Assembly: GCF_004087915.1 (NCBI RefSeq)
Contig: NZ_CP035108.1
Location: forward strand, 248,001-312,000
Direction: 5' to 3'
DNA length: 64,000 bases
Origin: Geovibrio thiophilus
GTDB taxonomy: Bacteria > Chrysiogenota > Deferribacteres > Deferribacterales > Geovibrionaceae
The notes under the pieces were generated by a model, which ran no database searches, was not told the DNA's origin, and saw only the letters and a program-made list of their open reading frames with translations. The translations under genes and the position numbers were made by a program. Position 1 is the first letter of the stretch, and each line of letters begins with the position of its first letter. This document shows positions 1-64,000 of the stretch, in pieces.

Positions 1-780
1 CCCTATTCCTCAGAGGCGAGGAATAAGAAGATTCTCCTTGCCGAAGACAATATAGTCAACCAGAAGCTGGCGGTGACTATTTTTGAGCGTCTCGGTTATA
101 AGGTCACAGCGGCGGAGAACGGCTTTAAGGCTCTGGAAGCAATGAGAAACGATGATTTTGACATAGTTTTCATGGATATACAGATGCCTGTAATGAACGG
201 AATAGAAACAGTGCAGGCGATAAGGAGCGGCGAAAGCGGTGTCCGCAGAGCCGATATACCGATTGTGGCAATGACAGCGCATGCGCTCAAAGGCGACAGG
301 GAAAAATTCATAAGCGCCGGAATGAACGACTATCTCTCCAAACCCTTCAGACATGAAGAGCTTGTGGCGATACTAAACAGATTCCTTTACAGCACCGATA
401 TAAATGAGATCCCTTCGGAGCGCAGAAGCGGGACTTTCAGCCCGGATGAACTGATGTCCATAATGGGAGACAGGGAGTATTTTGTTGAAGTTCTTGAAAT
501 ATTCATAAACGACACCGAAAAGCAGCTTGACGAGCTCAGGCGCGCCATTGCGGAGGCCAGTCCATGGAGAGTTATTGAGCTTGCGGTTTACCTCAAGTCT
601 TCCTCCGGAGATCTTACCGCCTACGGGCTTGAGAGCATAGCTGCCCGAATGGAAAAATGCGCCGACGCAGAAGACATTGCGGGTGCAGAGGACTGCTACA
701 ACGCCTTCGTGAAGGAATTTTATGATTTCAGAAAGGAAGCTTCCGTATATACAGAAAAACAGGACAGAGTAAATTCCTGA
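1..780 (+). CDS. Hybrid two-component protein, C-terminal part: receiver + degenerate HPt (5' truncated)
   Basis: The reading frame is open from the first base, so the gene begins upstream of the window. The first ~125 residues are a response-regulator receiver domain: acidic pair in LLAEDN, phosphoacceptor Asp in VFMDIQMP, Thr in MTAHA and Lys in LSKPF are all present. After a short linker a helical HPt-like domain follows (about residues 145-250). Where HPt proteins have A-H-x-L-K-G-S, this one reads A-V-Y-L-K-S-S (Val codon at 586-588), so the phosphorylatable His is missing. The arrangement is typical of the tail of a hybrid histidine kinase; any kinase part would lie outside the window. 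The receiver looks functional, but phosphotransfer through this HPt is unlikely. Confidence 0.85.
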   Translation, partial: PYSSEARNKKILLAEDNIVNQKLAVTIFERLGYKVTAAENGFKALEAMRNDDFDIVFMDIQMPVMNGIETVQAIRSGESGVRRADIPIVAMTAHALKGDREKFISAGMNDYLSKPFRHEELVAILNRFLYSTDINEIPSERRSGTFSPDELMSIMGDREYFVEVLEIFINDTEKQLDELRRAIAEASPWRVIELAVYLKSSSGDLTAYGLESIAARMEKCADAEDIAGAEDCYNAFVKEFYDFRKEASVYTEKQDRVNS

Positions 781-819
781 TTTTATTTTTTTTCATCTTA
801 ATGAAGTTTTTTATCAGCA

Positions 820-848
820 TTGATATTCATTTGTGCTATTGTTAAATA
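820..848 (+). promoter_or_regulatory. Possible sigma-70 promoter for the lipoprotein gene
   Basis: TTGATA (820-825) is followed after 17 nt by the weak -10 TAAATA (843-848), in an AT-rich gap before the gene starting at 892. The -10 match is poor. Confidence 0.3.
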
Positions 849-891
849 TACGTTGTTAAAAATACGTGTGATTAAAAAACGGAGGCGTTAA

Positions 892-2205
892 ATGCGCGGT
901 ATTCGGGTATTGTTATTGTGTGTGGTATTTTCAGTTTTTCTTGTTATGGGCTGCGGCGGAAGCAGCAGTTCATCAGGATCTACTTCGGAGAAGGGTGTTT
1001 TTACGGATGCGCCTGTTCAGGGACTCTCTTATTCCGCTGAGCCCAGCGGTCTTTCAGGCGTTACAAACGAAAAGGGCGAGTTTGATTTCCTTGAAGGGGA
1101 TAATGTAACCTTCAGAATCGGCAATTTGGTTCTCGGCTCTGTGCGGGCAACGGCGTTTGTGACTCCGTTTGACATAGCCGATTATGATAATGCGGTGGAT
1201 ATAGCCCGTCTTCTCCAGAGTGTGGGCAGCGTGAGCAGCGGAGTAATAGTTCTGGACTCTCAGGGCGCATCCTCCGTGAACGGCATAGTCAGTGATAATA
1301 TGACTCTCAGGGACGCTCTGGATGCCCTTGAAACAGGCAATGTTATTACAACGTCCGCAGAGGATGCGCTGGAGCATATGAACTCCCGTTCGATCTACGG
1401 CGCATACAGCGGCTACACCGCGCTTCGCTGCGAGCCTGACGGTTATAAGTCGGTTGATTCCGTTATGGTTTTTGACAAGGGAAAGACATTTGCTTTTAAT
1501 GTCGGAGGCTATGAAGTTTTAGACTTTCCGGATTCCGTTTCAACACCTTCTGTGGCACTGAGGAGAACTGTCAAAGTCTACAGCGGCAAAAGAACTTCTC
1601 AGGATTCTTTCAGGTTTACCGGCCTTGCCGACGAATCGGAGCTTATTTATAACATTTCCGCAAGCTCCGCTGAGGTTTTCAGCACAAGCGTATCATCTCC
1701 GGATAATTCGTGCAGCGGCACGGGGTTCATGGTGAGGGTGGCTGATGCGAAAAACGACAACGAATCCTGCGTTATGCCTGAAGAAGGTGATGATGCGGAA
1801 TACGGCATCGAGCTGTTATCCTCAAATGTATACAGCGAGGACAACTACACCGACATTCCCCGAGATATTCTGCTTAGCGTAAGTGTCAGCGGATGCAGCA
1901 TAACAGCGGAAGCGGATTTCATGGGTTATGATGAGTCTGACAACTACACAGTACTGCATAAAAAAAGCCTCAAAGGGTATGCCGACATGAGCAAACGCAG
2001 CATATTCCTGTCAGATGATTCGGGTAACGGAAGCTATTCCGTTTTCATGATCAGTGTCAGCGATGATTATTTATATCGTTCCGCCGCGTCTGCTCCTATG
2101 GCAATAGCAAATCCATTCACCGGATACTATTTTGAATATGCTGAGGACAACGAAACAGGTGCTCCTCTGTGGTCTCTGTTCAGCGTAGGACAAAGTTACA
2201 AATAA
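892..2205 (+). CDS. Secreted lipoprotein of unknown function
   Basis: The 437-residue protein begins with a lipoprotein signal peptide: MRGIR, a hydrophobic stretch and the lipobox-like VMGC (Cys21), followed by a Gly/Ser-rich tether. The next segment (TDAPVQGLSYSAEPSGLSG and a GEFDFLEGD motif) resembles beta-rich repeats found in bacterial surface lipoproteins, with a carboxypeptidase-regulatory-like character. The rest is acidic, rich in Ser/Asp and predicted mainly beta. A good ribosome site (ggagg at 880) precedes the ATG. The gene stands alone and ends at a strong terminator. I recognise no catalytic motif; surface attachment or adhesion is only a guess. Confidence 0.75.
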   Translation: MRGIRVLLLCVVFSVFLVMGCGGSSSSSGSTSEKGVFTDAPVQGLSYSAEPSGLSGVTNEKGEFDFLEGDNVTFRIGNLVLGSVRATAFVTPFDIADYDNAVDIARLLQSVGSVSSGVIVLDSQGASSVNGIVSDNMTLRDALDALETGNVITTSAEDALEHMNSRSIYGAYSGYTALRCEPDGYKSVDSVMVFDKGKTFAFNVGGYEVLDFPDSVSTPSVALRRTVKVYSGKRTSQDSFRFTGLADESELIYNISASSAEVFSTSVSSPDNSCSGTGFMVRVADAKNDNESCVMPEEGDDAEYGIELLSSNVYSEDNYTDIPRDILLSVSVSGCSITAEADFMGYDESDNYTVLHKKSLKGYADMSKRSIFLSDDSGNGSYSVFMISVSDDYLYRSAASAPMAIANPFTGYYFEYAEDNETGAPLWSLFSVGQSYK

Positions 2206-2214
2206 TACTTAGAG

Positions 2215-2240
2215 GCGGGGGTTCTTTCCCCCGCTTTTTT
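2215..2240 (+). terminator. Rho-independent terminator after the lipoprotein gene
   Basis: A 7-bp stem GCGGGGG / CCCCCGC (2215-2221 with 2228-2234), loop ttcttt, then six T. It lies 9 nt after the stop codon of the lipoprotein gene. Confidence 0.9.
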
Positions 2241-2318
2241 CTTTTATTGATCAGATATTTAGTTTAAAAGATAAAAAAAGTCTTAATTAATCCTTGCCGA
2301 AACCGGAAATCTTCATAT

Positions 2319-2337
2319 CTTGTTGTATAAATACAAG
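2319..2337. promoter_or_regulatory. Small inverted repeat upstream of the DtxR-like gene (possible autoregulatory operator)
   Basis: CTTGT and ACAAG arms flank TGTATAAAT just before the ribosome site of the regulator gene. The centre could double as a -10. The position fits autoregulation, but no known box is matched. Confidence 0.3.
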
Positions 2338-2351
2338 TCGGGAGGTTTCCG

Positions 2352-2870
2352 ATGAATGCAGTGAATTCAGCACCGCTGACCCCGAGTCAGGAAAATTATC
2401 TTGAATGGGTGTACAGGTTTTCTGAAAATGGGGAAGTAAGAGTAAGCGATATAGCGAAAAAACTAGGCGTGAGTCTGCCCAGCGTAAGCAGGGCAGTAAG
2501 CACACTAGCTAAAATGGGGCTTCTTACTCATGAATCCTACGGCAAAATCGGCATGACCGCTGAAGGAAGAACCGTAGGCAAATCAATAGTAAGACGCGAT
2601 AAATGCCTCACTAAGCTTCTTGTGGATATTCTGGGAATGGAACCCGAGGAAGCAGATCCGGAGGTGCACAGGCTTGAACATCTTATAAGCGGAAGAGTCC
2701 TGCCGAGGCTGGAAATTCTGGTACATTACGCAGTATCGGATCCGGTCTGGCTTGAAAGGCTCCACAGGCAAATCAATGACGGAGCTGAGGGGAAAACAGA
2801 AGAATCCTCCTTCGGCATTGGAGAGACCCCGATTCACAAAGGGGCTGTTGTAGAGAAACGCAATAAATGA
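2352..2870 (+). CDS. DtxR/MntR-family metal-dependent transcriptional regulator
   Basis: 172 residues. Residues ~10-70 form an N-terminal winged helix-turn-helix (VSDIAKKLGVSLPSVSRAV is the HTH). A dimerisation/metal-binding domain follows, with a H-x-x-E-H cluster in VHRLEHLISGR, matching the DtxR C-x-x-E-H / MntR E-x-x-E-H metal site with His in the first position. There is no C-terminal SH3-like domain, so the protein is MntR-sized, with a charged tail. The family represses metal uptake or homeostasis genes when loaded with Fe2+ or Mn2+. Ribosome site GGGAGG lies just before the ATG. No transporter gene is adjacent, so the targets and the metal cannot be told from here. Confidence 0.85.
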   Translation: MNAVNSAPLTPSQENYLEWVYRFSENGEVRVSDIAKKLGVSLPSVSRAVSTLAKMGLLTHESYGKIGMTAEGRTVGKSIVRRDKCLTKLLVDILGMEPEEADPEVHRLEHLISGRVLPRLEILVHYAVSDPVWLERLHRQINDGAEGKTEESSFGIGETPIHKGAVVEKRNK

Positions 2871-2876
2871 CATTTA

Positions 2877-3300
2877 ACAACGCAAACCCGAACGTCGTGT
2901 CGGGTTTGCGTACACGTTCGCGCCGAACAGAGTTCGGCTTCACTTCGCACGGCGCAGCCTCGTCCTTGGGGCTGTAACAGAAAAACACGGAGAATAACGA
3001 CTTGACAACGCAAACCCGAACGTCGTGTCGGGTTTGCGTACACCTTCGCGCCGAACAGAGTTCGGCTTCACTTCGCACGGCGCAGCCCCGTCCTTGGGGC
3101 TGTAACAGAAAAACACGGAGAATAACGACTTGACAACGCAAACCCGAATGTCGTGTCGGGTTTGCGTACACGTTCGCGCCGAACAGAGTTCGGCTTCACT
3201 TCGCACGGCGCAGCCTCGTCCTTGGGGCTGTAACAGAAAAACACGGAGAATAACGACTTGACAACGCAAACCCGAACATTGTGTCGGGTTTGCGTACACG
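2877..3300 (+). repeat. Tandem repeat array 1: 128-bp units, 3 full copies plus a partial copy
   Basis: Units begin at 2877, 3005, 3133 and 3261, with exact 128-bp spacing and few differences. Each full unit has three inverted repeats. The first is a 12-bp perfect stem acgcaaacccga / tcgggtttgcgt. The second is CCGAAC-AGA-GTTCGG (2923-2937 in copy 1). The third is CAGCCYC-GTCCTT-GGGGCTG. The blocks ACACGTTCGCG and CTTCACTTCGCACGGCGC flank the second stem and recur in arrays 2 and 3. The last copy stops after the 12-bp stem. Long minus-strand reading frames across the array come from its composition and repetition and look non-coding. The array lies between the DtxR-like gene and a terminator shared with the convergent gene. 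Confidence 0.95.
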
Positions 3301-3320
3301 CCTAAGTGCATAAAAAATGA

Positions 3321-3358
3321 AAGCCCGCAGTCGTTTTCAGGCTGCGGGCTTTTCGTTA
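3321..3358. terminator. Bidirectional Rho-independent terminator
   Basis: A 10-bp perfect stem AAGCCCGCAG / CTGCGGGCTT (3321-3330 with 3342-3351), with T-rich sequence on the right for plus transcripts and ttcattttttat on the left for minus transcripts. It sits between the repeat array and the end of the minus-strand gene at 3379. Confidence 0.85.
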
Positions 3359-3378
3359 TTTTTCAAAGCTGATTTATT

Positions 3379-3858
3379 TTATACATTCCAGAATGTCGTA
3401 CCCTGATCGTCAATTATCCCGAAGAGCGCTCTTTCCTCCGCAATAGTGAGCCCCGTCCGTTCGATGCAGCAGCTTTTTGAAACCACCTGCTCCTCTATAA
3501 ACAGGGGGACGCTCATGTGAAGCGCCAGCGCAACTCCGTCGGACGGACGGCAGTCCACTGTTTTGGACTCGCCCTCCGTGTGAATGTTGAGTTTTGCGGT
3601 GAAAACGCCTTTTTCGACATTGTCTATTATCACGTTTTCCACATAAACTCCGTCCAGAACACCGAGTATTCCGCCGATGAACTGATGAGTCATGGGTCTG
3701 GGGCTGGGTATTCTGTTCAGTTCCTGATATATGGCTTCCGCTTCAAAGGTTCCGATTGTTATAGGAATGAGGTATTGACCGCATATTGTCTCGATCATCA
3801 TCACATAGCGCGATGTTATCGGTTCCTTTATTACGCATTTAACTCCCGCTTCAAACAT
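3379..3858 (-). CDS. Bifunctional nuclease family (DUF151/BFN) protein
   Basis: 159 residues from the start chosen here. The fold signature of the DUF151 family is clear: an early strand ending in a VMMIETICGQYLIPITIG-like segment, then FEAEAIYQELNR, RPMTHQFIGGIL and the conserved CRPSDGVALALHMSVPLFI segment. Members bind nucleic acid and some plant homologues cleave RNA and DNA; the bacterial role is poorly defined. I placed the start at the ATG at 3858-3856 because GGAGG lies 10 nt upstream. A longer frame opening with TTG at 3927 lacks a ribosome site and adds sequence foreign to the family. Confidence 0.8.
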   Translation of the reverse strand: MFEAGVKCVIKEPITSRYVMMIETICGQYLIPITIGTFEAEAIYQELNRIPSPRPMTHQFIGGILGVLDGVYVENVIIDNVEKGVFTAKLNIHTEGESKTVDCRPSDGVALALHMSVPLFIEEQVVSKSCCIERTGLTIAEERALFGIIDDQGTTFWNV

Positions 3859-3972
3859 AAAGCGCTGACCTCCGGAATCTGCATGTGGCTGACAATTTAA
3901 AAATACACGCATACATTCAAACTTCAATAGGAAATGATCTTCAGGCTCAAGCCCGATCAGATAAACCGGAAA

Positions 3973-4002
3973 AGGCGGAACGCTTCACGGAGCCTTCCGC
4001 CT
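3973..4002 (-). terminator. Rho-independent terminator of the TlpA-like gene
   Basis: Read on the minus strand: stem AGGCGGAA / TTCCGCCT, then TTTTCC. It lies just beyond the stop codon of the gene ending at 4010. Confidence 0.75.
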
Positions 4003-4009
4003 CATTTTA

Positions 4010-4501
4010 TCAGTTGGCTGATAATTTATTGATTATGTTTTTAAGATCCTTTTCGGGAATGGAGCCTACAATTATATCAACCATCTTTCCGTCCGGAGCA
4101 TAAATTATGCTGGTGGGGATAGTGCTTATGCCGAACTCCATGCTGAGGGACTGATCCGCCATGTAAACAGGGTAGTTTACGCCGAATTCGCTGATGTATT
4201 TGGCTATGTCTTTTTTATCAGCGTCTGTGGAGAGGGCAACGATTGAGAAGCGCTCCTTCTCCTCACCGTAGACTTTTACGAAGTCGGGTGTTTCTCCTCT
4301 GCACGGCGGACACCATGAGGCGAAGAAGTTTACCAGAAGCACCTTGCCCTGATGCTCCTCTTTAATACGCGCCATAGCGCCTGATTTAAGAGTTTCGATG
4401 GAATCCCCGGAGAGGGACACGTCAGCGTCTCCCGTGTCCTGCCTGCTGCATGCGGCAAATACCAGTAAAAGCGCCGCGAAAAGCAATACTTTGATTTTCA
4501 T
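4010..4501 (-). CDS. TlpA/ResA-like thiol-disulfide oxidoreductase lipoprotein
   Basis: 163 residues. The N-terminus is a lipoprotein signal (MKIKVLLFAALLLVFAAC, lipobox FAAC). A thioredoxin fold follows with the active site WCPPC inside NFFASWCPPCRGETP, and the cis-Pro loop STIPTS. The family keeps periplasmic thiols reduced, for example for cytochrome c maturation. The lipid anchor places it in the periplasm. The start at 4501 has GGGAG 8 nt upstream and begins directly with the signal peptide; 11 further in-frame residues upstream are probably untranslated. It could feed electrons to heme attachment, but no ccm genes are near. Confidence 0.88.
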   Translation of the reverse strand: MKIKVLLFAALLLVFAACSRQDTGDADVSLSGDSIETLKSGAMARIKEEHQGKVLLVNFFASWCPPCRGETPDFVKVYGEEKERFSIVALSTDADKKDIAKYISEFGVNYPVYMADQSLSMEFGISTIPTSIIYAPDGKMVDIIVGSIPEKDLKNIINKLSAN

Positions 4502-4580
4502 TAATTCTGCTCCCTTTGTGCCCCGAGGGGTCAAAGTTTAATAATATTCAAATAATACGATTTTTCAACTTCAAAAACGT

Positions 4581-5459
4581 TCACGGAATATACTTTTTAA
4601 TTTCGTCCGCGAAGTTTCTCTGCTGTATCCCCAGTTCCGTGAATGCGAAAGTTTCGGCGCATGTGTTGCCCTCCTTAAGCATGATGAACTGATCCCTTGT
4701 CACGGGAAAGAACGTGAACCCGCCGAAAAGTGATATGGCGAGGCTGATAACAGCCTCAGGCACAGGAAGGAGGATTATTTTTTTGTCCATGGCTTTTGAG
4801 ATCTCATAAAGAAGCTCTTTGTATGTGTAGACCCTGTTTCCGCAGAGCGGGTAGGTTTTGCCGATCGCCGTGTCCCTGAATACCGCCTCCGTGAACGCGT
4901 CCGCAGTTTCGTAAACGCTCACAGGCTGCATAGGGTAAGAGCCGTCGCCGAAGTAGCTGAAAACAGGTGTTTTTTTCATGTATCCGGCGAGCATGGAGAT
5001 GAAGGAGTCTCCTTTACCGTAAATAAGCGAAGGGCGGAATATAGTGAAGTCAAGCCCGCTGTTTTTTATATATTCCTCTGCCTGATATTTTGTTTTGTGG
5101 TAGCCGGATACGGCGTTTTTCCGTGTTCCGTTCGCGGACATATGGATAAAGCGGCTCACTCCCGCAGCCTTAGCGGCGTCCGCGGCATTTTTAGCGGCGC
5201 TGTAGTGCATGTTTTCAAAGGTTATGCCTTTATCCGGAAATTCCCTGATGATGCCCACAAGGTTTATCACAGCGTTAACACCGCGCAGGGCGTCGGCGAA
5301 GGTTTCCGGACGCAGTATGTCACCCTGAACCGCCTCTGCGTCGGGATGTGTTTTTTTGTTCCTGACAAGAGCCTTCACGTGGACGCCTTTTTCAATGAGT
5401 TTGCTTATGACATGGGAACCGACAAAGCCTGTGCCGCCGGTTACGAAAACTTTTTTCAT
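4581..5459 (-). CDS. NAD(P)-dependent epimerase/dehydratase-like protein (NmrA/NDUFA9-type extended SDR)
   Basis: 292 residues. The Rossmann motif GGTGFVGS is at residues 8-15 and the SDR YxxxK pair is in GYHKTKYQAEEY; HMSANGT supplies the Ser/Thr region. Sequence style is that of the atypical SDR group that includes complex I NDUFA9-like proteins and quinone-related NAD-binding proteins, rather than a sugar epimerase. Ribosome site AAGGAGA precedes the ATG. It starts 11 nt after the stop codon of radC, so the two are probably cotranscribed. The substrate is unknown. Confidence 0.8.
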   Translation of the reverse strand: MKKVFVTGGTGFVGSHVISKLIEKGVHVKALVRNKKTHPDAEAVQGDILRPETFADALRGVNAVINLVGIIREFPDKGITFENMHYSAAKNAADAAKAAGVSRFIHMSANGTRKNAVSGYHKTKYQAEEYIKNSGLDFTIFRPSLIYGKGDSFISMLAGYMKKTPVFSYFGDGSYPMQPVSVYETADAFTEAVFRDTAIGKTYPLCGNRVYTYKELLYEISKAMDKKIILLPVPEAVISLAISLFGGFTFFPVTRDQFIMLKEGNTCAETFAFTELGIQQRNFADEIKKYIP

Positions 5460-5470
5460 GGAGTCTCTCC

Positions 5471-6136
5471 TTAAATAAGTTTCTGAGCCTTCATGCTTAG
5501 GAAAGATGTATCTGTAACTATGATATGATCAAGAAGCTTTATATCAAGGGTTTCAAGCGCCTTTGATATGCGTTCGGTTATATTGATGTCCTCCTCAGAG
5601 GGGATGAGCGAGCCGGATGGGTGATTGTGGGCGATTATAACGTAGGATGCCTTTCTTCTCAGGGCGAGCTCCGCTATTTCTCTGGGGTATACGGCAGTTC
5701 TGTCCACTGTGCCGGAGGAGACCACCTCATAGCTTATCAGCCGCTTGTTTTTGTCCACAAAGAGGCTCACGAAGTTCTCTTTTTCGGATATTCCGATGAG
5801 AATACGCAGAAATTTAAAAACCAGCGCCCCCGAATCCAGAACCAGAGGCTCAAAGTTCAGATTTCCGTGCTCCATACGGACATAAAACTCCCGCATGATG
5901 TTGAAGAAAAGCTGAACCTCCTCCCCCGCGCCGTTTATCGAAGTGAGATCTGTTCTGAAAACTTTACGCAGGCTTTCCGTTTTATCTATTATATCCTTTG
6001 AAAGGACTTTTACATCCCTGCGCGGGATAATATAGGAGAGGATAAGCTCCATGATCTCATAATCGTGGAGTGCGGAGGGACCGCTCCTGAATTTTTCCTT
6101 AAGCCTTTGTCTGTGTCCTTTTTTATGATCTTCCAT
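5471..6136 (-). CDS. radC: RadC-family JAB/MPN domain protein
   Basis: 221 residues from the chosen ATG (6136). The N-terminus GHRQRLKEKF and a helix-hairpin-helix-like region are followed by the JAMM-type metal motif HNHPSG...PSEED near the C-terminus, the hallmark of RadC. Despite the name the biochemical role is unsettled; the original E. coli radC phenotype belonged to recG. The frame extends upstream to a GTG at 6187, but family proteins start close to the GHRxRLxxKF motif. The ribosome site at 6136 is weak. It is transcribed divergently from the tat operon. Confidence 0.85.
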   Translation of the reverse strand: MEDHKKGHRQRLKEKFRSGPSALHDYEIMELILSYIIPRRDVKVLSKDIIDKTESLRKVFRTDLTSINGAGEEVQLFFNIMREFYVRMEHGNLNFEPLVLDSGALVFKFLRILIGISEKENFVSLFVDKNKRLISYEVVSSGTVDRTAVYPREIAELALRRKASYVIIAHNHPSGSLIPSEEDINITERISKALETLDIKLLDHIIVTDTSFLSMKAQKLI

Positions 6137-6227
6137 GGAAAAAAAGCATATCATCAGGAAAGGCAGGTGTAAATAGCTGTCCGGCACTCTTGAGAGGGAG
6201 CGGAACTATTTCCAGTGGAAGCTTGTC

Positions 6228-6255
6228 TTGATTTTTGGCGGCAAATACATATTAT
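6228..6255 (+). promoter_or_regulatory. Sigma-70-like promoter for the tat-moaA operon
   Basis: TTGATT (6228-6233), 16-nt spacer, TATTAT (6250-6255), ending 18 nt before the tatA/B start. It is the best match in the divergent gap. Confidence 0.45.
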
Positions 6256-6273
6256 GCAGTTGAGGTGAATCAC

Positions 6274-6627
6274 ATGTTTGGATTCGGAATGTCTGAAATA
6301 GTTTTGATTCTTGTAATAGCTCTTTTAGTTGTCGGTCCCGGGAAACTGCCGGAACTGGCAAAAACGCTGGGGAAAGGTTATGCTCAGTTCAAACGCTCGC
6401 TGAACGACCTTAAATCCGCCGTAAATATAGATGATCTTGACATCGTCCCCAACAAGACGGTCAAAGACGCCTACAGGGATCATTGGGAAAAGAAAAAACA
6501 GAGCGCTGAAAGCACCGCTGAATCATCCGCCGATGTAAAGCCCGAAGAGACTAAAACCGAGGCTGCGCAGGCTGAACAGGTAACATCTGACACTGATGAA
6601 GTGAAAGGGAAGGACACAAATGGCTAA
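6274..6627 (+). CDS. tatB: Sec-independent translocase TatA/TatB
   Basis: 117 residues starting MFGFGMSEIVLILV. One N-terminal membrane helix is followed by the VGPGKLPELAKTLGKG hinge and amphipathic helix typical of TatA/B, then a charged Lys/Glu-rich tail. The FGFGMSEI start and the length favour TatB, but a single protein may serve both roles because no second tatA is in the window. GAGGTGA lies before the ATG at 6274; 13 further in-frame residues upstream are not used. The protein forms, with TatC, the pore for folded RR-signal proteins, such as the hydrogenase small subunit encoded at 28264. Confidence 0.9.
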   Translation: MFGFGMSEIVLILVIALLVVGPGKLPELAKTLGKGYAQFKRSLNDLKSAVNIDDLDIVPNKTVKDAYRDHWEKKKQSAESTAESSADVKPEETKTEAAQAEQVTSDTDEVKGKDTNG

Positions 6628-7387
6628 AGAGAAAAATCAGGGTGTTGAAGCCCAGATACCCTTAATGGAGCACCTTGAGGAGCTTCGCAAAAGAGTGATA
6701 TATGTCCTGATAATAGTCATAGCCGTTTTCTCCTTCTGTTACTGGCAGAGCCAGTTCTTTATGGATTTTGTCACAAAACCCCTTGTGGATGTGATGCCGG
6801 AGAAATCAAGCATGGCTATGCTGAAGATAACCGAGGGTTTCTTCATGGAGCTCAAGCTCTGTTTTATGGCGGCGCTTTTTTTCAGCATGCCCTTTATCTT
6901 CTATCATATATGGAAGTTCATTGCCCCCGGGCTTTATGTTCATGAAAAAAAATACGTTATGGGATTTGTTATCAGCGCTTCGCTGCTGTTCTTTCTCGGC
7001 GCGGGCTTTGCGTATTATTTCGTGTTCCCCTTCGGCTTCGCGTTTTTCCTTAAATACGCTCAGGGGTACGTGATAGCGAATCTTTCCATAGAGTGGTATC
7101 TGAGCTTTGTAACCAAGATGGTTCTCGGGTTCGGTATAGTTTTCGAGCTGCCTGTATTCACCTTTTTCCTTGCGAAGATGGGTATAATCACGGCAGAAAT
7201 GATGCGCAAATACAGGAGATACGCTGTTCTCGGCATATTCATTGTGGCTGCGGTCATGACCCCGCCGGATGTTTTTTCACAGCTCATGATGGCAGGTCCT
7301 CTTCTGGTTCTGTACGAGCTGAGCATATTCATTGCGGTCATTTTCGGGCGCAAGAGAGAGATAACGGAAGACGAGATATATGAATAA
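6620..7387 (+). CDS. tatC: Sec-independent translocase TatC
   Basis: 255 residues. The N-terminal MEHLEELRKR motif, which binds the twin-arginine signal, is followed by six hydrophobic segments; VFELPVFTFFLA and the MTPPD segment are diagnostic. Length matches the family. It overlaps tatB by 8 nt and moaA by 8 nt, so translation is probably coupled. Confidence 0.97.
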   Translation: MAKEKNQGVEAQIPLMEHLEELRKRVIYVLIIVIAVFSFCYWQSQFFMDFVTKPLVDVMPEKSSMAMLKITEGFFMELKLCFMAALFFSMPFIFYHIWKFIAPGLYVHEKKYVMGFVISASLLFFLGAGFAYYFVFPFGFAFFLKYAQGYVIANLSIEWYLSFVTKMVLGFGIVFELPVFTFFLAKMGIITAEMMRKYRRYAVLGIFIVAAVMTPPDVFSQLMMAGPLLVLYELSIFIAVIFGRKREITEDEIYE

Positions 7388-8369
7388 TACAGTTAAAGAC
7401 AGGTTCGGAAGGGAGATACGCTATCTGCGCATCTCCGTTACGGACAGATGTAATTTCCGGTGCAAGTACTGTATGCCCAGCGGCGAATTCAAGCACCTTG
7501 AGCATTCGAGCATTCTGCGCTTTGAGGATATGCTTTTCGCCACGGAGGTTTTCGCCTCTCTCGGAGTGCATAAGGTGCGTGTCACAGGCGGCGAGCCTCT
7601 GGTTCGCAGGGGCGTGACCGATTTTCTGCGGGAGCTGAATAAAATCGACGGTATAGACGAGGTGACCCTAACTACGAACGGCGCTCTTCTCGGCAAATAC
7701 GCCGAAGATATAGCCGCCGCAGGGGTAAAGCGCATCAATGTGAGTCTTGATTCCCTCAAGGCGGAAAAATACAGGGAAATCACCGGAGGCTTCGATATTC
7801 AGAAGCTTCTGGAGAGCATCTTCATAGCGAAAAAGGCAGGGCTGCGTCCTGTGAAGACAAACAGTGTCCTCATCAGAGGCTTTAACGACTGCGAAATATA
7901 CGACTTCTGCGAGTTCGCCGCCCGCGCGGACATAGTGGTCAGGTTCATAGAGTTCATGCCCATAGGAAACTCCTGTGAGTGGAAAAAAGAGAACATAATG
8001 TACGGTTCGGAGATCATTGATCTCATTTCCAAAAGATACAGAATCGCTCCTATTGAGAAAGAGAAGACCGCCGGACCCGCCAAGAATTATAAGCTCTCCA
8101 ACGGAGCCACCATAGGAATCATCACTCCTATCTCAAACCATTTCTGCTCCGAATGCGACAAGCTGAGGCTCACAGCGGACGGGAAAATCCGCCCATGCCT
8201 CCTTACGGATCAGGAAACGGATATAGTGGACGCAGTGAGAAGCAGGGACAGTGACGCTCTCAAGGCTGCTATTATGGACGCTCTGGGCAAGAAGGACGAG
8301 GAGCACCACATCGTGACGGACAACAGAAATGAAAGATTCAAACGCACCATGTCAAAAATCGGCGGATAA
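7380..8369 (+). CDS. moaA: GTP 3',8-cyclase MoaA (molybdenum cofactor step 1)
   Basis: 329 residues. The radical SAM motif CNFRCKYC lies near residue 23. The C-terminal second cluster site is in HFCSECDKLRLT and RPCLL, and the protein ends with the Gly-Gly tail needed by MoaA. It converts GTP to 3',8-cyclo-GTP, the precursor of cyclic pyranopterin. It sits in the tat operon, which makes sense because many molybdoenzymes are exported by Tat. Confidence 0.97.
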   Translation: MNNTVKDRFGREIRYLRISVTDRCNFRCKYCMPSGEFKHLEHSSILRFEDMLFATEVFASLGVHKVRVTGGEPLVRRGVTDFLRELNKIDGIDEVTLTTNGALLGKYAEDIAAAGVKRINVSLDSLKAEKYREITGGFDIQKLLESIFIAKKAGLRPVKTNSVLIRGFNDCEIYDFCEFAARADIVVRFIEFMPIGNSCEWKKENIMYGSEIIDLISKRYRIAPIEKEKTAGPAKNYKLSNGATIGIITPISNHFCSECDKLRLTADGKIRPCLLTDQETDIVDAVRSRDSDALKAAIMDALGKKDEEHHIVTDNRNERFKRTMSKIGG

Positions 8370-9612
8370 GCTGAATATCGCCTTCGGAGAGAAAACTCTT
8401 GAGATAGAAACGGGCTTTCCCGTTGATGTTCTCGGAGCGTTCGCAGATTATGCGCCCCTTTCCGATTACGGGATACAGGAGGCGCTGGATCAGTGCGTCT
8501 ATTCCGAGTCTTACTCTGCCTGTGCGGAACGTGCGGAAAAGATACTGTTCATACTTCCCGACATTACCCGCAAAAGCGGCATGGAGCGTTTTTTCCCATC
8601 CATGCTCGCAGAAGCGGAGAAGCACGGAAAAGAGGTGAGCATAATCTTTGCCGTGGGAACTCACAGGGCGGTGACGGAGGATGAGAAGAAGAGGATTCTC
8701 GGCGGGGAAATCTATTCAAAATATAAGGACAGGCTTTTTGATCACGACTGCGAAAATCTGGAAGCCCACGCCTTCTACGGTATCACAAAATCAAAAACAC
8801 CCATTTTTATCAATAAAATATATCTTGAGCACGACTTAATAGTTCCCATAGGCTCCGTGAGTCATCACTACTTCGCCGGTTACGGCGGCGGGCGGAAACT
8901 TATCTTCCCCGGAATAGCAGCGAAAAAATCCATACTGCGCAACCATATGCTTGCTCTGGACGTCTCCGGCGGCGGAAGGCATCCTCTCGCGAAGGCGGGG
9001 GAACTGAACCATAACCCCGTTCACCGTGACATAGTGGACGCGCTCATGATAAGCCGTTCGGGAAGAAACTTCTTCTCCGTGAACACTGTCCTTGATGAAC
9101 AGGGAAGGATTCTGGATATGGTCTGCGGCGATTTGTTCATGGCGCATCATAAGGCTTGCGAGATTCTGGACAGCAGATTCCGAATCACTCTTGATAAAAA
9201 GTACAAATCCCTCATTGTTTCCTGCGGAGGATTTCCCAAGGACATCAACATGGTTCAGGCGCAGAAGTCGCTGGACAGGGCTGCTTCCGCTGCCGAGGAA
9301 GGGGCGGACATATTCCTTTTCGCTGAATGCGCCGACGGCTACGGAAACTCATATTTCCGTGATTTTTTCGATCTGCCGTCCTCAAAGGCTATGCTGGAAA
9401 GCCTCCTTGCGGATTACCAGATAAACAGGCAGACCGCTTTTAACCTGAGAACTCTTACGGAACGCTTCAATGTCCGTCTTTACGGCAGCCTCAGTGAAGA
9501 GGACTGCGCGCGTATGGGCTTTCAGAAGCTCAATGCTCCCGAAGACATGCTCCGTCTGCTCAAGCCGGAGACAGCTTTTATTCCCTCCGCCTACTCTTTT
9601 CTTTTCGGCTGA
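8329..9612 (+). CDS. LarA-like nickel-pincer racemase family protein (DUF2088)
   Basis: 427 residues, matching the LarA length. Seen: LPDITRKS (LarA DxTR-like motif), FAVGTHRAVT with the first catalytic/metal His, and SHHYFAGYGGGRKLIFPG, which carries the His and the Lys to which the nickel-pincer nucleotide is attached in lactate racemase. LarA interconverts D- and L-lactate; distant family members act on other 2-hydroxyacids. No larB/C/E cofactor genes are near. It overlaps moaA by 41 nt and has only a weak ribosome site, so expression probably depends on translation of moaA. The substrate is uncertain. Confidence 0.82.
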   Translation: MKDSNAPCQKSADKLNIAFGEKTLEIETGFPVDVLGAFADYAPLSDYGIQEALDQCVYSESYSACAERAEKILFILPDITRKSGMERFFPSMLAEAEKHGKEVSIIFAVGTHRAVTEDEKKRILGGEIYSKYKDRLFDHDCENLEAHAFYGITKSKTPIFINKIYLEHDLIVPIGSVSHHYFAGYGGGRKLIFPGIAAKKSILRNHMLALDVSGGGRHPLAKAGELNHNPVHRDIVDALMISRSGRNFFSVNTVLDEQGRILDMVCGDLFMAHHKACEILDSRFRITLDKKYKSLIVSCGGFPKDINMVQAQKSLDRAASAAEEGADIFLFAECADGYGNSYFRDFFDLPSSKAMLESLLADYQINRQTAFNLRTLTERFNVRLYGSLSEEDCARMGFQKLNAPEDMLRLLKPETAFIPSAYSFLFG

Positions 9613-9675
9613 TATTCCCCTGCTTGGTCAAAAATTTGTGTATTCGTGCGGTTTCCCTTTCTTTTTCGGGCAAAA

Positions 9676-9783
9676 CTGCTGATTATATTACAGCAGAGCT
9701 ATGTCTGTCTTTATTTCGGTGGAAAACCACCGGGTCATGAAATATAATTAATAACGGAAAGCTTTCTTTCCGCGCAGTTTCTG
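9676..9783 (+). promoter_or_regulatory. Hairpin-rich leader of the pilY1 operon
   Basis: In the 183-nt gap are CTGCTG/CAGCAG with a 9-nt loop (9676-9696), CGGTGG-AAAA-CCACCG (9717-9732, itself enclosed by tatttc/gaaata), CGGAAAG-CTTT-CTTTCCG (9755-9772) and GCAG-TTT-CTGC (9773-9783) directly before the ribosome site. None has a T-run. I tested c-di-GMP-I (GEMM) and other common riboswitch signatures by eye and found no match. An RNA-level control element is inferred from structure only. Confidence 0.4.
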
Positions 9784-9795
9784 CTGGAGTTTTTT

Positions 9796-10086
9796 ATGAA
9801 AAAATCCCTGATTGCGGCAATTGCCGTTCTTTTTATTAGCCTTAGCGCTTATGCTGCAAACCCTATGCTCATAGGCGGCGTGTTCAACGGATACAACAAA
9901 GAGACAATAACCGTGGGGGACAGAGTATACACCTACGGAGAGGAGCTCCGTGTTGTGAGGCAGTTCCGCAGGGGCGACGCCTTTTATGAGGAATATTCAT
10001 CCCTGAGAGATATACGGCGCGGCGCGGAAGTTGTTGTAACCGCTTACGGCAGCTACGCTGTTCATATTCTGATAAAGGGTGACTGA
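9796..10086 (+). CDS. Small exported protein of unknown function, first gene of the pilY1 operon
   Basis: 96 residues with a clear signal peptide (MKKSLIAAIAVLFISLSAYA, cleavage after AYA). The mature part of about 75 residues is basic and aromatic (GDRVYTYGEELRVVRQFRRG) and looks like a small beta protein. Ribosome site GGAG is 7 nt before the ATG. Its stop codon is one base before the pilY1 start, so it belongs to the type IV pilus operon and may act with PilY1 in the periplasm. No family recognised. Confidence 0.75.
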   Translation: MKKSLIAAIAVLFISLSAYAANPMLIGGVFNGYNKETITVGDRVYTYGEELRVVRQFRRGDAFYEEYSSLRDIRRGAEVVVTAYGSYAVHILIKGD

Positions 10087-10087
10087 C

Positions 10088-13000
10088 ATGAAAAAAATAA
10101 GCCTGCTTCTGTTTATTTTCCTTTTATGCCTCAAGCCTGCCTCCGCCGATATGATGAACTACTGCGGAAGCGGAAACAATTCCAGTCTTCCTCCCTTCCT
10201 TTCCTCAAGTGTTTCTCCGCTGGTGATGTTTGTCATGGGGCGGGATCACAAGCTTTACTACGAAGCGTACAACGACGCCACAGACCTTGACGGAGACGGT
10301 TTCATAGATATAGGCTACAAACACGATATAGACTATTACGGCTACTTCGATTCATATAAATGCTACACCTACACCACCTCCGGCACAGCCCGCTTCAATC
10401 CCTCCGGCACAACTGACGACAAATACTGCGGCGGAACAGGGGAGTGGAGCGGAAACTTCCTGAACTGGCTTACCATGTCCCGGATGGATGTTCTGCGCAA
10501 GGTTCTTTACGGCGGGCACAGAAAAACTGACGGAGCGGATGAAACGGTTCTCTCCAGCACCTATATACCCCGTGACGCACACTCATGGGGCAAGGAATAC
10601 TGGGGCAGCGACACAAGGGATCTCACCCCTTATGACGCTCCTTCAAACTTTACATGCGATATGCCGGATGCCGCCACTCCTTGGAATGCGGCGAGTCAGA
10701 TACTGTTTGTTACCTACCGTGACGGTGTGGATAAGGGCTGCGGCACAAGCCATGACAACATGATTTCCACTTTCAGCCCGCAGGACTATACAGGGCATAA
10801 GTTCGTAACATCAATAAACTACAGCGACACCGGACAGGGCAATCAGATCAGCAGTCACGGCAACATAATGTATGTTATGAAATTCCGTGTGCCGAACAGC
10901 AGATGGTATCATTTCTCAGTAGATTCAGATGACGGCGGCGAGCTTGAGGTAAACAACACCATAATCGCATCCTATTACGGCTGCCACGGCTACACAGGCA
11001 ATACAAACTACAATGGCAGCATATATCTTCAGTCCGGCACTGACCACACCCTGATAGTCAGGGTGAGGGAAAGCGCAGGGGATGACGGCGCAAGGGTTCA
11101 GTACAGGATAAGAAACAGCGCCAACAACGGGTGGTCAACCGACTGGAAGATCCTCAGCCAGACGAATATGAATACAGACAGCATAACCTTCCGCGCTCCG
11201 AATGTTCCCTCCACCACTCAGGGACAGTGCAGCCTGAAAACAAACGATTTTATAAACACCGGCGAACCGTTCTACGGAGCGGATGTGAATACCGTTTCCA
11301 AACGTCACCTCTTCTGTATGACCTCAGACGCGGTTAACGCGGATCACCTTATAAAGGTTGCCAGAAACCAGACCAAACGCAAATGGGAATGGGCGTCAAC
11401 CGAGCGTCCTGTCTGCTCCGACAGCGTTGTATCCCCCGATGAAAAGAGATATGTGCGTGTTAAGGTCTGCGATTCCTCCGCTGGAGAAGAAACCAACTGC
11501 TACGACTACGGCTCCGGAAGTAAGAAACCTACGGGTCTGCTCCAGAGGTACGGCACGGGCAGCGGAGAAACGATCTGCTCCAAAACCAATGAGAAAGCCG
11601 CCTCATGCGTGGACGGGGACGGCTTCCTAGTGAAGGAATCCCCGATGTATTTCGGCATGATCACCGGCTCATACGAGAAGAACCTCTCCGGCGGTGTATT
11701 GAGAAAAAATATCACCTCCATGGCGGAAGAGATAAACGCCAACGGAACATTCGTAACCACCGTGCCGACAAAGGGCAGCATAATACGCTCACTCAGCACA
11801 TTGCAGATAAATGACTATGATTACGGCAGCGACTCCTACAACAGCAACTGCGGCTGGATAACCGACGGACCCCTTGAGGAGGGGGAATGCAAGGCGTGGG
11901 GCAACCCCATAGGCGAAATGTACTGGGAGGCTCTGCGTTATCTGGCGGGGAAAGGTTCTGCCACATCCGGCTACACCTACTCAAGCTCCACAGACGGGGG
12001 GCTGAGCCTGCCCAAACCCTCATGGGTTGATCCTTACTCCAATTTCCCCTACTGCGCCAAACCGAATATCATCATACTCAGCGATGTTAACCCCAGCTAT
12101 GATGACGGTGTGCCTGCTTCGGGAACTCTTGAGGATTACAACAAATCCGAGCTGTTCAGCGGAATGAGCCAGAATGAGGAGCTTTCAGGCAATTATTTCA
12201 TAGGCAACAACGGTATACTGAACGATTTCATGTGCTCGGCAAAAAGCCTTTCATCCCTCGGCAGCGCCCTTGGTCTCTGCCCTGAGGAGCCCACGAAGAA
12301 GGGAACCTACAACACCGCGGCGCTTGCTTACTACGCAAAAACAAAGTTTACGGATAACTCCGACGCGCATCCGGTTACGGATTACCTGCCTAATATCGAC
12401 ACCCACTCCGTTGCCCTCGCCTCCCCCCTGCCTGAGATCGTTATAAATGTAAACAGCAGCAGTCAGGTTAAAATAGTTCCTCTCGGCAAATCAGTGGGCG
12501 GCAGCGGCATAAGCTGCGGTTACTCCATTAATAACAGTACTTACGGGCTGATACTCAACGGTACGGGCTTTTGCCCCTCCAACGGGATTGTTGACTTCTA
12601 CGCCGAAACGATAAGCGAAACAAGCGGACGCTTCCGCATCAACTTTGAGGACGTCGAGCAGGGCGCCGACCATGATATGGACGCCATAGCAAGGTATGAC
12701 TATGTGGTGAACGCAAACGGAACGGTTACCATAAGTCTCACTTCGGAATACGCTGCGGGCGGAATCAATCAGGCGATGGGCTTCATCATCACCGGAACAT
12801 CTGCGGACGGCGTCTACCTGCCTATATCGGATTTAGCTGACGGGTCAAGCAATGCTGCGATAAACGGTCTGCCTTTGACATGGTCAAAGACATTTACCCC
12901 CGGGGGCACCAACGCTTCACTCCTGAAGGATCCCCTTTGGTACGCGGCGAAATACGGCGGCTTCAACGACTCCAACGGGGACGGTCTGCCTGATCTGGAC

Positions 13001-15349
13001 GCTGAGTGGGACGAAGACGGCGACAGCGTGCCGGACAACTACCATTTCATAACGAATCCCCTTGAGCTTGAGCAAAAGCTCGCGGAGGTATTTCAGGACA
13101 TACTTAAAAAGGTTTCCTCCGGTACGGCGGTTTCCATAGATAAAACCAAAAACAACGGCATGCTGCTCAACCACGCTGTGTTTTACCCTAATAAAGACTT
13201 CGGCGATTCGTCAGCCTCCACCACCCTTTCTTGGATAGGGCAGCTCTTCACATACTGGTTCTACTCAAAGGACAGTTACCAGAGCATAATCGAAGACACT
13301 GACAAGAATAAGATACTTGAGATGGGAGAGGGAAAGGATAAAATACTTGAGTTTTACATAGACTCCTCAGGCACTCTCCAGATCGATAAATATGCCACAA
13401 CCGCTTACGGCGGCAAGGGAGCCAGAACCAACTACAATACCTCTCTGGATGATGTGGCTTATCTCTGGGAGGGCGGAGCTTCTCTGGCGCAGACGCCTGC
13501 CGCTTCAAGGATTGTCTACACAAACGTGGACGGTAGTCTGGTGCGGTTTACTCAGGCAAACGCCGATCAGTTCCTCGGTAATTTCGGCAATCTCGCAGAA
13601 ACCTGCCTCGGCAGTGCGGCAAACCTTATTAATTATGTACTTGGTGTTGATACAGCCGGATGCCGTTCCAGAACATACACGGATTCAGACGGAAATCAGG
13701 TTGTGTACAAGCTCGGCGACATAATTAACTCAAGCCCTGTTATGATAAATCATCCGAAAAAGACAGGCAAGCCGGGCTATGTCATGACATATGTAGGCGC
13801 CAATGACGGCATGCTCCATGCCTTCCGTGCCGGCAGGGTCATGAGCGCCATAGGCGGGATGAAGCTCAGCGACGACACAAGCGTAACCACCGGCGCTAAT
13901 CTCGGAAAAGAGGAATGGGCATTCATTCCGAAAAATGCCCTGCCCTATCTGCGGTATCTGGCAGATCCGGATTACTGCCATCTTTACTATAACGATCTCA
14001 CTCCCCATATAATAGAGGAAGACGGCAACAATGACGGCTATATCGACAGAAGAATACTCATCGGCGGCATGAGGCTCGGCGGTGCCTGCGGCGTGAGCGG
14101 CGGTGATTCCGTCAACCCTCCGTCCGATACATGCTCTGATACGTCAAGCGCGGACTGCGTTGGGCTTTCGTCCTATTACGCCCTTGATATAACCGACCAG
14201 AACAATCCCGCGCTTCTGTGGGAGTTCAGCGAGCCTCATCTGGGCTTCAGCTTCTCCGGTCCCGCTTACATAAAAAAAGGCGGCAGCCGCTACATAATGT
14301 TTCTCTCAGGTCCCACGGACTACGCTGGCTCCTCGGCGCAGAGACTCAGTGTTTTTGTGTTGAATCTCAACAGCGATTTCACGCTCAAGTCAACAGGCGG
14401 CATAGTTAAATTCACCGGAGAAAGCAGATCGGGCTTTTATAATGTTTCCGCTCTTGCCCCTTATACCAATACCTTCGGCGGAAAACTGTTCAGCAAAGGC
14501 GTTGATTACGGCGGCGACGGGGATACGGATACAGTTTTCTTCGGAGTCAGCCAGTATAAGAGCAGCGCATGGACAGGCAACGTGCTCGGCGTATCCATCA
14601 CTTCCGAGACACCGTCTGAATGGACGTTCAACAATGTGTTCGACAGCAGCTACGGAGCGGCGAAGCCTGTTACGGCAAGTGTTGAGCATATGAGCTGTTT
14701 TGATATGAACTATATCTACTTCGGAACCGGAAGATGGTTCTATAAGACAGACGAGTCCGGCAGCGGCTCAAGCGACCGGAACTATCTCTACGGTGTGCGC
14801 ATCGACGGCTGCAAGGACGGTGATTGTGATCTCAGCGAGGCGGAAAGTGACGTATGCAGCGATATAACGGGACCAAACGATAAATACGCATGGAAGAAAG
14901 CGCTTCTCGGAAGGGGGGTGGATGACCTTATGGAAAGGCTTATCGCCAATCCCGCCACCACTCAGTATTCCAATGTGGTGTATTTCAATACCACTATGCC
15001 GAACGCGGATATATGCGCGGCCGGCGGTCAGCACAGGATATGGTCAATAAACTGCGCCACAGGCAAAAACGCCCCCGACTATACATGCCCCGGATACAGT
15101 GTGACAACTGTGCCGTCGGTTGTGGATCCCGGCGCCGCGCCGACTATTATTGATGATTACTGCGCCGAGCACCCCGATGATAAAAGATGCGATCCGAATT
15201 ACTGCCTGCAGCATCCGGATGATCCGGATTGTCTGGAGGAGATTCCCGATCCGGAATTCAGCCCTGAACCGGGCACGGGAGAGCCTGATCCGCTTGAACC
15301 GGACAGAACCACCCGCAAGGGCAAGCTCCTCTTCTGGATAGAGAGATGA
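10088..15349 (+). CDS. pilY1: PilY1-family type IV pilus tip adhesin/biogenesis protein
   Basis: 1753 residues. Signal peptide MKKISLLLFIFLLCLKPASA, then an acidic N-terminal region. Residues ~268-340 contain a PA14-like segment (FSVDSDDGGELEVNN). Calcium-type Asp loops occur (DLDGDGFIDIG near residue 70, DSNGDGLPDLD near 965). The C-terminal half holds the PilC/PilY1 beta-propeller, with the hallmark YVGANDGMLHAF near residue 1233. The tail is Pro/Asp/Glu rich. PilY1 sits at the pilus tip or outer membrane, promotes adhesion and controls pilus retraction, often in a calcium-dependent way. ATG at 10088 was chosen over the in-frame GTG at 10079 because it directly precedes the signal peptide. 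Four prepilin genes follow in tight order. Confidence 0.93.
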   Translation: MKKISLLLFIFLLCLKPASADMMNYCGSGNNSSLPPFLSSSVSPLVMFVMGRDHKLYYEAYNDATDLDGDGFIDIGYKHDIDYYGYFDSYKCYTYTTSGTARFNPSGTTDDKYCGGTGEWSGNFLNWLTMSRMDVLRKVLYGGHRKTDGADETVLSSTYIPRDAHSWGKEYWGSDTRDLTPYDAPSNFTCDMPDAATPWNAASQILFVTYRDGVDKGCGTSHDNMISTFSPQDYTGHKFVTSINYSDTGQGNQISSHGNIMYVMKFRVPNSRWYHFSVDSDDGGELEVNNTIIASYYGCHGYTGNTNYNGSIYLQSGTDHTLIVRVRESAGDDGARVQYRIRNSANNGWSTDWKILSQTNMNTDSITFRAPNVPSTTQGQCSLKTNDFINTGEPFYGADVNTVSKRHLFCMTSDAVNADHLIKVARNQTKRKWEWASTERPVCSDSVVSPDEKRYVRVKVCDSSAGEETNCYDYGSGSKKPTGLLQRYGTGSGETICSKTNEKAASCVDGDGFLVKESPMYFGMITGSYEKNLSGGVLRKNITSMAEEINANGTFVTTVPTKGSIIRSLSTLQINDYDYGSDSYNSNCGWITDGPLEEGECKAWGNPIGEMYWEALRYLAGKGSATSGYTYSSSTDGGLSLPKPSWVDPYSNFPYCAKPNIIILSDVNPSYDDGVPASGTLEDYNKSELFSGMSQNEELSGNYFIGNNGILNDFMCSAKSLSSLGSALGLCPEEPTKKGTYNTAALAYYAKTKFTDNSDAHPVTDYLPNIDTHSVALASPLPEIVINVNSSSQVKIVPLGKSVGGSGISCGYSINNSTYGLILNGTGFCPSNGIVDFYAETISETSGRFRINFEDVEQGADHDMDAIARYDYVVNANGTVTISLTSEYAAGGINQAMGFIITGTSADGVYLPISDLADGSSNAAINGLPLTWSKTFTPGGTNASLLKDPLWYAAKYGGFNDSNGDGLPDLDAEWDEDGDSVPDNYHFITNPLELEQKLAEVFQDILKKVSSGTAVSIDKTKNNGMLLNHAVFYPNKDFGDSSASTTLSWIGQLFTYWFYSKDSYQSIIEDTDKNKILEMGEGKDKILEFYIDSSGTLQIDKYATTAYGGKGARTNYNTSLDDVAYLWEGGASLAQTPAASRIVYTNVDGSLVRFTQANADQFLGNFGNLAETCLGSAANLINYVLGVDTAGCRSRTYTDSDGNQVVYKLGDIINSSPVMINHPKKTGKPGYVMTYVGANDGMLHAFRAGRVMSAIGGMKLSDDTSVTTGANLGKEEWAFIPKNALPYLRYLADPDYCHLYYNDLTPHIIEEDGNNDGYIDRRILIGGMRLGGACGVSGGDSVNPPSDTCSDTSSADCVGLSSYYALDITDQNNPALLWEFSEPHLGFSFSGPAYIKKGGSRYIMFLSGPTDYAGSSAQRLSVFVLNLNSDFTLKSTGGIVKFTGESRSGFYNVSALAPYTNTFGGKLFSKGVDYGGDGDTDTVFFGVSQYKSSAWTGNVLGVSITSETPSEWTFNNVFDSSYGAAKPVTASVEHMSCFDMNYIYFGTGRWFYKTDESGSGSSDRNYLYGVRIDGCKDGDCDLSEAESDVCSDITGPNDKYAWKKALLGRGVDDLMERLIANPATTQYSNVVYFNTTMPNADICAAGGQHRIWSINCATGKNAPDYTCPGYSVTTVPSVVDPGAAPTIIDDYCAEHPDDKRCDPNYCLQHPDDPDCLEEIPDPEFSPEPGTGEPDPLEPDRTTRKGKLLFWIER

Positions 15350-15786
15350 TGAACAAAAAGGGTCTGACGGCGATAGAGCTTATGGCGGTTATGACTATAA
15401 TGGGGATCGTTCTCACTATAGCCGTGATCAATTACAGGAACCTTATGGTTAAGGCGAATGTAGAATCCGACACGAGACGTATTCTTACCATGGTTACATC
15501 CGCAAGGCAGTATTCCTTCACAAGGAAGGTACAGCTTCATGTGGCTGTGGACGGGAAAACCGTGAGGATAGAAACGGAAGACGGCAATTTATACGAAGGT
15601 CTCAGCTTCACGGGCTCAACTGATTTTGAAACGGAAGACGATATAACCTTTGTGAGCGGCTTTGTCACTGTAACGGGAACCATAACCTCCGGCGGCGGAA
15701 GCCGTGCGGAGTATGACTGCATACTGTTTGAGACAAACCGCATAAAAGCGGGCAGATTTGTAAACGGAGCATGCGATGCGAGATAA
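15346..15786 (+). CDS. Minor prepilin, GspH/FimT-like
   Basis: 146 residues. Class III signal MMNKKG followed by LTAIELMAVMTIMG, with the cleavage Gly and Glu at +5. The hydrophobic N-terminal helix and short beta-rich C-domain fit FimT/GspH pseudopilins, which prime pilus assembly together with PilY1. It overlaps pilY1 by 4 nt (ATGA). Confidence 0.9.
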   Translation: MMNKKGLTAIELMAVMTIMGIVLTIAVINYRNLMVKANVESDTRRILTMVTSARQYSFTRKVQLHVAVDGKTVRIETEDGNLYEGLSFTGSTDFETEDDITFVSGFVTVTGTITSGGGSRAEYDCILFETNRIKAGRFVNGACDAR

Positions 15787-16285
15787 CAGAGGCTTTACCC
15801 TTATGGAAGTGCTTGTATCCATGGTTATCATGTCGGTAATCATGCTCAGTCTCGCCTACGGCTACATCATCGTTAAACAGCGCAATCTCAGCGACCTTAT
15901 GCGTCATAAAGCGGAAGAGGTTATTCAGACGGTGTTTGAAGAGTTCCGAACCATGGATTTTGATGATCTGGAGGATCAGCCTGCGAGTCTGCCGGATGAT
16001 CTTGAGTTTGACGAAACTCAGAATCTGAATGCCTACTGCGATCCTGAGGACGATGAAGTGCCGGATGATCCGATCTGCACGGGCAGATTTGTTTTCCGCA
16101 GCTCCTCCGGTGAGGATGTTGGGCGTGTGGATTATGAAGTTGTCTACAAGGTTTTCAGTGATGATGCTGACAATCTGGGGCTCGAAAACTCGGCTTCAGT
16201 TGTCGCCACAATCTGCTGGAGGCACAGAGGCGATTTAAAGTTCCTTTCCAGAAAATCCGTAATAATGAAAGAAGGAATGTTATGA
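15776..16285 (+). CDS. Minor prepilin, PilV-like
   Basis: 169 residues. N-terminus MRDNRG followed by FTLMEVLVSMVIMS, with Glu at +5. The globular part is very acidic (LEDQPASLPDDLEFDE), with two cysteines near its middle. The position after FimT and before PilW fits PilV. It overlaps the previous gene by 11 nt. Confidence 0.88.
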   Translation: MRDNRGFTLMEVLVSMVIMSVIMLSLAYGYIIVKQRNLSDLMRHKAEEVIQTVFEEFRTMDFDDLEDQPASLPDDLEFDETQNLNAYCDPEDDEVPDDPICTGRFVFRSSSGEDVGRVDYEVVYKVFSDDADNLGLENSASVVATICWRHRGDLKFLSRKSVIMKEGML

Positions 16286-17247
16286 GAAAAAAAGGCTTCT
16301 CGCTCATTGAGCTTCTTGTGGTGCTTGTGATAGCGGGCGTGCTTGTCACTGCGCTTTATACAACCTACATAAGCCTGTATTCAGGCTCCAAGCAGCTTTC
16401 AAAAGTAGCCGAATCAAACATAGAGAATATAATAAGCTCGGAAATAATCAGAGTCGATCTCAGCAACGCGGGCTTTGGTCTCGCCAGAGGCGAAGAGACG
16501 GCAGCGGGCGATACTCTCTACCCTGTGGGCTGGGATGACGGAACATTGCAGATTTTCACCACCTACGACAGGCTCGAACCCCGAACACACGGCTGGGTGC
16601 TGCTCAAATGCGAGGAGGAAGGAGTAAGCTGCGAGACAGACAACGATTCGGACAGAAGAGAAGCCGTTCATTTCAACGGGCTCAAGGTGATCGATACGGG
16701 AACGAACAGAATCATTGAACATGATCTGAACAGCGTTACGACTCTGGATTTCCGTTATGCGGTGGGCTATCCTTATGATACCGGCGCGGCGGAAAAATTC
16801 AGGGAAATAAACTACAGGATAGCCGATGACTGCGACGATGACGGTAATGCGGACATATCCGACAGATGCAGCCCGAATACCTCCGTTCTGTGCAGGGGCA
16901 CGGTTCCCGTAGCGGACTGCGTGGGCGGCTGGGCAGTGTATGCCGGTTATGATGACGGCGGAGAAATAGTTTACGACACTCTGGCAAATGTCATTACCGA
17001 CGATCCGGATAACCTTTTTAACCTCAGAAGGCTTGTGCTGTACGTTTTGGTGCAGGAAGGACAGTTTGACCGGAATTTCAACTTCGGGGCGGATGAGATG
17101 GTGAAAGAACTTGATTTTGACGCAGAGGACAATGCACTGGATCAGTTAAGCATGCCCCTCCCCGACGAAAGCAGAAATTACCGCTGGAACATTATGACTA
17201 TTGATACGAAAACATACAACATAGGTGATAAGTATGATAACGAATAA
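16282..17247 (+). CDS. Minor prepilin, PilW-like
   Basis: 321 residues. N-terminus MRKKG followed by FSLIELLVVLVIAG, with Glu at +5. The long C-terminal domain contains several Cys (including DCDDDGN and DRCSPN), and size and order fit PilW. ATGA overlap with the PilV-like gene. Confidence 0.88.
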   Translation: MRKKGFSLIELLVVLVIAGVLVTALYTTYISLYSGSKQLSKVAESNIENIISSEIIRVDLSNAGFGLARGEETAAGDTLYPVGWDDGTLQIFTTYDRLEPRTHGWVLLKCEEEGVSCETDNDSDRREAVHFNGLKVIDTGTNRIIEHDLNSVTTLDFRYAVGYPYDTGAAEKFREINYRIADDCDDDGNADISDRCSPNTSVLCRGTVPVADCVGGWAVYAGYDDGGEIVYDTLANVITDDPDNLFNLRRLVLYVLVQEGQFDRNFNFGADEMVKELDFDAEDNALDQLSMPLPDESRNYRWNIMTIDTKTYNIGDKYDNE

Positions 17248-17668
17248 TAAAGGTTTCTCGCTTATCGCCACTCTTGTTATGTCGGCTGTAGTGCTGGCTT
17301 TTCTCAGCGCTCTTATTTACTTTGTGCAGTCAGGCTCTCGAACCTCCGCCTCTCTGGACTCTTATAAAAGCTCGCTGGAAATAGCCAAGGGCGCCTCAGA
17401 GCTTATTATGAAGGGCGTGGATGATGATGAGATCGAATGTTCGGACGATGCGGACTACATCGATGAAGTGCAGGAGTTTATGGCTCCGTACGATGATGAC
17501 ACAACCACGCATGTGATCAATGTAGCCTCTTACAGATGCGAAAAATTTTACACCGAAAACAGCGAAAGGGAGATCTATATCTTCACTGTTCAGGTGCAGC
17601 GCAATAACACCGATGAGAGAGCCGAGGTTGATTTCGGCTACATGAAAAGCGCTTTGCAGGATCCATAG
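17234..17668 (+). CDS. Minor pilin, PilX/GspK-like
   Basis: 144 residues from ATG 17234. N-terminus NNKG followed by FSLIATLVMSAVVLAF. The +5 Glu is replaced by Ala, as is usual for PilX/GspK-type tip pilins. AGGTGA at 17224-17229 supports this start; a GTG at 17225 in frame is less likely. It overlaps the PilW-like gene by 14 nt and closes the operon. The C-domain is acidic, with a Cys pair. Confidence 0.82.
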   Translation: MITNNKGFSLIATLVMSAVVLAFLSALIYFVQSGSRTSASLDSYKSSLEIAKGASELIMKGVDDDEIECSDDADYIDEVQEFMAPYDDDTTTHVINVASYRCEKFYTENSEREIYIFTVQVQRNNTDERAEVDFGYMKSALQDP

Positions 17669-17704
17669 GGAACATCTGTATACACTGTGCAGAATATTCC
17701 ACAA

Positions 17705-17733
17705 TTGATTTTTCTGTGTCATTTGCCTAAACT
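17705..17733 (+). promoter_or_regulatory. Possible promoter of glmU
   Basis: TTGATT (17705-17710), 17-nt spacer, TAAACT (17728-17733), in the AT-rich gap before glmU. Confidence 0.35.
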
Positions 17734-17763
17734 CTTATTTATTGCTTTTTATACGGTGAAATA

Positions 17764-19125
17764 ATGAAAATTCTCGCTCTTATCCTCGCTGCGGGCAAGG
17801 GAACCCGCATGAAATCCTCCAAGCCCAAAGTTCTTTTTGAATCGGCAGGAAAACCGATGATAGATTATGTCATAAACGCTGCCTCCTCCTGCGGGGCGGA
17901 TGCCGTGAATATTGTAATAGGCAGCGGCGCGGAGGATGTTAAGTCCCATATCGGGGGGAGAGCCTCCTTCAGTCTTCAGGAAAACCAGCGCGGAACAGCG
18001 GACGCTGTGCTGGCGGCTGAGAACGCAATACAGAACCACGGCGGGCGTGTGCTGATCCTCTGCGGGGATATGCCCCTTGTCAGACCTGAAACCCTTTCCA
18101 AGTTTATCGAAGCAGCCGGAAACCATGCCGTGAGCTTTATCAGTGTCAGCGTAAAAAAACCTTTCGGATACGGGCGTGTGGTCAGGGGAGGCGGCGGCTC
18201 TGTCATTAAGATAGTCGAAGAGAAGGACGCAAACGATCAGGAAAAAAAGATAAATGAAGTAAATACCGGAATATATTTCTGCGACTCCGCCGTTCTGCTG
18301 GACAGGCTCTCCCGTGTGGGCAGCAATAACGCCCAGAACGAGTTCTATCTCACTGATATAGTTAAAGAAGGCGCCTTCGCGTACAAGGCGGAGGATGAGA
18401 ACGAATTTTTAGGCGTGAACAACCGTGTTCAGCTTGCGGAAGCTTCCAAGGCTCTCTGGAAGCGCAGGGCGGTAAGATTCATGGAACAGGGGGTCAGCAT
18501 TTTCGATCCCGATACGTTTTATGCGGATGAGGAAACAGAAATAGAAAACGATGCAGAGATATATCCCAATGTTTATCTTCACGGGAAAAATATAATAAAA
18601 ACCGGAAGCGTAATAATGTCCGGCTGCCGCATAACTGATTCGGTGATCGGTGAGAACTGCGAAATCAAGGACAACTGCTGTATAACCGAAAGTAAAGTCG
18701 GCGCCGGCAGCTCGGTGGGTCCCATGGCGCAGCTCCGCCCGGGCACAGTGCTTGAGGGGAAGAACAAGATCGGCAATTTTGTGGAAACAAAGAAGGCTGT
18801 TCTCGGTTCCGGCAGTAAGGCAAGCCACCTTACTTATCTCGGAGACGCCGAGATAGGCAAAGATGTAAACATAGGCTGCGGTACAATTACCTGTAATTAT
18901 GACGGGATAAAGAAGTATAAGACTGTCATAGAAGACGGTGTTTTTGTGGGGAGCGATGTTCAGCTTGTGGCTCCGGTGAAGATCGGCAAAGGCGCACTTC
19001 TGGCGGCGGGTTCCACCATTACAAAGGATGTGCCCGCAGACGCTCTCGCTATGACAAGGGCGGATATGAAGATAAAGGAAGGCTGGGTCTCCCGCTGGAA
19101 AAGTACAAAGAAGAAAGATAAATAG
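17764..19125 (+). CDS. glmU: Bifunctional UDP-N-acetylglucosamine pyrophosphorylase / glucosamine-1-phosphate acetyltransferase
   Basis: 453 residues, full length. The N-terminal nucleotidyltransferase has LILAAGKGTRMKSSKPK and NVVIGSGA-type strands. The C-terminal half is a left-handed beta-helix of hexapeptide repeats with IGNFVETKKA and the CGTITCNYDG active-site segment. It makes UDP-GlcNAc for peptidoglycan and LPS, and probably feeds the glycan island downstream. The partner enzyme gene glmS follows after a repeat array. Confidence 0.97.
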   Translation: MKILALILAAGKGTRMKSSKPKVLFESAGKPMIDYVINAASSCGADAVNIVIGSGAEDVKSHIGGRASFSLQENQRGTADAVLAAENAIQNHGGRVLILCGDMPLVRPETLSKFIEAAGNHAVSFISVSVKKPFGYGRVVRGGGGSVIKIVEEKDANDQEKKINEVNTGIYFCDSAVLLDRLSRVGSNNAQNEFYLTDIVKEGAFAYKAEDENEFLGVNNRVQLAEASKALWKRRAVRFMEQGVSIFDPDTFYADEETEIENDAEIYPNVYLHGKNIIKTGSVIMSGCRITDSVIGENCEIKDNCCITESKVGAGSSVGPMAQLRPGTVLEGKNKIGNFVETKKAVLGSGSKASHLTYLGDAEIGKDVNIGCGTITCNYDGIKKYKTVIEDGVFVGSDVQLVAPVKIGKGALLAAGSTITKDVPADALAMTRADMKIKEGWVSRWKSTKKKDK

Positions 19126-19145
19126 AAGCATGCGGAGGGCATACG

Positions 19146-19757
19146 GATGTGCCGACGCCGTGCGCAGCGAAGCCGTTTTTTAAACGGCGCGAGCGTGTAT
19201 CAGAATCTGACAGGATGTTGCGGGTTCAGATTATTAAGGAAGAGGCACAGGATGTGCCGACGCCGTGCGCAGCGAAGCCGTTTTTTAAACGGCGCGAGCG
19301 TGTATCAGAATCTGACAGGATGTTGCGGGTTCAGATTATTGAGGAAGAGGCACAGGATGTGCCGACGCCGTGCGCAGCGAAGCCGTTTTTTAAACGGCGC
19401 GAGCGTGTATCAGAATCTGACAGGATGTTGCGGGTTCAGATTATTGCGGAAGAGGCACAGGATGTGCCGACGCCGTGCGCAGCGAAGCCGTTTTTAAACG
19501 GCGCGAGCGTGTATCAGAATCTGACAGAATGTTGCGGGTTCAGATTATTGCGGAAGAGGCACAGGATGTGCCGACGCCGTGCGCAGCGAAGCCGTTTTTA
19601 AACGGCGCGAGCGTGTATCAGAATCTGACAGGATGTTGCGGGTTCAGATTATTGCGGAAGAGGCACAGGATGTGCCGACGCCGTGCGCAGCGAAGCCGTT
19701 TTTTAAACGGCGCGAGCGTGTATCAGAATCTGACAGGATGTACAGATTCTGATTATT
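19146..19757. repeat. Tandem repeat array 2: 105/104-bp units, five full copies plus a divergent final copy, between glmU and glmS
   Basis: Units start at 19146, 19251, 19356, 19461, 19565 and 19669. The two 104-bp units have one T fewer in the central T-run. Read on the minus strand, each copy holds ACACGCTCGCG, a hairpin CCGTTT/AAACGG, CTTCGCTGCGCACGGCGT and a second hairpin GGCACA-TCC-TGTGCC, the same plan as arrays 1 and 3. A further pair AATCTGA/TCAGATT lies beside it. The last copy changes sequence so that ATCAGAATCTG and CAGATTCTGAT form an 11-bp perfect stem near 19729-19755. The 105-nt unit keeps frames open, but the 104-nt copies break them, so coding is unlikely. Confidence 0.95.
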
Positions 19758-19772
19758 ATTTAAGGAGACAAT

Positions 19773-21596
19773 ATGTGCGGAATCGTAGGATATATAGGCA
19801 GCTCAAAGGCATCAAACGTTCTTCTGGAGGGTCTTTCCAGACTGGAATACAGAGGGTATGACTCTGCGGGTCTCTGCCTGCTTGAAGACGGGGTGATAGA
19901 GATAACCCGCAGCGTGGGAAAACTCGTTAACCTCAAGGAAGCGGTGAAGGACAGGGATTTCAAGGCAACTGCGGGCATAGGTCACACACGCTGGGCGACA
20001 CACGGCAAGCCTTCCTTCGAGAACGCTCACCCGCATAAATCAAAAAATATATCCCTTGTGCATAACGGCATAATTGAAAACTATCTGCTGCTTAAGGAAA
20101 AACTCACAGAGAAAGGCTACAGCTTCAAATCCGAGACTGATACGGAGGTCATAGCTCACCTTATAGAATCCCTTTACGAAGGAGATTTGCTCAAAGCTGT
20201 TCAGGCGGCGCTGGCGGAGCTGAAGGGCTCATATGCCCTCGGCGTTATTTCAGAAAAAGAACCGGATAAGGTGATTGTCGCCAGAAAGGACAGTCCTCTT
20301 GTTCTCGGCGTGGGCAGCGGAGAGATGTTCGCTGCGAGCGATATTCCCGCCGTGCTGAGCCATACCCGCACATTCGTTTTCCTTGAGGACGGCGATGTGG
20401 CGGAGATAACCAGAAACGGCTACACCATATACGATGCCGCCGGAAGCGCTGTGGACAGGGAGACCAAAAATATAGACTGGAACCCTGTAATGGCGGAGAA
20501 GGCGGGATACCGTCACTTCATGCAGAAGGAAATAAACGAGCAGCCCAGAGCGTTGATAGATACGATCAGGGGCAAATACAGCCTTGAATCAGGTGATGTA
20601 TTTTTCGACCTTTCCAAGGATCTTAAGGAATCTCTCAAGGATATAACCCGCATTGTCATAGTCGCCTGCGGAACAAGCTGGCACGCGGGGCTTGTGGGCA
20701 AGTTTTATATAGAAAAATTCGCCCGTATCCCCGTTGAGGTGGATATAGCCTCCGAATACCGCTACCGGGATCTGATAGCCGATGAAAAGCTTCTTTTTAT
20801 AGCTATCAGTCAGTCCGGCGAGACTGCGGATACGCTTTCCGCAATGCGCATGGTAAAAAAGATGGGAGCTAAGGTCATATCAATATGCAACGTGGTGGGC
20901 TCGTCCATCGCAAGGGAATCTCACAGCGTGATATACACACATGCGGGACCTGAGATAGGCGTTGCCTCCACAAAGGCTTTTACCACTCAGGTGGCGAGCC
21001 TGTTTCTGTTTGCCATGTATCTCGGCAGGCAGAGGGAGACAATGAGCGCCGGAGAGAGCAGAGAATTTCTCAAGGAGCTTGTGGGCATCCCTGATAAGCT
21101 TGAGCATGTTCTCAGGCTGGACGGTGAGATCGAAGATCTCGCAAAGAAATATAAGGACGCTTCCGACTTCCTTTATCTGGGCAGAAACGTCAACTACCCT
21201 ATAGCTCTGGAAGGTGCGCTTAAGCTCAAGGAGATCTCGTACATCCACGCCGAGGGATACCCCGCAGGAGAAATGAAGCACGGTCCCATTGCTCTCATAG
21301 ACAGTGAGCTGCCGGTATTTGTTATAGCGGTTAAGGGCTCTGTTTATGACAAAACCGCCTCAAATGTAGAGGAGGTCAAAGCCAGAGACGGCATAGTCAT
21401 AGCCATTGTTACCGAAGGCGATACCGAGCTTGCGGGCAAGGCGGATCACATCATCGAAGTGCCCGATGTGCCGGAGGAGCTTTCTGTCTTCCTCACGGTT
21501 ACGGCTACACAGATATTCGCATACCACTGCGCCAATCTTCTCGGGCTTGATGTGGATCAGCCGAGAAATCTGGCGAAATCAGTCACGGTGGAATAA
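19773..21596 (+). CDS. glmS: Glutamine-fructose-6-phosphate aminotransferase (isomerizing)
   Basis: 607 residues. Met-Cys-Gly-Ile start with the catalytic N-terminal Cys of the class II glutaminase, then two SIS domains (CGTSWHAGL; ISQSGETADT) and the C-terminal KSVTVE. It makes glucosamine-6-phosphate, the entry to UDP-GlcNAc. AAGGAGACAAT precedes the ATG. I looked for a glmS ribozyme core in the leader and saw none; the repeat array ends about 15 nt upstream. Confidence 0.98.
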   Translation: MCGIVGYIGSSKASNVLLEGLSRLEYRGYDSAGLCLLEDGVIEITRSVGKLVNLKEAVKDRDFKATAGIGHTRWATHGKPSFENAHPHKSKNISLVHNGIIENYLLLKEKLTEKGYSFKSETDTEVIAHLIESLYEGDLLKAVQAALAELKGSYALGVISEKEPDKVIVARKDSPLVLGVGSGEMFAASDIPAVLSHTRTFVFLEDGDVAEITRNGYTIYDAAGSAVDRETKNIDWNPVMAEKAGYRHFMQKEINEQPRALIDTIRGKYSLESGDVFFDLSKDLKESLKDITRIVIVACGTSWHAGLVGKFYIEKFARIPVEVDIASEYRYRDLIADEKLLFIAISQSGETADTLSAMRMVKKMGAKVISICNVVGSSIARESHSVIYTHAGPEIGVASTKAFTTQVASLFLFAMYLGRQRETMSAGESREFLKELVGIPDKLEHVLRLDGEIEDLAKKYKDASDFLYLGRNVNYPIALEGALKLKEISYIHAEGYPAGEMKHGPIALIDSELPVFVIAVKGSVYDKTASNVEEVKARDGIVIAIVTEGDTELAGKADHIIEVPDVPEELSVFLTVTATQIFAYHCANLLGLDVDQPRNLAKSVTVE

Positions 21597-21603
21597 GATT
21601 ATA

Positions 21604-21629
21604 AAGCCTCCTTAAATACGGAGGCTTTT
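21604..21629 (+). terminator. Rho-independent terminator of glmS
   Basis: Stem AAGCCTCC / GGAGGCTT (21604-21611 with 21620-21627) followed by TTTTCC, 7 nt after the stop codon. Confidence 0.85.
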
Positions 21630-21660
21630 CCTGAATAGTGACCTGACACTGCGAAAAAGT

Positions 21661-22371
21661 TTAATTTTGAGCGGTTGCTTCAGTTTCTTCGCCGTGAAGC
21701 TTGATTTTAAGAGCTTTAGCCATTGTCTGTGCAGCACTTCCTGAATCCTGACCGTTTTTGTAATCAAGATTCACTGTCATAATCATCTCACCGCTTTGGA
21801 CACTTATTACTCTCGCGGTTGCTGTTTTTATGACAGAATTGAGTTTGGCTCCGCCGAACATACTGTATTTTGTTTTATTTGTTGTTTGGGCGTTGAGGAT
21901 AACAAGAGCATCGACACCTCTCAAAGAAGAAAGACTAGACATTTCATTCTCTGCGACTCCTGCTGCTTCCAGACCTTTTTCAGACATGATCAGGCTGAGC
22001 TGATCTCTTTCCATGACTTTATACCCAAGACTCATAAGTTCCGTGGAAAAAGAATCTGCAAAGATTGTCATGGTATCTTCATTGCCTGAACCCTGAAATA
22101 CTGACATCAAAGCATTCGCTCTCATAGCAGGGTCATTGTTGCTGCTCTGCTTGCGCTCTCTCAGCATGACAGCCACGTATTTCACTTCTGCAAGCTGTTC
22201 GGGTGTGATTCCCTGCGCTATGTTGGCTTTTACGTCAACATCTTCAAATTCGATGTTTCTGATTGCTGACTGAGTGGCGCTGGCAGTCAGGCTTGCGACC
22301 GTTCCTACGCACCCCGAAAGCATGAACCCTGATAATACTGTAAAGATAAGCAGAAAATAACGTAAGTTCAT
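21661..22371 (-). CDS. CsgG-like lipoprotein
   Basis: 236 residues. Lipoprotein signal ending in SGC (MLSGC, Cys21). The body has features of the CsgG/FlgT-like fold: FADSFSTELMSLGYKVMERDQL, then SEKGLEAAG, VDALVILNAQ and ATARVISVQSGEMI. Family members include the curli secretion pore CsgG and small outer-membrane lipoproteins that assemble flagellar or other structures. This protein is short for a pore. A strong GGAGG and a good promoter lie upstream. No curli genes are near, so the role is unknown. Confidence 0.75.
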   Translation of the reverse strand: MNLRYFLLIFTVLSGFMLSGCVGTVASLTASATQSAIRNIEFEDVDVKANIAQGITPEQLAEVKYVAVMLRERKQSSNNDPAMRANALMSVFQGSGNEDTMTIFADSFSTELMSLGYKVMERDQLSLIMSEKGLEAAGVAENEMSSLSSLRGVDALVILNAQTTNKTKYSMFGGAKLNSVIKTATARVISVQSGEMIMTVNLDYKNGQDSGSAAQTMAKALKIKLHGEETEATAQN

Positions 22372-22395
22372 ATTAACCTCCTATACATATAGTTT

Positions 22396-22424
22396 TTATA
22401 ATTTCTGTGCCGTATATATGTCAA
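22396..22424 (-). promoter_or_regulatory. Sigma-70 promoter for the CsgG-like gene
   Basis: On the minus strand: TTGACA (22424-22419), 17-nt spacer, TTATAA (22401-22396). It lies 25 nt from the start codon and is a near-consensus match. Confidence 0.6.
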
Positions 22425-22719
22425 TAAAAACAATTAGATAAGCTCTATAAAGTAATATATTTTCTCATTAAACGATCGTATGAGCGGCATCGGGTGTTGC
22501 GCAACTTCTTAGGACAGAAAAGATAAGGTTTAGTTAGCTTTCTTAGCTTTAGGAAAGAATAAATCTGAAAAATGCAGTCAGGAATAGCAGGGAATTATTT
22601 ACACCCGAGACGTATCGGTTGCCAATATAAAGGTATGGCTCATAAATCTTCTTTATTCCGCTCCGTTTTCGGTTTATACATGAATGTTCCCTGCGTATTT
22701 TTCTCCCGGAGTGAAGATA
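22425..22719. other. Divergent intergenic region between the CsgG-like gene and argB
   Basis: About 295 nt with no supported gene. A weak hairpin CTTTC/GAAAG lies near 22540. I see no clear ARG box and no convincing promoter for argB, although GGAG at 22709 is the argB ribosome site. Confidence 0.5.
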
Positions 22720-23598
22720 ATGGAAGAACTCATTAGAAAAGCGGATGTGCTCATAGAGGCGCTTCCGTATATTCAGAAGTTTTACGGCAAAACCATAGTT
22801 ATCAAGTACGGCGGTCACGCCATGGTGGATGAGGAGCTTAAGCTCAGCTTCGCCAATGATATAGTGCTGATGAAGTACATAGGCATACGTCCCATAATAG
22901 TCCACGGCGGCGGTCCCCAGATAGGGGATATGCTGAAGAAGCTGAATATAAAAACTGAGTTCGTTTCAGGGATGCGTATTACGGACGCAGAAACTATGAA
23001 TGTTGTGGAAATGGTTCTGGCGGGCAAAATAAATAAAGATATAGTGAGACTGATAAATAAAAACGGCGGTGTCGCCATAGGTCTTTCCGGCAAGGACGGA
23101 AACCTTATCCGCGCCGAGAAACTCCGCCTTGAGGATGATCCGGCATTCATCAGAACGCCGGAGATAATCGATCTCGGTCATGTGGGCAGGGTGAAAAGTG
23201 TTAATGTCGGCGTGCTTGAAAAGCTCGCTGACAGCTATATCCCCGTTATAGCCCCCGTTGGTGTGGGCGATGATTACGAGGCGTACAACATAAACGCCGA
23301 TCTTGTGGCGGGCAGCATAGCCGCCGCGCTTAAGGCGGAGAAGCTGGTTCTTCTCACTGATGTGCCGTATGTCATGGATAAGGAGAAAAAACGCATCTCC
23401 ACCATACACCTTGATGATGTGGATAAAATGAAGCTGGATGAAGTTGTCACAGGGGGGATGATCCCCAAGGTGGACTGCGCTGCGGAAGCTGTGAGAGGCG
23501 GTGTGAAAAAGGCGCACATCATAGACGGGCGTGTGCAGCACTCTGTACTGCTTGAAATGTTCACAACGTCCGGCATCGGCACGCAGATAGTGGAATAA
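22720..23598 (+). CDS. argB: Acetylglutamate kinase
   Basis: 292 residues. The amino-acid kinase fold shows [10 protein letters not shown] and [14 protein letters not shown] near the N-terminus and [10 protein letters not shown] in the C-lobe. It phosphorylates N-acetylglutamate in arginine synthesis. ATG 22720 has GGAG upstream and gives the usual length; an in-frame ATG at 22684 adds 12 atypical residues. The other arg genes are not in the window. Overlaps pcm by one base (TAATG). Confidence 0.96.
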
Positions 23599-24215
23599 TG
23601 CACAGAAATCTTATCCCTCAGAGCTTCATAACTGATATAGTCGCCCCTGCCTGCGGAAGTGACAAGCGGATTCTTGAGGCGTTTCTCACAACTCCGCGGG
23701 CTAAGTTCATTGATGAGGCAATGTGCCGCCGTCCTTATGCGGATGACGCTTTGCCCATCGGCTTCGGGCAGACAATCTCCAAGCCCTCAACGGTTGCCCT
23801 CATGACCAAGGCGCTTCAGGTGGATAAAAACCACAGGGTGCTTGAAATAGGCAGCGGCTCCGGCTTTCAGGCTGCAATCCTCAGCAGACTCTGCGCAAGG
23901 GTCTACACAGTCGAGAGAATACCCGAGCTTTACCGCAGGGCAATGAGCATCATTCACAAAATGCGGATTATCAATATCAAATTTAAACTGGATGACGGAA
24001 ACCTCGGCTGGGCGGAAAATGGTCCGTATGACAGGATTATAGCCACTGCTGAGGCTAAGGATCTGCCGCCGGAGCTTATCGCTCAGCTTGCGGAAGGCGG
24101 CATAATGCTGATTCCTCTTGGTGGATCAATTATTGAGATCGTTAAGGAAAACGGGGAGACCCGCCGCCGTAAAATTGCAGATTGCAGCTTTGTTGATTTT
24201 GTGTGCGGGAAATAG
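23598..24215 (+). CDS. pcm: Protein-L-isoaspartate O-methyltransferase
   Basis: 205 residues. The SAM-binding motif VLEIGSGSGFQAAILSRL and the PCMT-specific segment PIGFGQTISKPSTVALMT are present. It methylates isoaspartyl residues so that damaged proteins can be repaired. It starts on the last base of the argB stop codon. A gene for an RpoS-like sigma factor is next, an arrangement recalling the pcm-nlpD-rpoS order of Gammaproteobacteria. Confidence 0.95.
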   Translation: MHRNLIPQSFITDIVAPACGSDKRILEAFLTTPRAKFIDEAMCRRPYADDALPIGFGQTISKPSTVALMTKALQVDKNHRVLEIGSGSGFQAAILSRLCARVYTVERIPELYRRAMSIIHKMRIINIKFKLDDGNLGWAENGPYDRIIATAEAKDLPPELIAQLAEGGIMLIPLGGSIIEIVKENGETRRRKIADCSFVDFVCGK

Positions 24216-24557
24216 AACGATATTTTCTTAGGGATGTCAGGTATTTCTGTATCAAGCGTTCAAAAGGTGTCAATTTCTTTTTCTTATCAAACTCATGTCT
24301 TGGATTTGTCAAATCAGATCAAATTAATCCAAATGGTAATTTTCCCCTTCCCATTTCAATAGAACTGCGTTAAATTATTACTTGTCAAGCGAAGTTGATC
24401 AGGAAAAGCAATTTTTTTGATTCTCAGCCTGACGTCTGTCGGCAGGAAATTGTCACGTTCCGTATATCGTGAAAGGTGTGCGGCTCTTCATTCTTATTCA
24501 GGTTCGTGGCAGCACGGTATTGATCATGTTTTTATTTTATTTTTTTACGGAGTGTTT
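24216..24557 (+). other. Long leader/promoter region of the sigma factor gene
   Basis: 342 nt, AT-rich in the first half, without a supported gene. It contains repeated short TTGTCAA/GATCAA words around 24306-24330 and 24383-24400. The sigma reading frame stays open back to 24417, but that part has low coding character and no ribosome site. A long leader before a stress sigma gene would fit post-transcriptional control, which is inference. Confidence 0.45.
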
Positions 24558-25529
24558 ATGATCAACGATGATATACTGCAGAAAAGCGAACCGGAAATCG
24601 ATGAAGAAACCGATGTTGAAATAGACATCAGCATCGACATCGAAGAGGAAGTGGTCCAGATCGAAGTCGAGGATATAAAACCCGACTACAACTCCGAAGA
24701 TCTGGAAGTTTTCAAAATATATCTCAATGAAATCTCCCGTTATCCTGTCCTCACCAGAGAGGAGGAAGTTGATCTCGCCAAAGGGATCGAGCAGTCTGAC
24801 AGGGCGGCGAAGGAGATGATGATCAAGTGCAATCTGCGTCTTGTGGTTTCCATCGCAAAAAAATATATCAACAGAGGCATGAACCTTGTGGATCTTGTTG
24901 AGGAAGGGAACATCGGTCTTCTGAAAGCTGTTGAGAAATTTGACTACACCAAGGGCTTCAAATTCAGCACATACGCCACGTGGTGGATCCGTCAGGCTAT
25001 TGAGCGCGCCATCATAAACCAGTGCCGCATGGTGCGCATTCCCGTGCACATGTCGGAGAATATCAGCAAGGTGCTTAAGGTTCAGGCGGATCTCCAGCAG
25101 AAGTTCGGGCGGGAACCGTCAATTCTGGAAATATCAACGGCGGCGAAGATGCCGCTTTCCGCCCTGAAAAAGGTTTTTGACGCGATCAAGCAGGACACTT
25201 CGCTGGATATGCCCGTCGGCGGTGACGAAAGCAGCACCCTGCACGAATTTATAGCTGATGATGAAAAATACCTCGATCCGTATATGAAGATAGAGTCCGA
25301 GAGCAAAAAGGACACGATCTTCAAATGGCTCACATTTTTAAGCGACAATGAGAGAGAGATAATAATCCGCCGTTACGGGCTCAGCGGGAACGATCCCGAG
25401 ACCCTTGAGGCGATCGGCGCTGATCTGGGCATAACCCGTGAGAGAGTGCGCCAGATAGAGAAACGGGTGCTCAGCAAGCTGAGAAACCTGCTGAAAACAA
25501 AGAATATATCTTTGGAGGAACTGCTTTAA
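24558..25529 (+). CDS. RNA polymerase sigma factor, RpoS-like (group 2 sigma-70)
   Basis: 323 residues from ATG 24558 (ACGGAG upstream). A very acidic N-terminal ~50 residues ([18 protein letters not shown]) is followed by region 1.2, then region 2 ([29 protein letters not shown]), region 3 ([12 protein letters not shown]) and region 4 with the [17 protein letters not shown]. Region 1.1 and the long non-conserved insert of RpoD are absent, so this is an alternative sigma of the RpoS/group 2 type. It sits directly after pcm. The following peptidase gene starts on the last base of its stop codon. Confidence 0.9.
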
Positions 25530-26701
25530 TGACATTTACGCCCGAAGAACTTGCTCACAGGCTGGAAAAATTCAGAACTAACCTCACTAAGCAGGATGCG
25601 GGCTGGGAAAAAGCAGTCCTCATGGACAGAATAAACAATTACTATTTCACCGGAACTTTGCAGAACGGCGTGCTTGTTGTCCCCCGTGACGGAGCCGCCG
25701 TTTTTTATGTGCGCCGCAGCTTTGAAAGGGCTGTGGAGGAATCGGCATTTCCTGAAATTATACCCTTCAAGAGTTTTAAGGAGCTTAAGCTTGAAAGCGG
25801 CGGAACTCTTTACTGTGATATGGAGAAGATCCCCCTCGCCCACTTTGAGCGTTTCGGCAAATATTTCACCTTTGAGAAGGTGAAGTCCGCTGACCTCGCA
25901 GTAGCCAAGGCAATGGCAGTGAAATCCGCGGCTGAGCTTGAACTCATGGAAGCCTGCGGCGAGATACACAGAGGCGTTCTGGAGGAGTTTATTCCGTCGG
26001 TTCTGCGGGAAGGGATGAGCGAAGTTGAACTCGGCGCCCTTGTTCAGGGAGAGATGCTGAGAAGAGGACACCACGCCGTGACGAGAACCGGAGGCTTCGG
26101 AAGCGAGCTTCATCTGGGTCTCTTCTGCTTCGGTGAGAGCGCTCTGTATTTCAACACATTCGACGGCCCGGGCGGAATCAGGGGGCTGCACCCCGCAGTG
26201 CCTTTGTTCGGCAATCATCATATAAAGCTCAAAAAGCATTCACCCGTGTTTGTGGATATAGGCTGCAACGTTGGCGGCTATCACACTGATAAAACCTGCA
26301 TCTACACTATAGGCAGTCTTCCCGCTCAGGCTATGGAGTTTCATGAGGTCTGCGTGAGTATGCAGAATAAAGCGGCTGCCATGCTCAAGCCGGGCGCATT
26401 GCCTTCTGAGGTTTTCAGGAGGCACATTGAAGGCGTCGGCGAGGAATTTCTCAGGGAGTACAACGGGTTCGGAGTGGGGAAGGTCAAGTTTCTCGGTCAC
26501 GGAATCGGTCTGCATATAGACCAGTACCCTGTTCTTGCCGAAGGGTTTGAGGAACCTATTGAGGAGAATATGGTTCTCGCTGTTGAGCCCAAAAGAGGCA
26601 TAGCGGGACTTGGCATGGTCGGCGTGGAGAACACCTTTGTCGTGACTCCAGACGGCGGCAGAAGCATCACCGGACACAGGTTCGGTGTTATCGAAGTCTG
26701 A
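25529..26701 (+). CDS. M24-family metallopeptidase (Xaa-Pro aminopeptidase-like)
   Basis: 390 residues. An N-terminal creatinase-like domain (residues 1-130) precedes the pita-bread catalytic domain. The dinuclear metal ligands are visible: Asp in VFVDIGCNVGGYHTDKTC (two Asp), His in GHGIGLHIDQYP, Glu in VEPKRG and Glu in VENTFVV. Family members cleave N-terminal residues before proline or act on related amide bonds. Translation is probably coupled to the sigma gene by the TAATG junction. Confidence 0.88.
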   Translation: MTFTPEELAHRLEKFRTNLTKQDAGWEKAVLMDRINNYYFTGTLQNGVLVVPRDGAAVFYVRRSFERAVEESAFPEIIPFKSFKELKLESGGTLYCDMEKIPLAHFERFGKYFTFEKVKSADLAVAKAMAVKSAAELELMEACGEIHRGVLEEFIPSVLREGMSEVELGALVQGEMLRRGHHAVTRTGGFGSELHLGLFCFGESALYFNTFDGPGGIRGLHPAVPLFGNHHIKLKKHSPVFVDIGCNVGGYHTDKTCIYTIGSLPAQAMEFHEVCVSMQNKAAAMLKPGALPSEVFRRHIEGVGEEFLREYNGFGVGKVKFLGHGIGLHIDQYPVLAEGFEEPIEENMVLAVEPKRGIAGLGMVGVENTFVVTPDGGRSITGHRFGVIEV

Positions 26702-26824
26702 TAAGCTCATAATATTTTTTACTTCTTAATCCTGAGAGAACCTTTCCCAAGAAACTGGTTCTTTGTAACTTCTAAAATACAAGCCTATGCTTTCTCTGCG
26801 GATCAGGTGAGTTTTTGAAGGGTT

Positions 26825-26858
26825 TCAGGGAAACTTTGTTCCTAAAAAGTTTCCCTGA
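26825..26858. repeat. Perfect 13-bp inverted repeat between convergent genes
   Basis: TCAGGGAAACTTT and AAAGTTTCCCTGA around the loop gttcctaa. There is no T-run on either side, so it is not a classical terminator, but it sits where a bidirectional one would be expected between the peptidase and radical SAM genes. Confidence 0.65.
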
Positions 26859-26880
26859 GGGCTGTATCAATACCAAAGAG

Positions 26881-27825
26881 TTACAATGCTTTGCCGAAAT
26901 AAAAGTGTTCAGTTCCGAAAATCTTCTCTTCAATCAGCCCTGATTCCAGCATATCTTCTATTATATCTGAGACCGCTGTTTCTTCCGAACCGAAGACGGC
27001 GCATATCTCCCTAACCGTGCAGGGGCGCATTCTGAGGAGAGCGGCTATCCTCTCCGGCAGGTTTTCATCCGCTCCCTTGCTGAGAGCCTTAACGAAGTTG
27101 CCGACAGGCTCCACATTTATTCCGAAGTCTTTGAAAAAGAGGAATGCGTCTATGAGCTCTTCTTCATTAAGCCCTCTTGTGCCGGAATATGCGGGCGGGC
27201 GGAACACTGTGTTCACCTGTACCATGTCGTATCTGCACTGTTTTATCACTTCTGCTATGGCGGCCATCTCTTCCTTTGTGTTGTTTATCCCTTTTACCAG
27301 AAGAACTTCGAGATAAATTTTTCCGCTGAAACTGTGGGTGAAGTCCGCTAAGGCTCTGTTGATTTCATTAATGTCAAGCTCCGGCGCCGGTCTGTTTACT
27401 GCCTGAAATGCTCTGTCAGTAGCAGCGTCAAGACTGGGAACGACTATATCGAAAAGCATCAGTGCCTCACGCACATCAGGATCGGTGATTGTTGTGCTGT
27501 TGGTGAGGATCGCCAGCGGATGCGATGATATTTCCTTTATTCTGCCGGCTATTTCGGCGAGATTTTTATTCAGTGTCGGTTCCCCTGAACCAGTCACAGT
27601 TAGCACATCCAGAGAGTTTTGTTCTTTGACGTATTCTCTGCGGAATTCATCAATAATATCATCCGTATTGAAGTATTTCTCACGCCCGCAGGAAAGCTCT
27701 GTGGTTTTGCCTACCTCACAGTAAACGCAGTCAAGGCTGCATATTTTTGAGGGTATTATGTCTATGCCCAGTGAACGTCCGAGTCTTCTTGAGGGAACCG
27801 GACCGAAAATGTATCTTCCTGCCAT
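26881..27825 (-). CDS. Radical SAM protein with C-terminal winged-helix (COG0731-like)
   Basis: 314 residues from ATG 27825 (ACGGAG upstream). The N-terminus YIFGPVPSRRLGRSLGID is the signature of a conserved radical SAM family. The cluster motif CSLDCVYC follows, then GSGEPTLNKNL, the SAM-binding region. The C-terminal ~70 residues (RPCTVREICAVFGSEETAV) look like a winged helix. The substrate of the family is not established. Confidence 0.88.
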   Translation of the reverse strand: MAGRYIFGPVPSRRLGRSLGIDIIPSKICSLDCVYCEVGKTTELSCGREKYFNTDDIIDEFRREYVKEQNSLDVLTVTGSGEPTLNKNLAEIAGRIKEISSHPLAILTNSTTITDPDVREALMLFDIVVPSLDAATDRAFQAVNRPAPELDINEINRALADFTHSFSGKIYLEVLLVKGINNTKEEMAAIAEVIKQCRYDMVQVNTVFRPPAYSGTRGLNEEELIDAFLFFKDFGINVEPVGNFVKALSKGADENLPERIAALLRMRPCTVREICAVFGSEETAVSDIIEDMLESGLIEEKIFGTEHFYFGKAL

Positions 27826-28263
27826 ATGTATTCTCCGTAAAGGAACAATATAGTCCAAAAATACGGAATTTCAAACCCGAACAGTTTATTGATTATTCAC
27901 TTCAATAATTTATGAACATACGTGATGCTGCGTCACACGTTTTTTTATTTTCGTATTACCAAAAATGTTTAAACAAAAATGGTTTATAACACTGTTAGAG
28001 TTGATCTTGTGAGCGTATGGTGATAATCTTGCAGTAAAGAGAGGGTCAGGCATGTGTGGCTTATGCTCTTGTTATCAGCGCTTTTTTGAGTGGGCGTCCG
28101 GTTTCCGGCAGCCTGTTTTTGTGCGCTTATGAAACGATGCGTAACGTTAACTGCCGAATATCAGAAAAATGTTTTAGGACAAAACAATATGCTTGGTAAT
28201 ATCAGAATATGCCGGTTTATGAGTTTTTAAAGGATATGTTTATCCTGAATGGAGGTACTGTTC
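27826..28263 (+). promoter_or_regulatory. Hydrogenase upstream region
   Basis: About 440 nt, AT-rich in the left half and without a supported gene. It holds a dyad TGA-N7-TCA in acgtgatgctgcgtcacacg (near 27920-27940), which is loosely like a CRP/FNR-family site but with one base too many in the spacer. A sigma-54-like element at 28018-28033 is listed separately. The ribosome site TGGAGGT is at 28248. Confidence 0.45.
28018..28033 (+). promoter_or_regulatory. Candidate sigma-54 promoter for the hydrogenase operon
   Basis: TGGTGA-TAATC-TTGCA keeps the invariant GG-N10-GC spacing, with a perfect TTGCA -12 element; the CAC of the -24 element is not matched. Sigma-54 control of uptake hydrogenases is common in other bacteria. 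Confidence 0.35.
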
Positions 28264-29358
28264 ATGGGACTGCGTGAGAAACTGGAACTGCTGGGCGTCA
28301 GCAGAAGGGACTTTCTGAAATTCTGTACAGCCGTGAGCGCTACGCTGGCTCTTCCGCCGGCTATGGCTCCCAAAGTTGCCGAGGCTCTGGAGGACGACAA
28401 CCGTCCGCCTGTTATCTGGCTTGAGTTTCAGAGCTGCTCGGGCGATTCCGAATCACTGCTCCGTTCAGGGCGTCCCAAGGCGGGGGATCTCGTGCTTGAC
28501 GTGATCTCTCTTGATTATGCCGAGGTGCTCATGGCAGCCGCCGGACATTATGCAGAGCAGGCAAAGCATGACTCAATGGAAAAAAATAAAGGCAAATATG
28601 TTCTCATAGTCGAAGGCTCAATCCCCGTGGATGAAGACGGCATATACTGCTGCATAGCGGGCGATACCGCAGTGAACCATCTTAAAAAAGCCGCCGCAGG
28701 CGCCGCCATGGTGATAGCTGTGGGCAACTGCGCCAGTTTCGGCGGAATCCCCGCCGCGTACCCCAATCCCACGGGAGCTAAGGGCGTTGCCGATCTCGTC
28801 AGAGGCGTTCCGGTTGTGAATCTTCCCGGCTGTCCGATGAACTGTGACAACCTCACCGCCCTCATCGTACATTACCTGATTTTCGGCACTCTTCCCGCCC
28901 TTGATAATCAGCTCCGTCCGAAATTTGCCCACGGCAAGCGCATACACGACAACTGCGAAAGGAGAGGTCACTTTGACGCCGGTCAGTATGTGGAAAAATG
29001 GGGCGACGAAGCGCACAGGCAGGGCTGGTGTCTCTATAAAATGGGCTGCAAAGGTCCGCAGACATGGCACAACTGCCCCACTCTCCGCTGGAATGACGGT
29101 CTGAGCTGGCCTGTTATGGCAGGTCACGGCTGTGTGGGCTGCTCCGAACCCGGCTTCATAGACACTATGAGCCCGTTCTACAGAAGACTGCCCGAAGTTC
29201 CGGGCTTCGGCGTGGAATCCAGCGCTACAAGCATCGGTCTGAAGCTTGTGGGCGTGGCTACGGCGTTCTTTGCCGTTCACGGCGTGGTGAGCGTCATCCG
29301 CAACCGTGGTGCAGTTAAAAAGGTGGAAGAAGAGTACTACGAAAAAGAAGAAAAGTAG
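28264..29358 (+). CDS. [NiFe] hydrogenase small subunit, Tat-exported, with Asp at a proximal-cluster position
   Basis: 364 residues. Tat signal SRRDFLKF (Arg14-Arg15). The proximal-cluster motif reads C58-S-G-D61 where most small subunits have C-x-x-C; its other ligands are in GNCASFGG and LPGCPMNC. The distal cluster His/Cys are in IHDNCERRGHFD and GWCLYKMGCKGP; the medial Cys are in HNCPTLRW and GHGCVGCSEPG. A C-terminal hydrophobic segment (LKLVGVATAFFAVHGVVSV) anchors it in the membrane, facing the periplasm. ATG 28264 follows TGGAGGT; an in-frame start at 28249 overlaps that ribosome site and was rejected. The large-subunit gene follows after 13 nt. Confidence 0.95.
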   Translation: MGLREKLELLGVSRRDFLKFCTAVSATLALPPAMAPKVAEALEDDNRPPVIWLEFQSCSGDSESLLRSGRPKAGDLVLDVISLDYAEVLMAAAGHYAEQAKHDSMEKNKGKYVLIVEGSIPVDEDGIYCCIAGDTAVNHLKKAAAGAAMVIAVGNCASFGGIPAAYPNPTGAKGVADLVRGVPVVNLPGCPMNCDNLTALIVHYLIFGTLPALDNQLRPKFAHGKRIHDNCERRGHFDAGQYVEKWGDEAHRQGWCLYKMGCKGPQTWHNCPTLRWNDGLSWPVMAGHGCVGCSEPGFIDTMSPFYRRLPEVPGFGVESSATSIGLKLVGVATAFFAVHGVVSVIRNRGAVKKVEEEYYEKEEK

Positions 29359-29371
29359 GCGAGGTGTTTAA

Positions 29372-31072
29372 ATGGCTGACAGAATTGTCGTTGACCCCAT
29401 TACCAGAATTGAGGGGCATTTAAGAATAGAGGCAAAGGTAGAAAACGGCGTCATAACCGACGCGTGGTCAAGCAGCACCATGTTCCGCGGCATAGAGAAA
29501 ATCCTTCAGGGGCGTGACCCCCGCGACGCGTGGTACATTACCCAGAGGTTCTGCGGAGTCTGTACCACAGTTCACTCCATAGCCTCCATCAGGGCTGTGG
29601 AAAACGCCGTGGGGATGAAGGTTCCCTTCAATGCAGAGATGATCAGAAACGTTATCATGGGGATGCAGTATGTGCAGGACCACGTGATACATTTCTATCA
29701 CCTCCACGCTCTGGACTGGGTGGATATAGTATCAGCCCTGTCTGCCGATCCGGTTAAGACGGCGGCTCTTCAGGAGTCGATCTCCGACTGGAAATACAGC
29801 AGCGCGGACTACTTCAGGGGCATACAGGAGAGGCTTGCCGCCTTCGCTAAAACAGGCAGGCTCGGACCCTTCGGCAACGCGTACTGGGGACACCCCGCGT
29901 ACAAGCTTCCGCCGGAGGCTAACCTTATGGCTGCTTCCCATTATCTTCAGGCTCTTGAGGTGCAGAAAGAGATAATCAAGGTGCACGCCATCCTCGGCTC
30001 CAAAAACCCGCACCCGCAGACCTTCCTCACAGGCGGCATGTCCATCCCATGCGATCCGAACAGCCAGAACGCTATCAACGCCGACAAGATAGCAATGATC
30101 ATGGAATGCAACAAAATAGCGAAAGAGTTCGTGGAAAAGGTATATGTTCCGGACATCATAGCGGTTGCCCCCTTCTACCTTGACTGGGCGGCAATAGGCA
30201 AAACCTCCGGCAACTATATGTCCTACGGCGAATTTCCCGACGGAAGGGAGGGTTATCCCAATAACCTCTGGCTTCCCGCCGGAATAATTAAAAACGGTGA
30301 TCTTTCAACAGTTCATCCCGTTGACCATACGAAAATAACTGAGGATGTTGTTCACTCATGGTATAAGGACACGGGTCCCAGACACCCGTGGGAAGGCGCA
30401 ACCGATCAGAAATATACAGGTCCCAAGCCTCCCTATGAATTTCTCGACGTTGAGCAGAAATACTCCTTCGTGAAATCGCCCAGATATGAAGGCGCTCCCA
30501 TGGAGGTCGGTCCTCTGTCAAGGATGCTTGTAGCCTACGCCTCAGGTCATAAAGAGGTTCAGGATGCGGTAAACTATGTACTTACCACGCTCGGGGTGGG
30601 TCCGGAAGTTCTGTTCTCAACCCTTGGCAGAACAGCCGCAAGAGCAGTGGAAACACTTGTAGTTGCAGGAAAAATGGAAACATGGCTTATGGCTCTCGCC
30701 GCTAATATCAATACAGGCGACTACGCCATACAGGATAACTCCAAGTGGGATCCCACCACATGGCCTGTGCAGGCTCAGGGTTACGGCTGGCACGAAGCTC
30801 CCAGAGGCGCTCTCGGTCACTGGATAGTTATCCAGAACAAGGAGATCAAGAATTATCAGGCTGTTGTCCCCTCAACATGGAACGCTGCTCCCCGAGATGA
30901 CAAGGGTGTGAGAAGCCCATATGAGGAAGCTCTCATCGGAACTCCAATAGCGGATCCTGAAAGACCTCTTGAAATTCTCAGAACCATACACTCGTACGAT
31001 CCGTGCCTCGCATGCGCAGTGCATGTGTATGATGAAAAGAACGAACTGAAAAGCAAGGTTCAGATACTGTAA
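29372..31072 (+). CDS. [NiFe] hydrogenase large subunit
   Basis: 566 residues. The four nickel-binding Cys are in RFCGVCTTVHS (C61, C64) and DPCLACAVH (C545, C548). The N-terminal DPITRIEGHLRI and FRGIEKIL motifs are typical of group 1 uptake enzymes. The precursor has a 15-residue C-terminal extension after His551, to be removed by the maturation protease encoded at 31216. It is exported with the small subunit by Tat. No cytochrome b subunit gene follows, so the electron acceptor is unclear. Confidence 0.96.
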   Translation: MADRIVVDPITRIEGHLRIEAKVENGVITDAWSSSTMFRGIEKILQGRDPRDAWYITQRFCGVCTTVHSIASIRAVENAVGMKVPFNAEMIRNVIMGMQYVQDHVIHFYHLHALDWVDIVSALSADPVKTAALQESISDWKYSSADYFRGIQERLAAFAKTGRLGPFGNAYWGHPAYKLPPEANLMAASHYLQALEVQKEIIKVHAILGSKNPHPQTFLTGGMSIPCDPNSQNAINADKIAMIMECNKIAKEFVEKVYVPDIIAVAPFYLDWAAIGKTSGNYMSYGEFPDGREGYPNNLWLPAGIIKNGDLSTVHPVDHTKITEDVVHSWYKDTGPRHPWEGATDQKYTGPKPPYEFLDVEQKYSFVKSPRYEGAPMEVGPLSRMLVAYASGHKEVQDAVNYVLTTLGVGPEVLFSTLGRTAARAVETLVVAGKMETWLMALAANINTGDYAIQDNSKWDPTTWPVQAQGYGWHEAPRGALGHWIVIQNKEIKNYQAVVPSTWNAAPRDDKGVRSPYEEALIGTPIADPERPLEILRTIHSYDPCLACAVHVYDEKNELKSKVQIL

Positions 31073-31079
31073 AAGAAAC

Positions 31080-31107
31080 GGGGGGCTCTTCGGGGCTCCC
31101 TTTGTTT
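31080..31107 (+). terminator. Probable terminator after the hydrogenase large subunit
   Basis: GGGGGGCTC-TTCG-GGGCTCCC, allowing two G-U pairs, followed by TTTGTTT. It may reduce expression of the protease gene that follows. Confidence 0.55.
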
Positions 31108-31130
31108 GCTGCAAATAATTGCAGACTGCC

Positions 31131-31158
31131 GCGTCGCTTACGCTCCTTGCGGTGACGC
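31131..31158. repeat. Single palindromic intergenic element
   Basis: GCGTC/GACGC arms enclose CGCTTACGCTCCTTGCGG. This belongs to a type of short stem-loop with a TCGCTTCG-like loop that is scattered in many genomes. A plain hairpin TGCAAATAATTGCA precedes it (around 31109-31122). Confidence 0.5.
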
Positions 31159-31215
31159 TGTTTTGGGTACTGCAAACGGGAGCGAAGGACTCTACTAATT
31201 ATTAACGGTGGTTTA

Positions 31216-31698
31216 ATGAGGCTTCTTGTTCTGGGAATCGGCAACGTGCTTATGAATGACGATGCTGCGGGTGCGCTTGTCGTCCGCAGTCTGGAGGAGA
31301 AGTACGCGGATGCGGATGAGAATCTCCGTGTGATAGAGGGAGGAACCCTCGGTCTTGATCTGCTTCCTCTTGTGGAATGGGCGGACAGACTTGTGCTTGC
31401 AGATGCGGTGGATTTGAATTTACCTGCCGGAACTGTGGTTAAGATAGAGGGTGAGGATGTTGCCCCTGTTTTCGAGAGTAAACTTTCACCCCACCAGATG
31501 GGGATGAAGGATCTGCTGCTCACCGCCGAGCTTGCCGGATACCGCCCGCCGGAGGTTGTTCTTTACGGTATTCAGGTTAAATCCATCCAGATGGATATGA
31601 CACTCTCCCCCGAAGTTGCCGAAGGCTGTCCGAAGCTAAGGCATTATATTGAGGATGAAATAGAAAATTTTCTCTCCGCCCGTGCAGAGGCAGAATAA
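31216..31698 (+). CDS. Hydrogenase maturation protease (HyaD/HybD family)
   Basis: 160 residues. LGIGNVLMNDDAAG contains the first nickel-sensing acidic residue (Asp here, Glu in most), LADAVD the second and SPHQMG the His. The enzyme cleaves the C-terminal extension of the large subunit after nickel insertion. Its position 143 nt after the large subunit fits. Ribosome site GGTGG. Confidence 0.93.
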   Translation: MRLLVLGIGNVLMNDDAAGALVVRSLEEKYADADENLRVIEGGTLGLDLLPLVEWADRLVLADAVDLNLPAGTVVKIEGEDVAPVFESKLSPHQMGMKDLLLTAELAGYRPPEVVLYGIQVKSIQMDMTLSPEVAEGCPKLRHYIEDEIENFLSARAEAE

Positions 31699-31713
31699 AT
31701 TCCAAATGTTATT

Positions 31714-31742
31714 TTGACAAAAAAAGCCCTCAGTGTTATTTT
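31714..31742 (+). promoter_or_regulatory. Sigma-70 promoter of the dap operon
   Basis: Consensus TTGACA (31714-31719), 17-nt spacer, TATTTT (31737-31742), 71 nt before the dapF start. Confidence 0.65.
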
Positions 31743-31813
31743 TACCTCAAAGCATCATTCGATGGCGGGGTATTTTGTGCCCCATAATCTTTATAATCTC
31801 GCAGAAGGTGAAC

Positions 31814-32629
31814 ATGGGTATTGCGTTCTGGAAAATGAGCGGAAGCGGGAACGATTTTATCATCATTGACAACCGTGACGGCAAAATGAATAAGTTCGAT
31901 CCCCGACAGTTTATACCGAAAATATGCGCACGGAGTCTTTCCGTCGGCGCTGACGGTGTTTTTTACATAGAAAATTCGGACGAAGCGGATTTTCAATGGC
32001 AGTTTTTCAACTCAGACGCTTCAGTGGCGGAAATGTGCGGAAACGGCGCCAGATGTGTCGCCAGATATGCCTTTCTCAACGGAATAGCCGGAAAAAACAT
32101 GCGCTTTAAGACTCTTGCGGGAATTATAGAAGCGGAGATCAAGGAGAGCGTTAACGTCAAGGTACTTATGACTAAGCCTTTTGACTACAAAAAAGGCATA
32201 GTGCTTGACGTTGCGGGCAGCAAACGGGAGCTGTCCTTCATCAACACCGGAGTCCCCCATGCCGTTATCCTCACAGATGATATTGACACCTTTGATGTTT
32301 TCAATACAGGCAGAGCGGTGCGCTACCATGATTACTTCGCGCCGAAGGGAACAAACTTCAACGTTTATGCCAAAACGGGCGAAAGCTCATTTAAGATAAG
32401 AACATACGAAAGAGGCGTGGAGAACGAAACCCTCGCCTGCGGCACAGGCTCAGTTGCCTGCGCCATATGCGCCGTTAAGGACGGCATTGCGAAAAGTCCG
32501 GTAACTCTCCGCACTATGGGCGGAACAGACCTCATGGTACACATCGAAAGCGACGAAAAGGTGTTCCTTGAGGGCGAGGCAAGGGTGATTTACACCGGAG
32601 AGTTCACCGAAGAATCCTATATGTACTGA
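31814..32629 (+). CDS. dapF: Diaminopimelate epimerase
   Basis: 271 residues. The two catalytic Cys are in MCGNGARC and ACGTGSVAC; the start KMSGSGNDFI is typical. It converts LL- to meso-diaminopimelate for lysine and peptidoglycan. ATG 31814 has AAGGTGA upstream; an in-frame ATG at 31733 would start inside the promoter -10 region and was rejected. First gene of dapF-dapA-dapB. Confidence 0.96.
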   Translation: MGIAFWKMSGSGNDFIIIDNRDGKMNKFDPRQFIPKICARSLSVGADGVFYIENSDEADFQWQFFNSDASVAEMCGNGARCVARYAFLNGIAGKNMRFKTLAGIIEAEIKESVNVKVLMTKPFDYKKGIVLDVAGSKRELSFINTGVPHAVILTDDIDTFDVFNTGRAVRYHDYFAPKGTNFNVYAKTGESSFKIRTYERGVENETLACGTGSVACAICAVKDGIAKSPVTLRTMGGTDLMVHIESDEKVFLEGEARVIYTGEFTEESYMY

Positions 32630-32645
32630 TGAACGGAGGGAATAG

Positions 32646-33527
32646 ATGTTCAGAGGCAGCTTTGTAGCTATAGCGACCCCCATGAAAAACGGAAAGGTTG
32701 ATGAGGAAAGTTTAAGAAACCTTATTGAGTTCCAGATAGAGAGCGGCACGGACGGTGTTGTCCCCTGCGGAACCACAGGCGAATCAGCCACACTCACTTA
32801 TGAAGAGCATTGCAGAGTAATTGAAATAGTCATAGATCAGGTGAAGAAACGTGTTCCTGTTGTTGCGGGCTCAGGCTCAAACAGCACTCATGAGTCGATA
32901 TTTCTCACGCAGCACGCGCAGAAGGCGGGCGCCGACGGAGCGCTTGTTATCACCCCGTACTATAATAAACCCACGCAGGAAGGGCTTTATCAGCACTTTA
33001 AAGCTATAGCCGAGTCCGTGAAGATTCCTCTTCTGCTTTACAATGTTCCCGGCAGAACCGCCGTTAACGTGCTTCCGCAGACTGTTATCAGGCTTTCAAA
33101 AGTCGACAATATCGTCGGCATCAAGGAAGCCAGCGGTTCAATGGATCAGGCGGGTGAAATTATCGCCGGAACAGATTCCTCATTCGCGCTTCTCAGCGGC
33201 GAGGATTCACTCACCTATCCCCTTTACTGCATAGGCGCAAAGGGAGTGATCTCCGCCTCCACAAATGTTGTGGCGAAAGATATGGGCGATATGTGGGACT
33301 CTTTTGAGAAAGGGGACATGGAGACTGCAAGAAAGCTCCACTACAAGCTGCTCCCCGTGTTCAAGGCTCTTTTCCTTGAAACAAACCCCATACCCGTTAA
33401 AAAGGCTCTGTATCTTATGGGGCTTGCGGGTGATGAGATCAGGCTTCCCCTTGTGCCCATGACGGAGGAAGGAACAGCGAAACTCAGAACCGCACTTACA
33501 AACGCGGGCATAAAATTGACAAGGTAA
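32646..33527 (+). CDS. dapA: 4-hydroxy-tetrahydrodipicolinate synthase
   Basis: 293 residues. CGTTGESATL binds pyruvate, LLYNVPGRTAVN carries the Tyr relay, and IKEASGSMD contains the Schiff-base Lys. It condenses pyruvate with aspartate semialdehyde. Ribosome site GGAGG; 16 nt after dapF. Confidence 0.98.
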   Translation: MFRGSFVAIATPMKNGKVDEESLRNLIEFQIESGTDGVVPCGTTGESATLTYEEHCRVIEIVIDQVKKRVPVVAGSGSNSTHESIFLTQHAQKAGADGALVITPYYNKPTQEGLYQHFKAIAESVKIPLLLYNVPGRTAVNVLPQTVIRLSKVDNIVGIKEASGSMDQAGEIIAGTDSSFALLSGEDSLTYPLYCIGAKGVISASTNVVAKDMGDMWDSFEKGDMETARKLHYKLLPVFKALFLETNPIPVKKALYLMGLAGDEIRLPLVPMTEEGTAKLRTALTNAGIKLTR

Positions 33528-33534
33528 TATATTA

Positions 33535-34341
33535 ATGGATAAGGTTAAAGTTTGTATGGTCGGCGCCGCAGGCAAAATGGGGCGCCGCATAATCTGCCTT
33601 CTGGCGGAAAGTGATAAGGCGGAGCTGAAAGGCGCTCTGGAACATTCGGCAAGCTCATTTCTGAGTATGGACGCGGGAGAAGTGGCAGGCTGCGGCAAAA
33701 ACGGCGTGAGCATAACTTCGGATCTTGGTACTGCTGTGAAAGGTTGTGATGTCATTATAGATTTCACAGGCTGCGAGCCGACAATGCACGCTCTCCCCGG
33801 ATATGTGCGCTTTGGTGTACCTGCCGTCATCGGCAGCACGGGCTTTACTCCGGAGCAGACTGAGAAGCTTAAGGAAGCATCGGAGAAAATGCCTCTTCTT
33901 GTTTCCCCGAATATGAGCCTCGGCGTTAACCTCACCTTCAAGGTGCTTGAAATGGTGGCGAAAGCCATAGGAAATACATACGACATAGAGATTGTGGAGG
34001 CTCACCACAGGCTTAAAAAAGACGCTCCCAGCGGAACAGCCATGAAGATGGGCGAGGTTGTGGCGAATGCCACAGGACGCAACATCGACAAGGACGGAGC
34101 TTTCTGCCGTAAAGGCATAATCGGTGAGCGCACCGACAGAGAGATCGGAATGCAGACCCTCCGCGCGGGCGATATTGTCGGCGAGCATACTGTTATGTTC
34201 TGCGGTCAGGGCGAGCGCATAGAGATAACCCACAGGGCGCACACCAGAGATACCTTCGCTCAGGGAGCAATCTCCGCCGCCGCATGGCTGAAGGGGAAAG
34301 ATAAAGGTCTGTACAATATGTACGATGTGCTTGGGCTGTAG
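33535..34341 (+). CDS. dapB: 4-hydroxy-tetrahydrodipicolinate reductase
   Basis: 268 residues. The nucleotide-binding GAAGKMGRRI and the substrate motif HHRLKKDAPSGTAM are clear. It reduces the DapA product with NAD(P)H. It starts 7 nt after dapA and ends before a strong terminator. Confidence 0.98.
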   Translation: MDKVKVCMVGAAGKMGRRIICLLAESDKAELKGALEHSASSFLSMDAGEVAGCGKNGVSITSDLGTAVKGCDVIIDFTGCEPTMHALPGYVRFGVPAVIGSTGFTPEQTEKLKEASEKMPLLVSPNMSLGVNLTFKVLEMVAKAIGNTYDIEIVEAHHRLKKDAPSGTAMKMGEVVANATGRNIDKDGAFCRKGIIGERTDREIGMQTLRAGDIVGEHTVMFCGQGERIEITHRAHTRDTFAQGAISAAAWLKGKDKGLYNMYDVLGL

Positions 34342-34370
34342 TTAAGTTAACTTCCTAATATGAAATAAAT

Positions 34371-34402
34371 AAGGGAACCTGTCACTGGTTCCCTTTATTT
34401 TT
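34371..34402 (+). terminator. Rho-independent terminator of the dap operon
   Basis: Stem AAGGGAACC / GGTTCCCTT (34371-34379 with 34387-34395) followed by tattttttt. It also borders the convergent small gene. Confidence 0.9.
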
Positions 34403-34603
34403 TTACTGCTGATTCTGCTTTGACTGCGCAATTATTTTATCGTAACAGTTTTCACAGAAGCAGGGACGCCATTCGTACTGAGTGAGAATCTCCGAAGGAA
34501 GCGGAGGCTTGCCCACACACCAGCATGTGCCGTTTGATTTTTTCAGCGCAGCGCACTTATTGTCTTGCCCGCACATAGGGCATTTGTCAGCAGATTCCCG
34601 CAT
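34403..34603 (-). CDS. Cysteine-rich CWC-family small protein
   Basis: 66 residues with eight Cys in four clusters: CPMCG, NKCAAL, CWCVGKP and CFCENC. The CWCVGKP segment is the hallmark of a small family of presumed zinc-binding proteins. AGAGGAT lies before the ATG. It starts 8 nt after the upstream gene on the same strand. The function is unknown. Confidence 0.8.
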   Translation of the reverse strand: MRESADKCPMCGQDNKCAALKKSNGTCWCVGKPPLPSEILTQYEWRPCFCENCYDKIIAQSKQNQQ

Positions 34604-34611
34604 TTATCCTC

Positions 34612-35010
34612 TTAATGAGTATGAACATCCTGTGTCATTTTTATCAGTTCGGCGGCGTTTGCCAGTCCGTTTTGCTGAACAGAGACTTTACCGTCCGCGT
34701 CGAATATTATAAAGGCAGGCGACTGAATGTTATAATGAAGAAGCGAATCCATATTCTCCGATGCGAGAAAAACTCCCGCAGTAAGTTTGATCCCGCCGGA
34801 CATGCTGTTGAACTTCGCTATTTCGGCTTGAACCGCATCGCCTTCCTGAGGCGCGTTGACAAACTGAAGAAGCGGCAGCGCGCCTTCGGCTTTTGCCTTC
34901 GCGATGAACATGTTGACTGGTTTTCTGGAATCAACTATGGACGGCCATGCGCTCATCAGAATCATGGCTCCCACTGCCAGAATAAATACAGGTATAAAAA
35001 TTTTCTTCAT
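34612..35010 (-). CDS. Exported thioredoxin-fold-like protein without CXXC
   Basis: 132 residues. An N-terminal signal/anchor (MKKIFIPVFILAVGAMILMS) is followed by a domain with thioredoxin-like late strands, including the cis-Pro-like IQSPAFIIFDADGK and a helix NAAELIKMTQ. There is no Cys in the active-site position, so it would not act as an oxidoreductase. Ribosome site CGGAGG. Probably cotranscribed with the CWC gene. Confidence 0.65.
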   Translation of the reverse strand: MKKIFIPVFILAVGAMILMSAWPSIVDSRKPVNMFIAKAKAEGALPLLQFVNAPQEGDAVQAEIAKFNSMSGGIKLTAGVFLASENMDSLLHYNIQSPAFIIFDADGKVSVQQNGLANAAELIKMTQDVHTH

Positions 35011-35052
35011 TTTTCCTCCGTTAATTAAGAACTATTCATATGGGTTATAAGG

Positions 35053-35086
35053 TCTGAACATATCACCGGAGTTTTGTTCAGAACAA
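35053..35086. promoter_or_regulatory. Nested inverted repeats upstream of the minus-strand pair (possible operator)
   Basis: TTGTTC-A-GAACAA (35074-35086) is a perfect dyad. TCTGAACA (35053-35060) and TGTTCAGA (35075-35082) form a second, overlapping one. A TTATAA on the minus strand (35050-35045) could be the -10 of the gene starting at 35010. Confidence 0.4.
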
Positions 35087-35094
35087 GTTAGTAA

Positions 35095-35235
35095 ATTAAA
35101 AAAAGGAGGCATACGCCCCCTTCATTCCTTTGGACTCTTTAAAGATAATTGTTTTCGGAAACAGCCCTTAATAATAAAATAAAGCTATTTCCATGAGAGC
35201 CTTCCGAAAGAAGAAGGACTCCCCCCTCAGGGATT
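35095..35235 (-). ncRNA. Candidate small RNA ending at an orphan leftward terminator
   Basis: In a ~480-nt gap that is otherwise AT-rich (35011-35492), this 140-nt stretch is richer in GC. Read on the minus strand it starts near a TATAGT (around 35241-35236). It then has a hairpin GAG-CCTTC...GAAGG-CTC and TGTTT/AAACA, and ends with AAGGGGGC-GTAT-GCCTCCTT plus seven T (a near-perfect terminator). No minus-strand gene lies to the right that would need this terminator. There is no open frame of note. The rest of the gap, 35250-35410, is plain AT-rich sequence. Confidence 0.3.
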
Positions 35236-35418
35236 ACTATAACATAATTTTTAAAAATTCAAACTTATTTTTCATAAAATCACATTAAACTGCTATAATT
35301 TCTTTCATAATAAAAAAAGAATTTATTCAGAGTGAACATATAAACATTAGATTTATGCAGCCGACATACATTTTTCTTATAAGTAATTTAATCAATCAAT
35401 TGAGTGTTGGTTTCATCA

Positions 35419-35447
35419 TTGTTTTAATGTATTCTGAGCTTTATAAT
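35419..35447 (+). promoter_or_regulatory. Sigma-70 promoter at the head of the glycan island
   Basis: TTGTTT (35419-35424), 17-nt spacer, consensus TATAAT (35442-35447), 45 nt before the PilZ gene. It is the only strong promoter I see before the long plus-strand gene run. Confidence 0.65.
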
Positions 35448-35492
35448 GTGTAAAAAGTTTTCTTACATATAAAGAGTCTTAAAAGGTGGATT

Positions 35493-36491
35493 ATGCTGAA
35501 AGACTGCATATTTGAAAAAGGCGAGTTTATTTCGGTGTTCAGCGGATATTACGAAAATGAGAACGGAGCGGCGCCGGATCATGAAATTCTTTTCGGAGCC
35601 GGACAGTTTTTTGACAACTGCTTCACCGATATTCCCGGAAGCAAGCCGGCGGAGGATTTCAGCAATGCCGTAAGAGACGCGGGACAGAACGGACAGACTG
35701 TGGTGGTTCCGCTTACCAGAGCTATAGCGTGGGCGCTGTGCAGAATTTGTGATGATATAAAAAACAGCCCAGTGAAGCAGGGTTCACATGCCCGCCTTCT
35801 GGAAGCGCTTGAACTTCTCCGCAAGCCGCTGAAAAAGTTAGAAACAACAGACGGCTCCGAAGTAAGAGATATGTTCAGGTTCATAAAGAACAACGATACT
35901 ACCGCAAAGCTGCTTAATTCATATAAAGGGTTAAGGGTCTTTCACTCCGCTGAGATACTGGAGATCTGCGGGGATGACCGCATTATAATGCAGGTGCATC
36001 CTGAACAGATAAAGGCTCTTGAGATTGAAGGTTATACATGTATTACCCATAAGCTTCTTCCCCAGCAGATCACTGCGGATGTCAAAAGCATGGACTCTGC
36101 AAGCGGCGTTGTTGAGTTCGTCAATCTTGTTATCCTGAAAAAACCTTTTGACAGAAGGAAGATCTACCGCCTCCAACCGGAGAAGCCCATTACCGCGGTG
36201 CTTTTTGCGGAAGGAAACCGCACAGAGGTTGAGATTGTCGATGTTTCTCTGCGAGGAATTTCACTCCGCCTGAGAGAGAATACTGTCGGCTCCGAATCGG
36301 AAGTCAGAATCAGCTTTACGCTCCCGCTCGATGAGGGCAAGGAGATGATTCTTCGGGGCAAGCTGAAATATATTTTCTGCGAAGAGATCTGCAAGATGGG
36401 GCTTGAGACCTTTCCTGATCATTCGCAGGAGGCTCTCATTAAGAGGTATCTCATCGAAAGGATGAAGAAAATAGAAAAAGAACTCACCTGA
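35493..36491 (+). CDS. PilZ-domain (c-di-GMP-binding) protein
   Basis: 332 residues. The C-terminal third has the PilZ signature: RRKIYR (RxxxR) near residue 215 and the DVSLRGISL (D/NxSxxG) motif about 30 residues later. The middle region (residues ~150-210) looks like the beta-barrel preceding PilZ in YcgR-type proteins; the N-terminal 140 residues are helical and unassigned. Such proteins transmit the c-di-GMP level to motility or polysaccharide machinery. It has its own promoter and is 16 nt from the start of the large glycosyltransferase gene, so c-di-GMP may act on the glycan pathway. Confidence 0.85.
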   Translation: MLKDCIFEKGEFISVFSGYYENENGAAPDHEILFGAGQFFDNCFTDIPGSKPAEDFSNAVRDAGQNGQTVVVPLTRAIAWALCRICDDIKNSPVKQGSHARLLEALELLRKPLKKLETTDGSEVRDMFRFIKNNDTTAKLLNSYKGLRVFHSAEILEICGDDRIIMQVHPEQIKALEIEGYTCITHKLLPQQITADVKSMDSASGVVEFVNLVILKKPFDRRKIYRLQPEKPITAVLFAEGNRTEVEIVDVSLRGISLRLRENTVGSESEVRISFTLPLDEGKEMILRGKLKYIFCEEICKMGLETFPDHSQEALIKRYLIERMKKIEKELT

Positions 36492-36507
36492 GAGGAGGAA
36501 CAGAAGC

Positions 36508-39500
36508 TTGGGAAATCCTGCCGCTCAGACTGATTTTGAAAAACATAACCGCTATCTGGAAAACATCTGCCGGGAGCTTTCCGCAGGCGCAGTCCAAGCG
36601 CCGATAAGCTGGATGCTCTATGAAAAAGAGCATTCACTGCTCACCCGCAGGGAGACTGAACAGGTTCAGCAGAGGATACTCGCCGTGCTGCGGGAGAATT
36701 ATATCTACCCTGCGGCACAATCCGGCGCCATAAGCCATGAGCTCATCCGTGCGGCTGATCTTGTTTTCAGAAGCGGATTTAAGGTGCTGAAAAATTCGTC
36801 GGACGGTGTCTGTTATAAAAAAGCTTCCGAAGCGTTTTCTGCGATAAAAGATGATAAACAGCATTACAGCAGGCTGAATCTGGCGTTCTGCATGTTTGTT
36901 CTGGATGTTTTCAGAGGATCAAGGGACGCGAAAGCGGATCTCTTAGAGCGTATCTGCACACTCAACACAAACACATTTCTCCCCGGGCAGCAATACCTGA
37001 ACGGTTTCCTTGAGCTTATGCGCTCTCTCTTCACAAAGGAATCCATTCTTGATATTTTTATAAACCGAATCTTTAAGGGCAGGTTCTGGAACAGTGATCT
37101 TAACTCCAAGAAATCCTGCTTTCTCTGGGTCTTCCCCATATTCTGGACATGCTTCGGCATAGAGCGGGAGTTTAAGGCTGTTTATCCTGTCTGGCTGGAC
37201 ATTTTCAGAAAAGCGATGCAGAAAAATATGACGGAGCTTGTGTTTTTCATGCACCTTCACCTTTCCCATGTTTATATGAATCTCGCCCACACTCAAGGAG
37301 AGTTCAGGCAGTTTAATGAAGAGGTTGAGAAGCCTTTCAGCAGGTACATTCTTAATAACGTCATCCCTGAATACGGCATAAAGCCCTGCGCACGGGAGAA
37401 GAAAACCGACGGCGCAAAGAGAATCGGCTTCGTCTTTGACCGCATAGTGGGGAGCTCCCCTGTGAAGCTGCTTTACTCTCTTCTTGAAAAGCTGAAAAAA
37501 GAGGGGAGTAAAGACGAATACACTGTCTATGACTACGAATGTATAGAGAAAAGTCCGTCCGATCAGAAATATATAATGATGATAACTATGCTGGGCGTGA
37601 AATATGTCAGCGCCCATTCCCTGATACCTGACAGAAGCACAGGCAGTTATTACAGCAGGTTTGAGAAGTGCCGCATTTTCCGTGAAAGGATCATGAATGA
37701 CGGCATCGATCAGCTTATCATGTGCAACAACAGGGAGATATTCAACTTTCTGTTCGCCTGCCGCACAGCGCCGGAGCAGGTCTACTGGTGCCACGGCAAT
37801 TTCGAGTACGATGTGGACGGTATAGACAGGCGCATAACCCATATCGGAACAAATATGCAGGAGAATGAACTGGAGTTTGAGCGGTTTCCCCTGAAGCAGA
37901 GTGATATTTTCTTTGCCGAGGAACAGCAGGCTCTGAAAAAGAGGTCGGCGGAGATACGGAAAAAATTCCCCGAAGGAGCTGTTGTTTTCGGCAGCATCGG
38001 CAGGCTTATCAAACTGGAGGGGGAAGGCTATCTGGAGACAGTCGCTGAGATAATGCTCGCCTGCCCTGACTCTGTTTACGCTGCCTGCGGAGACGGAGGC
38101 ACGGATAACATACTGCCGAAACTGAAAGAATACGGGCTTGAAAACCGCTTCTTTTTCGAGGGGAGGGTGGAGCCGCAGGTTTATGCCTATGTGGTAGATG
38201 TTTATCTGAGCACATTCCCCTCCCCCAGCGGCGAGGCTTTTAACGAGTATGAAAAACTGAATAACGGAGCCGGAGGTGTGGCGCTGAGAGATTTATCCGG
38301 CGGCAGGGTTCACATAGAGGAATATAAAGCAAAAGCGCTGGAATATTACCGACTGCATAAAAAATACGGACGTGAGGCAGTCAGGCAGATATATTGCATA
38401 AACGGCGGAAACCGGGCTCTGAACGGGGCTTCGGTAATAGTTAAGAGCATAAGGGCAAGCGCCGCAGAGTTAAGGGGAAAATATCCGGCGGGGGCTGTCT
38501 TTATAGGCTTGAACGGAAGTATAAAACACGCGGATGAGAGGCTGAAGAGCTTTCTCCGACAGCTTGAAAATGCTGTGATTGTGTACACAGACAATGCCGA
38601 TGGAGAGCTGTTCGCCCCTTTAGGGGAGAGGGCTGTTCATCGGCAGTTCGGCTCAGTGAGCGCTTATATACGTGGTCATCTTTATAATATTTATATGGTA
38701 CATTATTCGGCTGAGCCTCAGGCTCAGCTTATAAAGCTTTTACAGGCTTGCTGTGTGCCTGTTCTGCTCCCATATGTGCGGAAATTTATCAGTGAGGCTG
38801 ATTTCAGTTTCGGCAAGGCTGAACAGCATTCATATGAGTATTGCTTTACCCTTATGTTCGCAGGGCTGTACGATGAGCTTAAAGAGATTCTGCATCTTCA
38901 CAGGGACGTTTCCGCAACAGGGGATATTGAAGCGCTGTTTCTGCGGAATTATCTTCGCTTGAGTGAAGGTGCTGAAATTGCAGAAGAGGAGTTCCTGCCC
39001 GGCAGCTTTATGACAGGAAAAAATATTACGGTACAAAAACTCCGTCCGCTTCTGATGCTCATGTTCAAATATCTTGAGCGTGACAAAACGCCCGAAGGCG
39101 ACCGCAGAGTGGTGGGGCTGCTGAGGGACATGATGCTGATGGAACATGCCGCAGGGAATCTTGATCCCACGGGGCTGGATTTTCTGATTCGTGCACTTAT
39201 CCACGGCGGCAGAGCGGAAGAGGCAGCAGAGATTCTGGCAAGGGAGACTGCCGCCGGAAATATAAAAAACGAGCAGTACATTCTTTATTCGGCTCTTTTT
39301 GTTTTGTACGGAGACCTGAGTGAGGCAAGACAGTTTATGGAAAAGGCGGATACTGACTGCGTTCTTTCTCCGCTTTCTCTTCTTCAGGCTGCGTTCGTGA
39401 AGGTTTTTCTGGCGGATTTTGAATCTGCCCACGCTTTTATGGGGCGGCTGTATGAGGAAGATAAGGACATTTTTTCAAATACCAATCTGCCGTCATTGTA

Positions 39501-39675
39501 TTTTCTTCTTGCGCTGGTTTCCGGAGGGCTGAGGTATGGGGACGCGGAGAGGCTTCGTGACTCTTTCGCCCGTCAGGATAATTTTTATACATACAGGGAA
39601 CACTTATGGGATAGGATACCTGTTGCTGAGAATGCTTTTCAGGCTCACTATTTCACCGGAATTTACGATACATAG
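36508..39675 (+). CDS. Large GT41/HMW1C-like glycosyltransferase with helical repeats
   Basis: 1055 residues. The N-terminal ~300 residues are helical. A GT-B glycosyltransferase region follows: RIGFVFDRIVGSSPVKLL, YWCHGNFEYDVDGIDRR, FGSIGRLIKLEGEGYLETV (near residue 493) and STFPSPSGEAFNEYEKLN. These resemble the catalytic part of SPINDLY/OGT and HMW1C enzymes, which glycosylate proteins in the cytosol. The C-terminal ~350 residues are TPR-like (RAEEAAEILARETAAG; GDLSEARQFMEKA). The start is TTG, preceded by AGGAGG at a 9-nt distance; no ATG with a ribosome site exists nearby. Being long and next to a PilZ gene, it may modify a surface protein, which is inference. Confidence 0.75.
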   Translation: MGNPAAQTDFEKHNRYLENICRELSAGAVQAPISWMLYEKEHSLLTRRETEQVQQRILAVLRENYIYPAAQSGAISHELIRAADLVFRSGFKVLKNSSDGVCYKKASEAFSAIKDDKQHYSRLNLAFCMFVLDVFRGSRDAKADLLERICTLNTNTFLPGQQYLNGFLELMRSLFTKESILDIFINRIFKGRFWNSDLNSKKSCFLWVFPIFWTCFGIEREFKAVYPVWLDIFRKAMQKNMTELVFFMHLHLSHVYMNLAHTQGEFRQFNEEVEKPFSRYILNNVIPEYGIKPCAREKKTDGAKRIGFVFDRIVGSSPVKLLYSLLEKLKKEGSKDEYTVYDYECIEKSPSDQKYIMMITMLGVKYVSAHSLIPDRSTGSYYSRFEKCRIFRERIMNDGIDQLIMCNNREIFNFLFACRTAPEQVYWCHGNFEYDVDGIDRRITHIGTNMQENELEFERFPLKQSDIFFAEEQQALKKRSAEIRKKFPEGAVVFGSIGRLIKLEGEGYLETVAEIMLACPDSVYAACGDGGTDNILPKLKEYGLENRFFFEGRVEPQVYAYVVDVYLSTFPSPSGEAFNEYEKLNNGAGGVALRDLSGGRVHIEEYKAKALEYYRLHKKYGREAVRQIYCINGGNRALNGASVIVKSIRASAAELRGKYPAGAVFIGLNGSIKHADERLKSFLRQLENAVIVYTDNADGELFAPLGERAVHRQFGSVSAYIRGHLYNIYMVHYSAEPQAQLIKLLQACCVPVLLPYVRKFISEADFSFGKAEQHSYEYCFTLMFAGLYDELKEILHLHRDVSATGDIEALFLRNYLRLSEGAEIAEEEFLPGSFMTGKNITVQKLRPLLMLMFKYLERDKTPEGDRRVVGLLRDMMLMEHAAGNLDPTGLDFLIRALIHGGRAEEAAEILARETAAGNIKNEQYILYSALFVLYGDLSEARQFMEKADTDCVLSPLSLLQAAFVKVFLADFESAHAFMGRLYEEDKDIFSNTNLPSLYFLLALVSGGLRYGDAERLRDSFARQDNFYTYREHLWDRIPVAENAFQAHYFTGIYDT

Positions 39676-39708
39676 CTTATCTCTATCTTTACAGAAACGG
39701 AGTGTTTT

Positions 39709-41427
39709 TTGAACGGATTCATTGAAACGCTTTTCGGCTCAATGCCTGCCGATTTTGGCTGGCTTGAGAAGCTGAAACAGGCTGCTGACGCAGAACCTGT
39801 TGAACTTTTTGAGGCTGAAACAGCCGCGGAAAATATATATAAAACAGATGATGAATATAAAAACGCTCTATCCCGCCTTGCTTATTATCTCGCCTATGCG
39901 GAGCAGTATGATGAGGCTCTCAGACTGTTTGAAAAGGATGCCAAATCCGGCAGGCAAACATGGTGGGGAAAGCTCCGCCATGCTGAATGTATTGCACTGA
40001 GCGGTGACGCTGCCACTGCTTCCGCAATGGTTCAGGAAACATACTCAGAATCTCCCGCAGCAGTGAACGGCTTCGGTCATATGGGGTGGGCTCTTCTCCG
40101 CACCGGAAAGGCTGAACGCGCGGAAGTTATTGAAATTGTAAAAAGGGATATTGAACTCGGCCGCATTACAAACGGATTTAAGCTTGTGGCTGGGCGGATT
40201 ATTGCGCCTGTGCAGGCAGACATGGCGGAAAAGCTGATTAACGAGGCATACAGTGCAGATTCCTCCCTGAAAGACGGTTTTTACCTTATTGCCGTTGAGT
40301 TTATGCGGGAGAAAGACTATGCCGTTGCCCTCAGATGGTTTGAAAAGGACGATGCCGGCGGCAGAATGTCATCGGAACAAAGGCTGAAATATGCGGAGAT
40401 TCTCGCCCGCACAGGCAGAATGCCCGATGCTGAGAGAAATGTTGAAGCGGCATATGAGTCTGATGCTTTACTGAAAGACGGATACTCACGGCTGCTCAGA
40501 TTTTCCTCAGTATTTGATGCACCCCGTTTTGCTCATCTTCTGGCTGAGGAAAAAAGACGCGGACGCTCCACGGGCATTTATGCTGAGGCTGATGCCGAGA
40601 GGCTGTCAGAAAACTATGGTTTGCTTGCGGATATTGAACGAGCGGAAAAACGGTTCGGAATATCTGTGGGTTTGCAGTATGTAGCTCTGGAAAAAATGGT
40701 TCGGGAAAATGCCGGAGCGGGTTTCGCTGATGTCCTTGGTTTCAGGCTGAAAATTGTCAGTCCTTTTGATGTCCTTGTGCAGTTCAGGGAGATCTTCCTT
40801 GAAGAAAACTACTATTTTACCAGCGAGAAGGAAGCACCTTTCATAATAGACGGCGGTGCGAATGCGGGAATGGCACTTGCCTATTTCAAATGGCTTTATC
40901 CCTCATCTGCTATAGCCGCTTTTGAACCGAACCCTGAGCTTTATGAAATCTGTAAGGAAAATATAGAAACCAACGGATGGGAGAGTGTTACCCTGCATCC
41001 TTACGCATTGAGTGATTCCGAAGGGACGGCGCAGTTTACCGTTTACCCGTCCATGCCTATGGGCTCAGGGCTTGCGGGGAGGTTTTCCGCCCTTGAATCA
41101 CGCAGGATAGATGTTAAAACCGTTCGTTTAAGCGGGTACATGAGCGAATATACAGATTTTCTTAAGCTGGATATAGAGGGCGCTGAGGAAGCTGTGCTTA
41201 GGGAAGCGGCGGACAGCCTGAGTGAAAACTGCGGGTCAGGCTTCATTGAGTATCATTATGATTCTGAAACTGCGGAGAACAGTTTGGGAAGTATTCTACA
41301 TCTTCTCGAAGATAAAGGGTTTGCGTATGAAATACGCAGCATGCACATCCGGCGTAAGAATGCCGCTCCTGCTGACAAATGGTCTATGAATATCTTTTTT
41401 ACATCACGGAGAAAATCGGATGACTGA
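39709..41427 (+). CDS. TPR-FkbM methyltransferase fusion
   Basis: 572 residues. Residues 1-270 are TPR-like helical repeats, with TWWGKLRHAECIALSG near residue 85 and a second set at GRMSSEQRLKYAEILARTGR. Residues ~340-560 are an FkbM-type SAM methyltransferase: PFIIDGGANAGMALAYFK (SAM loop), AFEPNPELYEICKENI and FLKLDIEGAEEAVLREA. FkbM enzymes O-methylate sugars or polyketides. The start is a TTG preceded by ACGGAG. The TPR part is closely related to that of the protein at 42242. It overlaps the next gene by 8 nt. Confidence 0.85.
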   Translation: MNGFIETLFGSMPADFGWLEKLKQAADAEPVELFEAETAAENIYKTDDEYKNALSRLAYYLAYAEQYDEALRLFEKDAKSGRQTWWGKLRHAECIALSGDAATASAMVQETYSESPAAVNGFGHMGWALLRTGKAERAEVIEIVKRDIELGRITNGFKLVAGRIIAPVQADMAEKLINEAYSADSSLKDGFYLIAVEFMREKDYAVALRWFEKDDAGGRMSSEQRLKYAEILARTGRMPDAERNVEAAYESDALLKDGYSRLLRFSSVFDAPRFAHLLAEEKRRGRSTGIYAEADAERLSENYGLLADIERAEKRFGISVGLQYVALEKMVRENAGAGFADVLGFRLKIVSPFDVLVQFREIFLEENYYFTSEKEAPFIIDGGANAGMALAYFKWLYPSSAIAAFEPNPELYEICKENIETNGWESVTLHPYALSDSEGTAQFTVYPSMPMGSGLAGRFSALESRRIDVKTVRLSGYMSEYTDFLKLDIEGAEEAVLREAADSLSENCGSGFIEYHYDSETAENSLGSILHLLEDKGFAYEIRSMHIRRKNAAPADKWSMNIFFTSRRKSDD

Positions 41428-42037
41428 GCCGAATGATATAAAGGTGGTGAATCCAGAATTCAGACATTATGCGGAACCGGACAGCAGGGTGCTTGATATT
41501 CTGATGCTGTCTGTTTCAGAATGGAAGGCTATGCCCTTTTATGCCAGAGTTCACGCCAACGAGTTTTACCTTCTTCTGTGTTCGCTTGATATTAAACCCC
41601 GCCATATTCTGGAATGGGGCAGCGGGTATTCCACCTATCTTTTCAGCTATTTTGCAGGCATATGGGGTACGGAGTATATTCTGAGCATAGACGATAACAA
41701 AAAATATCAGGATGATATTCTGGAGAAATTAAGACCCTCTCAGCCGTATCTGGAGGCTTGCAGCATTTCTCAGACAGGGCAGATATGGCCTTGGGATGCC
41801 GAGGAATACAATTATGCGACATTTCCCTTTTCAACAGGTAAAAAATTTGATCTTGTGTTTGTGGACGGAAGAAGGCGGAACGAATGTATGTTTGCGGCCA
41901 GCAGGTTCCTTGCCGAAAAGGGGCTCGTAATCCTGCATGATTCATGGCGGAAACGTTATGAACTCGGAATGAGCCTCTTCAGGAAAATCAAAATATTTGA
42001 TGAGTATACGATAATGGTAAACAGAAATACAACATGA
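41420..42037 (+). CDS. Class I SAM-dependent methyltransferase-like protein
   Basis: 205 residues. HILEWGSGYSTYLFSYF is a SAM-binding loop and FDLVFVDGRRRNECM with VILHDSWRK the acidic and post-motif region, as in small glycan methyltransferases of the MTase_24 type. GGAG precedes the ATG, which lies inside the end of the previous gene. The substrate is unknown. Confidence 0.78.
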   Translation: MTEPNDIKVVNPEFRHYAEPDSRVLDILMLSVSEWKAMPFYARVHANEFYLLLCSLDIKPRHILEWGSGYSTYLFSYFAGIWGTEYILSIDDNKKYQDDILEKLRPSQPYLEACSISQTGQIWPWDAEEYNYATFPFSTGKKFDLVFVDGRRRNECMFAASRFLAEKGLVILHDSWRKRYELGMSLFRKIKIFDEYTIMVNRNTT

Positions 42038-42100
42038 GCAGAACGCCATTAACCTTTTGTATTTTTCAGTCCCGGAGTTTATGTGAGAGAAAAATCTGCG

Positions 42101-42232
42101 ATGCGTAAAGAACCAGTGAGTGCTAAGGGAGAGCTTCTGCCGTTATTCGATCTATATGAAAACTTCCCCGATCTTTCCTATGGCGTAACCCGAAGCGATA
42201 TATCTCCATTATTTTTCAGTTTTGAAGAGTGA
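42101..42232 (+). pseudogene. Remnant of a gene encoding the tail of the FGAGRHTEW module
   Basis: A 43-codon frame contains ELLPLFDLYENFP, which aligns with the last residues of three neighbours (DSLPLLDLYDG at ~47750, DALPLLNLYDD at ~48790, DALPLIDLYEG at ~51265). Everything upstream of that tail is missing: the sequence before it (42038-42100) has no module sequence. This looks like what is left after deletion or recombination of a paralogue. A few extra codons (SYGVTRSDISPLFFSFEE) follow the tail. Confidence 0.65.
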
Positions 42233-42241
42233 GGAATATTT

Positions 42242-43732
42242 ATGAATAATATCGATATTGAAAGCATTATCTTCTCCTCAGCCAGCCCTTCGTTCAGCGA
42301 TATTCAGGCATTCAGGGCGATTATTCGGAAGTCCGGCGGAAGTGTGATTCAGGATGCGGAATATATAATCAGAAAAAGGTATGACTCGGATCCCGGTTCT
42401 GCCGACTGTTTTTCAAGACTGGGATATTTCCTCATGAACTGCGGAATACATGAACGTGCGCTCGATTTCTTTCAAAGAGATGCGTCTGAAAAGAGACAGA
42501 AATGGTGGGGAGCCTTGAGACATGCGGAATGTATGGCTTTCTGTGGACGAGAAATTGACGCGCTGAACATGGTGGAGAGCATTTACGGAGACCATCCCGA
42601 AGCTGTTAACGGGTACGGGCATATAGCTTATAATCTCTTTAAGAGAAAAAGAGCTTCAGCTTTATCCGCAGCAGGGCTTGCTGACAGGGATCTCTGTTCC
42701 GGCAGAATGAGCAAGGGGTTTAAGGTCATCGCAGCGCAGATATATGCTTACACTGAGCCGGAAAAAGCAGCACAAATATCTTTGGAAGCTTTTGCTGGTG
42801 ACAAAAGTCTCAGTGGTGGACTTTATAATGTCGCTGATGCCCTGCGGACTGCGGGTTCGGCAGATGAGGCTGACAAAATGCTCCGAACCGCCGGACTTGA
42901 AACCGCGAATTTTCTAAAGGATTCCACAGGCAAGACTGAAGTGCCTGTACAGGAAGACAAACCTGTTTTCAGACATCCTGAACCGAAGGAGTTCCCTTCG
43001 GAAGTCTCCTTTTCCAGAGACAGAGTGTTTGATGTGCTGGAGGATCTGAAAGAGTTTACCGGACTACAGGAAGTGGCTTTGCTGGAGTTATTATACCGCA
43101 GGGAGAATCTGTCTTTTATGGATGAGTGGTCATCCACTCCGAAAATTCTGCGTGAAGACCACTGGTTTTATCTTTCATCAAAGTTTTATCTCTTCGCCAA
43201 CTCCATCCACAGGCATGCGCCGGGTTGCGGCGTTTTGGAGCCGTCAATTTTCAGAAGCATTGTTCCTGTTGGCGGAAGAGTTCTTGATTATGCGGGGGGG
43301 ACGGGAAATGCGGCGCTCAGCATGGCAGCAATGGGGTATATAACCCATTACAGGGAGCTTTCAGCACTTCAATCTGCTTTCGTCCGTTTCAGGAGAGATA
43401 AATACGGTATCGGGCTGACAGTTCATGACTGGTGGGCGGAACTGCCTGAAAGTTATTTCGATTTTGTGAGCTTTGATTCAATAGGTCATGTGATAGATCA
43501 GGATAAAGAGCTTCGCAGGATAGCGAGAACACTCAAAAAGGGCGGGGCGCTCTTCCTTGAGCTGGTAGATTTCTCTGTTCCGGCTTTATTTCCGTCCGAT
43601 GACCCGCGCAGGTGGGAGTATGCGGAGAATGAGCAGAATATGCACGTGCCCAATCAGCTTGGGGAGATAGGAAAGTATATGTCGCGCTCCGGTTTTGAAT
43701 GGAACGGTATTGTATGGATAAAGACAGTATAG
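42242..43732 (+). CDS. TPR-methyltransferase fusion (class I)
   Basis: 496 residues. The N-terminal ~220 residues are a TPR-like module with KWWGALRHAECMAFCG near residue 88 and GYGHIAYNLFKR, paralogous to the protein at 39709. A Pro/Glu-rich linker follows, then a class I methyltransferase: GGRVLDYAGGTGNAALSMA (near residue 342), FDFVSFDSIGHV and LKKGGALFLELVDF. Ribosome site GAGG. The catalytic half is not of the FkbM type, so the same TPR module is joined to two different methyltransferases. Confidence 0.82.
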   Translation: MNNIDIESIIFSSASPSFSDIQAFRAIIRKSGGSVIQDAEYIIRKRYDSDPGSADCFSRLGYFLMNCGIHERALDFFQRDASEKRQKWWGALRHAECMAFCGREIDALNMVESIYGDHPEAVNGYGHIAYNLFKRKRASALSAAGLADRDLCSGRMSKGFKVIAAQIYAYTEPEKAAQISLEAFAGDKSLSGGLYNVADALRTAGSADEADKMLRTAGLETANFLKDSTGKTEVPVQEDKPVFRHPEPKEFPSEVSFSRDRVFDVLEDLKEFTGLQEVALLELLYRRENLSFMDEWSSTPKILREDHWFYLSSKFYLFANSIHRHAPGCGVLEPSIFRSIVPVGGRVLDYAGGTGNAALSMAAMGYITHYRELSALQSAFVRFRRDKYGIGLTVHDWWAELPESYFDFVSFDSIGHVIDQDKELRRIARTLKKGGALFLELVDFSVPALFPSDDPRRWEYAENEQNMHVPNQLGEIGKYMSRSGFEWNGIVWIKTV

Positions 43733-43736
43733 ATCT

Positions 43737-44882
43737 ATGAAAATATACTTTGCGGGGAATCAGGTCTGCATGAAGCGCGGGCTTGATACGGAACGCTTTA
43801 AGAGATACTTCGCCGCCAACGGATGGACAGAGGCGGAAACAGCGGAGAGTGCTGACGCGGTTATAGCCGTTACATGCGCCTTTGTCTCGTCATACACCGC
43901 AACTGCTGTGGGTATGCTTGAGGAACTCAAAAAACAGGGCAAAAGGCTGATAGTTTACGGCTGTCTGCCGGATATGGCACATGATGAGTTTGAGAAGGTT
44001 TTCAGAGGCGAATTTTTCAGCACAAAAAATCCGGAAAGGATAGAAGAGTTTTTCCCTGAATTTACCGTGAAACTCTGTGATGTTCCGGATTCGTTCGAGC
44101 CGGATATTAGTGTTATGAGGTCTTTTGATCCTTATGCGCTGAACCCGGTTGAAGTGCGGAACAATGTAAAATCGAGAAAGCCCGCGCCGATTCTCAGGAT
44201 AAGCGAAGGGTGCAATAACTCTTGCAGCTACTGCTCCCACCCTATGGCTCTTGGGCGCCTGAAAAGCAAGCCCCTTGAGGAATGCGTGAGCGATTATCTG
44301 CGCATACTTGACTGCGGGCATAAACGGGTAACAATTCATGCAAATGATCCTGCCTCCTACGGAGAGGACATAGGGCTGAGCTATCCTGAACTGCTGAACG
44401 CACTGGATAAAGCTTCCGATGATGAAAGTGTAAAGTGGAGCCTCAATGACGTGCACCCTCGTTATCTGCTGAAATACGGTGCTGAAATCATCCGGTTTAT
44501 TCAAAAAGGGCGGGTGGTTCAGATAGGTATTCCATTGCAGTCAGGCAGTCCGGAAGTGTTGAGGCGGATGAACAGAGTTTATGATATAGAGAAAGTGACG
44601 GAGATGCTTTGCAGATTGCGAACTGAAAAACCTGAGCTTGTGATTTCAACCCATCTTATCGCTGGTTTTCCCTGTGAAACTGAAGAGGATATTGAACTTA
44701 CAGCGGATATTTTCAGGAAAGTAAAAATAGATTCTGCCTTCATTTTCAGATATTCTGCAAATAAAGGTACAAGGGCGGCTGGGCTGACAGGACAGCTCAG
44801 TCCGGCGGATATAGCTGAAAGACAAATGCTTCTGGCTGAAAAAATATCAGCACACGGATGCAGAACAGAGATCTTTTTATAA
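43737..44882 (+). CDS. Radical SAM methylthiotransferase-like protein lacking TRAM
   Basis: 381 residues. The N-terminal UPF0004 domain has the three cluster Cys of MiaB/RimO enzymes at C11, C47 (AVTCAFVS) and C76 (VYGCLPD). The radical SAM motif CNNSCSYC lies near residue 156, followed by ALGRLKSKP and IGIPLQSGSPEVLRRMNR. In MiaB, RimO and MtaB a ~65-residue TRAM domain follows, but this protein ends right after the radical SAM domain. Methylthiotransferases insert sulfur into tRNA or ribosomal protein S12. Here the gene lies between glycan methyltransferases, so the substrate may differ. The ribosome site is weak. Confidence 0.85.
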   Translation: MKIYFAGNQVCMKRGLDTERFKRYFAANGWTEAETAESADAVIAVTCAFVSSYTATAVGMLEELKKQGKRLIVYGCLPDMAHDEFEKVFRGEFFSTKNPERIEEFFPEFTVKLCDVPDSFEPDISVMRSFDPYALNPVEVRNNVKSRKPAPILRISEGCNNSCSYCSHPMALGRLKSKPLEECVSDYLRILDCGHKRVTIHANDPASYGEDIGLSYPELLNALDKASDDESVKWSLNDVHPRYLLKYGAEIIRFIQKGRVVQIGIPLQSGSPEVLRRMNRVYDIEKVTEMLCRLRTEKPELVISTHLIAGFPCETEEDIELTADIFRKVKIDSAFIFRYSANKGTRAAGLTGQLSPADIAERQMLLAEKISAHGCRTEIFL

Positions 44883-44892
44883 GGGAATTCAT

Positions 44893-45018
44893 ATGGACAA
44901 CTGTGCAGGAATAAAAAAAGATGTTTACGGCAGAATAGTTCATTGTTCCATAGAATATACTATATACTCGTTTCTTAAGGCATACATGCCTGATTGCACC
45001 AAGTCAGCACAATTTTGA
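44893..45018 (+). CDS. Possible small protein, 41 residues
   Basis: The frame begins MDNCAGIKKDVYGRIVHCSI and ends MPDCTKSAQF. It has three Cys and aggga before the ATG. It fills the 149-nt gap between the radical SAM and FkbM genes. No relative is recognised; it may be a gene remnant. Confidence 0.35.
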   Translation: MDNCAGIKKDVYGRIVHCSIEYTIYSFLKAYMPDCTKSAQF

Positions 45019-45031
45019 GCGGGAGAGAAAA

Positions 45032-45757
45032 ATGTTTAAACGTAACGGTCTTTTATCAGTGCTTACCCATATAAAAAATAAGGGTGTAAATCCTCAGACG
45101 GTTATAGATGTGGGAGTGGCATACGGAACAAACGGACTGTACGGAGTCTTTGACTCTGTACGTTATCTTATGGTAGAGCCGCTGGAGGAGTACAAAGGGG
45201 TTCTGGATAAAATTGTATCTGAATATCCGGCAGTTTACACATTGTCTGCTGCCGGGAGCAGAGAAGGAAGCGTTACAATGAATGTGCATCCTGATATGAG
45301 TGGCTCATCTGTTTTGAAGGAGTCTGAGGGAGCTCATGTAGATGGGGTGGAAAGAACCGTTCCGGTGGTGACCTTGGACGGTGAAACTGAAAAATACGGT
45401 CTTAAGGGACCGTTTGTAATAAAGATCGATGTTCAGGGTTTTGAGCTTGAAGTGCTTAAAGGTGCAGAGAAAATTCTTAAAGAGACTGAAATCGTGATTA
45501 TGGAGGTCTCTTTATTTCAGTTTTATAAAGAATCGCCAACATTTTTTGATGTGGTCGCATTTATGAATGAAAGAAATTTTTCTGTTTACGATATTTTCGG
45601 AGCCACATACAGGCCTCTGGATGATGCTCTGGGACAGGTTGATCTTGTTTTTGTCGCAAATGGAAGCGTATTGAGAGAAACACACCACTATGCATCCTTT
45701 GAACAACGCAAGACATTGACTGCCGAAAGAGTAAGAAAACTTAATCCAAATATATAA
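45032..45757 (+). CDS. FkbM-family SAM methyltransferase
   Basis: 241 residues. TVIDVGVAYGTNGLY is the SAM loop, LMVEPLEEY the acidic loop, and FVIKIDVQGFELEVLKGAEKIL the FkbM signature. The family O-methylates glycan hydroxyls. GGGAG before the ATG. From here to about 51.3 kb base use looks more AT-rich than in the flanks. Confidence 0.88.
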   Translation: MFKRNGLLSVLTHIKNKGVNPQTVIDVGVAYGTNGLYGVFDSVRYLMVEPLEEYKGVLDKIVSEYPAVYTLSAAGSREGSVTMNVHPDMSGSSVLKESEGAHVDGVERTVPVVTLDGETEKYGLKGPFVIKIDVQGFELEVLKGAEKILKETEIVIMEVSLFQFYKESPTFFDVVAFMNERNFSVYDIFGATYRPLDDALGQVDLVFVANGSVLRETHHYASFEQRKTLTAERVRKLNPNI

Positions 45758-45770
45758 AAAGGTTTGATAT

Positions 45771-46631
45771 ATGGACAGAGCAACAGCATTGATCAGAGAA
45801 AAAATTAAGAAATGTGACGGCATAGATGAAAAGCTCTCCGTTCTCAAGGGAGCATACACCGGAAAAACGGCGTACATTCTGACCTGCGGGCCCTCTTTCG
45901 GGAACTACACTGCTGATTACCTTCGCAAGAGGCTAAAAGACGAACTCGTTGTCTCTGTGAAACAAACTTATGATACTGTTGGGAATATTGCTGATTTTCA
46001 TTTGCTAAACTCATGGAATTATAAAAAATATGACTATGCAGAACCGCGCCCAATTTTGCTGGCGGAAAAGCATCCTGTAGACCCGGAGACCCCTTTTTTA
46101 TTACCTGATCTTCTTTTCCCCCTGATTAATGCTGGTAGCGATTTGCCTCTTGAAGAAAAACTCCAGAAGAGACTGTGCGTTGCACAGAATTTTGAAGACT
46201 ACCTGTTTGAAAAAACAATAAACCGCCCTCTTGGTCCCGGAATTGTCTATGAATTGGGTTTTTATCTGGCTGTCCATTTGGGAGTCAGTAAAATCATCAT
46301 TGCCGGCTGGGACATAGGTATACCTGATTCGCAGATAATGCCCCATTTCTACAAAGAGGGTGAACACCTGATGCTCAATAAACTGCCATCAAATTTACTG
46401 AGAAAAGGTAAGCTCGTGACTTTGCAGCCCGGCGGAAAGAGCATTGTCAGAGATCTGGAAGATTCGGATCTTAAACTGATAAATACTCCCGGTTTTTATG
46501 ATGATGAAGTGGAGAAAATTGCGGCCTCAACATCAGCGATGTATAAATGGCTTCTTTCAAAGGGTATTGAGCTTGAAATAGTTTCAGACCGCTCCCTTGC
46601 TTCTGATGAAATTCCGAGAAGTTTGCTTTAA
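45771..46631 (+). CDS. DUF115/sialyltransferase-like glycan protein
   Basis: 286 residues. TAYILTCGPSFGNYTADYL near residue 33 matches the GxGPS loop of DUF115 motility-accessory-factor and CstI-like sialyltransferase proteins. The C-terminal half has GVSKIIIAGWDIGIP, the equivalent of the second conserved region. It probably transfers a CMP-activated sugar, or is related to such enzymes; the acceptor is not known. Another DUF115 protein is encoded at 55966. Confidence 0.6.
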   Translation: MDRATALIREKIKKCDGIDEKLSVLKGAYTGKTAYILTCGPSFGNYTADYLRKRLKDELVVSVKQTYDTVGNIADFHLLNSWNYKKYDYAEPRPILLAEKHPVDPETPFLLPDLLFPLINAGSDLPLEEKLQKRLCVAQNFEDYLFEKTINRPLGPGIVYELGFYLAVHLGVSKIIIAGWDIGIPDSQIMPHFYKEGEHLMLNKLPSNLLRKGKLVTLQPGGKSIVRDLEDSDLKLINTPGFYDDEVEKIAASTSAMYKWLLSKGIELEIVSDRSLASDEIPRSLL

Positions 46632-46652
46632 TTATTCGGAGAGTGTTTTCTG

Positions 46653-47786
46653 ATGACTGACAGCCCCTTTATTTCCGTTCTTATCAACAACTACAACTAC
46701 GGTCGCTTCATCACTCAGTGCGTGGAGAGCGTACTGAACCAGACTTACGGTAATTTTGAGCTTATAATTGTGGATGACGGTTCAAAAGATGATTCAGTAA
46801 GCGTGATAGATTCCTTCTCTGATCCGCGCATAATAAAGATATTCAAGAAAAACGGCGGACAGGCCTCTGCCTTTAACGCAGGCTTTGAGGCATCAAGGGG
46901 CGATATAATCGCCTTCTTAGACAGTGATGACTGGTGGATGCCCCACAAGCTTGAGACAATTGTTAAATGGGACAGGCTGTTGGATGGAAATTACGCTTTC
47001 CTTCAGCATATGGTGGATGTATGGGAAGATGGAAAAGTTTCTCCGCTGTACCCGACACTCTATTCGGGAAATATTCTTAATCATTATATAGAGAAAAGAG
47101 AACCTGTGCATTTTGTAGGTACATCAGGACTCTGTTTCAGAAGGGAGATTCTGAATAAGGTTATGCCTGTGCCTCCGCAGTTCAGAATCAGCGCAGACGG
47201 ATTTCTCACCCGTGCCAGTATTTTTTTCGGAAATGTCGTCTCTATACCGGAATCTCTGGGCTATTACCGCAAGCATTCCAATGCCGTGTTCGGAAATACA
47301 GACCATAACAGAAATAATTTCAGAGAGAATATTCTTTTTCCGTTACTAAATGAATTCTATAAAAAAGAATGTATTGATTATCGATTCGGAGAACAGATGC
47401 TCCCGAAAAACACTGAGGCTGTATTTTACCCGGCTTTTCTGCGGCTTATGCTGAAGCTCAGACTGGATAAAATAACCGAAACTTATCCGAGAATTGCAAT
47501 ATTCGGTGCAGGGCGTCATACCGAGTGGCTCAGCGAATTCATTCCCGATTATAAAAAAGAGCATATAGCTGCGGTTTTGGACGATTATCCTGATGAAACG
47601 AAGATTTTCTGGGGGCTTACTCCGGTGAAGGCTTCTGAGTGGAACGCCGCACAGGCGGATGCCATAATCCTTTCGTCCGACTGCAAGCAGGATTTTTTTG
47701 CAAAAAGGTGTAAAGAACTGTATGGGGATTCTCTGCCGCTGCTAGATTTATACGATGGTCTGTCCCAAGGACCATACCCGAAATAA
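46653..47786 (+). CDS. GT2 glycosyltransferase with C-terminal FGAGRHTEW module
   Basis: 377 residues. The N-terminal GT-A domain is typical of family 2: ISVLINNYNYGRFITQCVES, IIVDDGSKDDS, GGQASAFNAGFE and the metal-binding FLDSDDW (DxD). Residues ~275-377 form a separate Rossmann-like domain: IAIFGAGRHTEWL, AAVLDDYPDETKIFWG, ADAIILSSDCKQ and PLLDLYDG. The same domain occurs in the next two larger proteins. The catalytic part should transfer a nucleotide-activated sugar in the cytosol; the module may bind a nucleotide or partner. Confidence 0.85.
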   Translation: MTDSPFISVLINNYNYGRFITQCVESVLNQTYGNFELIIVDDGSKDDSVSVIDSFSDPRIIKIFKKNGGQASAFNAGFEASRGDIIAFLDSDDWWMPHKLETIVKWDRLLDGNYAFLQHMVDVWEDGKVSPLYPTLYSGNILNHYIEKREPVHFVGTSGLCFRREILNKVMPVPPQFRISADGFLTRASIFFGNVVSIPESLGYYRKHSNAVFGNTDHNRNNFRENILFPLLNEFYKKECIDYRFGEQMLPKNTEAVFYPAFLRLMLKLRLDKITETYPRIAIFGAGRHTEWLSEFIPDYKKEHIAAVLDDYPDETKIFWGLTPVKASEWNAAQADAIILSSDCKQDFFAKRCKELYGDSLPLLDLYDGLSQGPYPK

Positions 47787-47803
47787 ACTATGCCGGAGAC
47801 TTT

Positions 47804-50188
47804 ATGGCAGATAAATCGATTTTTAACATAAAAAAACTGAGACAACCCTTCAGCAGCAGTGATCTTCGTGCGCCTGCCGCTATAGTTTCCTTAATGGAGA
47901 AGCACTTCGGGAATAAAAAGGTCAGGATACTTGAGATAGGCGTTTTTAAGGCAGGCCTGACCAAGGTATTTGCTGAATCATCCCTTAATATTGAAGCTTA
48001 CGATGGTGTTGACCCGTATCTTGGCTCTAAGGATGATCCTTATACCGGCTTGTACTGGGGAAATTCTTTAGAGGCCGGGTCGGTATATAAAAAAGCAAAA
48101 GAATACTACGATAACCAAGGATTCAGCCTTCATAGAATGACTTCTTCCGAGTATTTTGACAATTTTTTTGGCAAAAAGGAATATGATATTATTTATGTCG
48201 ATGGGGATCATCGGTTTGAGTATGCGCTTCAGAATTTTGGAGAGTTTGTATATATGCTCTCGGAAGGCGGAATTCTCCTCATGGATGACTATGCAAATGT
48301 TGGAACGCCGGAAGTTACAAAAGCAGTAAATGAGTTCATCCACAGTTACAGAGATGTTATCGCAAGTATAGGCTATTATCTAAACGAGTTTCAGAATCCG
48401 GGCAAATATGTTCCGGTGTCACAAACGACAGTTTACTTAACTGTAAACAAAAATCTCCTTGAATCACAGAAACCCATAAGCTCCAAGCGCTATTATCTAT
48501 CATCTTTTTTCAGGGATTTAACAGAGAATAAAGGCATCAGGCGATTGGCGATATTCGGTGCCGGAAGGCACACGGAATGGCTGGATAGACTCATGACATC
48601 ATCACTGAGACCGGATATCGTCGCGGTTCTGGATGACAATCCTGACGAAACAAAAATGTTTTTCGGGAAAAAAACCATGAAGGCGGAGCTTTTCAACCCT
48701 TCAGACGCTGATGCGCTTCTGCTTTCAACAGATGTAAACCAAGCAGTATTCAGGGAAAGATGCATCAGTCTTTACGGTGATGCACTGCCGCTGTTAAATT
48801 TATACGACGATTTCCCTCTGCCTCAGAAGAAACCTAAGCACCATTGGGTGGAATACAGCGGTGAGAAAAATACTTCCCCCGCTTTGCCCGCCCTGACAGA
48901 TTCATGCTCGGAAAGGATCATGTGGGCAGGTTTTTACAACAGATCATCAGATAAGAATATATTTATGGAATCTGTTATAAATCATTCTAAATCATCGCAT
49001 TACTTATTACTCAACTTAGCATTAAATTTTCCGGATATAGCCTTACCCAATGCTTTTGTATTTAATGCGCCTGAAGCTGTGATAAAGTGTACTGAGCGAA
49101 GCTCAACTGTAAATCTTCCTGAAAACAGGAATATCAGGTATACTCTTGAAACCTATGCTGTACATCTTAAATATACACTCGAAGAGAACCACGACATCAG
49201 TTATGAACAGGCGCTTTCCGCTGTCGGACAAATGTACAGCTATGCGCTTAATATGCTGGAAAGCTATAAACCTGATATAGCAGTTATATGGAATGAGTTT
49301 CATCCTCTCTTCAAAGTAGCGAAACTAGCCTGTGATTTTACCGGTACAAAAACTGTCTATATGGAATTTGGCTGCCTGCCCGGAACTTTTCAATTTGATA
49401 TTAAGGGGCAGATGGGGGAAAGCTGGATAGCCCTTAACACTGAGGCTTTCAACAGCCTGCATGTAGATGAGGCTGACTGCATAAAAGCAGTTAAGGCTAT
49501 TGAATGTATAAAGAACACTGAAATGAACCGTGCGAAGCAGCCAAAAAGAGGTAGGCTCGGCAGGATGCTTGAAGGGATAGACAAAAAAATAGTTTTTGTC
49601 GCTGGTCATAATGATTACAGTTCCGGAATGTTCCCTTATGACATAGCTGCGTCCACGTTCCATTCCCCTTTTTACAGCAGTTCAGCCCATCTGTTTGAAG
49701 ATATGGCGCAAAGAGCGGATTTGAACGGATGGTTCATGGTATTTAAGCCTCATCCTTATGCCAAAAGTTACCTGCCTGAGTTACTCAGGACTGAGCATTA
49801 CATCATAGTTGATGATGTAAATGTGGAAGAATGTATTGATATTGCAGATGTCACGTTGACTGTTCTGTCGCAGATATCATATATGGCGTTGACCAGAGGG
49901 AAGCCTGTGGTTATGACAGGTTATAACCAGCTTAGGGATAAGGGCTGCTGTTACGAGGCATTCAGGACTGAAGATATTAACAGTGCCATTAACAGCGCCC
50001 TGATATACGGTTTTACAGATTTAATGAAGGAAAACTGGATAAAACATGCGGCGAGACTTCTGAAGTATTGCCTGTACTCTGATAATGAAGCATTATATGC
50101 TCTGCCCTCTGAAATATTTGCGAAGAGAATTCAGGCTCTTGCCCGACATAAAATGACCGATATTGAAATCATTAAACAAGAAATATAA
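47804..50188 (+). CDS. Three-domain protein: methyltransferase, FGAGRHTEW module, capsule-type GT-B region
   Basis: 794 residues. Residues 1-220 are a class I methyltransferase (KVRILEIGVFKAGLTKVFAE; YDIIYVDGDHRFEYAL; ILLMDDYAN), near-identical in plan to the protein at 50274. Residues ~245-345 are the shared module (IFGAGRHTEWLDRL, VAVLDDNPDETKMFFG, PLLNLYDD). Residues ~370-790 resemble KpsC/KpsS-like capsule glycosyltransferases: MVFKPHPYAKSYLPELL and DVTLTVLSQISYMALTRGKPV. GGAG precedes the ATG. The protein probably couples sugar methylation and transfer. Confidence 0.78.
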   Translation: MADKSIFNIKKLRQPFSSSDLRAPAAIVSLMEKHFGNKKVRILEIGVFKAGLTKVFAESSLNIEAYDGVDPYLGSKDDPYTGLYWGNSLEAGSVYKKAKEYYDNQGFSLHRMTSSEYFDNFFGKKEYDIIYVDGDHRFEYALQNFGEFVYMLSEGGILLMDDYANVGTPEVTKAVNEFIHSYRDVIASIGYYLNEFQNPGKYVPVSQTTVYLTVNKNLLESQKPISSKRYYLSSFFRDLTENKGIRRLAIFGAGRHTEWLDRLMTSSLRPDIVAVLDDNPDETKMFFGKKTMKAELFNPSDADALLLSTDVNQAVFRERCISLYGDALPLLNLYDDFPLPQKKPKHHWVEYSGEKNTSPALPALTDSCSERIMWAGFYNRSSDKNIFMESVINHSKSSHYLLLNLALNFPDIALPNAFVFNAPEAVIKCTERSSTVNLPENRNIRYTLETYAVHLKYTLEENHDISYEQALSAVGQMYSYALNMLESYKPDIAVIWNEFHPLFKVAKLACDFTGTKTVYMEFGCLPGTFQFDIKGQMGESWIALNTEAFNSLHVDEADCIKAVKAIECIKNTEMNRAKQPKRGRLGRMLEGIDKKIVFVAGHNDYSSGMFPYDIAASTFHSPFYSSSAHLFEDMAQRADLNGWFMVFKPHPYAKSYLPELLRTEHYIIVDDVNVEECIDIADVTLTVLSQISYMALTRGKPVVMTGYNQLRDKGCCYEAFRTEDINSAINSALIYGFTDLMKENWIKHAARLLKYCLYSDNEALYALPSEIFAKRIQALARHKMTDIEIIKQEI

Positions 50189-50224
50189 CATTACTTTGAG
50201 GCAATAAAAAAAGGAGCCGATATA

Positions 50225-50281
50225 ATGAATAGCTTCACCTTTGAAAATTCGCCGTTCCTGAAGTTGAATGTATATGTTTGA
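50225..50281 (+). CDS. 18-residue leader peptide frame overlapping the next gene
   Basis: MNSFTFENSPFLKLNVYV with the strong ribosome site AAGGAG at the correct distance. Its stop codon (50279-50281) lies just inside the methyltransferase gene starting at 50274, which has no ribosome site of its own. This is a typical layout for translational coupling; a decayed gene start is the alternative. Confidence 0.45.
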   Translation: MNSFTFENSPFLKLNVYV

Positions 50282-51305
50282 TAAATCAATTTTTAATATA
50301 GAAGAACTCTGTTCTCCGTCAAAGCCTTCCGAAGGGGCACGGGCTCCGGCAGGAATAGTCTCAGTGATGGAGAAATACTTCAGAGGAAATGAAGTGCGAA
50401 TATTGGAAATAGGCGTTTTTAAGGCAGGGTTGACAAAGCTTTTTGCCAGTTCTTCCCTCAATATAATCAGCTATGACGGTGTTGATCCCTATCTTGGTTC
50501 AGATGCTGATCCGTACACCGGAGCATACTGGGATTCACCATCGGATGCTGATAAAATCTATTTATCTGCAAAGAAATACTATGACAGCAAAGGCTACAGT
50601 CTTCACCGGATGACATCTGCCGAATATTTTGATTTAGCATACAAAAGCAAAGAATACGACATCATATACGTGGACGGTGATCACCGGATGTATTACGCCA
50701 TGCAGGATATGGAAGAATACATTCATCTGTTGGCAGAAAACGGGATTATGCTTGTGGATGATTATGGTAATGTGGATACTCCCGAAGTTACTCATGCGCT
50801 GAACAGGTTTATAGACAACCGCAGAGACGTAATAAAGGAAATAGGTTATTACATCAGCCTTTTTCAGAATGTTGGCAAATATATACCCGTTTCACAGACA
50901 ACAGTGTACTTCACTGCTGATAAAGGCAGACTTAATAGCGGCTTTGTGTCCAAACGCTATAATGTTTCCGAAGCTTTGAAAAAGTTGGTGAATGAGGACA
51001 GGATAAAAAGGATAGCACTGTTCGGTGCCGGCAGACATACCGAATGGATGTGTGAAGTGTTCGGAAGACTGAAAAAACCGCATATAACGGCGGTTTTGGA
51101 CGATTATCCTGATAAAACGAAGATCTTCTGGGGACATGCTCCGATGAAAGCTTCTGAGTGGGACACCACACAGGCGGATGCCATAATCCTTTCTTCCGAC
51201 TGCAAGCAGGAAATGATGAGAGAAAGATGCAGGGAACTCTTCGGGGATGCTTTGCCGCTGATAGATTTATATGAAGGTCTGCCAGCAGGACCATTTCCTA
51301 AATAG
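50274..51305 (+). CDS. Methyltransferase with C-terminal FGAGRHTEW module
   Basis: 343 residues. N-terminal class I methyltransferase (VRILEIGVFKAGLTKLFAS, YDIIYVDGDHRMYYAM, GIMLVDDYGNV), a close paralogue of residues 1-220 of the protein at 47804. The C-terminal ~100 residues are the shared module (IALFGAGRHTEWM, TAVLDDYPDKTKIFWG, PLIDLYEG). I chose ATG 50274 because MFDKSIFNIEEL aligns with MADKSIFNIKKL of the paralogue; ATG 50268 is two codons upstream in the same frame. Confidence 0.82.
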   Translation: MFDKSIFNIEELCSPSKPSEGARAPAGIVSVMEKYFRGNEVRILEIGVFKAGLTKLFASSSLNIISYDGVDPYLGSDADPYTGAYWDSPSDADKIYLSAKKYYDSKGYSLHRMTSAEYFDLAYKSKEYDIIYVDGDHRMYYAMQDMEEYIHLLAENGIMLVDDYGNVDTPEVTHALNRFIDNRRDVIKEIGYYISLFQNVGKYIPVSQTTVYFTADKGRLNSGFVSKRYNVSEALKKLVNEDRIKRIALFGAGRHTEWMCEVFGRLKKPHITAVLDDYPDKTKIFWGHAPMKASEWDTTQADAIILSSDCKQEMMRERCRELFGDALPLIDLYEGLPAGPFPK

Positions 51306-51329
51306 AATGAAAGAGTTTGAGGTGTATAG

Positions 51330-52034
51330 ATGACTGGTGATAAAGCTTGTAAGGAGGGCGGCTTCTGCCCCGTATGCGATTCGTGCGTAAGCGAGTGGTT
51401 GCCGCTGAACCGTCTTGTAGGCGATGGAGTTTACCGAAAAGAGCCGGAAGGAAGACTTTGTCCTGTGTGCGCCTCTTTTGAGCGAACACGCCACTTCTGG
51501 ATGTATATAGAGAAGGCAGAGATACTCAAAGAAAATACACGTATGCTCCATGTCGCTCCTGAAAAGGGACTTGAGGCGAAGCTGCGCCCCATGCTGGGGA
51601 AAAACTATATAACAGCTGACCTGCTTAAGAAGAATGTGGATTATAACGTTGACTTGACGGATCTTCCCTTTGCGGACAATTCTTTCGATTTTATCTACTG
51701 CAGCAATGTCTTGGAGCATATTCACAATGATGCCAAGGCTATGAGTGAGCTTTACAGGGTTCTGGAGGAAGGCGGAATGGCGTATATTCATGTTCCTATA
51801 GATGGGGTGGTCACGCAGTACGACCCCTCTATCACATCGCCGGAGGAACGGATGAGGCTTTACGGTCAGGCTCAACATGTGCGCATGTACGGAAGGGATA
51901 TTTCTGTTTCTCTCACAAGAGCCGGCTTCAAGGTGGAGGAGCTTATAATGCCCGATTTTCTGGACATAGATGCGGATTTGCAGAGATACTACAACTGCGC
52001 CAAGCGTGAAATGGTTCATTTCTGCTATAAATAA
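51330..52034 (+). CDS. Class I methyltransferase with N-terminal zinc-ribbon-like segment
   Basis: 234 residues. Two CPVC pairs (GFCPVCDSC and RLCPVCASFERTRHFW) near the N-terminus suggest a zinc ribbon. The methyltransferase_11 core follows: MLHVAPEKGLEAKL, LPFADNSFDFIYCSNVLEHI, LYRVLEEGGMAYIHVP. This type is common in surface-polysaccharide clusters. GAGGTG lies before the ATG. Confidence 0.85.
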   Translation: MTGDKACKEGGFCPVCDSCVSEWLPLNRLVGDGVYRKEPEGRLCPVCASFERTRHFWMYIEKAEILKENTRMLHVAPEKGLEAKLRPMLGKNYITADLLKKNVDYNVDLTDLPFADNSFDFIYCSNVLEHIHNDAKAMSELYRVLEEGGMAYIHVPIDGVVTQYDPSITSPEERMRLYGQAQHVRMYGRDISVSLTRAGFKVEELIMPDFLDIDADLQRYYNCAKREMVHFCYK

Positions 52035-52054
52035 CATGCCGAAAAGGAGCTGAA

Positions 52055-52651
52055 ATGAACAGAAACTACGCAGAAAGCTATATAAAAAAACTGACCGCCC
52101 TTCTGGAAAATACTGATACGGAAGCGGTTAACAGAATAATTGAACTCCTTGAAGAGCTCGACCCCTTTGAAAACACCGTCTATTTCATGGGCAACGGCGG
52201 GAGCGCCGCCACAGCTTCTCATTTTGCAACGGATCTAGGCGTGGGGCTGAAGCTCAGGGGCATAAAAAATTTCAGCGTCATCTGCCTTTCCGATAATATT
52301 CCGGCGGTTACGGCTATTTCAAATGATGTGGGCTACGACAACATATTCTACGCCCAGCTAAAAAACCGCCTTAAAAAAGGAGATGTGCTGGTAGCCATCT
52401 CCGCCAGCGGCAATTCCCCGAACATAGTAAAGGCAGCCGAATACGCCAAAAAGACCGGGACAAGAATAATAGGCTGCACAGGGTTTGACGGCGGAAAGCT
52501 CAGAGAACTCTCCGACATAAATTTTCACGTACAGACTGAAAAAGGCGAATACGGGCTTGTGGAAGACATGCACATGATACTCGATCATATAATTTATTCC
52601 TACTTTGTGGCAACAAAGGAAGGGGCATCCACAAAGTATACTCTGGAGTAG
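52055..52651 (+). CDS. gmhA: SIS-domain phosphosugar isomerase, GmhA-like
   Basis: 198 residues. YFMGNGGSAATASHFATDL and ISASGNSPNIVKA are the GmhA SIS signatures, with the C-terminal EDMHMILDHII. GmhA makes D-glycero-D-manno-heptose-7-phosphate from sedoheptulose-7-phosphate. Here it begins a tightly packed set of sugar-nucleotide genes, so it may provide a heptose or similar phosphosugar for the island. AAGGAG precedes the ATG. Confidence 0.83.
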   Translation: MNRNYAESYIKKLTALLENTDTEAVNRIIELLEELDPFENTVYFMGNGGSAATASHFATDLGVGLKLRGIKNFSVICLSDNIPAVTAISNDVGYDNIFYAQLKNRLKKGDVLVAISASGNSPNIVKAAEYAKKTGTRIIGCTGFDGGKLRELSDINFHVQTEKGEYGLVEDMHMILDHIIYSYFVATKEGASTKYTLE

Positions 52652-52653
52652 TG

Positions 52654-53661
52654 ATGATAAAAGCGGGCATGGCAGGATTCGGCAAAATGGGCAGAATAAG
52701 GGCGGCTGAGATAGCGAAAAGTCCGGTGATAAACCTCACCGCCGTTTATGATATAGATAAAAATATTCTCCCGGCGGACGTGCACATCTGTGATAATTTC
52801 GATCGCCTGCTGGAGCAGGATATAGACTCGGTTTTCATCTGCACCTACAATAACGTGACAGCGGAATACACCAAAAAGGCGCTGCTTGCCGGAAAGCATG
52901 TTTTCTGCGAAAAACCTCCGGCGACAACCTATTCTGAACTGAAAGAGGTGGAGGAGGTTGCGAAAAGCTCCGGTCTCGTGCTGAAATACGGATTTAACCA
53001 CCGTTTTCACTATTCTGTCATAAAAGCGAAGGAGATCATAGATTCCGGCAGCTACGGGCGGATTCTCTGGATGCGCGGTGTTTACGGCAAGGCGGGCAGC
53101 ATAGACTATGACAAAAACTGGCGCAACTACCGCAAATACAGCGGCGGCGGAATCCTCATAGATCAGGGCATACACATGCTTGACTTGATGCTTCACTTCG
53201 CCGGCGAGCCGTTCACGAGGATAAACAGCTTTGTCACCAGCCTTTACTGGAAGGTGGAGGCGGAGGACAACGCATTTGCCATAATGCAGACCGATAAAAA
53301 CGTAACAGCCATGCTCCACTCCTCTGCCACTCAGTGGCGGCATAAGTTCCTGCTTGAGATATGTCTTGAGGACGGTTTTGTGAATCTGGACGGTATTCTC
53401 TCCGCAACACGCAGCTATGCGCCCGAAAAGCTTGTCACCGGACGCAGGGAGTTTGAGGATGTCACCTTCGCCATGGGCAAGCCCAAAGAGGAGACCACAT
53501 GGTTTGAGTATGACGATTCGTGGAAGCTTGAACTTGAGGACTTTATAAGCGCAGTCACGGAGAGTGCTCCCCTTAAGCACGGCAGCATAGACGAGGCGCT
53601 GGGCGTTATGGAACTTGTGGACAGGATATACAGAAACTCAGGTGTATGTGATGCCCACTGA
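52654..53661 (+). CDS. Gfo/Idh/MocA-family sugar oxidoreductase
   Basis: 335 residues. Rossmann motif AGFGKMGRIRA, then VFCEKPPATTYSELKE with the family EKP Lys, and the GGGILIDQGIHMLDLMLHF motif with the catalytic His. These NAD(P)-dependent enzymes oxidise or reduce sugar carbons. GGAG precedes ATG 52654; a GTG one codon earlier is also possible. It overlaps the next gene by 11 nt. Confidence 0.88.
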   Translation: MIKAGMAGFGKMGRIRAAEIAKSPVINLTAVYDIDKNILPADVHICDNFDRLLEQDIDSVFICTYNNVTAEYTKKALLAGKHVFCEKPPATTYSELKEVEEVAKSSGLVLKYGFNHRFHYSVIKAKEIIDSGSYGRILWMRGVYGKAGSIDYDKNWRNYRKYSGGGILIDQGIHMLDLMLHFAGEPFTRINSFVTSLYWKVEAEDNAFAIMQTDKNVTAMLHSSATQWRHKFLLEICLEDGFVNLDGILSATRSYAPEKLVTGRREFEDVTFAMGKPKEETTWFEYDDSWKLELEDFISAVTESAPLKHGSIDEALGVMELVDRIYRNSGVCDAH

Positions 53662-54580
53662 GATAGGCGTTACAACTGTAGCTTTCAGCAAAAATGATTT
53701 CCTCCGCAGAAAAGCGGAGGAGATGTCCGGCGGGGTTATATTCAACCCATTCGGACGCAGACTGACATTTGATGAACTGACAGAGATTTACAGAGACTGT
53801 ACGGCGCTGATCGTCGGTCTGGATAAAATAAACGAAAAAACTCTTGCCGCCCTGCCGAAGCTTAAGGCAGTCGCCAAGTACGGCGTGGGGCTTGATAATA
53901 TAGACCTTGCCGCATGCGCGGAACACGGCGTACGGGTTTTCGGAGCGGAGGGCGTAAACAGGCGTTCCGTGGCGGAGCTTGTGCTGGGGTTCATGCTGGG
54001 GCATATGCGCAATATTTTTGCCTCATCCTTGAGAATGCGCGGCGGAGATTGGGTAAAAAACGGCGGGTGTGAGCTCTCCGGCAAAACAGTGGGGATGATA
54101 GGCACGGGGAACATCGGGCGTGAAGTCGTGATGCTGCTTAAGCCTTTCGGGTGCAGGATTCTCTGCAATGACATACTCCCGATTGATGACTTCTGCGCGG
54201 CAAACGGCGCGCAGCCAGCCTCAAAGAAGGAGATTTTCCGCAATGCTGACATAATAACCCTCCATGTGCCGCTGACGGCGGAAACAGAGCATATGATAAA
54301 CGAGCAGGCATTGCGGCTTATGAAGCCGTATGCCCTTTTGATAAACACTTCCCGCGGCGGCGTGGTTGACACGGATGCGGTGAAGACAGCGTTAAAGGAA
54401 AAACGCCTCGGCGGAGCCTGTTTTGATGTTTACGATACAGAGCCGTTTTATGATGAGGAGCTCTGCGGGATGGAAAACGTGGTCTGCACGCCGCACATAG
54501 GCGGCAACTCCGAAGAGGCTGTGAGGGCAATGGGCGAAGCGGCGCTGAGAGCTCTCCTGAACTGGTGCAGAGGTGTTTGA
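53651..54580 (+). CDS. D-isomer-specific 2-hydroxyacid dehydrogenase (SerA-like)
   Basis: 309 residues. Catalytic-domain start followed by KYGVGLDNIDLAACAEHGV, the NAD loop GMIGTGNIGREVVML, the Arg in INTSRGGVVD, Glu in YDTEPF and the HIGG His. It lacks the C-terminal ACT domain of full SerA. In this context it may oxidise a sugar-acid intermediate rather than 3-phosphoglycerate. AGGTG before ATG 53651. Confidence 0.85.
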   Translation: MPTEIGVTTVAFSKNDFLRRKAEEMSGGVIFNPFGRRLTFDELTEIYRDCTALIVGLDKINEKTLAALPKLKAVAKYGVGLDNIDLAACAEHGVRVFGAEGVNRRSVAELVLGFMLGHMRNIFASSLRMRGGDWVKNGGCELSGKTVGMIGTGNIGREVVMLLKPFGCRILCNDILPIDDFCAANGAQPASKKEIFRNADIITLHVPLTAETEHMINEQALRLMKPYALLINTSRGGVVDTDAVKTALKEKRLGGACFDVYDTEPFYDEELCGMENVVCTPHIGGNSEEAVRAMGEAALRALLNWCRGV

Positions 54581-55301
54581 CGAAAGGCGCGCCGGAAGCT
54601 TCATACGGAGCGCAGGCAGGGAAGCTCTGGCGGCGGGCAGCGAATGTCTGTCAGATTCGGGCAGGGATATAAAGCTTAAGGCGGATATGGAGCTACATGA
54701 AAAGCTGAGCCTGTTCCTTACGGACTTTACAGGGCTTTCTGTTCTCTCAGAAGAGGGGGAACAGCCGGATTATACATCGGTGCAGGGCTCATTCTGGATA
54801 CTCGATCCGCTGGACGGATCATATAATTTTCACAGAGGGCTGCCCCATGCGGCTGTTTCCGTTTCCCTGTGGAAAGGCGGTGCGCCGCAGGTATCGTATG
54901 TGTATGACATTTTCAGGGACACACTGTATTATGCCGGAACAGGCGGCGGATGCTTCGCAGACGGCGGGAAGATACATTGCAGTGATGCTGATTCTGCCTG
55001 TCAAGCCGCTGTCGCTTCAGGATTCTCTGTGTATAGAGATTATTCCGATGAAGAAATGCTGAAAGACATAGCGTTCTTGAGGCGGTTTAAAAAGATAAGG
55101 TTCATAGGCAGTGCGGCGCTTTCTCTAGCTTATGTGGCGGAAGGTAGGCTGGACGCTTATTTTGAAACAGATATAGGCATATGGGACGTGGCGGCGGGGC
55201 TCGGTCTGGTGAAAGCTGCCGGAGGAACCTACAGGCTTGAGAAAGGCAGCGCCCCGAACAAAGTCACGGTTTTAGCCCACAACGGAAGGCTTGGTTTATG
55301 A
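54573..55301 (+). CDS. Inositol-monophosphatase-like phosphatase
   Basis: 242 residues from GTG 54573. The IMPase metal motifs are present: VLSEEGE, WILDPLDGSYNF and DIGIWDVAAGLGLV. The family dephosphorylates sugar or inositol phosphates. It overlaps its neighbours by 8 and 4 nt, so it is part of the same pathway. It may remove a phosphate before activation by the cytidylyltransferase. Confidence 0.87.
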   Translation: MFDERRAGSFIRSAGREALAAGSECLSDSGRDIKLKADMELHEKLSLFLTDFTGLSVLSEEGEQPDYTSVQGSFWILDPLDGSYNFHRGLPHAAVSVSLWKGGAPQVSYVYDIFRDTLYYAGTGGGCFADGGKIHCSDADSACQAAVASGFSVYRDYSDEEMLKDIAFLRRFKKIRFIGSAALSLAYVAEGRLDAYFETDIGIWDVAAGLGLVKAAGGTYRLEKGSAPNKVTVLAHNGRLGL

Positions 55302-55969
55302 AAGTAATCTGCATGATACCCGCCAGACTCGGGAGCCAGAGGCTGAGACAGAAAAACCTCCGCACAATAAACGGTGTGCCGCTGTTTGCCCTTGCGGTAC
55401 GCAAGGCTCTTGCCGCAGGAGTATTTGATGAGGTGTGGGCAAATACGGAGAGTGATGAACTCGGCAGACTTGCCTTAAGCGAAGGAGCACTGTTCCACAA
55501 AAGACCGGAGAAGCTGGCGGACAACGCCGCCACCAGCGAGGACTTTGTTTACGAATTTCTCACTCACCATCAGTGTGATTACGTTGTGCAGCTTCATTCC
55601 ATAGCGCCGCTTCTCTCCGCTGGGGAAATAAACGGATTCACACAGTTTCTCGCTGAAAGCGGCTGCGATACACTGCTGAGTGTTGAGGAAATAATTCTGG
55701 AATGCCTGTTTGACGGCAGTCCGGTTAATTTTACATTTGATAGAAAGGAAAACTCGCAGGATCTCAAGCCTGTTTCAAAGATAGCGTGGAGCATAACGGG
55801 CTGGAAACGTGAAACATATATAAAAGCATACGAAAGCGGAGGCTGCGGAACCTATTCCGGCGTCGTGAAAAGCTTTCCGCTGCAAAAATACTCCGCTCAC
55901 GTGATAAAAACGGAAGAAGATTTAATGATTGCCGAAACACTGTACTCTCTTCACAGAGGGCAGACATGA
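55298..55969 (+). CDS. Acylneuraminate/KDO-type cytidylyltransferase
   Basis: 223 residues. N-terminal CTP-binding motif IPARLGSQRLRQKNLR, as in CMP-sialic acid synthetases, with VVQLHSIAPLLSAGEI. It would make a CMP-sugar. No NeuB, KdsA or other 9- or 8-carbon sugar synthase gene is in the window. ATGA overlaps on both sides. Confidence 0.85.
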   Translation: MKVICMIPARLGSQRLRQKNLRTINGVPLFALAVRKALAAGVFDEVWANTESDELGRLALSEGALFHKRPEKLADNAATSEDFVYEFLTHHQCDYVVQLHSIAPLLSAGEINGFTQFLAESGCDTLLSVEEIILECLFDGSPVNFTFDRKENSQDLKPVSKIAWSITGWKRETYIKAYESGGCGTYSGVVKSFPLQKYSAHVIKTEEDLMIAETLYSLHRGQT

Positions 55970-56937
55970 CCGAGTACGCAGTTTTCGGAACAGGAAGAGC
56001 CGCGGAAAACGCACTCCGCTGGGCAGATGAGGCGGGGTATCCCATCGCCTGCATAGTTGACGATTTTGCGGAAGGGGAGTTCAGGGGATTCAAAATCATA
56101 GGCTGGGCGGAGTTCCTTAAAACTCAGAACCGTTTCGCCGCACTGATCACCGGACGCGGGCAGAAGGGTAATATCCATAACCGCTCGGGAGTGTTTATTC
56201 CAGTGATCACCGCGTCACAGCTTATGCCCGAAGGCTTTGACCCCGCAAGGAATACTGCCGGACTCCTCTCGCTAAAAGATAAACACAAAGGGGAAAGATG
56301 CTTCATAATAGGTAACGGACCAAGCCTTACTGCTGAGGCTCTTGGTATGCTCAAAGATGAAGTATGCTTTGCTTCCAATAAAATATATCTCATATATGAG
56401 CAGACAAAGTGGCGCCCCGCTTACTACTTTGTTGAGGATTATCTCGTGGCGGAGAACTGCCGTGATGTGATAAACTCATTAAAATGCAGTAAGTTTTTTG
56501 AATACGGAGTGCTGGAAAAGCTCAGGACGGACGAGGATACCTTTGCTTACGGCTATGCGGACATGCTTTTTTCCTGTGATGTGGTTCACGGCGTTGCCGG
56601 CGGATACAGCGTTACGGCTTCCCAGCTTCAATTCGCCAAATACATGGGATTTAAGAAAGTTTACTTTATAGGCATGGATTTCTGCTTCACTGTGCCGGAG
56701 GGGAGCACAGGAGCAGTGATAGAGAGCGCGGGTGAACGCAACCACTTTCATCCGGACTACCGCAAAAAAGGGGAGAAATGGACTTTCCCCGAGCTGGAAA
56801 AGCAGAAAGCATTTTTTGACTATGTGAGAGAGAACATAACAGGCGGCGATTTCAGGGTTTACAACGCTTCGGAGAGGACAATGCTTGACTCCTTCCCGAA
56901 GGTTTCCCTCAGGGCGCTGCTGAAGGATATAAAATGA
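55966..56937 (+). CDS. DUF115 motility-accessory-factor-like protein with N-terminal nucleotide-binding-like domain
   Basis: 323 residues. Residues 1-65 (EYAVFGTGRAAENALRW, ACIVDDFAEGEFRGFKI) look like a divergent copy of the FGAGRHTEW module. Residues ~105-310 are DUF115: GERCFIIGNGPSLTAEAL, CFASNKIYLIYE, and VYFIGMDFCF. MAF proteins are thought to move nonulosonic acids from CMP carriers onto flagellin. Position next to the cytidylyltransferase agrees with a transferase role; this is inference. Confidence 0.8.
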   Translation: MTEYAVFGTGRAAENALRWADEAGYPIACIVDDFAEGEFRGFKIIGWAEFLKTQNRFAALITGRGQKGNIHNRSGVFIPVITASQLMPEGFDPARNTAGLLSLKDKHKGERCFIIGNGPSLTAEALGMLKDEVCFASNKIYLIYEQTKWRPAYYFVEDYLVAENCRDVINSLKCSKFFEYGVLEKLRTDEDTFAYGYADMLFSCDVVHGVAGGYSVTASQLQFAKYMGFKKVYFIGMDFCFTVPEGSTGAVIESAGERNHFHPDYRKKGEKWTFPELEKQKAFFDYVRENITGGDFRVYNASERTMLDSFPKVSLRALLKDIK

Positions 56938-57854
56938 GCGGCAGACCGTTTATTTCGGTGATTCTGAATAATTATAATTACGGCAGGTATCTTGAGGATG
57001 CGGTGCGCTCCGTTCTTAGCCAATCGTTCAGCGATTTCGAGCTTATCATAGTAGATGACGGCTCTGCGGATGATTCACGCATAATTGCGGAAAAACTTGC
57101 TGCTGAGGATTCACGCATATCTCCGGTGTTCAAAGCGAACGGCGGACAGGCAAGCGCCTTCAACGCAGGAGTGAAAGCGTCCTCCGGCGAGGTGTTGTGC
57201 TTTCTGGACAGTGACGATATGTACGCCCCGACCAAGCTTGAGGAGACTGCAAAGGCGCACATGGAAGGCGCTGAATACATCTATACCGACCATCAGGCTG
57301 TGGATGGGAACGGCAGAGAGTGCGGGGACGGTCTCAAGCGCTATCCTTACTGCGGGTGGAATATATTCCCTGTCTATTATCTCTCAAAATACCCGGGCAA
57401 CGTGACCTCAACACTTTCTGTCTCAAGAAAGCTTGCGGAGAAAATCTTCCCTGTGAATGAAGAGGACTGGCGCATTCAGGCTGACGACACCATAGTTTTT
57501 CAGGCGGCATTTCTCGCCAAGTCGCTGTACATTGATAAAAAACTTACGCTGTACCGTCTGCACGGCGGCAACGGCTACTACGGTAAAGAGCATTCCGAGG
57601 ACTTCAAATACACGCTTCTGCGCAGGCGGAACAGCCTCAAGGACGAAGCACTGAAAAAAGCGGGGATAAGCGGAACATTCCTCAAGAACGGCTGGAACCT
57701 TTCGTCTGAATTCCGCACCCGTGAATACATGGATAAGGAGCTTCTGAAGCTCTACCGCCGGATACTCTGGTACTGCATGGATATGCCGCTTCTCGGGAAA
57801 ATCAAAACCGACAGGGAGTTAAAACGCATATTCAGGGAGAGGAAAATTGACTGA
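56934..57854 (+). CDS. GT2 glycosyltransferase
   Basis: 306 residues. ISVILNNYNYGRYLEDAVRS, IIVDDGSADDS, GGQASAFNAGVK and FLDSDDMYAP give the GT-A fold with its DxD. It is a close paralogue of the catalytic half of the protein at 46653, without the extra module. ATGA overlap with the previous gene. Confidence 0.9.
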   Translation: MSGRPFISVILNNYNYGRYLEDAVRSVLSQSFSDFELIIVDDGSADDSRIIAEKLAAEDSRISPVFKANGGQASAFNAGVKASSGEVLCFLDSDDMYAPTKLEETAKAHMEGAEYIYTDHQAVDGNGRECGDGLKRYPYCGWNIFPVYYLSKYPGNVTSTLSVSRKLAEKIFPVNEEDWRIQADDTIVFQAAFLAKSLYIDKKLTLYRLHGGNGYYGKEHSEDFKYTLLRRRNSLKDEALKKAGISGTFLKNGWNLSSEFRTREYMDKELLKLYRRILWYCMDMPLLGKIKTDRELKRIFRERKID

Positions 57855-58941
57855 TAAAGCTATAGCCGCTGTTCAGGCTCACACGGATGAAAATCTCTCC
57901 ATCGGCAGCGCTGAAATGCCGCTGGTCTCAGTCATTGTCACCAGCTTTAACTATGAAAAATATCTTCGTGAGTGTGTGGATTCCTGCCTTAATCAGGATT
58001 ATCCGCTCATTCAGCTTATTATAACCGATGACTGCTCCTCCGACGGCAGCAGGCGGATCATAGAGGAATATTCGGACAGGGCGGAGATAGTTCTTCACCA
58101 CGAAAACAAGGGTCAGCTTGCCGCTTTCTTCTCAGGGCTTGAGAGAGCAAAGGGTGAGTTTACCGTCTTCGTGGACGCTGATGATTTTCTGGATTTGGAT
58201 GCGGTTTCGGCGCATATATACCTCCACCTGTTCCGCAGCCCTCCCGCGGGCTTCACCTGCCTTCGCAACAGGCAGGTTTCGGAAAGCTCCGCGATTCTCA
58301 GCAGCTTCCATCCGGACTTCATAGCGCCGGAGGAGATAACCTATCTTCCACCGAGAGTGATCCATACGCCCACATGGAGCTGGAGCACCACAAGCGCCAT
58401 GATGTTCAGGACGGATCTGCTCAGGCTGATAAAAACGGAAAATACCGATGCCTTCCGTGTCTGCGCTGATTATTATATCGCCCATTTCGCAAACCTTTTA
58501 GGCGGCAGCTTGCTCTTTGACAGGGCAAAGGTTAACTACAGGCGCCACGGGAAAAACCTTTTCGCGAAAAACTTCATAATCGGCGGAAACAGACCCACAG
58601 GAAGCCTCCTGCACCACGGGCATCCGGCGCATGAGACTTTGCAGAAAGAGATAGTGACTAAGATGATAGAAAAGCGGGCGGAGTTTGAGCCTTATTTTTC
58701 TGATGAAATAAGATATGCGGCGGCGATTCTTTTTGCCGCCCCGTTTGAGCTCATAGAGAATTTTTTACCATTCCCGCCGGAGCTTGCGGAGCTGCTGAAA
58801 AGCGCCGAGCCCGAAGTTATGAGGATCAGGGACGAGCAGATACGCCTTAAGAAAGCGGCACGTGCAATGCTTGATGAAGAGATCAATGCCCGCTCTCTGG
58901 AAAAAATGAAGGACGGGCTGAAAAAACGCCTCGGTATATAG
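57847..58941 (+). CDS. GT2 glycosyltransferase
   Basis: 364 residues. VSVIVTSFNYEKYLRECVDS, IITDDCSSDGS, NKGQLAAFFSGLE and VFVDADDF (DxD). Start TTG with GGAGAGG upstream, overlapping the previous gene by 8 nt; the first ~20 residues before PLVSVIV are variable. A helical, charged C-terminal tail follows the catalytic domain. Confidence 0.87.
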   Translation: MTDKAIAAVQAHTDENLSIGSAEMPLVSVIVTSFNYEKYLRECVDSCLNQDYPLIQLIITDDCSSDGSRRIIEEYSDRAEIVLHHENKGQLAAFFSGLERAKGEFTVFVDADDFLDLDAVSAHIYLHLFRSPPAGFTCLRNRQVSESSAILSSFHPDFIAPEEITYLPPRVIHTPTWSWSTTSAMMFRTDLLRLIKTENTDAFRVCADYYIAHFANLLGGSLLFDRAKVNYRRHGKNLFAKNFIIGGNRPTGSLLHHGHPAHETLQKEIVTKMIEKRAEFEPYFSDEIRYAAAILFAAPFELIENFLPFPPELAELLKSAEPEVMRIRDEQIRLKKAARAMLDEEINARSLEKMKDGLKKRLGI

Positions 58942-60042
58942 ATGAATTACAGAATAGAAGATATATCGTACACTCTGACGGAATACTGCCCCGGTCCCTG
59001 CCGCTACTGCTCCATATGGCGGCTTGAGGACAAAAGGGACAGGGAACTCAACCGAAACGAGCTTGATTCGGTTTTTTCGTCAAAGTATCTTGATCTTAAG
59101 AAAGTGCACATCACCGGAGGCGAACCGCATCTCAGCGACACGTATTTCACTGCGGTTGATTCCCTTTACGCTCACCATAAGGATGTGGTAATTGATTCTC
59201 CCATAACCGGCTGGTTTCCTGACAGGCATGAGGAAGTCTCTGAATATGTGCTGAAACGTATCCCTATATACCGTCTGGATATTTCTCTGGACGGTGACGA
59301 GGAGACCAACAAAAAGATGCGTCTCCACAAGGACGCATTCGCCAAGTCAGTGGAGACAGTGCAGCGCCTCAGTAAAATCAAGGGTGTGGTGCTGAGGCTT
59401 CAGTTCACTATCTATAAAGAAAACTATCATCTCATTGAGTGGGTATACGGCTTCGCGAAAAAACTTGGTGTGGGGCTTTATATCGGTTACGGGCGCTACA
59501 ATCCCGAACGCTACCGCAACGCCACGGATAACCTCACCAAGGAGGATCTCAGCCGTGAAAGCTTCATCTGGACTGATGAAGAGCTGGCTGAGATCGACCG
59601 CCAGCTTGTGGCAATAGGCTACGACACTGGGCGTTACGCCAGCAAATATTTCCTCCAGAAGGCATTTTTTGAGGGCAAAAAGGTGGAGTTCAACTGCTAT
59701 ATGGGTTCCAGAAATATCGACATAGATCCTTACGGAAACATTTACCCCTGTCTGCTCTGGCTGAAGAAACTTCATATGGGCAATCTCCGGGAGGCGGGCT
59801 CGATGGATGCGCTGCTTGAATCTTCAAAAGCTTTGGAGGTTCTGCATCTTATCAGAAACAAGGCCTGCCATTCAGACTGTTTATACACCTGCGCCAATAA
59901 AATGGAAGTGACCAAACCGCATATTCCCGCTGTGGGTATGATCAAATACTCGGGCAAATTCGGCTACATATTCAGCGAAAAGGATGTTCTCCCAATACGT
60001 CCGTGGTGGTACAGCGAATATGAGGAAAAGGGGATAATATGA
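58942..60042 (+). CDS. Radical SAM/SPASM-like protein
   Basis: 366 residues. Radical SAM motif CPGPCRYC near residue 16, HITGGEPHLS, and a C-terminal Cys-rich region (FNCYMGSRNIDIDPYGNIYPC, split over ~20 residues, then CHSDCLYTC) as in SPASM/Twitch proteins that bind a further cluster. It starts directly on the base after the previous stop codon. Members modify peptides, sugars or lipids; in this operon a sugar or glycan step is likely but unproven. Confidence 0.85.
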   Translation: MNYRIEDISYTLTEYCPGPCRYCSIWRLEDKRDRELNRNELDSVFSSKYLDLKKVHITGGEPHLSDTYFTAVDSLYAHHKDVVIDSPITGWFPDRHEEVSEYVLKRIPIYRLDISLDGDEETNKKMRLHKDAFAKSVETVQRLSKIKGVVLRLQFTIYKENYHLIEWVYGFAKKLGVGLYIGYGRYNPERYRNATDNLTKEDLSRESFIWTDEELAEIDRQLVAIGYDTGRYASKYFLQKAFFEGKKVEFNCYMGSRNIDIDPYGNIYPCLLWLKKLHMGNLREAGSMDALLESSKALEVLHLIRNKACHSDCLYTCANKMEVTKPHIPAVGMIKYSGKFGYIFSEKDVLPIRPWWYSEYEEKGII

Positions 60043-61151
60043 TCTGGTTTGACCTCATAACTCCGAAAAGCGTTCTCTTCTTCAAGCCTATCATCGACAG
60101 CATAAAGGCAAAGGGCAGGAATGTGCTGATTACCACCCGTCAGGGAGAGGGCTATTCCGAGATTGTGGATCTCCTTAAGCTTTATAAAATGGACTATGTT
60201 GACAGAGGCGTTTTCGGCGGCGAAAGGCTGGCGGACAAGCTTTCCGCATCCATAGAACGCCAAAAGGCGCTCATGGAGTATGTTTCCATCTACGGTGCGA
60301 GCAAACTTGTCTGTCTTTGCAGCGTGGATGCCAACAGGGTAGCATTCGGACTCGGCATACCGATCATAAATTTTTATGATATTCCCCTTTCCGATCATTC
60401 GGCGAACTTCAAAAAGGCGCTGCCGCAGGCAAGGCTCACACTTCCGCTCTCCGAGAAGGTGTTTAAGCCCTTCGTGGTGCCGGATGATATATTTGTGCGC
60501 TTCTCGCTGGAGCCGGAGCAGATATACGAATATAACTTCATTGACCCGCTTATCTGGCTGAAGGATTTTAAGGCAGACTTCGGTTATGTGCGCACGATCT
60601 TCTCCAAGTACGGCATAGACCCTGAAAAACCTTATATAGTAGTGCGTGAGGAAGAGTATAAGTCAAGCTACGTGAGCAGGAAATACCCCTTTCTCTACGA
60701 AGGTATTATGGAAGTTAAGAAGATCACGGGCGCAAACGTGATCTTTATCCCAAGATACGAGAGCGACCACCTTAAGAATGAATTTCCTGATGCGTACGTT
60801 ATAGAAGAAAAAATAATAATCCAGCACCTTCTCGCATTTGCGGGGCTGTTCATCGGCGGTGGCGGCACGCTGAATACCGAAGCTTGCTACTTCGGCACAC
60901 CGACAATATCCACCAGAAGCTTCATCAGTCATTATGATAAATATCAGATAGATCAGGGTTTAATGGTCTGGGCGAACAACAGGGAGGAGCTTATAAGGCT
61001 TTCCGGCGAGCTGTTCGGAAAAAGACAGGATGAGAAGGCGGCGGCGGTGTTCACGGAAATGAGTGTTAATCTTGATTATATGACGGATATTATCATCCAC
61101 GGCAAGCACGCGCCGAACCATCCGATAAATATGTTTGAAAGCCCGGACTGA
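60039..61151 (+). CDS. DUF354-family GT-B-like protein
   Basis: 370 residues. The N-terminal strand WFDLITPKSVLFFKPI, VLITTRQGEGYSEI, and the C-terminal GLFIGGGGTLNTEACYFGTP with TISTRSF are typical of DUF354 (PF04007), related to UDP-GlcNAc 2-epimerase/glycosyltransferase folds. Last gene of the island; ATGA overlap with the radical SAM gene. The first repeat unit of array 3 begins at its stop codon. Confidence 0.85.
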   Translation: MIWFDLITPKSVLFFKPIIDSIKAKGRNVLITTRQGEGYSEIVDLLKLYKMDYVDRGVFGGERLADKLSASIERQKALMEYVSIYGASKLVCLCSVDANRVAFGLGIPIINFYDIPLSDHSANFKKALPQARLTLPLSEKVFKPFVVPDDIFVRFSLEPEQIYEYNFIDPLIWLKDFKADFGYVRTIFSKYGIDPEKPYIVVREEEYKSSYVSRKYPFLYEGIMEVKKITGANVIFIPRYESDHLKNEFPDAYVIEEKIIIQHLLAFAGLFIGGGGTLNTEACYFGTPTISTRSFISHYDKYQIDQGLMVWANNREELIRLSGELFGKRQDEKAAAVFTEMSVNLDYMTDIIIHGKHAPNHPINMFESPD

Positions 61152-61732
61152 TATATAGTTCAGGAACGGTATGTCTATCTTCCTGATAGTTCGCTGAAAC
61201 CTGCATCCATGCAGTTCCCGCTCACACGCTCGCGGACGGGTAAACCGTCCTTCGCTTCGCACGGCGCGGTTCCGTCCATGGAACCGTACTGGTCACACTG
61301 ATATATAGTTCAGGAACGGTATGTCTATCTTCCTGATAGTTCGCTGAAACCTGCATCCATGCAGTTCCCGCTCACACGCTCGCGGACGGGTAAACCGTCC
61401 TTCGCTTCGCGCGGCGCGGTTCCGTCCATGGAACCGTACTGGTCACACTGATATATAGTTCAGGAACGGTATGTCTATCTTCCTGATAGTTCGCTGAAAC
61501 CTGCATCCATGCAGTTCCCGCTCACACGCTCGCGGACGGGTAAACCGTCCTTCGCTTCGCACGGCGCGGTTCCGTCCATGGAACCGTACTGGTCACACTG
61601 ATATATAGTTCAGGAACGGTATGTCTATCTTCCTGATAGTTCGCTGAAACCTGCATCCATGCAGTTCCCGCTCACACGCTCGCGGACGGGTAAACCGTCC
61701 TTCGCTTCGCACGGCGCGGTTCCGTCCATGGA
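61147..61732 (+). repeat. Tandem repeat array 3: 150-bp units, 3 full copies plus a partial fourth
   Basis: Units start at 61147, 61297, 61447 and 61597, with exact 150-bp spacing; the fourth ends near 61732. Copies are almost identical (for example one A/G difference in the tract near 61411). Each has CTATC-TTCCT-GATAG, TGCAT-CC-ATGCA, ACACGCTCGCG, GACGG-GTAAA-CCGTC, CTTCGCTTCGCACGGCGC and CGGTTCC-GTCCAT-GGAACCG. The last four are the core shared with arrays 1 and 2. It separates the convergent glycan operon and prfC. No coding content supported. Confidence 0.95.
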
Positions 61733-61762
61733 GTTGTATACCTTTCCGCTTTTGAAGTTTTT

Positions 61763-61791
61763 TGTCATTGCGAACGAAGTGAAGCAATCTC
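61763..61791. repeat. Single copy of a widespread-type palindromic intergenic element
   Basis: tgtCATTGCgaacgaagtgaaGCAATctc: ATTGC/GCAAT arms around a cgaacgaagtgaa loop. Elements of this form are scattered in many bacterial genomes. The loop on the minus strand (TTCACTTCG) echoes the constant block of array 1. Confidence 0.6.
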
Positions 61792-61823
61792 ATTCGCCTG
61801 CAATGCCTTGTCCTGCAAAAAAT

Positions 61824-63422
61824 CTAATCCCCGGTTACCGGTGATTCGTGGAGTATTATTTCCTTATTTTTTTCCATGAAATAGCGCATCGTCCAGCCGT
61901 TGGGGAAGAGGATGACAAGCCTGTCCTTATCGTCCTTGCCGTGTGCGCAGTCGTACGGCACAACCTTTTTCAACTCATCAACGGAAACGGCGGGATCAAC
62001 CCAGCGCAGAACAGTCCATGGTTTTGAAACCAGTACTGCGTCCACGCCGTATTCATCCTTCATCCTGTACTGAAGAACCTCAAACTGAAGAGGACCGACA
62101 GCGCCAAGAAGCGGTGTAGCGCTTGTGGAGCCGGCGAGCTCGAAAGACTGCACAAGGTCTTCCGCCAGCAGGTGGTCTACACCCTTCCTGAAAGCCTTAT
62201 AGTTGGATACAGTGTTGCTTTCCATATAGGCGAATACTTCGGGAGCGAAGCGGGGGATTTCATTGTAAACAATTTTAGGATCAGTGGTGAGGGTATCACC
62301 TATACGAAGGTCTGCGTTGGTGATGAAGCCGATGATGTCTCCCGCGTAGCCCTCCTCCCTGATCTCCCTCTCCTGCCCGAAGACACTTTGCGAGTTGGAG
62401 AGACGCACCTCACGTCCGGTGCGGGTGTTGTAGGCGGTCATGTCTCTCGTAAATTTACCGGAGCAGGCACGGATGAAAACTACCCGATCTCTGTGCTTAG
62501 GGTTCATGTTGGTCTGTATCTTGAAAACGAAGCCTGTGAAGCCCGGTTTATCCAGAGGAACAGGAGTTCCGTTCGCGTTTCTGGACACGGGTTCGCCGGA
62601 ATACTCAAGGAAGCCTTTCAAAAGAAGCTCCACGCCGAAGTTATTGGCGGCGCTGCCGAAGAAAACGGGTGTGGTTTTTCCTGAGAGCACTTCATCTATA
62701 TCAAGCCCATTGTGGGCAAATTCCAGCATCTCAAGTTCTTCCGCTATCTCTTCGTATGCCTTTTCGCTGAGTTTCTCCTTCACGCTGTCGTCAGAGAAAT
62801 CGTGCACGGAGACCGGAGCCTTGTAAGCGCCGCCCGGAACCTTCTCAAACATGTGAACCTGCTTCTTAACACGATCGTAAACCCCTTTGAAAAACGGACC
62901 GCTTTCCAGAGGCCAGTTCACGGGGAAGGTCTGTATATTCAGCTCTTTTTCGACCTGATCAATCAGCTCAAGCGGTGATTTGGCGGGTCTGTCCAGCTTG
63001 TTCATGAAGGTGAATATAGGCACGCCCCGTTTCCTGCACACTTCAAAAAGCTTAAGTGTCTGGTTTTCGATACCCTTACCGGCGTCTATTACCATTATGG
63101 CAGCGTCAACCGCCAGAAGAACTCGGTAAGTGTCCTCGGAGAAATCCTTGTGACCGGGGGTGTCCAGCAGGTTGAACTGGTAGCCGCTGTACTCAAACTG
63201 AAGAACAGTTGAGGATATGGAGATTCCGCGTTTTTTCTCAAGCTCCATCCAGTCGGAGGAGGTTTCACGCTGCTTCTTCTTTGCAGTGACCGAACCAGCA
63301 AGCTCCAGAGCACCGCCGTAAAGGAGCAGTTTCTCTGTCAGAGTGGTTTTACCCGCATCAGGGTGGGAGATGATGGCGAATGTGCGTCTTTTCGATATTT
63401 CGTTATTTATGTTTGTACTCAC
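61824..63422 (-). CDS. prfC: Peptide chain release factor 3 (RF3)
   Basis: 532 residues. GTP-binding motifs SHPDAGKTTL, DTPGHKDF and MNKLDRPAK, with EF-G-like domain 2 and the RF3-specific C-terminus. It recycles RF1/RF2 after termination. Start GTG at 63422, with a modest GGGGA upstream. It runs convergently toward the glycan island; array 3 lies at its 3' end. Confidence 0.97.
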   Translation of the reverse strand: MSTNINNEISKRRTFAIISHPDAGKTTLTEKLLLYGGALELAGSVTAKKKQRETSSDWMELEKKRGISISSTVLQFEYSGYQFNLLDTPGHKDFSEDTYRVLLAVDAAIMVIDAGKGIENQTLKLFEVCRKRGVPIFTFMNKLDRPAKSPLELIDQVEKELNIQTFPVNWPLESGPFFKGVYDRVKKQVHMFEKVPGGAYKAPVSVHDFSDDSVKEKLSEKAYEEIAEELEMLEFAHNGLDIDEVLSGKTTPVFFGSAANNFGVELLLKGFLEYSGEPVSRNANGTPVPLDKPGFTGFVFKIQTNMNPKHRDRVVFIRACSGKFTRDMTAYNTRTGREVRLSNSQSVFGQEREIREEGYAGDIIGFITNADLRIGDTLTTDPKIVYNEIPRFAPEVFAYMESNTVSNYKAFRKGVDHLLAEDLVQSFELAGSTSATPLLGAVGPLQFEVLQYRMKDEYGVDAVLVSKPWTVLRWVDPAVSVDELKKVVPYDCAHGKDDKDRLVILFPNGWTMRYFMEKNKEIILHESPVTGD

Positions 63423-63742
63423 AGCAGGCGTTCCCCGAAGTTATTTTAAGGCGGAAATAATAACCCGAATGCTTGTTTATGTAAATATATTCCGTTGCCG
63501 GAAACACTGCATCCGTATGTTCATGATGATTAAGACTAAGTTTAGCAGAGCTTAAATCTTAGTATTGAGTATTTATTTCATGCTAATATAAATTATTGTT
63601 AATAGGGTAATTGTTTATAGTTATGTTACCCGTTTAATACCCGCTTTTTTACAGGTTATTCACTGTTACTTCATTTCTCAAAAAGTCTATTCTGTTTAGA
63701 ACATCGTTTACGGTGTTAATTTATTCAATTTCTGGAGGAAGT
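63423..63742. promoter_or_regulatory. Divergent intergenic region prfC / exported-protein gene
   Basis: 320 nt, AT-rich. It contains an imperfect dyad ACTAAG-TTTA...TAAA-T-CTTAGT (63535-63563) and a second one, GGGTAA...TTACCC (63605-63631), followed by another ACCCG. Both could be operators. No promoter stands out; TGGAGGAAG at 63732 is the ribosome site of the right-hand gene. Confidence 0.4.
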
Positions 63743-64000
63743 ATGCGCTATCTGATTATGTGCATTTCCTTCTGTTTTTTATTGTCAGTTACGGCAATGA
63801 AGGCGGAAGCATTTGAGAACGGCGCTTCAAACACGCCGGACAGCCGGACGCAGCAGGTCTCTCCCGGACAGTTCAAGGAGAGCTACGAGGGTATAGGTCT
63901 TACAGAGGACACCAAGATCTACCTTACGCTGACGTCCCGCTACAGACTGCGTACGAACGACTACGCAGACGATCAGGATTTCTACCAGTATCTCCGTGTC
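63743..64000 (+). CDS. Exported protein, probably outer-membrane beta-barrel (3' truncated)
   Basis: 86 codons are visible before the window ends. A signal peptide (MRYLIMCISFCFLLSVTAMKAEA) is followed by a Gln/Ser/Pro-rich stretch and then KIYLTLTSRYRLRTNDYA, an alternating pattern like the first strand of an outer-membrane barrel. Strong ribosome site GGAGG. The family cannot be named from this part. Confidence 0.6.
   Translation, partial: MRYLIMCISFCFLLSVTAMKAEAFENGASNTPDSRTQQVSPGQFKESYEGIGLTEDTKIYLTLTSRYRLRTNDYADDQDFYQYLRV

Follow-up and report, generated by a model that had tools for sequence, protein, structure and literature searches.

Gene content of the locus

In the window (the whole stretch of DNA analysed, 64,000 nucleotides from Geovibrio thiophilus), six genes follow one another on the same strand, and neighbours in the run share 1-11 bases (Table 1). 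Six overlapping genes of these families had been proposed in a preliminary description, and all six were recovered on the + strand at the positions in the table. The start of the SerA-like dehydrogenase is probably the ATG at 53651, as read from the alignment; the longest open reading frame begins with a TTG at 53615. A scan for promoters and terminators gave 25 promoter-like sites against 23 expected.

Table 1. Genes of the run and upstream candidate genes, in window coordinates
Predicted product	Coordinates	Strand	Evidence
Methyltransferase + KpsC/TarL-like glycosyltransferase, second candidate transferase	47804..50188	+	homology, PF05159 below gathering score
SAM methyltransferase, Cys-rich N-terminus, adjoins isomerase gene; accessory	51330..52034	+	weak homology
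SIS-domain phosphosugar isomerase, GmhA-like but not GmhA	52055..52651	+	Pfam SIS_2 E=8e-23
Gfo/Idh/MocA sugar oxidoreductase	52651..53661	+	Pfam GFO_IDH_MocA 2e-19, C3 3e-25
D-2-hydroxyacid dehydrogenase, SerA-like	53651..54580	+	Pfam 2-Hacid_dh_C 1e-54
IMPase-type sugar phosphatase	54573..55301	+	Pfam Inositol_P 2e-41
Cytidylyltransferase, NeuB-independent clade	55298..55969	+	Pfam CTP_transf_3 9e-20
DUF115/Maf-like putative CMP-sugar transferase, N-terminal Rossmann-like domain	55966..56937	+	Pfam MptE-like/DUF115 5e-12

None of the six proteins reaches an NCBIfam equivalog cut-off. Scores were 113 bits for gmhA (cut-off 209), 216 for PGDH (454) and 78 for PseF (206), and the kdsB models gave 24-42 bits with the window cytidylyltransferase at cut-offs of 155 or more. 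Alignments show intact catalytic motifs in both oxidoreductases, the phosphatase and the cytidylyltransferase. The Gfo/Idh enzyme retains the EKPP and DQGIHMLD motifs, and the phosphatase retains the EE, DPLDG(S/T) and WD motifs and its metal site. The catalytic Arg, Glu and His of the SerA-like enzyme (SRG, EP and TPH motifs) are found in all members of the module. The methyltransferase that adjoins the isomerase gene weakly resembles (1e-6) a Cys-rich methyltransferase beside the SIS gene of locus L051 (loci and genomes carry our L and G numbers), which is related to counterparts in L046 and L047.

Recurrence of the enzyme set and phylogeny of the cytidylyltransferase

Five of the enzymes (SIS, Gfo/Idh, SerA-like, IMPase and cytidylyltransferase) occur together, in three different orders, in Paenibacillus cellulosilyticus (L046), Leisingera aquaemixtae (L047) and Sinorhizobium fredii (L048), and a tblastn search with the cytidylyltransferase against 72,556 plasmid records matched exactly these three. 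The species-genome collection held one relative of the window cytidylyltransferase, with 62% identity, in a Desulfonauticus MAG (L011), where SIS, Gfo/Idh, SerA-like, cytidylyltransferase and DUF115 genes stand in the window order. The IMPase is missing from this cluster (within 14.6 kb), which counts against the pathway proposed below. So does a related cytidylyltransferase in genome G361, which lies on a 5.3 kb contig with zero module genes. IMPase-type phosphatases are also present in L035 and L046-L048. Within the window's genus, one of the two relatives searched (G002) carries the set at 90-96% identity. Identity of the Gfo/Idh enzyme to that of the window is 71% in L011, 69% in L033, 43% in L046 and 42% in both L047 and L048. 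Because the same five enzymes recur in unrelated bacteria, they are no chance assembly, and since their order differs, they are maintained as a unit rather than just inherited as a single block.

In a maximum-likelihood tree of 74 cytidylyltransferases, from which two long-branch rows were left out, a clade of 38 is separated from 32 NeuB-linked enzymes by a 100/100 branch. It contains the window enzyme, those of L011, L046-L048 and L033, one of the enzymes of genome G007, and 31 viral ones. The separation in score was first noticed with an HMM for which module members had served as training set, and the tree provides an independent check. Only the cytidylyltransferases were placed in a tree; comparisons among the SIS, Gfo/Idh and SerA members rest on pairwise identities. 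No NeuB is encoded in the locus of any of the 38 clade members. For viral contigs from a single search, NeuB was found in 0/31 clade loci versus 37/45 others (Fisher 3e-14, which overstates independence because several of the contigs are near-copies). In the window genome, the clade enzyme is a third, extra cytidylyltransferase besides a pse-type and a KdsB-type one, and a fourth CTP-transferase match is a bifunctional GlmU-type gene at window position 17764. The interpretation given in the preliminary description is partly supported: the genes recur as a unit without NeuB or KdsA in distant bacteria and, altered, in marine viruses, and their cytidylyltransferase falls in a clade of its own, apart from NeuB-linked relatives.

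Proposed pathway and chain length of the precursor

The gene set is probably a so far undescribed route to an acidic sugar. Our main reading, to which we assign a probability of about 0.5, is that a CMP-activated sugar acid is made by isomerisation and double oxidation, without a phosphoenolpyruvate condensation of the NeuB/KdsA type. That the set belongs to a NeuB-independent CMP-sugar pathway is likely, and the double-oxidation chemistry in particular is put forward tentatively. The SIS protein would interconvert the ketose and aldose forms of a sugar phosphate, after which the Gfo/Idh enzyme would oxidise C1 to a lactone or acid. Oxidation of this 2-hydroxy acid by the SerA-like enzyme to the corresponding 2-keto acid would yield a 2-ulosonate phosphate. 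The IMPase-like enzyme would then remove the phosphate, the cytidylyltransferase would attach CMP to the anomeric hydroxyl, and the sugar would be transferred by the DUF115/Maf-like protein or by the KpsC/TarL-like protein encoded upstream. What the sequences show directly is the protein families, their intact catalytic motifs, the recurrence of the set and the distance of the clade from NeuB-linked enzymes; the order of the steps, the carbons to be oxidised and the product we infer from the families.

Enzymes of the SerA family act on 2-hydroxy acids by way of a conserved Arg, and the pathway should accordingly include an acid that bears a hydroxyl or keto group at C2. The Gfo/Idh enzymes include C1 aldose oxidases, and since relatives in the PDB oxidise C1, C3 or ring hydroxyls, oxidation at C1 is a guess. 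Cytidylyltransferases of the NeuA/KdsB fold normally act at an anomeric hydroxyl beside a carboxylate. That this fold couples CMP to a free anomeric hydroxyl would explain a phosphatase just before the cytidylyltransferase.

The isomerase bears on the length of the carbon chain. It retains the phosphate-binding SGNS, and its SxSGxS loop reads ISASGNS. In all SIS members of the module, Glu65 and Gln172 of GmhA (E. coli numbering) are replaced by Asp and Glu, respectively, whereas E. coli GmhA and the window genome's own GmhA-type protein have E and Q at these positions. The catalytic His180 of GmhA is present in the window protein and absent from that of L048. Because Glu65 and Gln172 are lacking, sedoheptulose 7-phosphate is not assured as the substrate, and the heptose precursor suggested as one option in the preliminary description is not established. 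Weak hints at C7 come from distant Gfo/Idh relatives, which sit in heptose-like clusters with SIS, HAD-IIIA (GmhB-like) phosphatase, transaldolase, GHMP kinase and nucleotidyltransferase genes, and from genome G010, in which a 59% identical SIS gene lies near a transketolase-like gene pair. Given the missing GmhA residues, a heptose precursor is favoured only weakly, and sedoheptulose 7-phosphate serves as a first guess at about even odds. The same double oxidation could instead yield a CMP-ulosonate of another chain length, a pentulosonate or hexulosonate, since an active site unlike that of GmhA may take a C5 or C6 ketose phosphate; with the C7 hints pointing the other way, we consider this unlikely.

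Clusters with a putative cyclase and clusters in phages

Two genomes, G049 (locus L033) and G007 (L051), carry variant clusters. Their SIS homologues (61-63% identity) and Gfo homologues (55-69%) are accompanied by a SerA-like enzyme, a DHQ-synthase-like protein and an SDR, without an IMPase. The DHQ-synthase-like protein is extra to the housekeeping aroB and exceeds the cut-off of TIGR04425, a family of putative cyclising sugar phosphate phospholyases related to AroB. That cut-off is exceeded in 2/385 genomes, G049 and G007 only, and both are among the four genomes that have a Gfo homologue over 50%; the plasmid records gave no TIGR04425 match. The cyclase and the SDR occupy the place of the phosphatase. 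The substrate of DHQ synthase is a 2-ulosonate phosphate, whose phosphate is eliminated, and going by these family properties a cyclase could stand in for the phosphatase because it both consumes such a compound and eliminates its phosphate.

The cyclase of the variant clusters in G049, G007 and phages points to carbocycles there, and the Gfo/Idh family takes in inositol dehydrogenases. The product could accordingly be a CMP-linked cyclitol or hydroxy acid, not a pyranose ulosonate, made by an inositol-dehydrogenase-like Gfo/Idh enzyme with the SerA-like enzyme acting as a reductase. However, the window set and L046-L048 have a phosphatase only and no cyclase, and the usual site of action of NeuA/KdsB-fold enzymes given above also speaks for an ulosonate, which makes this product improbable.

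The 31 viral contigs with a clade cytidylyltransferase encode an SIS protein in 28/31 cases, a class III aminotransferase in 28/31 and the SDR-cyclase pair in 15/31, and many of the viral clade enzymes are fused to a cupin. Most phage clusters combine isomerase and aminotransferase, often with the cyclase, and lack Gfo and SerA; the substrate may accordingly differ between members of the clade. Viral clade members came from IMG/VR contigs only, with none among 50,697 phage isolate records. In phage locus L122, the clade member is surrounded by a HAD phosphatase, GAPDH-like and fumarylacetoacetate-hydrolase-like proteins and a SerA-type enzyme; the combination of the phosphatase, the GAPDH-type aldehyde oxidase and the SerA-type enzyme may follow a similar logic with other families. 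A comparable bacterial set (HAD, GAPDH, HpcH aldolase and SerA) is found in G007, whose own cytidylyltransferase there, a long-branch sequence, was not placed in the clade. A wider reading, a little less likely than not, is that bacteria and marine phages have in common a kind of CMP-sugar pathway not described before, where the new clade activates 2-ulosonic acids, or carbocyclic relatives, derived from oxidised or cyclised sugar phosphates by interchangeable upstream kits without phosphoenolpyruvate condensation.

NeuB, KdsA and KdsB elsewhere in the genomes

The window genome (one contig, 2,997,552 bases) was searched with profiles for NeuB, KdsA and KdsB. It encodes one NeuB (300 bits) at C1:2745320 (2.745 Mb), a KdsA-like protein at C1:2924708 and a KdsB-type CTP transferase at C1:1345614. 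The earlier statement that NeuB and KdsA are absent therefore holds for the gene cluster and fails for the genome. The genes around NeuB read as pseB, pseI, a transferase, pseG, pseF and pseC, plus a Maf protein and flagellins; NeuB and the cytidylyltransferase were checked by HMM and the Maf/DUF115 domain separately, and the other names are a reading of the neighbours. This operon reads as complete, its own cytidylyltransferase included, and it is the operon at 2.745 Mb, not the window set, that flagellin genes adjoin. Since neuB lies in its own pse operon and kdsB is present, the neuB and kdsA of this genome do not complete the window set.

A neuB elsewhere that complements the set to a standard pathway would, according to the preliminary description, have refuted a new route. 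Instead, the neuB found lies within a full-looking pse operon of its own, and the module also occurs in a genome where NeuB was undetected, that of Desulfonauticus (a 2.1 Mb MAG, completeness not given). Furthermore, NeuB INDEPENDENCE is missing from 8 bacterial and 31 viral loci with module genes or clade cytidylyltransferases, and four control loci were positive. On the other hand, NeuB is present in the window genome, G002, G007 and G049, and it occurs elsewhere in 4/4 related genomes searched and 2/3 plasmid records, which counts against a NeuB-free pathway. In Paenibacillus it lies about 11 kb from the module, inside an apparently full pse operon that includes a separate cytidylyltransferase, and on the S. 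fredii plasmid about 0.6 Mb away. Despite this co-occurrence, a standard nonulosonate pathway that is decorated or diverted, with a pse-operon NeuB acting in trans on a variant precursor from the window enzymes, is very unlikely, as the NeuBs examined in context have their own pse-type operons and cytidylyltransferase, none was detected in Desulfonauticus, and NeuB-linked cytidylyltransferases fall outside the window clade.

Comparison with known pathways

To our knowledge, every characterised bacterial CMP-sugar route builds the acid by addition of phosphoenolpyruvate with a NeuB/KdsA-type enzyme. The CMP-pseudaminic and CMP-legionaminic acid pathways (PseB-C-H-G-I-F, Leg) share with the window set a terminal CTP_transf_3 cytidylyltransferase and a Maf/DUF115 transferase, but the window set lacks the NeuB/PseI condensation, the aminotransferase and the NulO hydrolase, and its cytidylyltransferase is of a different clade. 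In the CMP-KDO pathway (KdsD-KdsA-KdsC-KdsB), an SIS isomerase, a phosphatase and a cytidylyltransferase have equal roles; here two NAD-type oxidoreductases take the place of KdsA, and the genome's kdsA-like and kdsB genes are separate. The D,D-heptose pathway (GmhA, HddA, GmhB, HddC) has an SIS-type isomerase in common, with distant Gfo/Idh homologues in such clusters, whereas the window set has neither a kinase nor a sugar-1-phosphate nucleotidyltransferase and its SIS protein lacks the GmhA residues.

A parallel for the oxidations is the PdxB-type route, in which Epd and then a 2-hydroxyacid dehydrogenase of the SerA/PdxB family oxidise C1 and then C2 of a sugar phosphate. That route yields pyridoxine without CMP activation, and its first enzyme is GAPDH-like, as in phage L122, and not Gfo/Idh. 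The TIGR04425 phospholyase adjoins homologues of SIS, Gfo and SerA in G049 and G007; the window cluster has none and carries a phosphatase. In the open-licence literature, we found no published description of the gene set, of heptulosonic acids with cytidylyltransferases or of the marine-phage clusters. A lead to bradyrhizose was also followed, and no link was seen.

Such sugars are usually recognised in genomes by the presence of NeuB. Should the set work as proposed, this marker would overlook a class of acidic sugars of the surface, some of them encoded by marine phages, and the small enzyme set named here would be directly testable in vitro.

Candidate transferases

The AlphaFold model of the DUF115 protein (pLDDT 75.6) has as its best PDB matches the Maf glycosyltransferase of Magnetospirillum (5mu5, Z 14.5 over 203 residues) and CMP-sialyltransferases (CstII, Z 11.5). 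The modelled fold, closest to Maf and sialyltransferases, agrees with the earlier description of this putative transferase as MAF-like. A Maf of Clostridium is reported to use KDO and Neu5Ac as donors (PMC11339370).

The C-terminal half of the second candidate shares 33% identity with proteins encoded next to the module in L046 and L048, and its profile matches are to TarL (1.5e-4) and KpsC (0.07). All four KpsC/TarL-like proteins match PF05159, one of them above the cut-off: against a gathering score of 20, the window protein scores 16.7 bits and the S. fredii homologue 29.4 bits. Because the protein appears to belong to this KpsC/TarL-like group, its donor could be a CMP-ulosonate or a CDP-alditol.

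Related gene sets outside the window

The set of HAD, GAPDH-like and SerA-type genes found in a phage and in the bacterium G007 is a further NeuB-free kit adjoining a cytidylyltransferase. The window's SIS isomerase has a homologue in genome G010 with 59% identity; no Gfo or SerA homologues accompany it at that locus, a case of the isomerase being reused elsewhere. Nearby lie one HAD-like and one sugar nucleotidyltransferase-like gene, as well as a gene pair that we read as transketolase-like.

Coordinates of the features discussed
Feature	Location	Remarks
Large glycan island	window 35493-61151	DUF115, FkbM and other methyltransferases, GT2 enzymes, TPR proteins, radical SAM, DUF354
HAD, GAPDH-like, cytidylyltransferase, SerA-type set	L122:6285-10305	phage
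HAD, GAPDH-like, cytidylyltransferase, SerA-type set	L034:2873-6970	bacterium G007
SIS homologue with neighbouring genes	L181:4938-9273	G010
Gfo/Idh homologue	L051:9184-10190	G007
AAA-ATPase gene	L033:6732-8330	G049
Radical-SAM-like gene	L035:11896-13128	G002
Repeat ORF	window 19149-19601	

The Gfo/Idh homologue of G007 is interrupted by a single in-frame TAG and may be a pseudogene or an assembly error. In the G049 module, SIS and Gfo/Idh are separated by an inserted AAA-ATPase gene.

Cytidylyltransferases of the window's clade also occur on about 30 viral contigs from IMG/VR (L097-L126, L144), with SIS and class III aminotransferase partners; a cupin fusion is frequent, as are a TIGR04425-like cyclase and an SDR. 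This set was not found among 50,697 isolate phage records.

Other features of the window

Compared with the window's glycan island, that of G002 carries an additional, inserted radical-SAM-like gene. The repeat ORF, made up of near-identical direct repeats of 36 residues each (MPTPCAAKPFFKRRERVSESDRMLRVQII...), is probably repeat DNA and not a gene.
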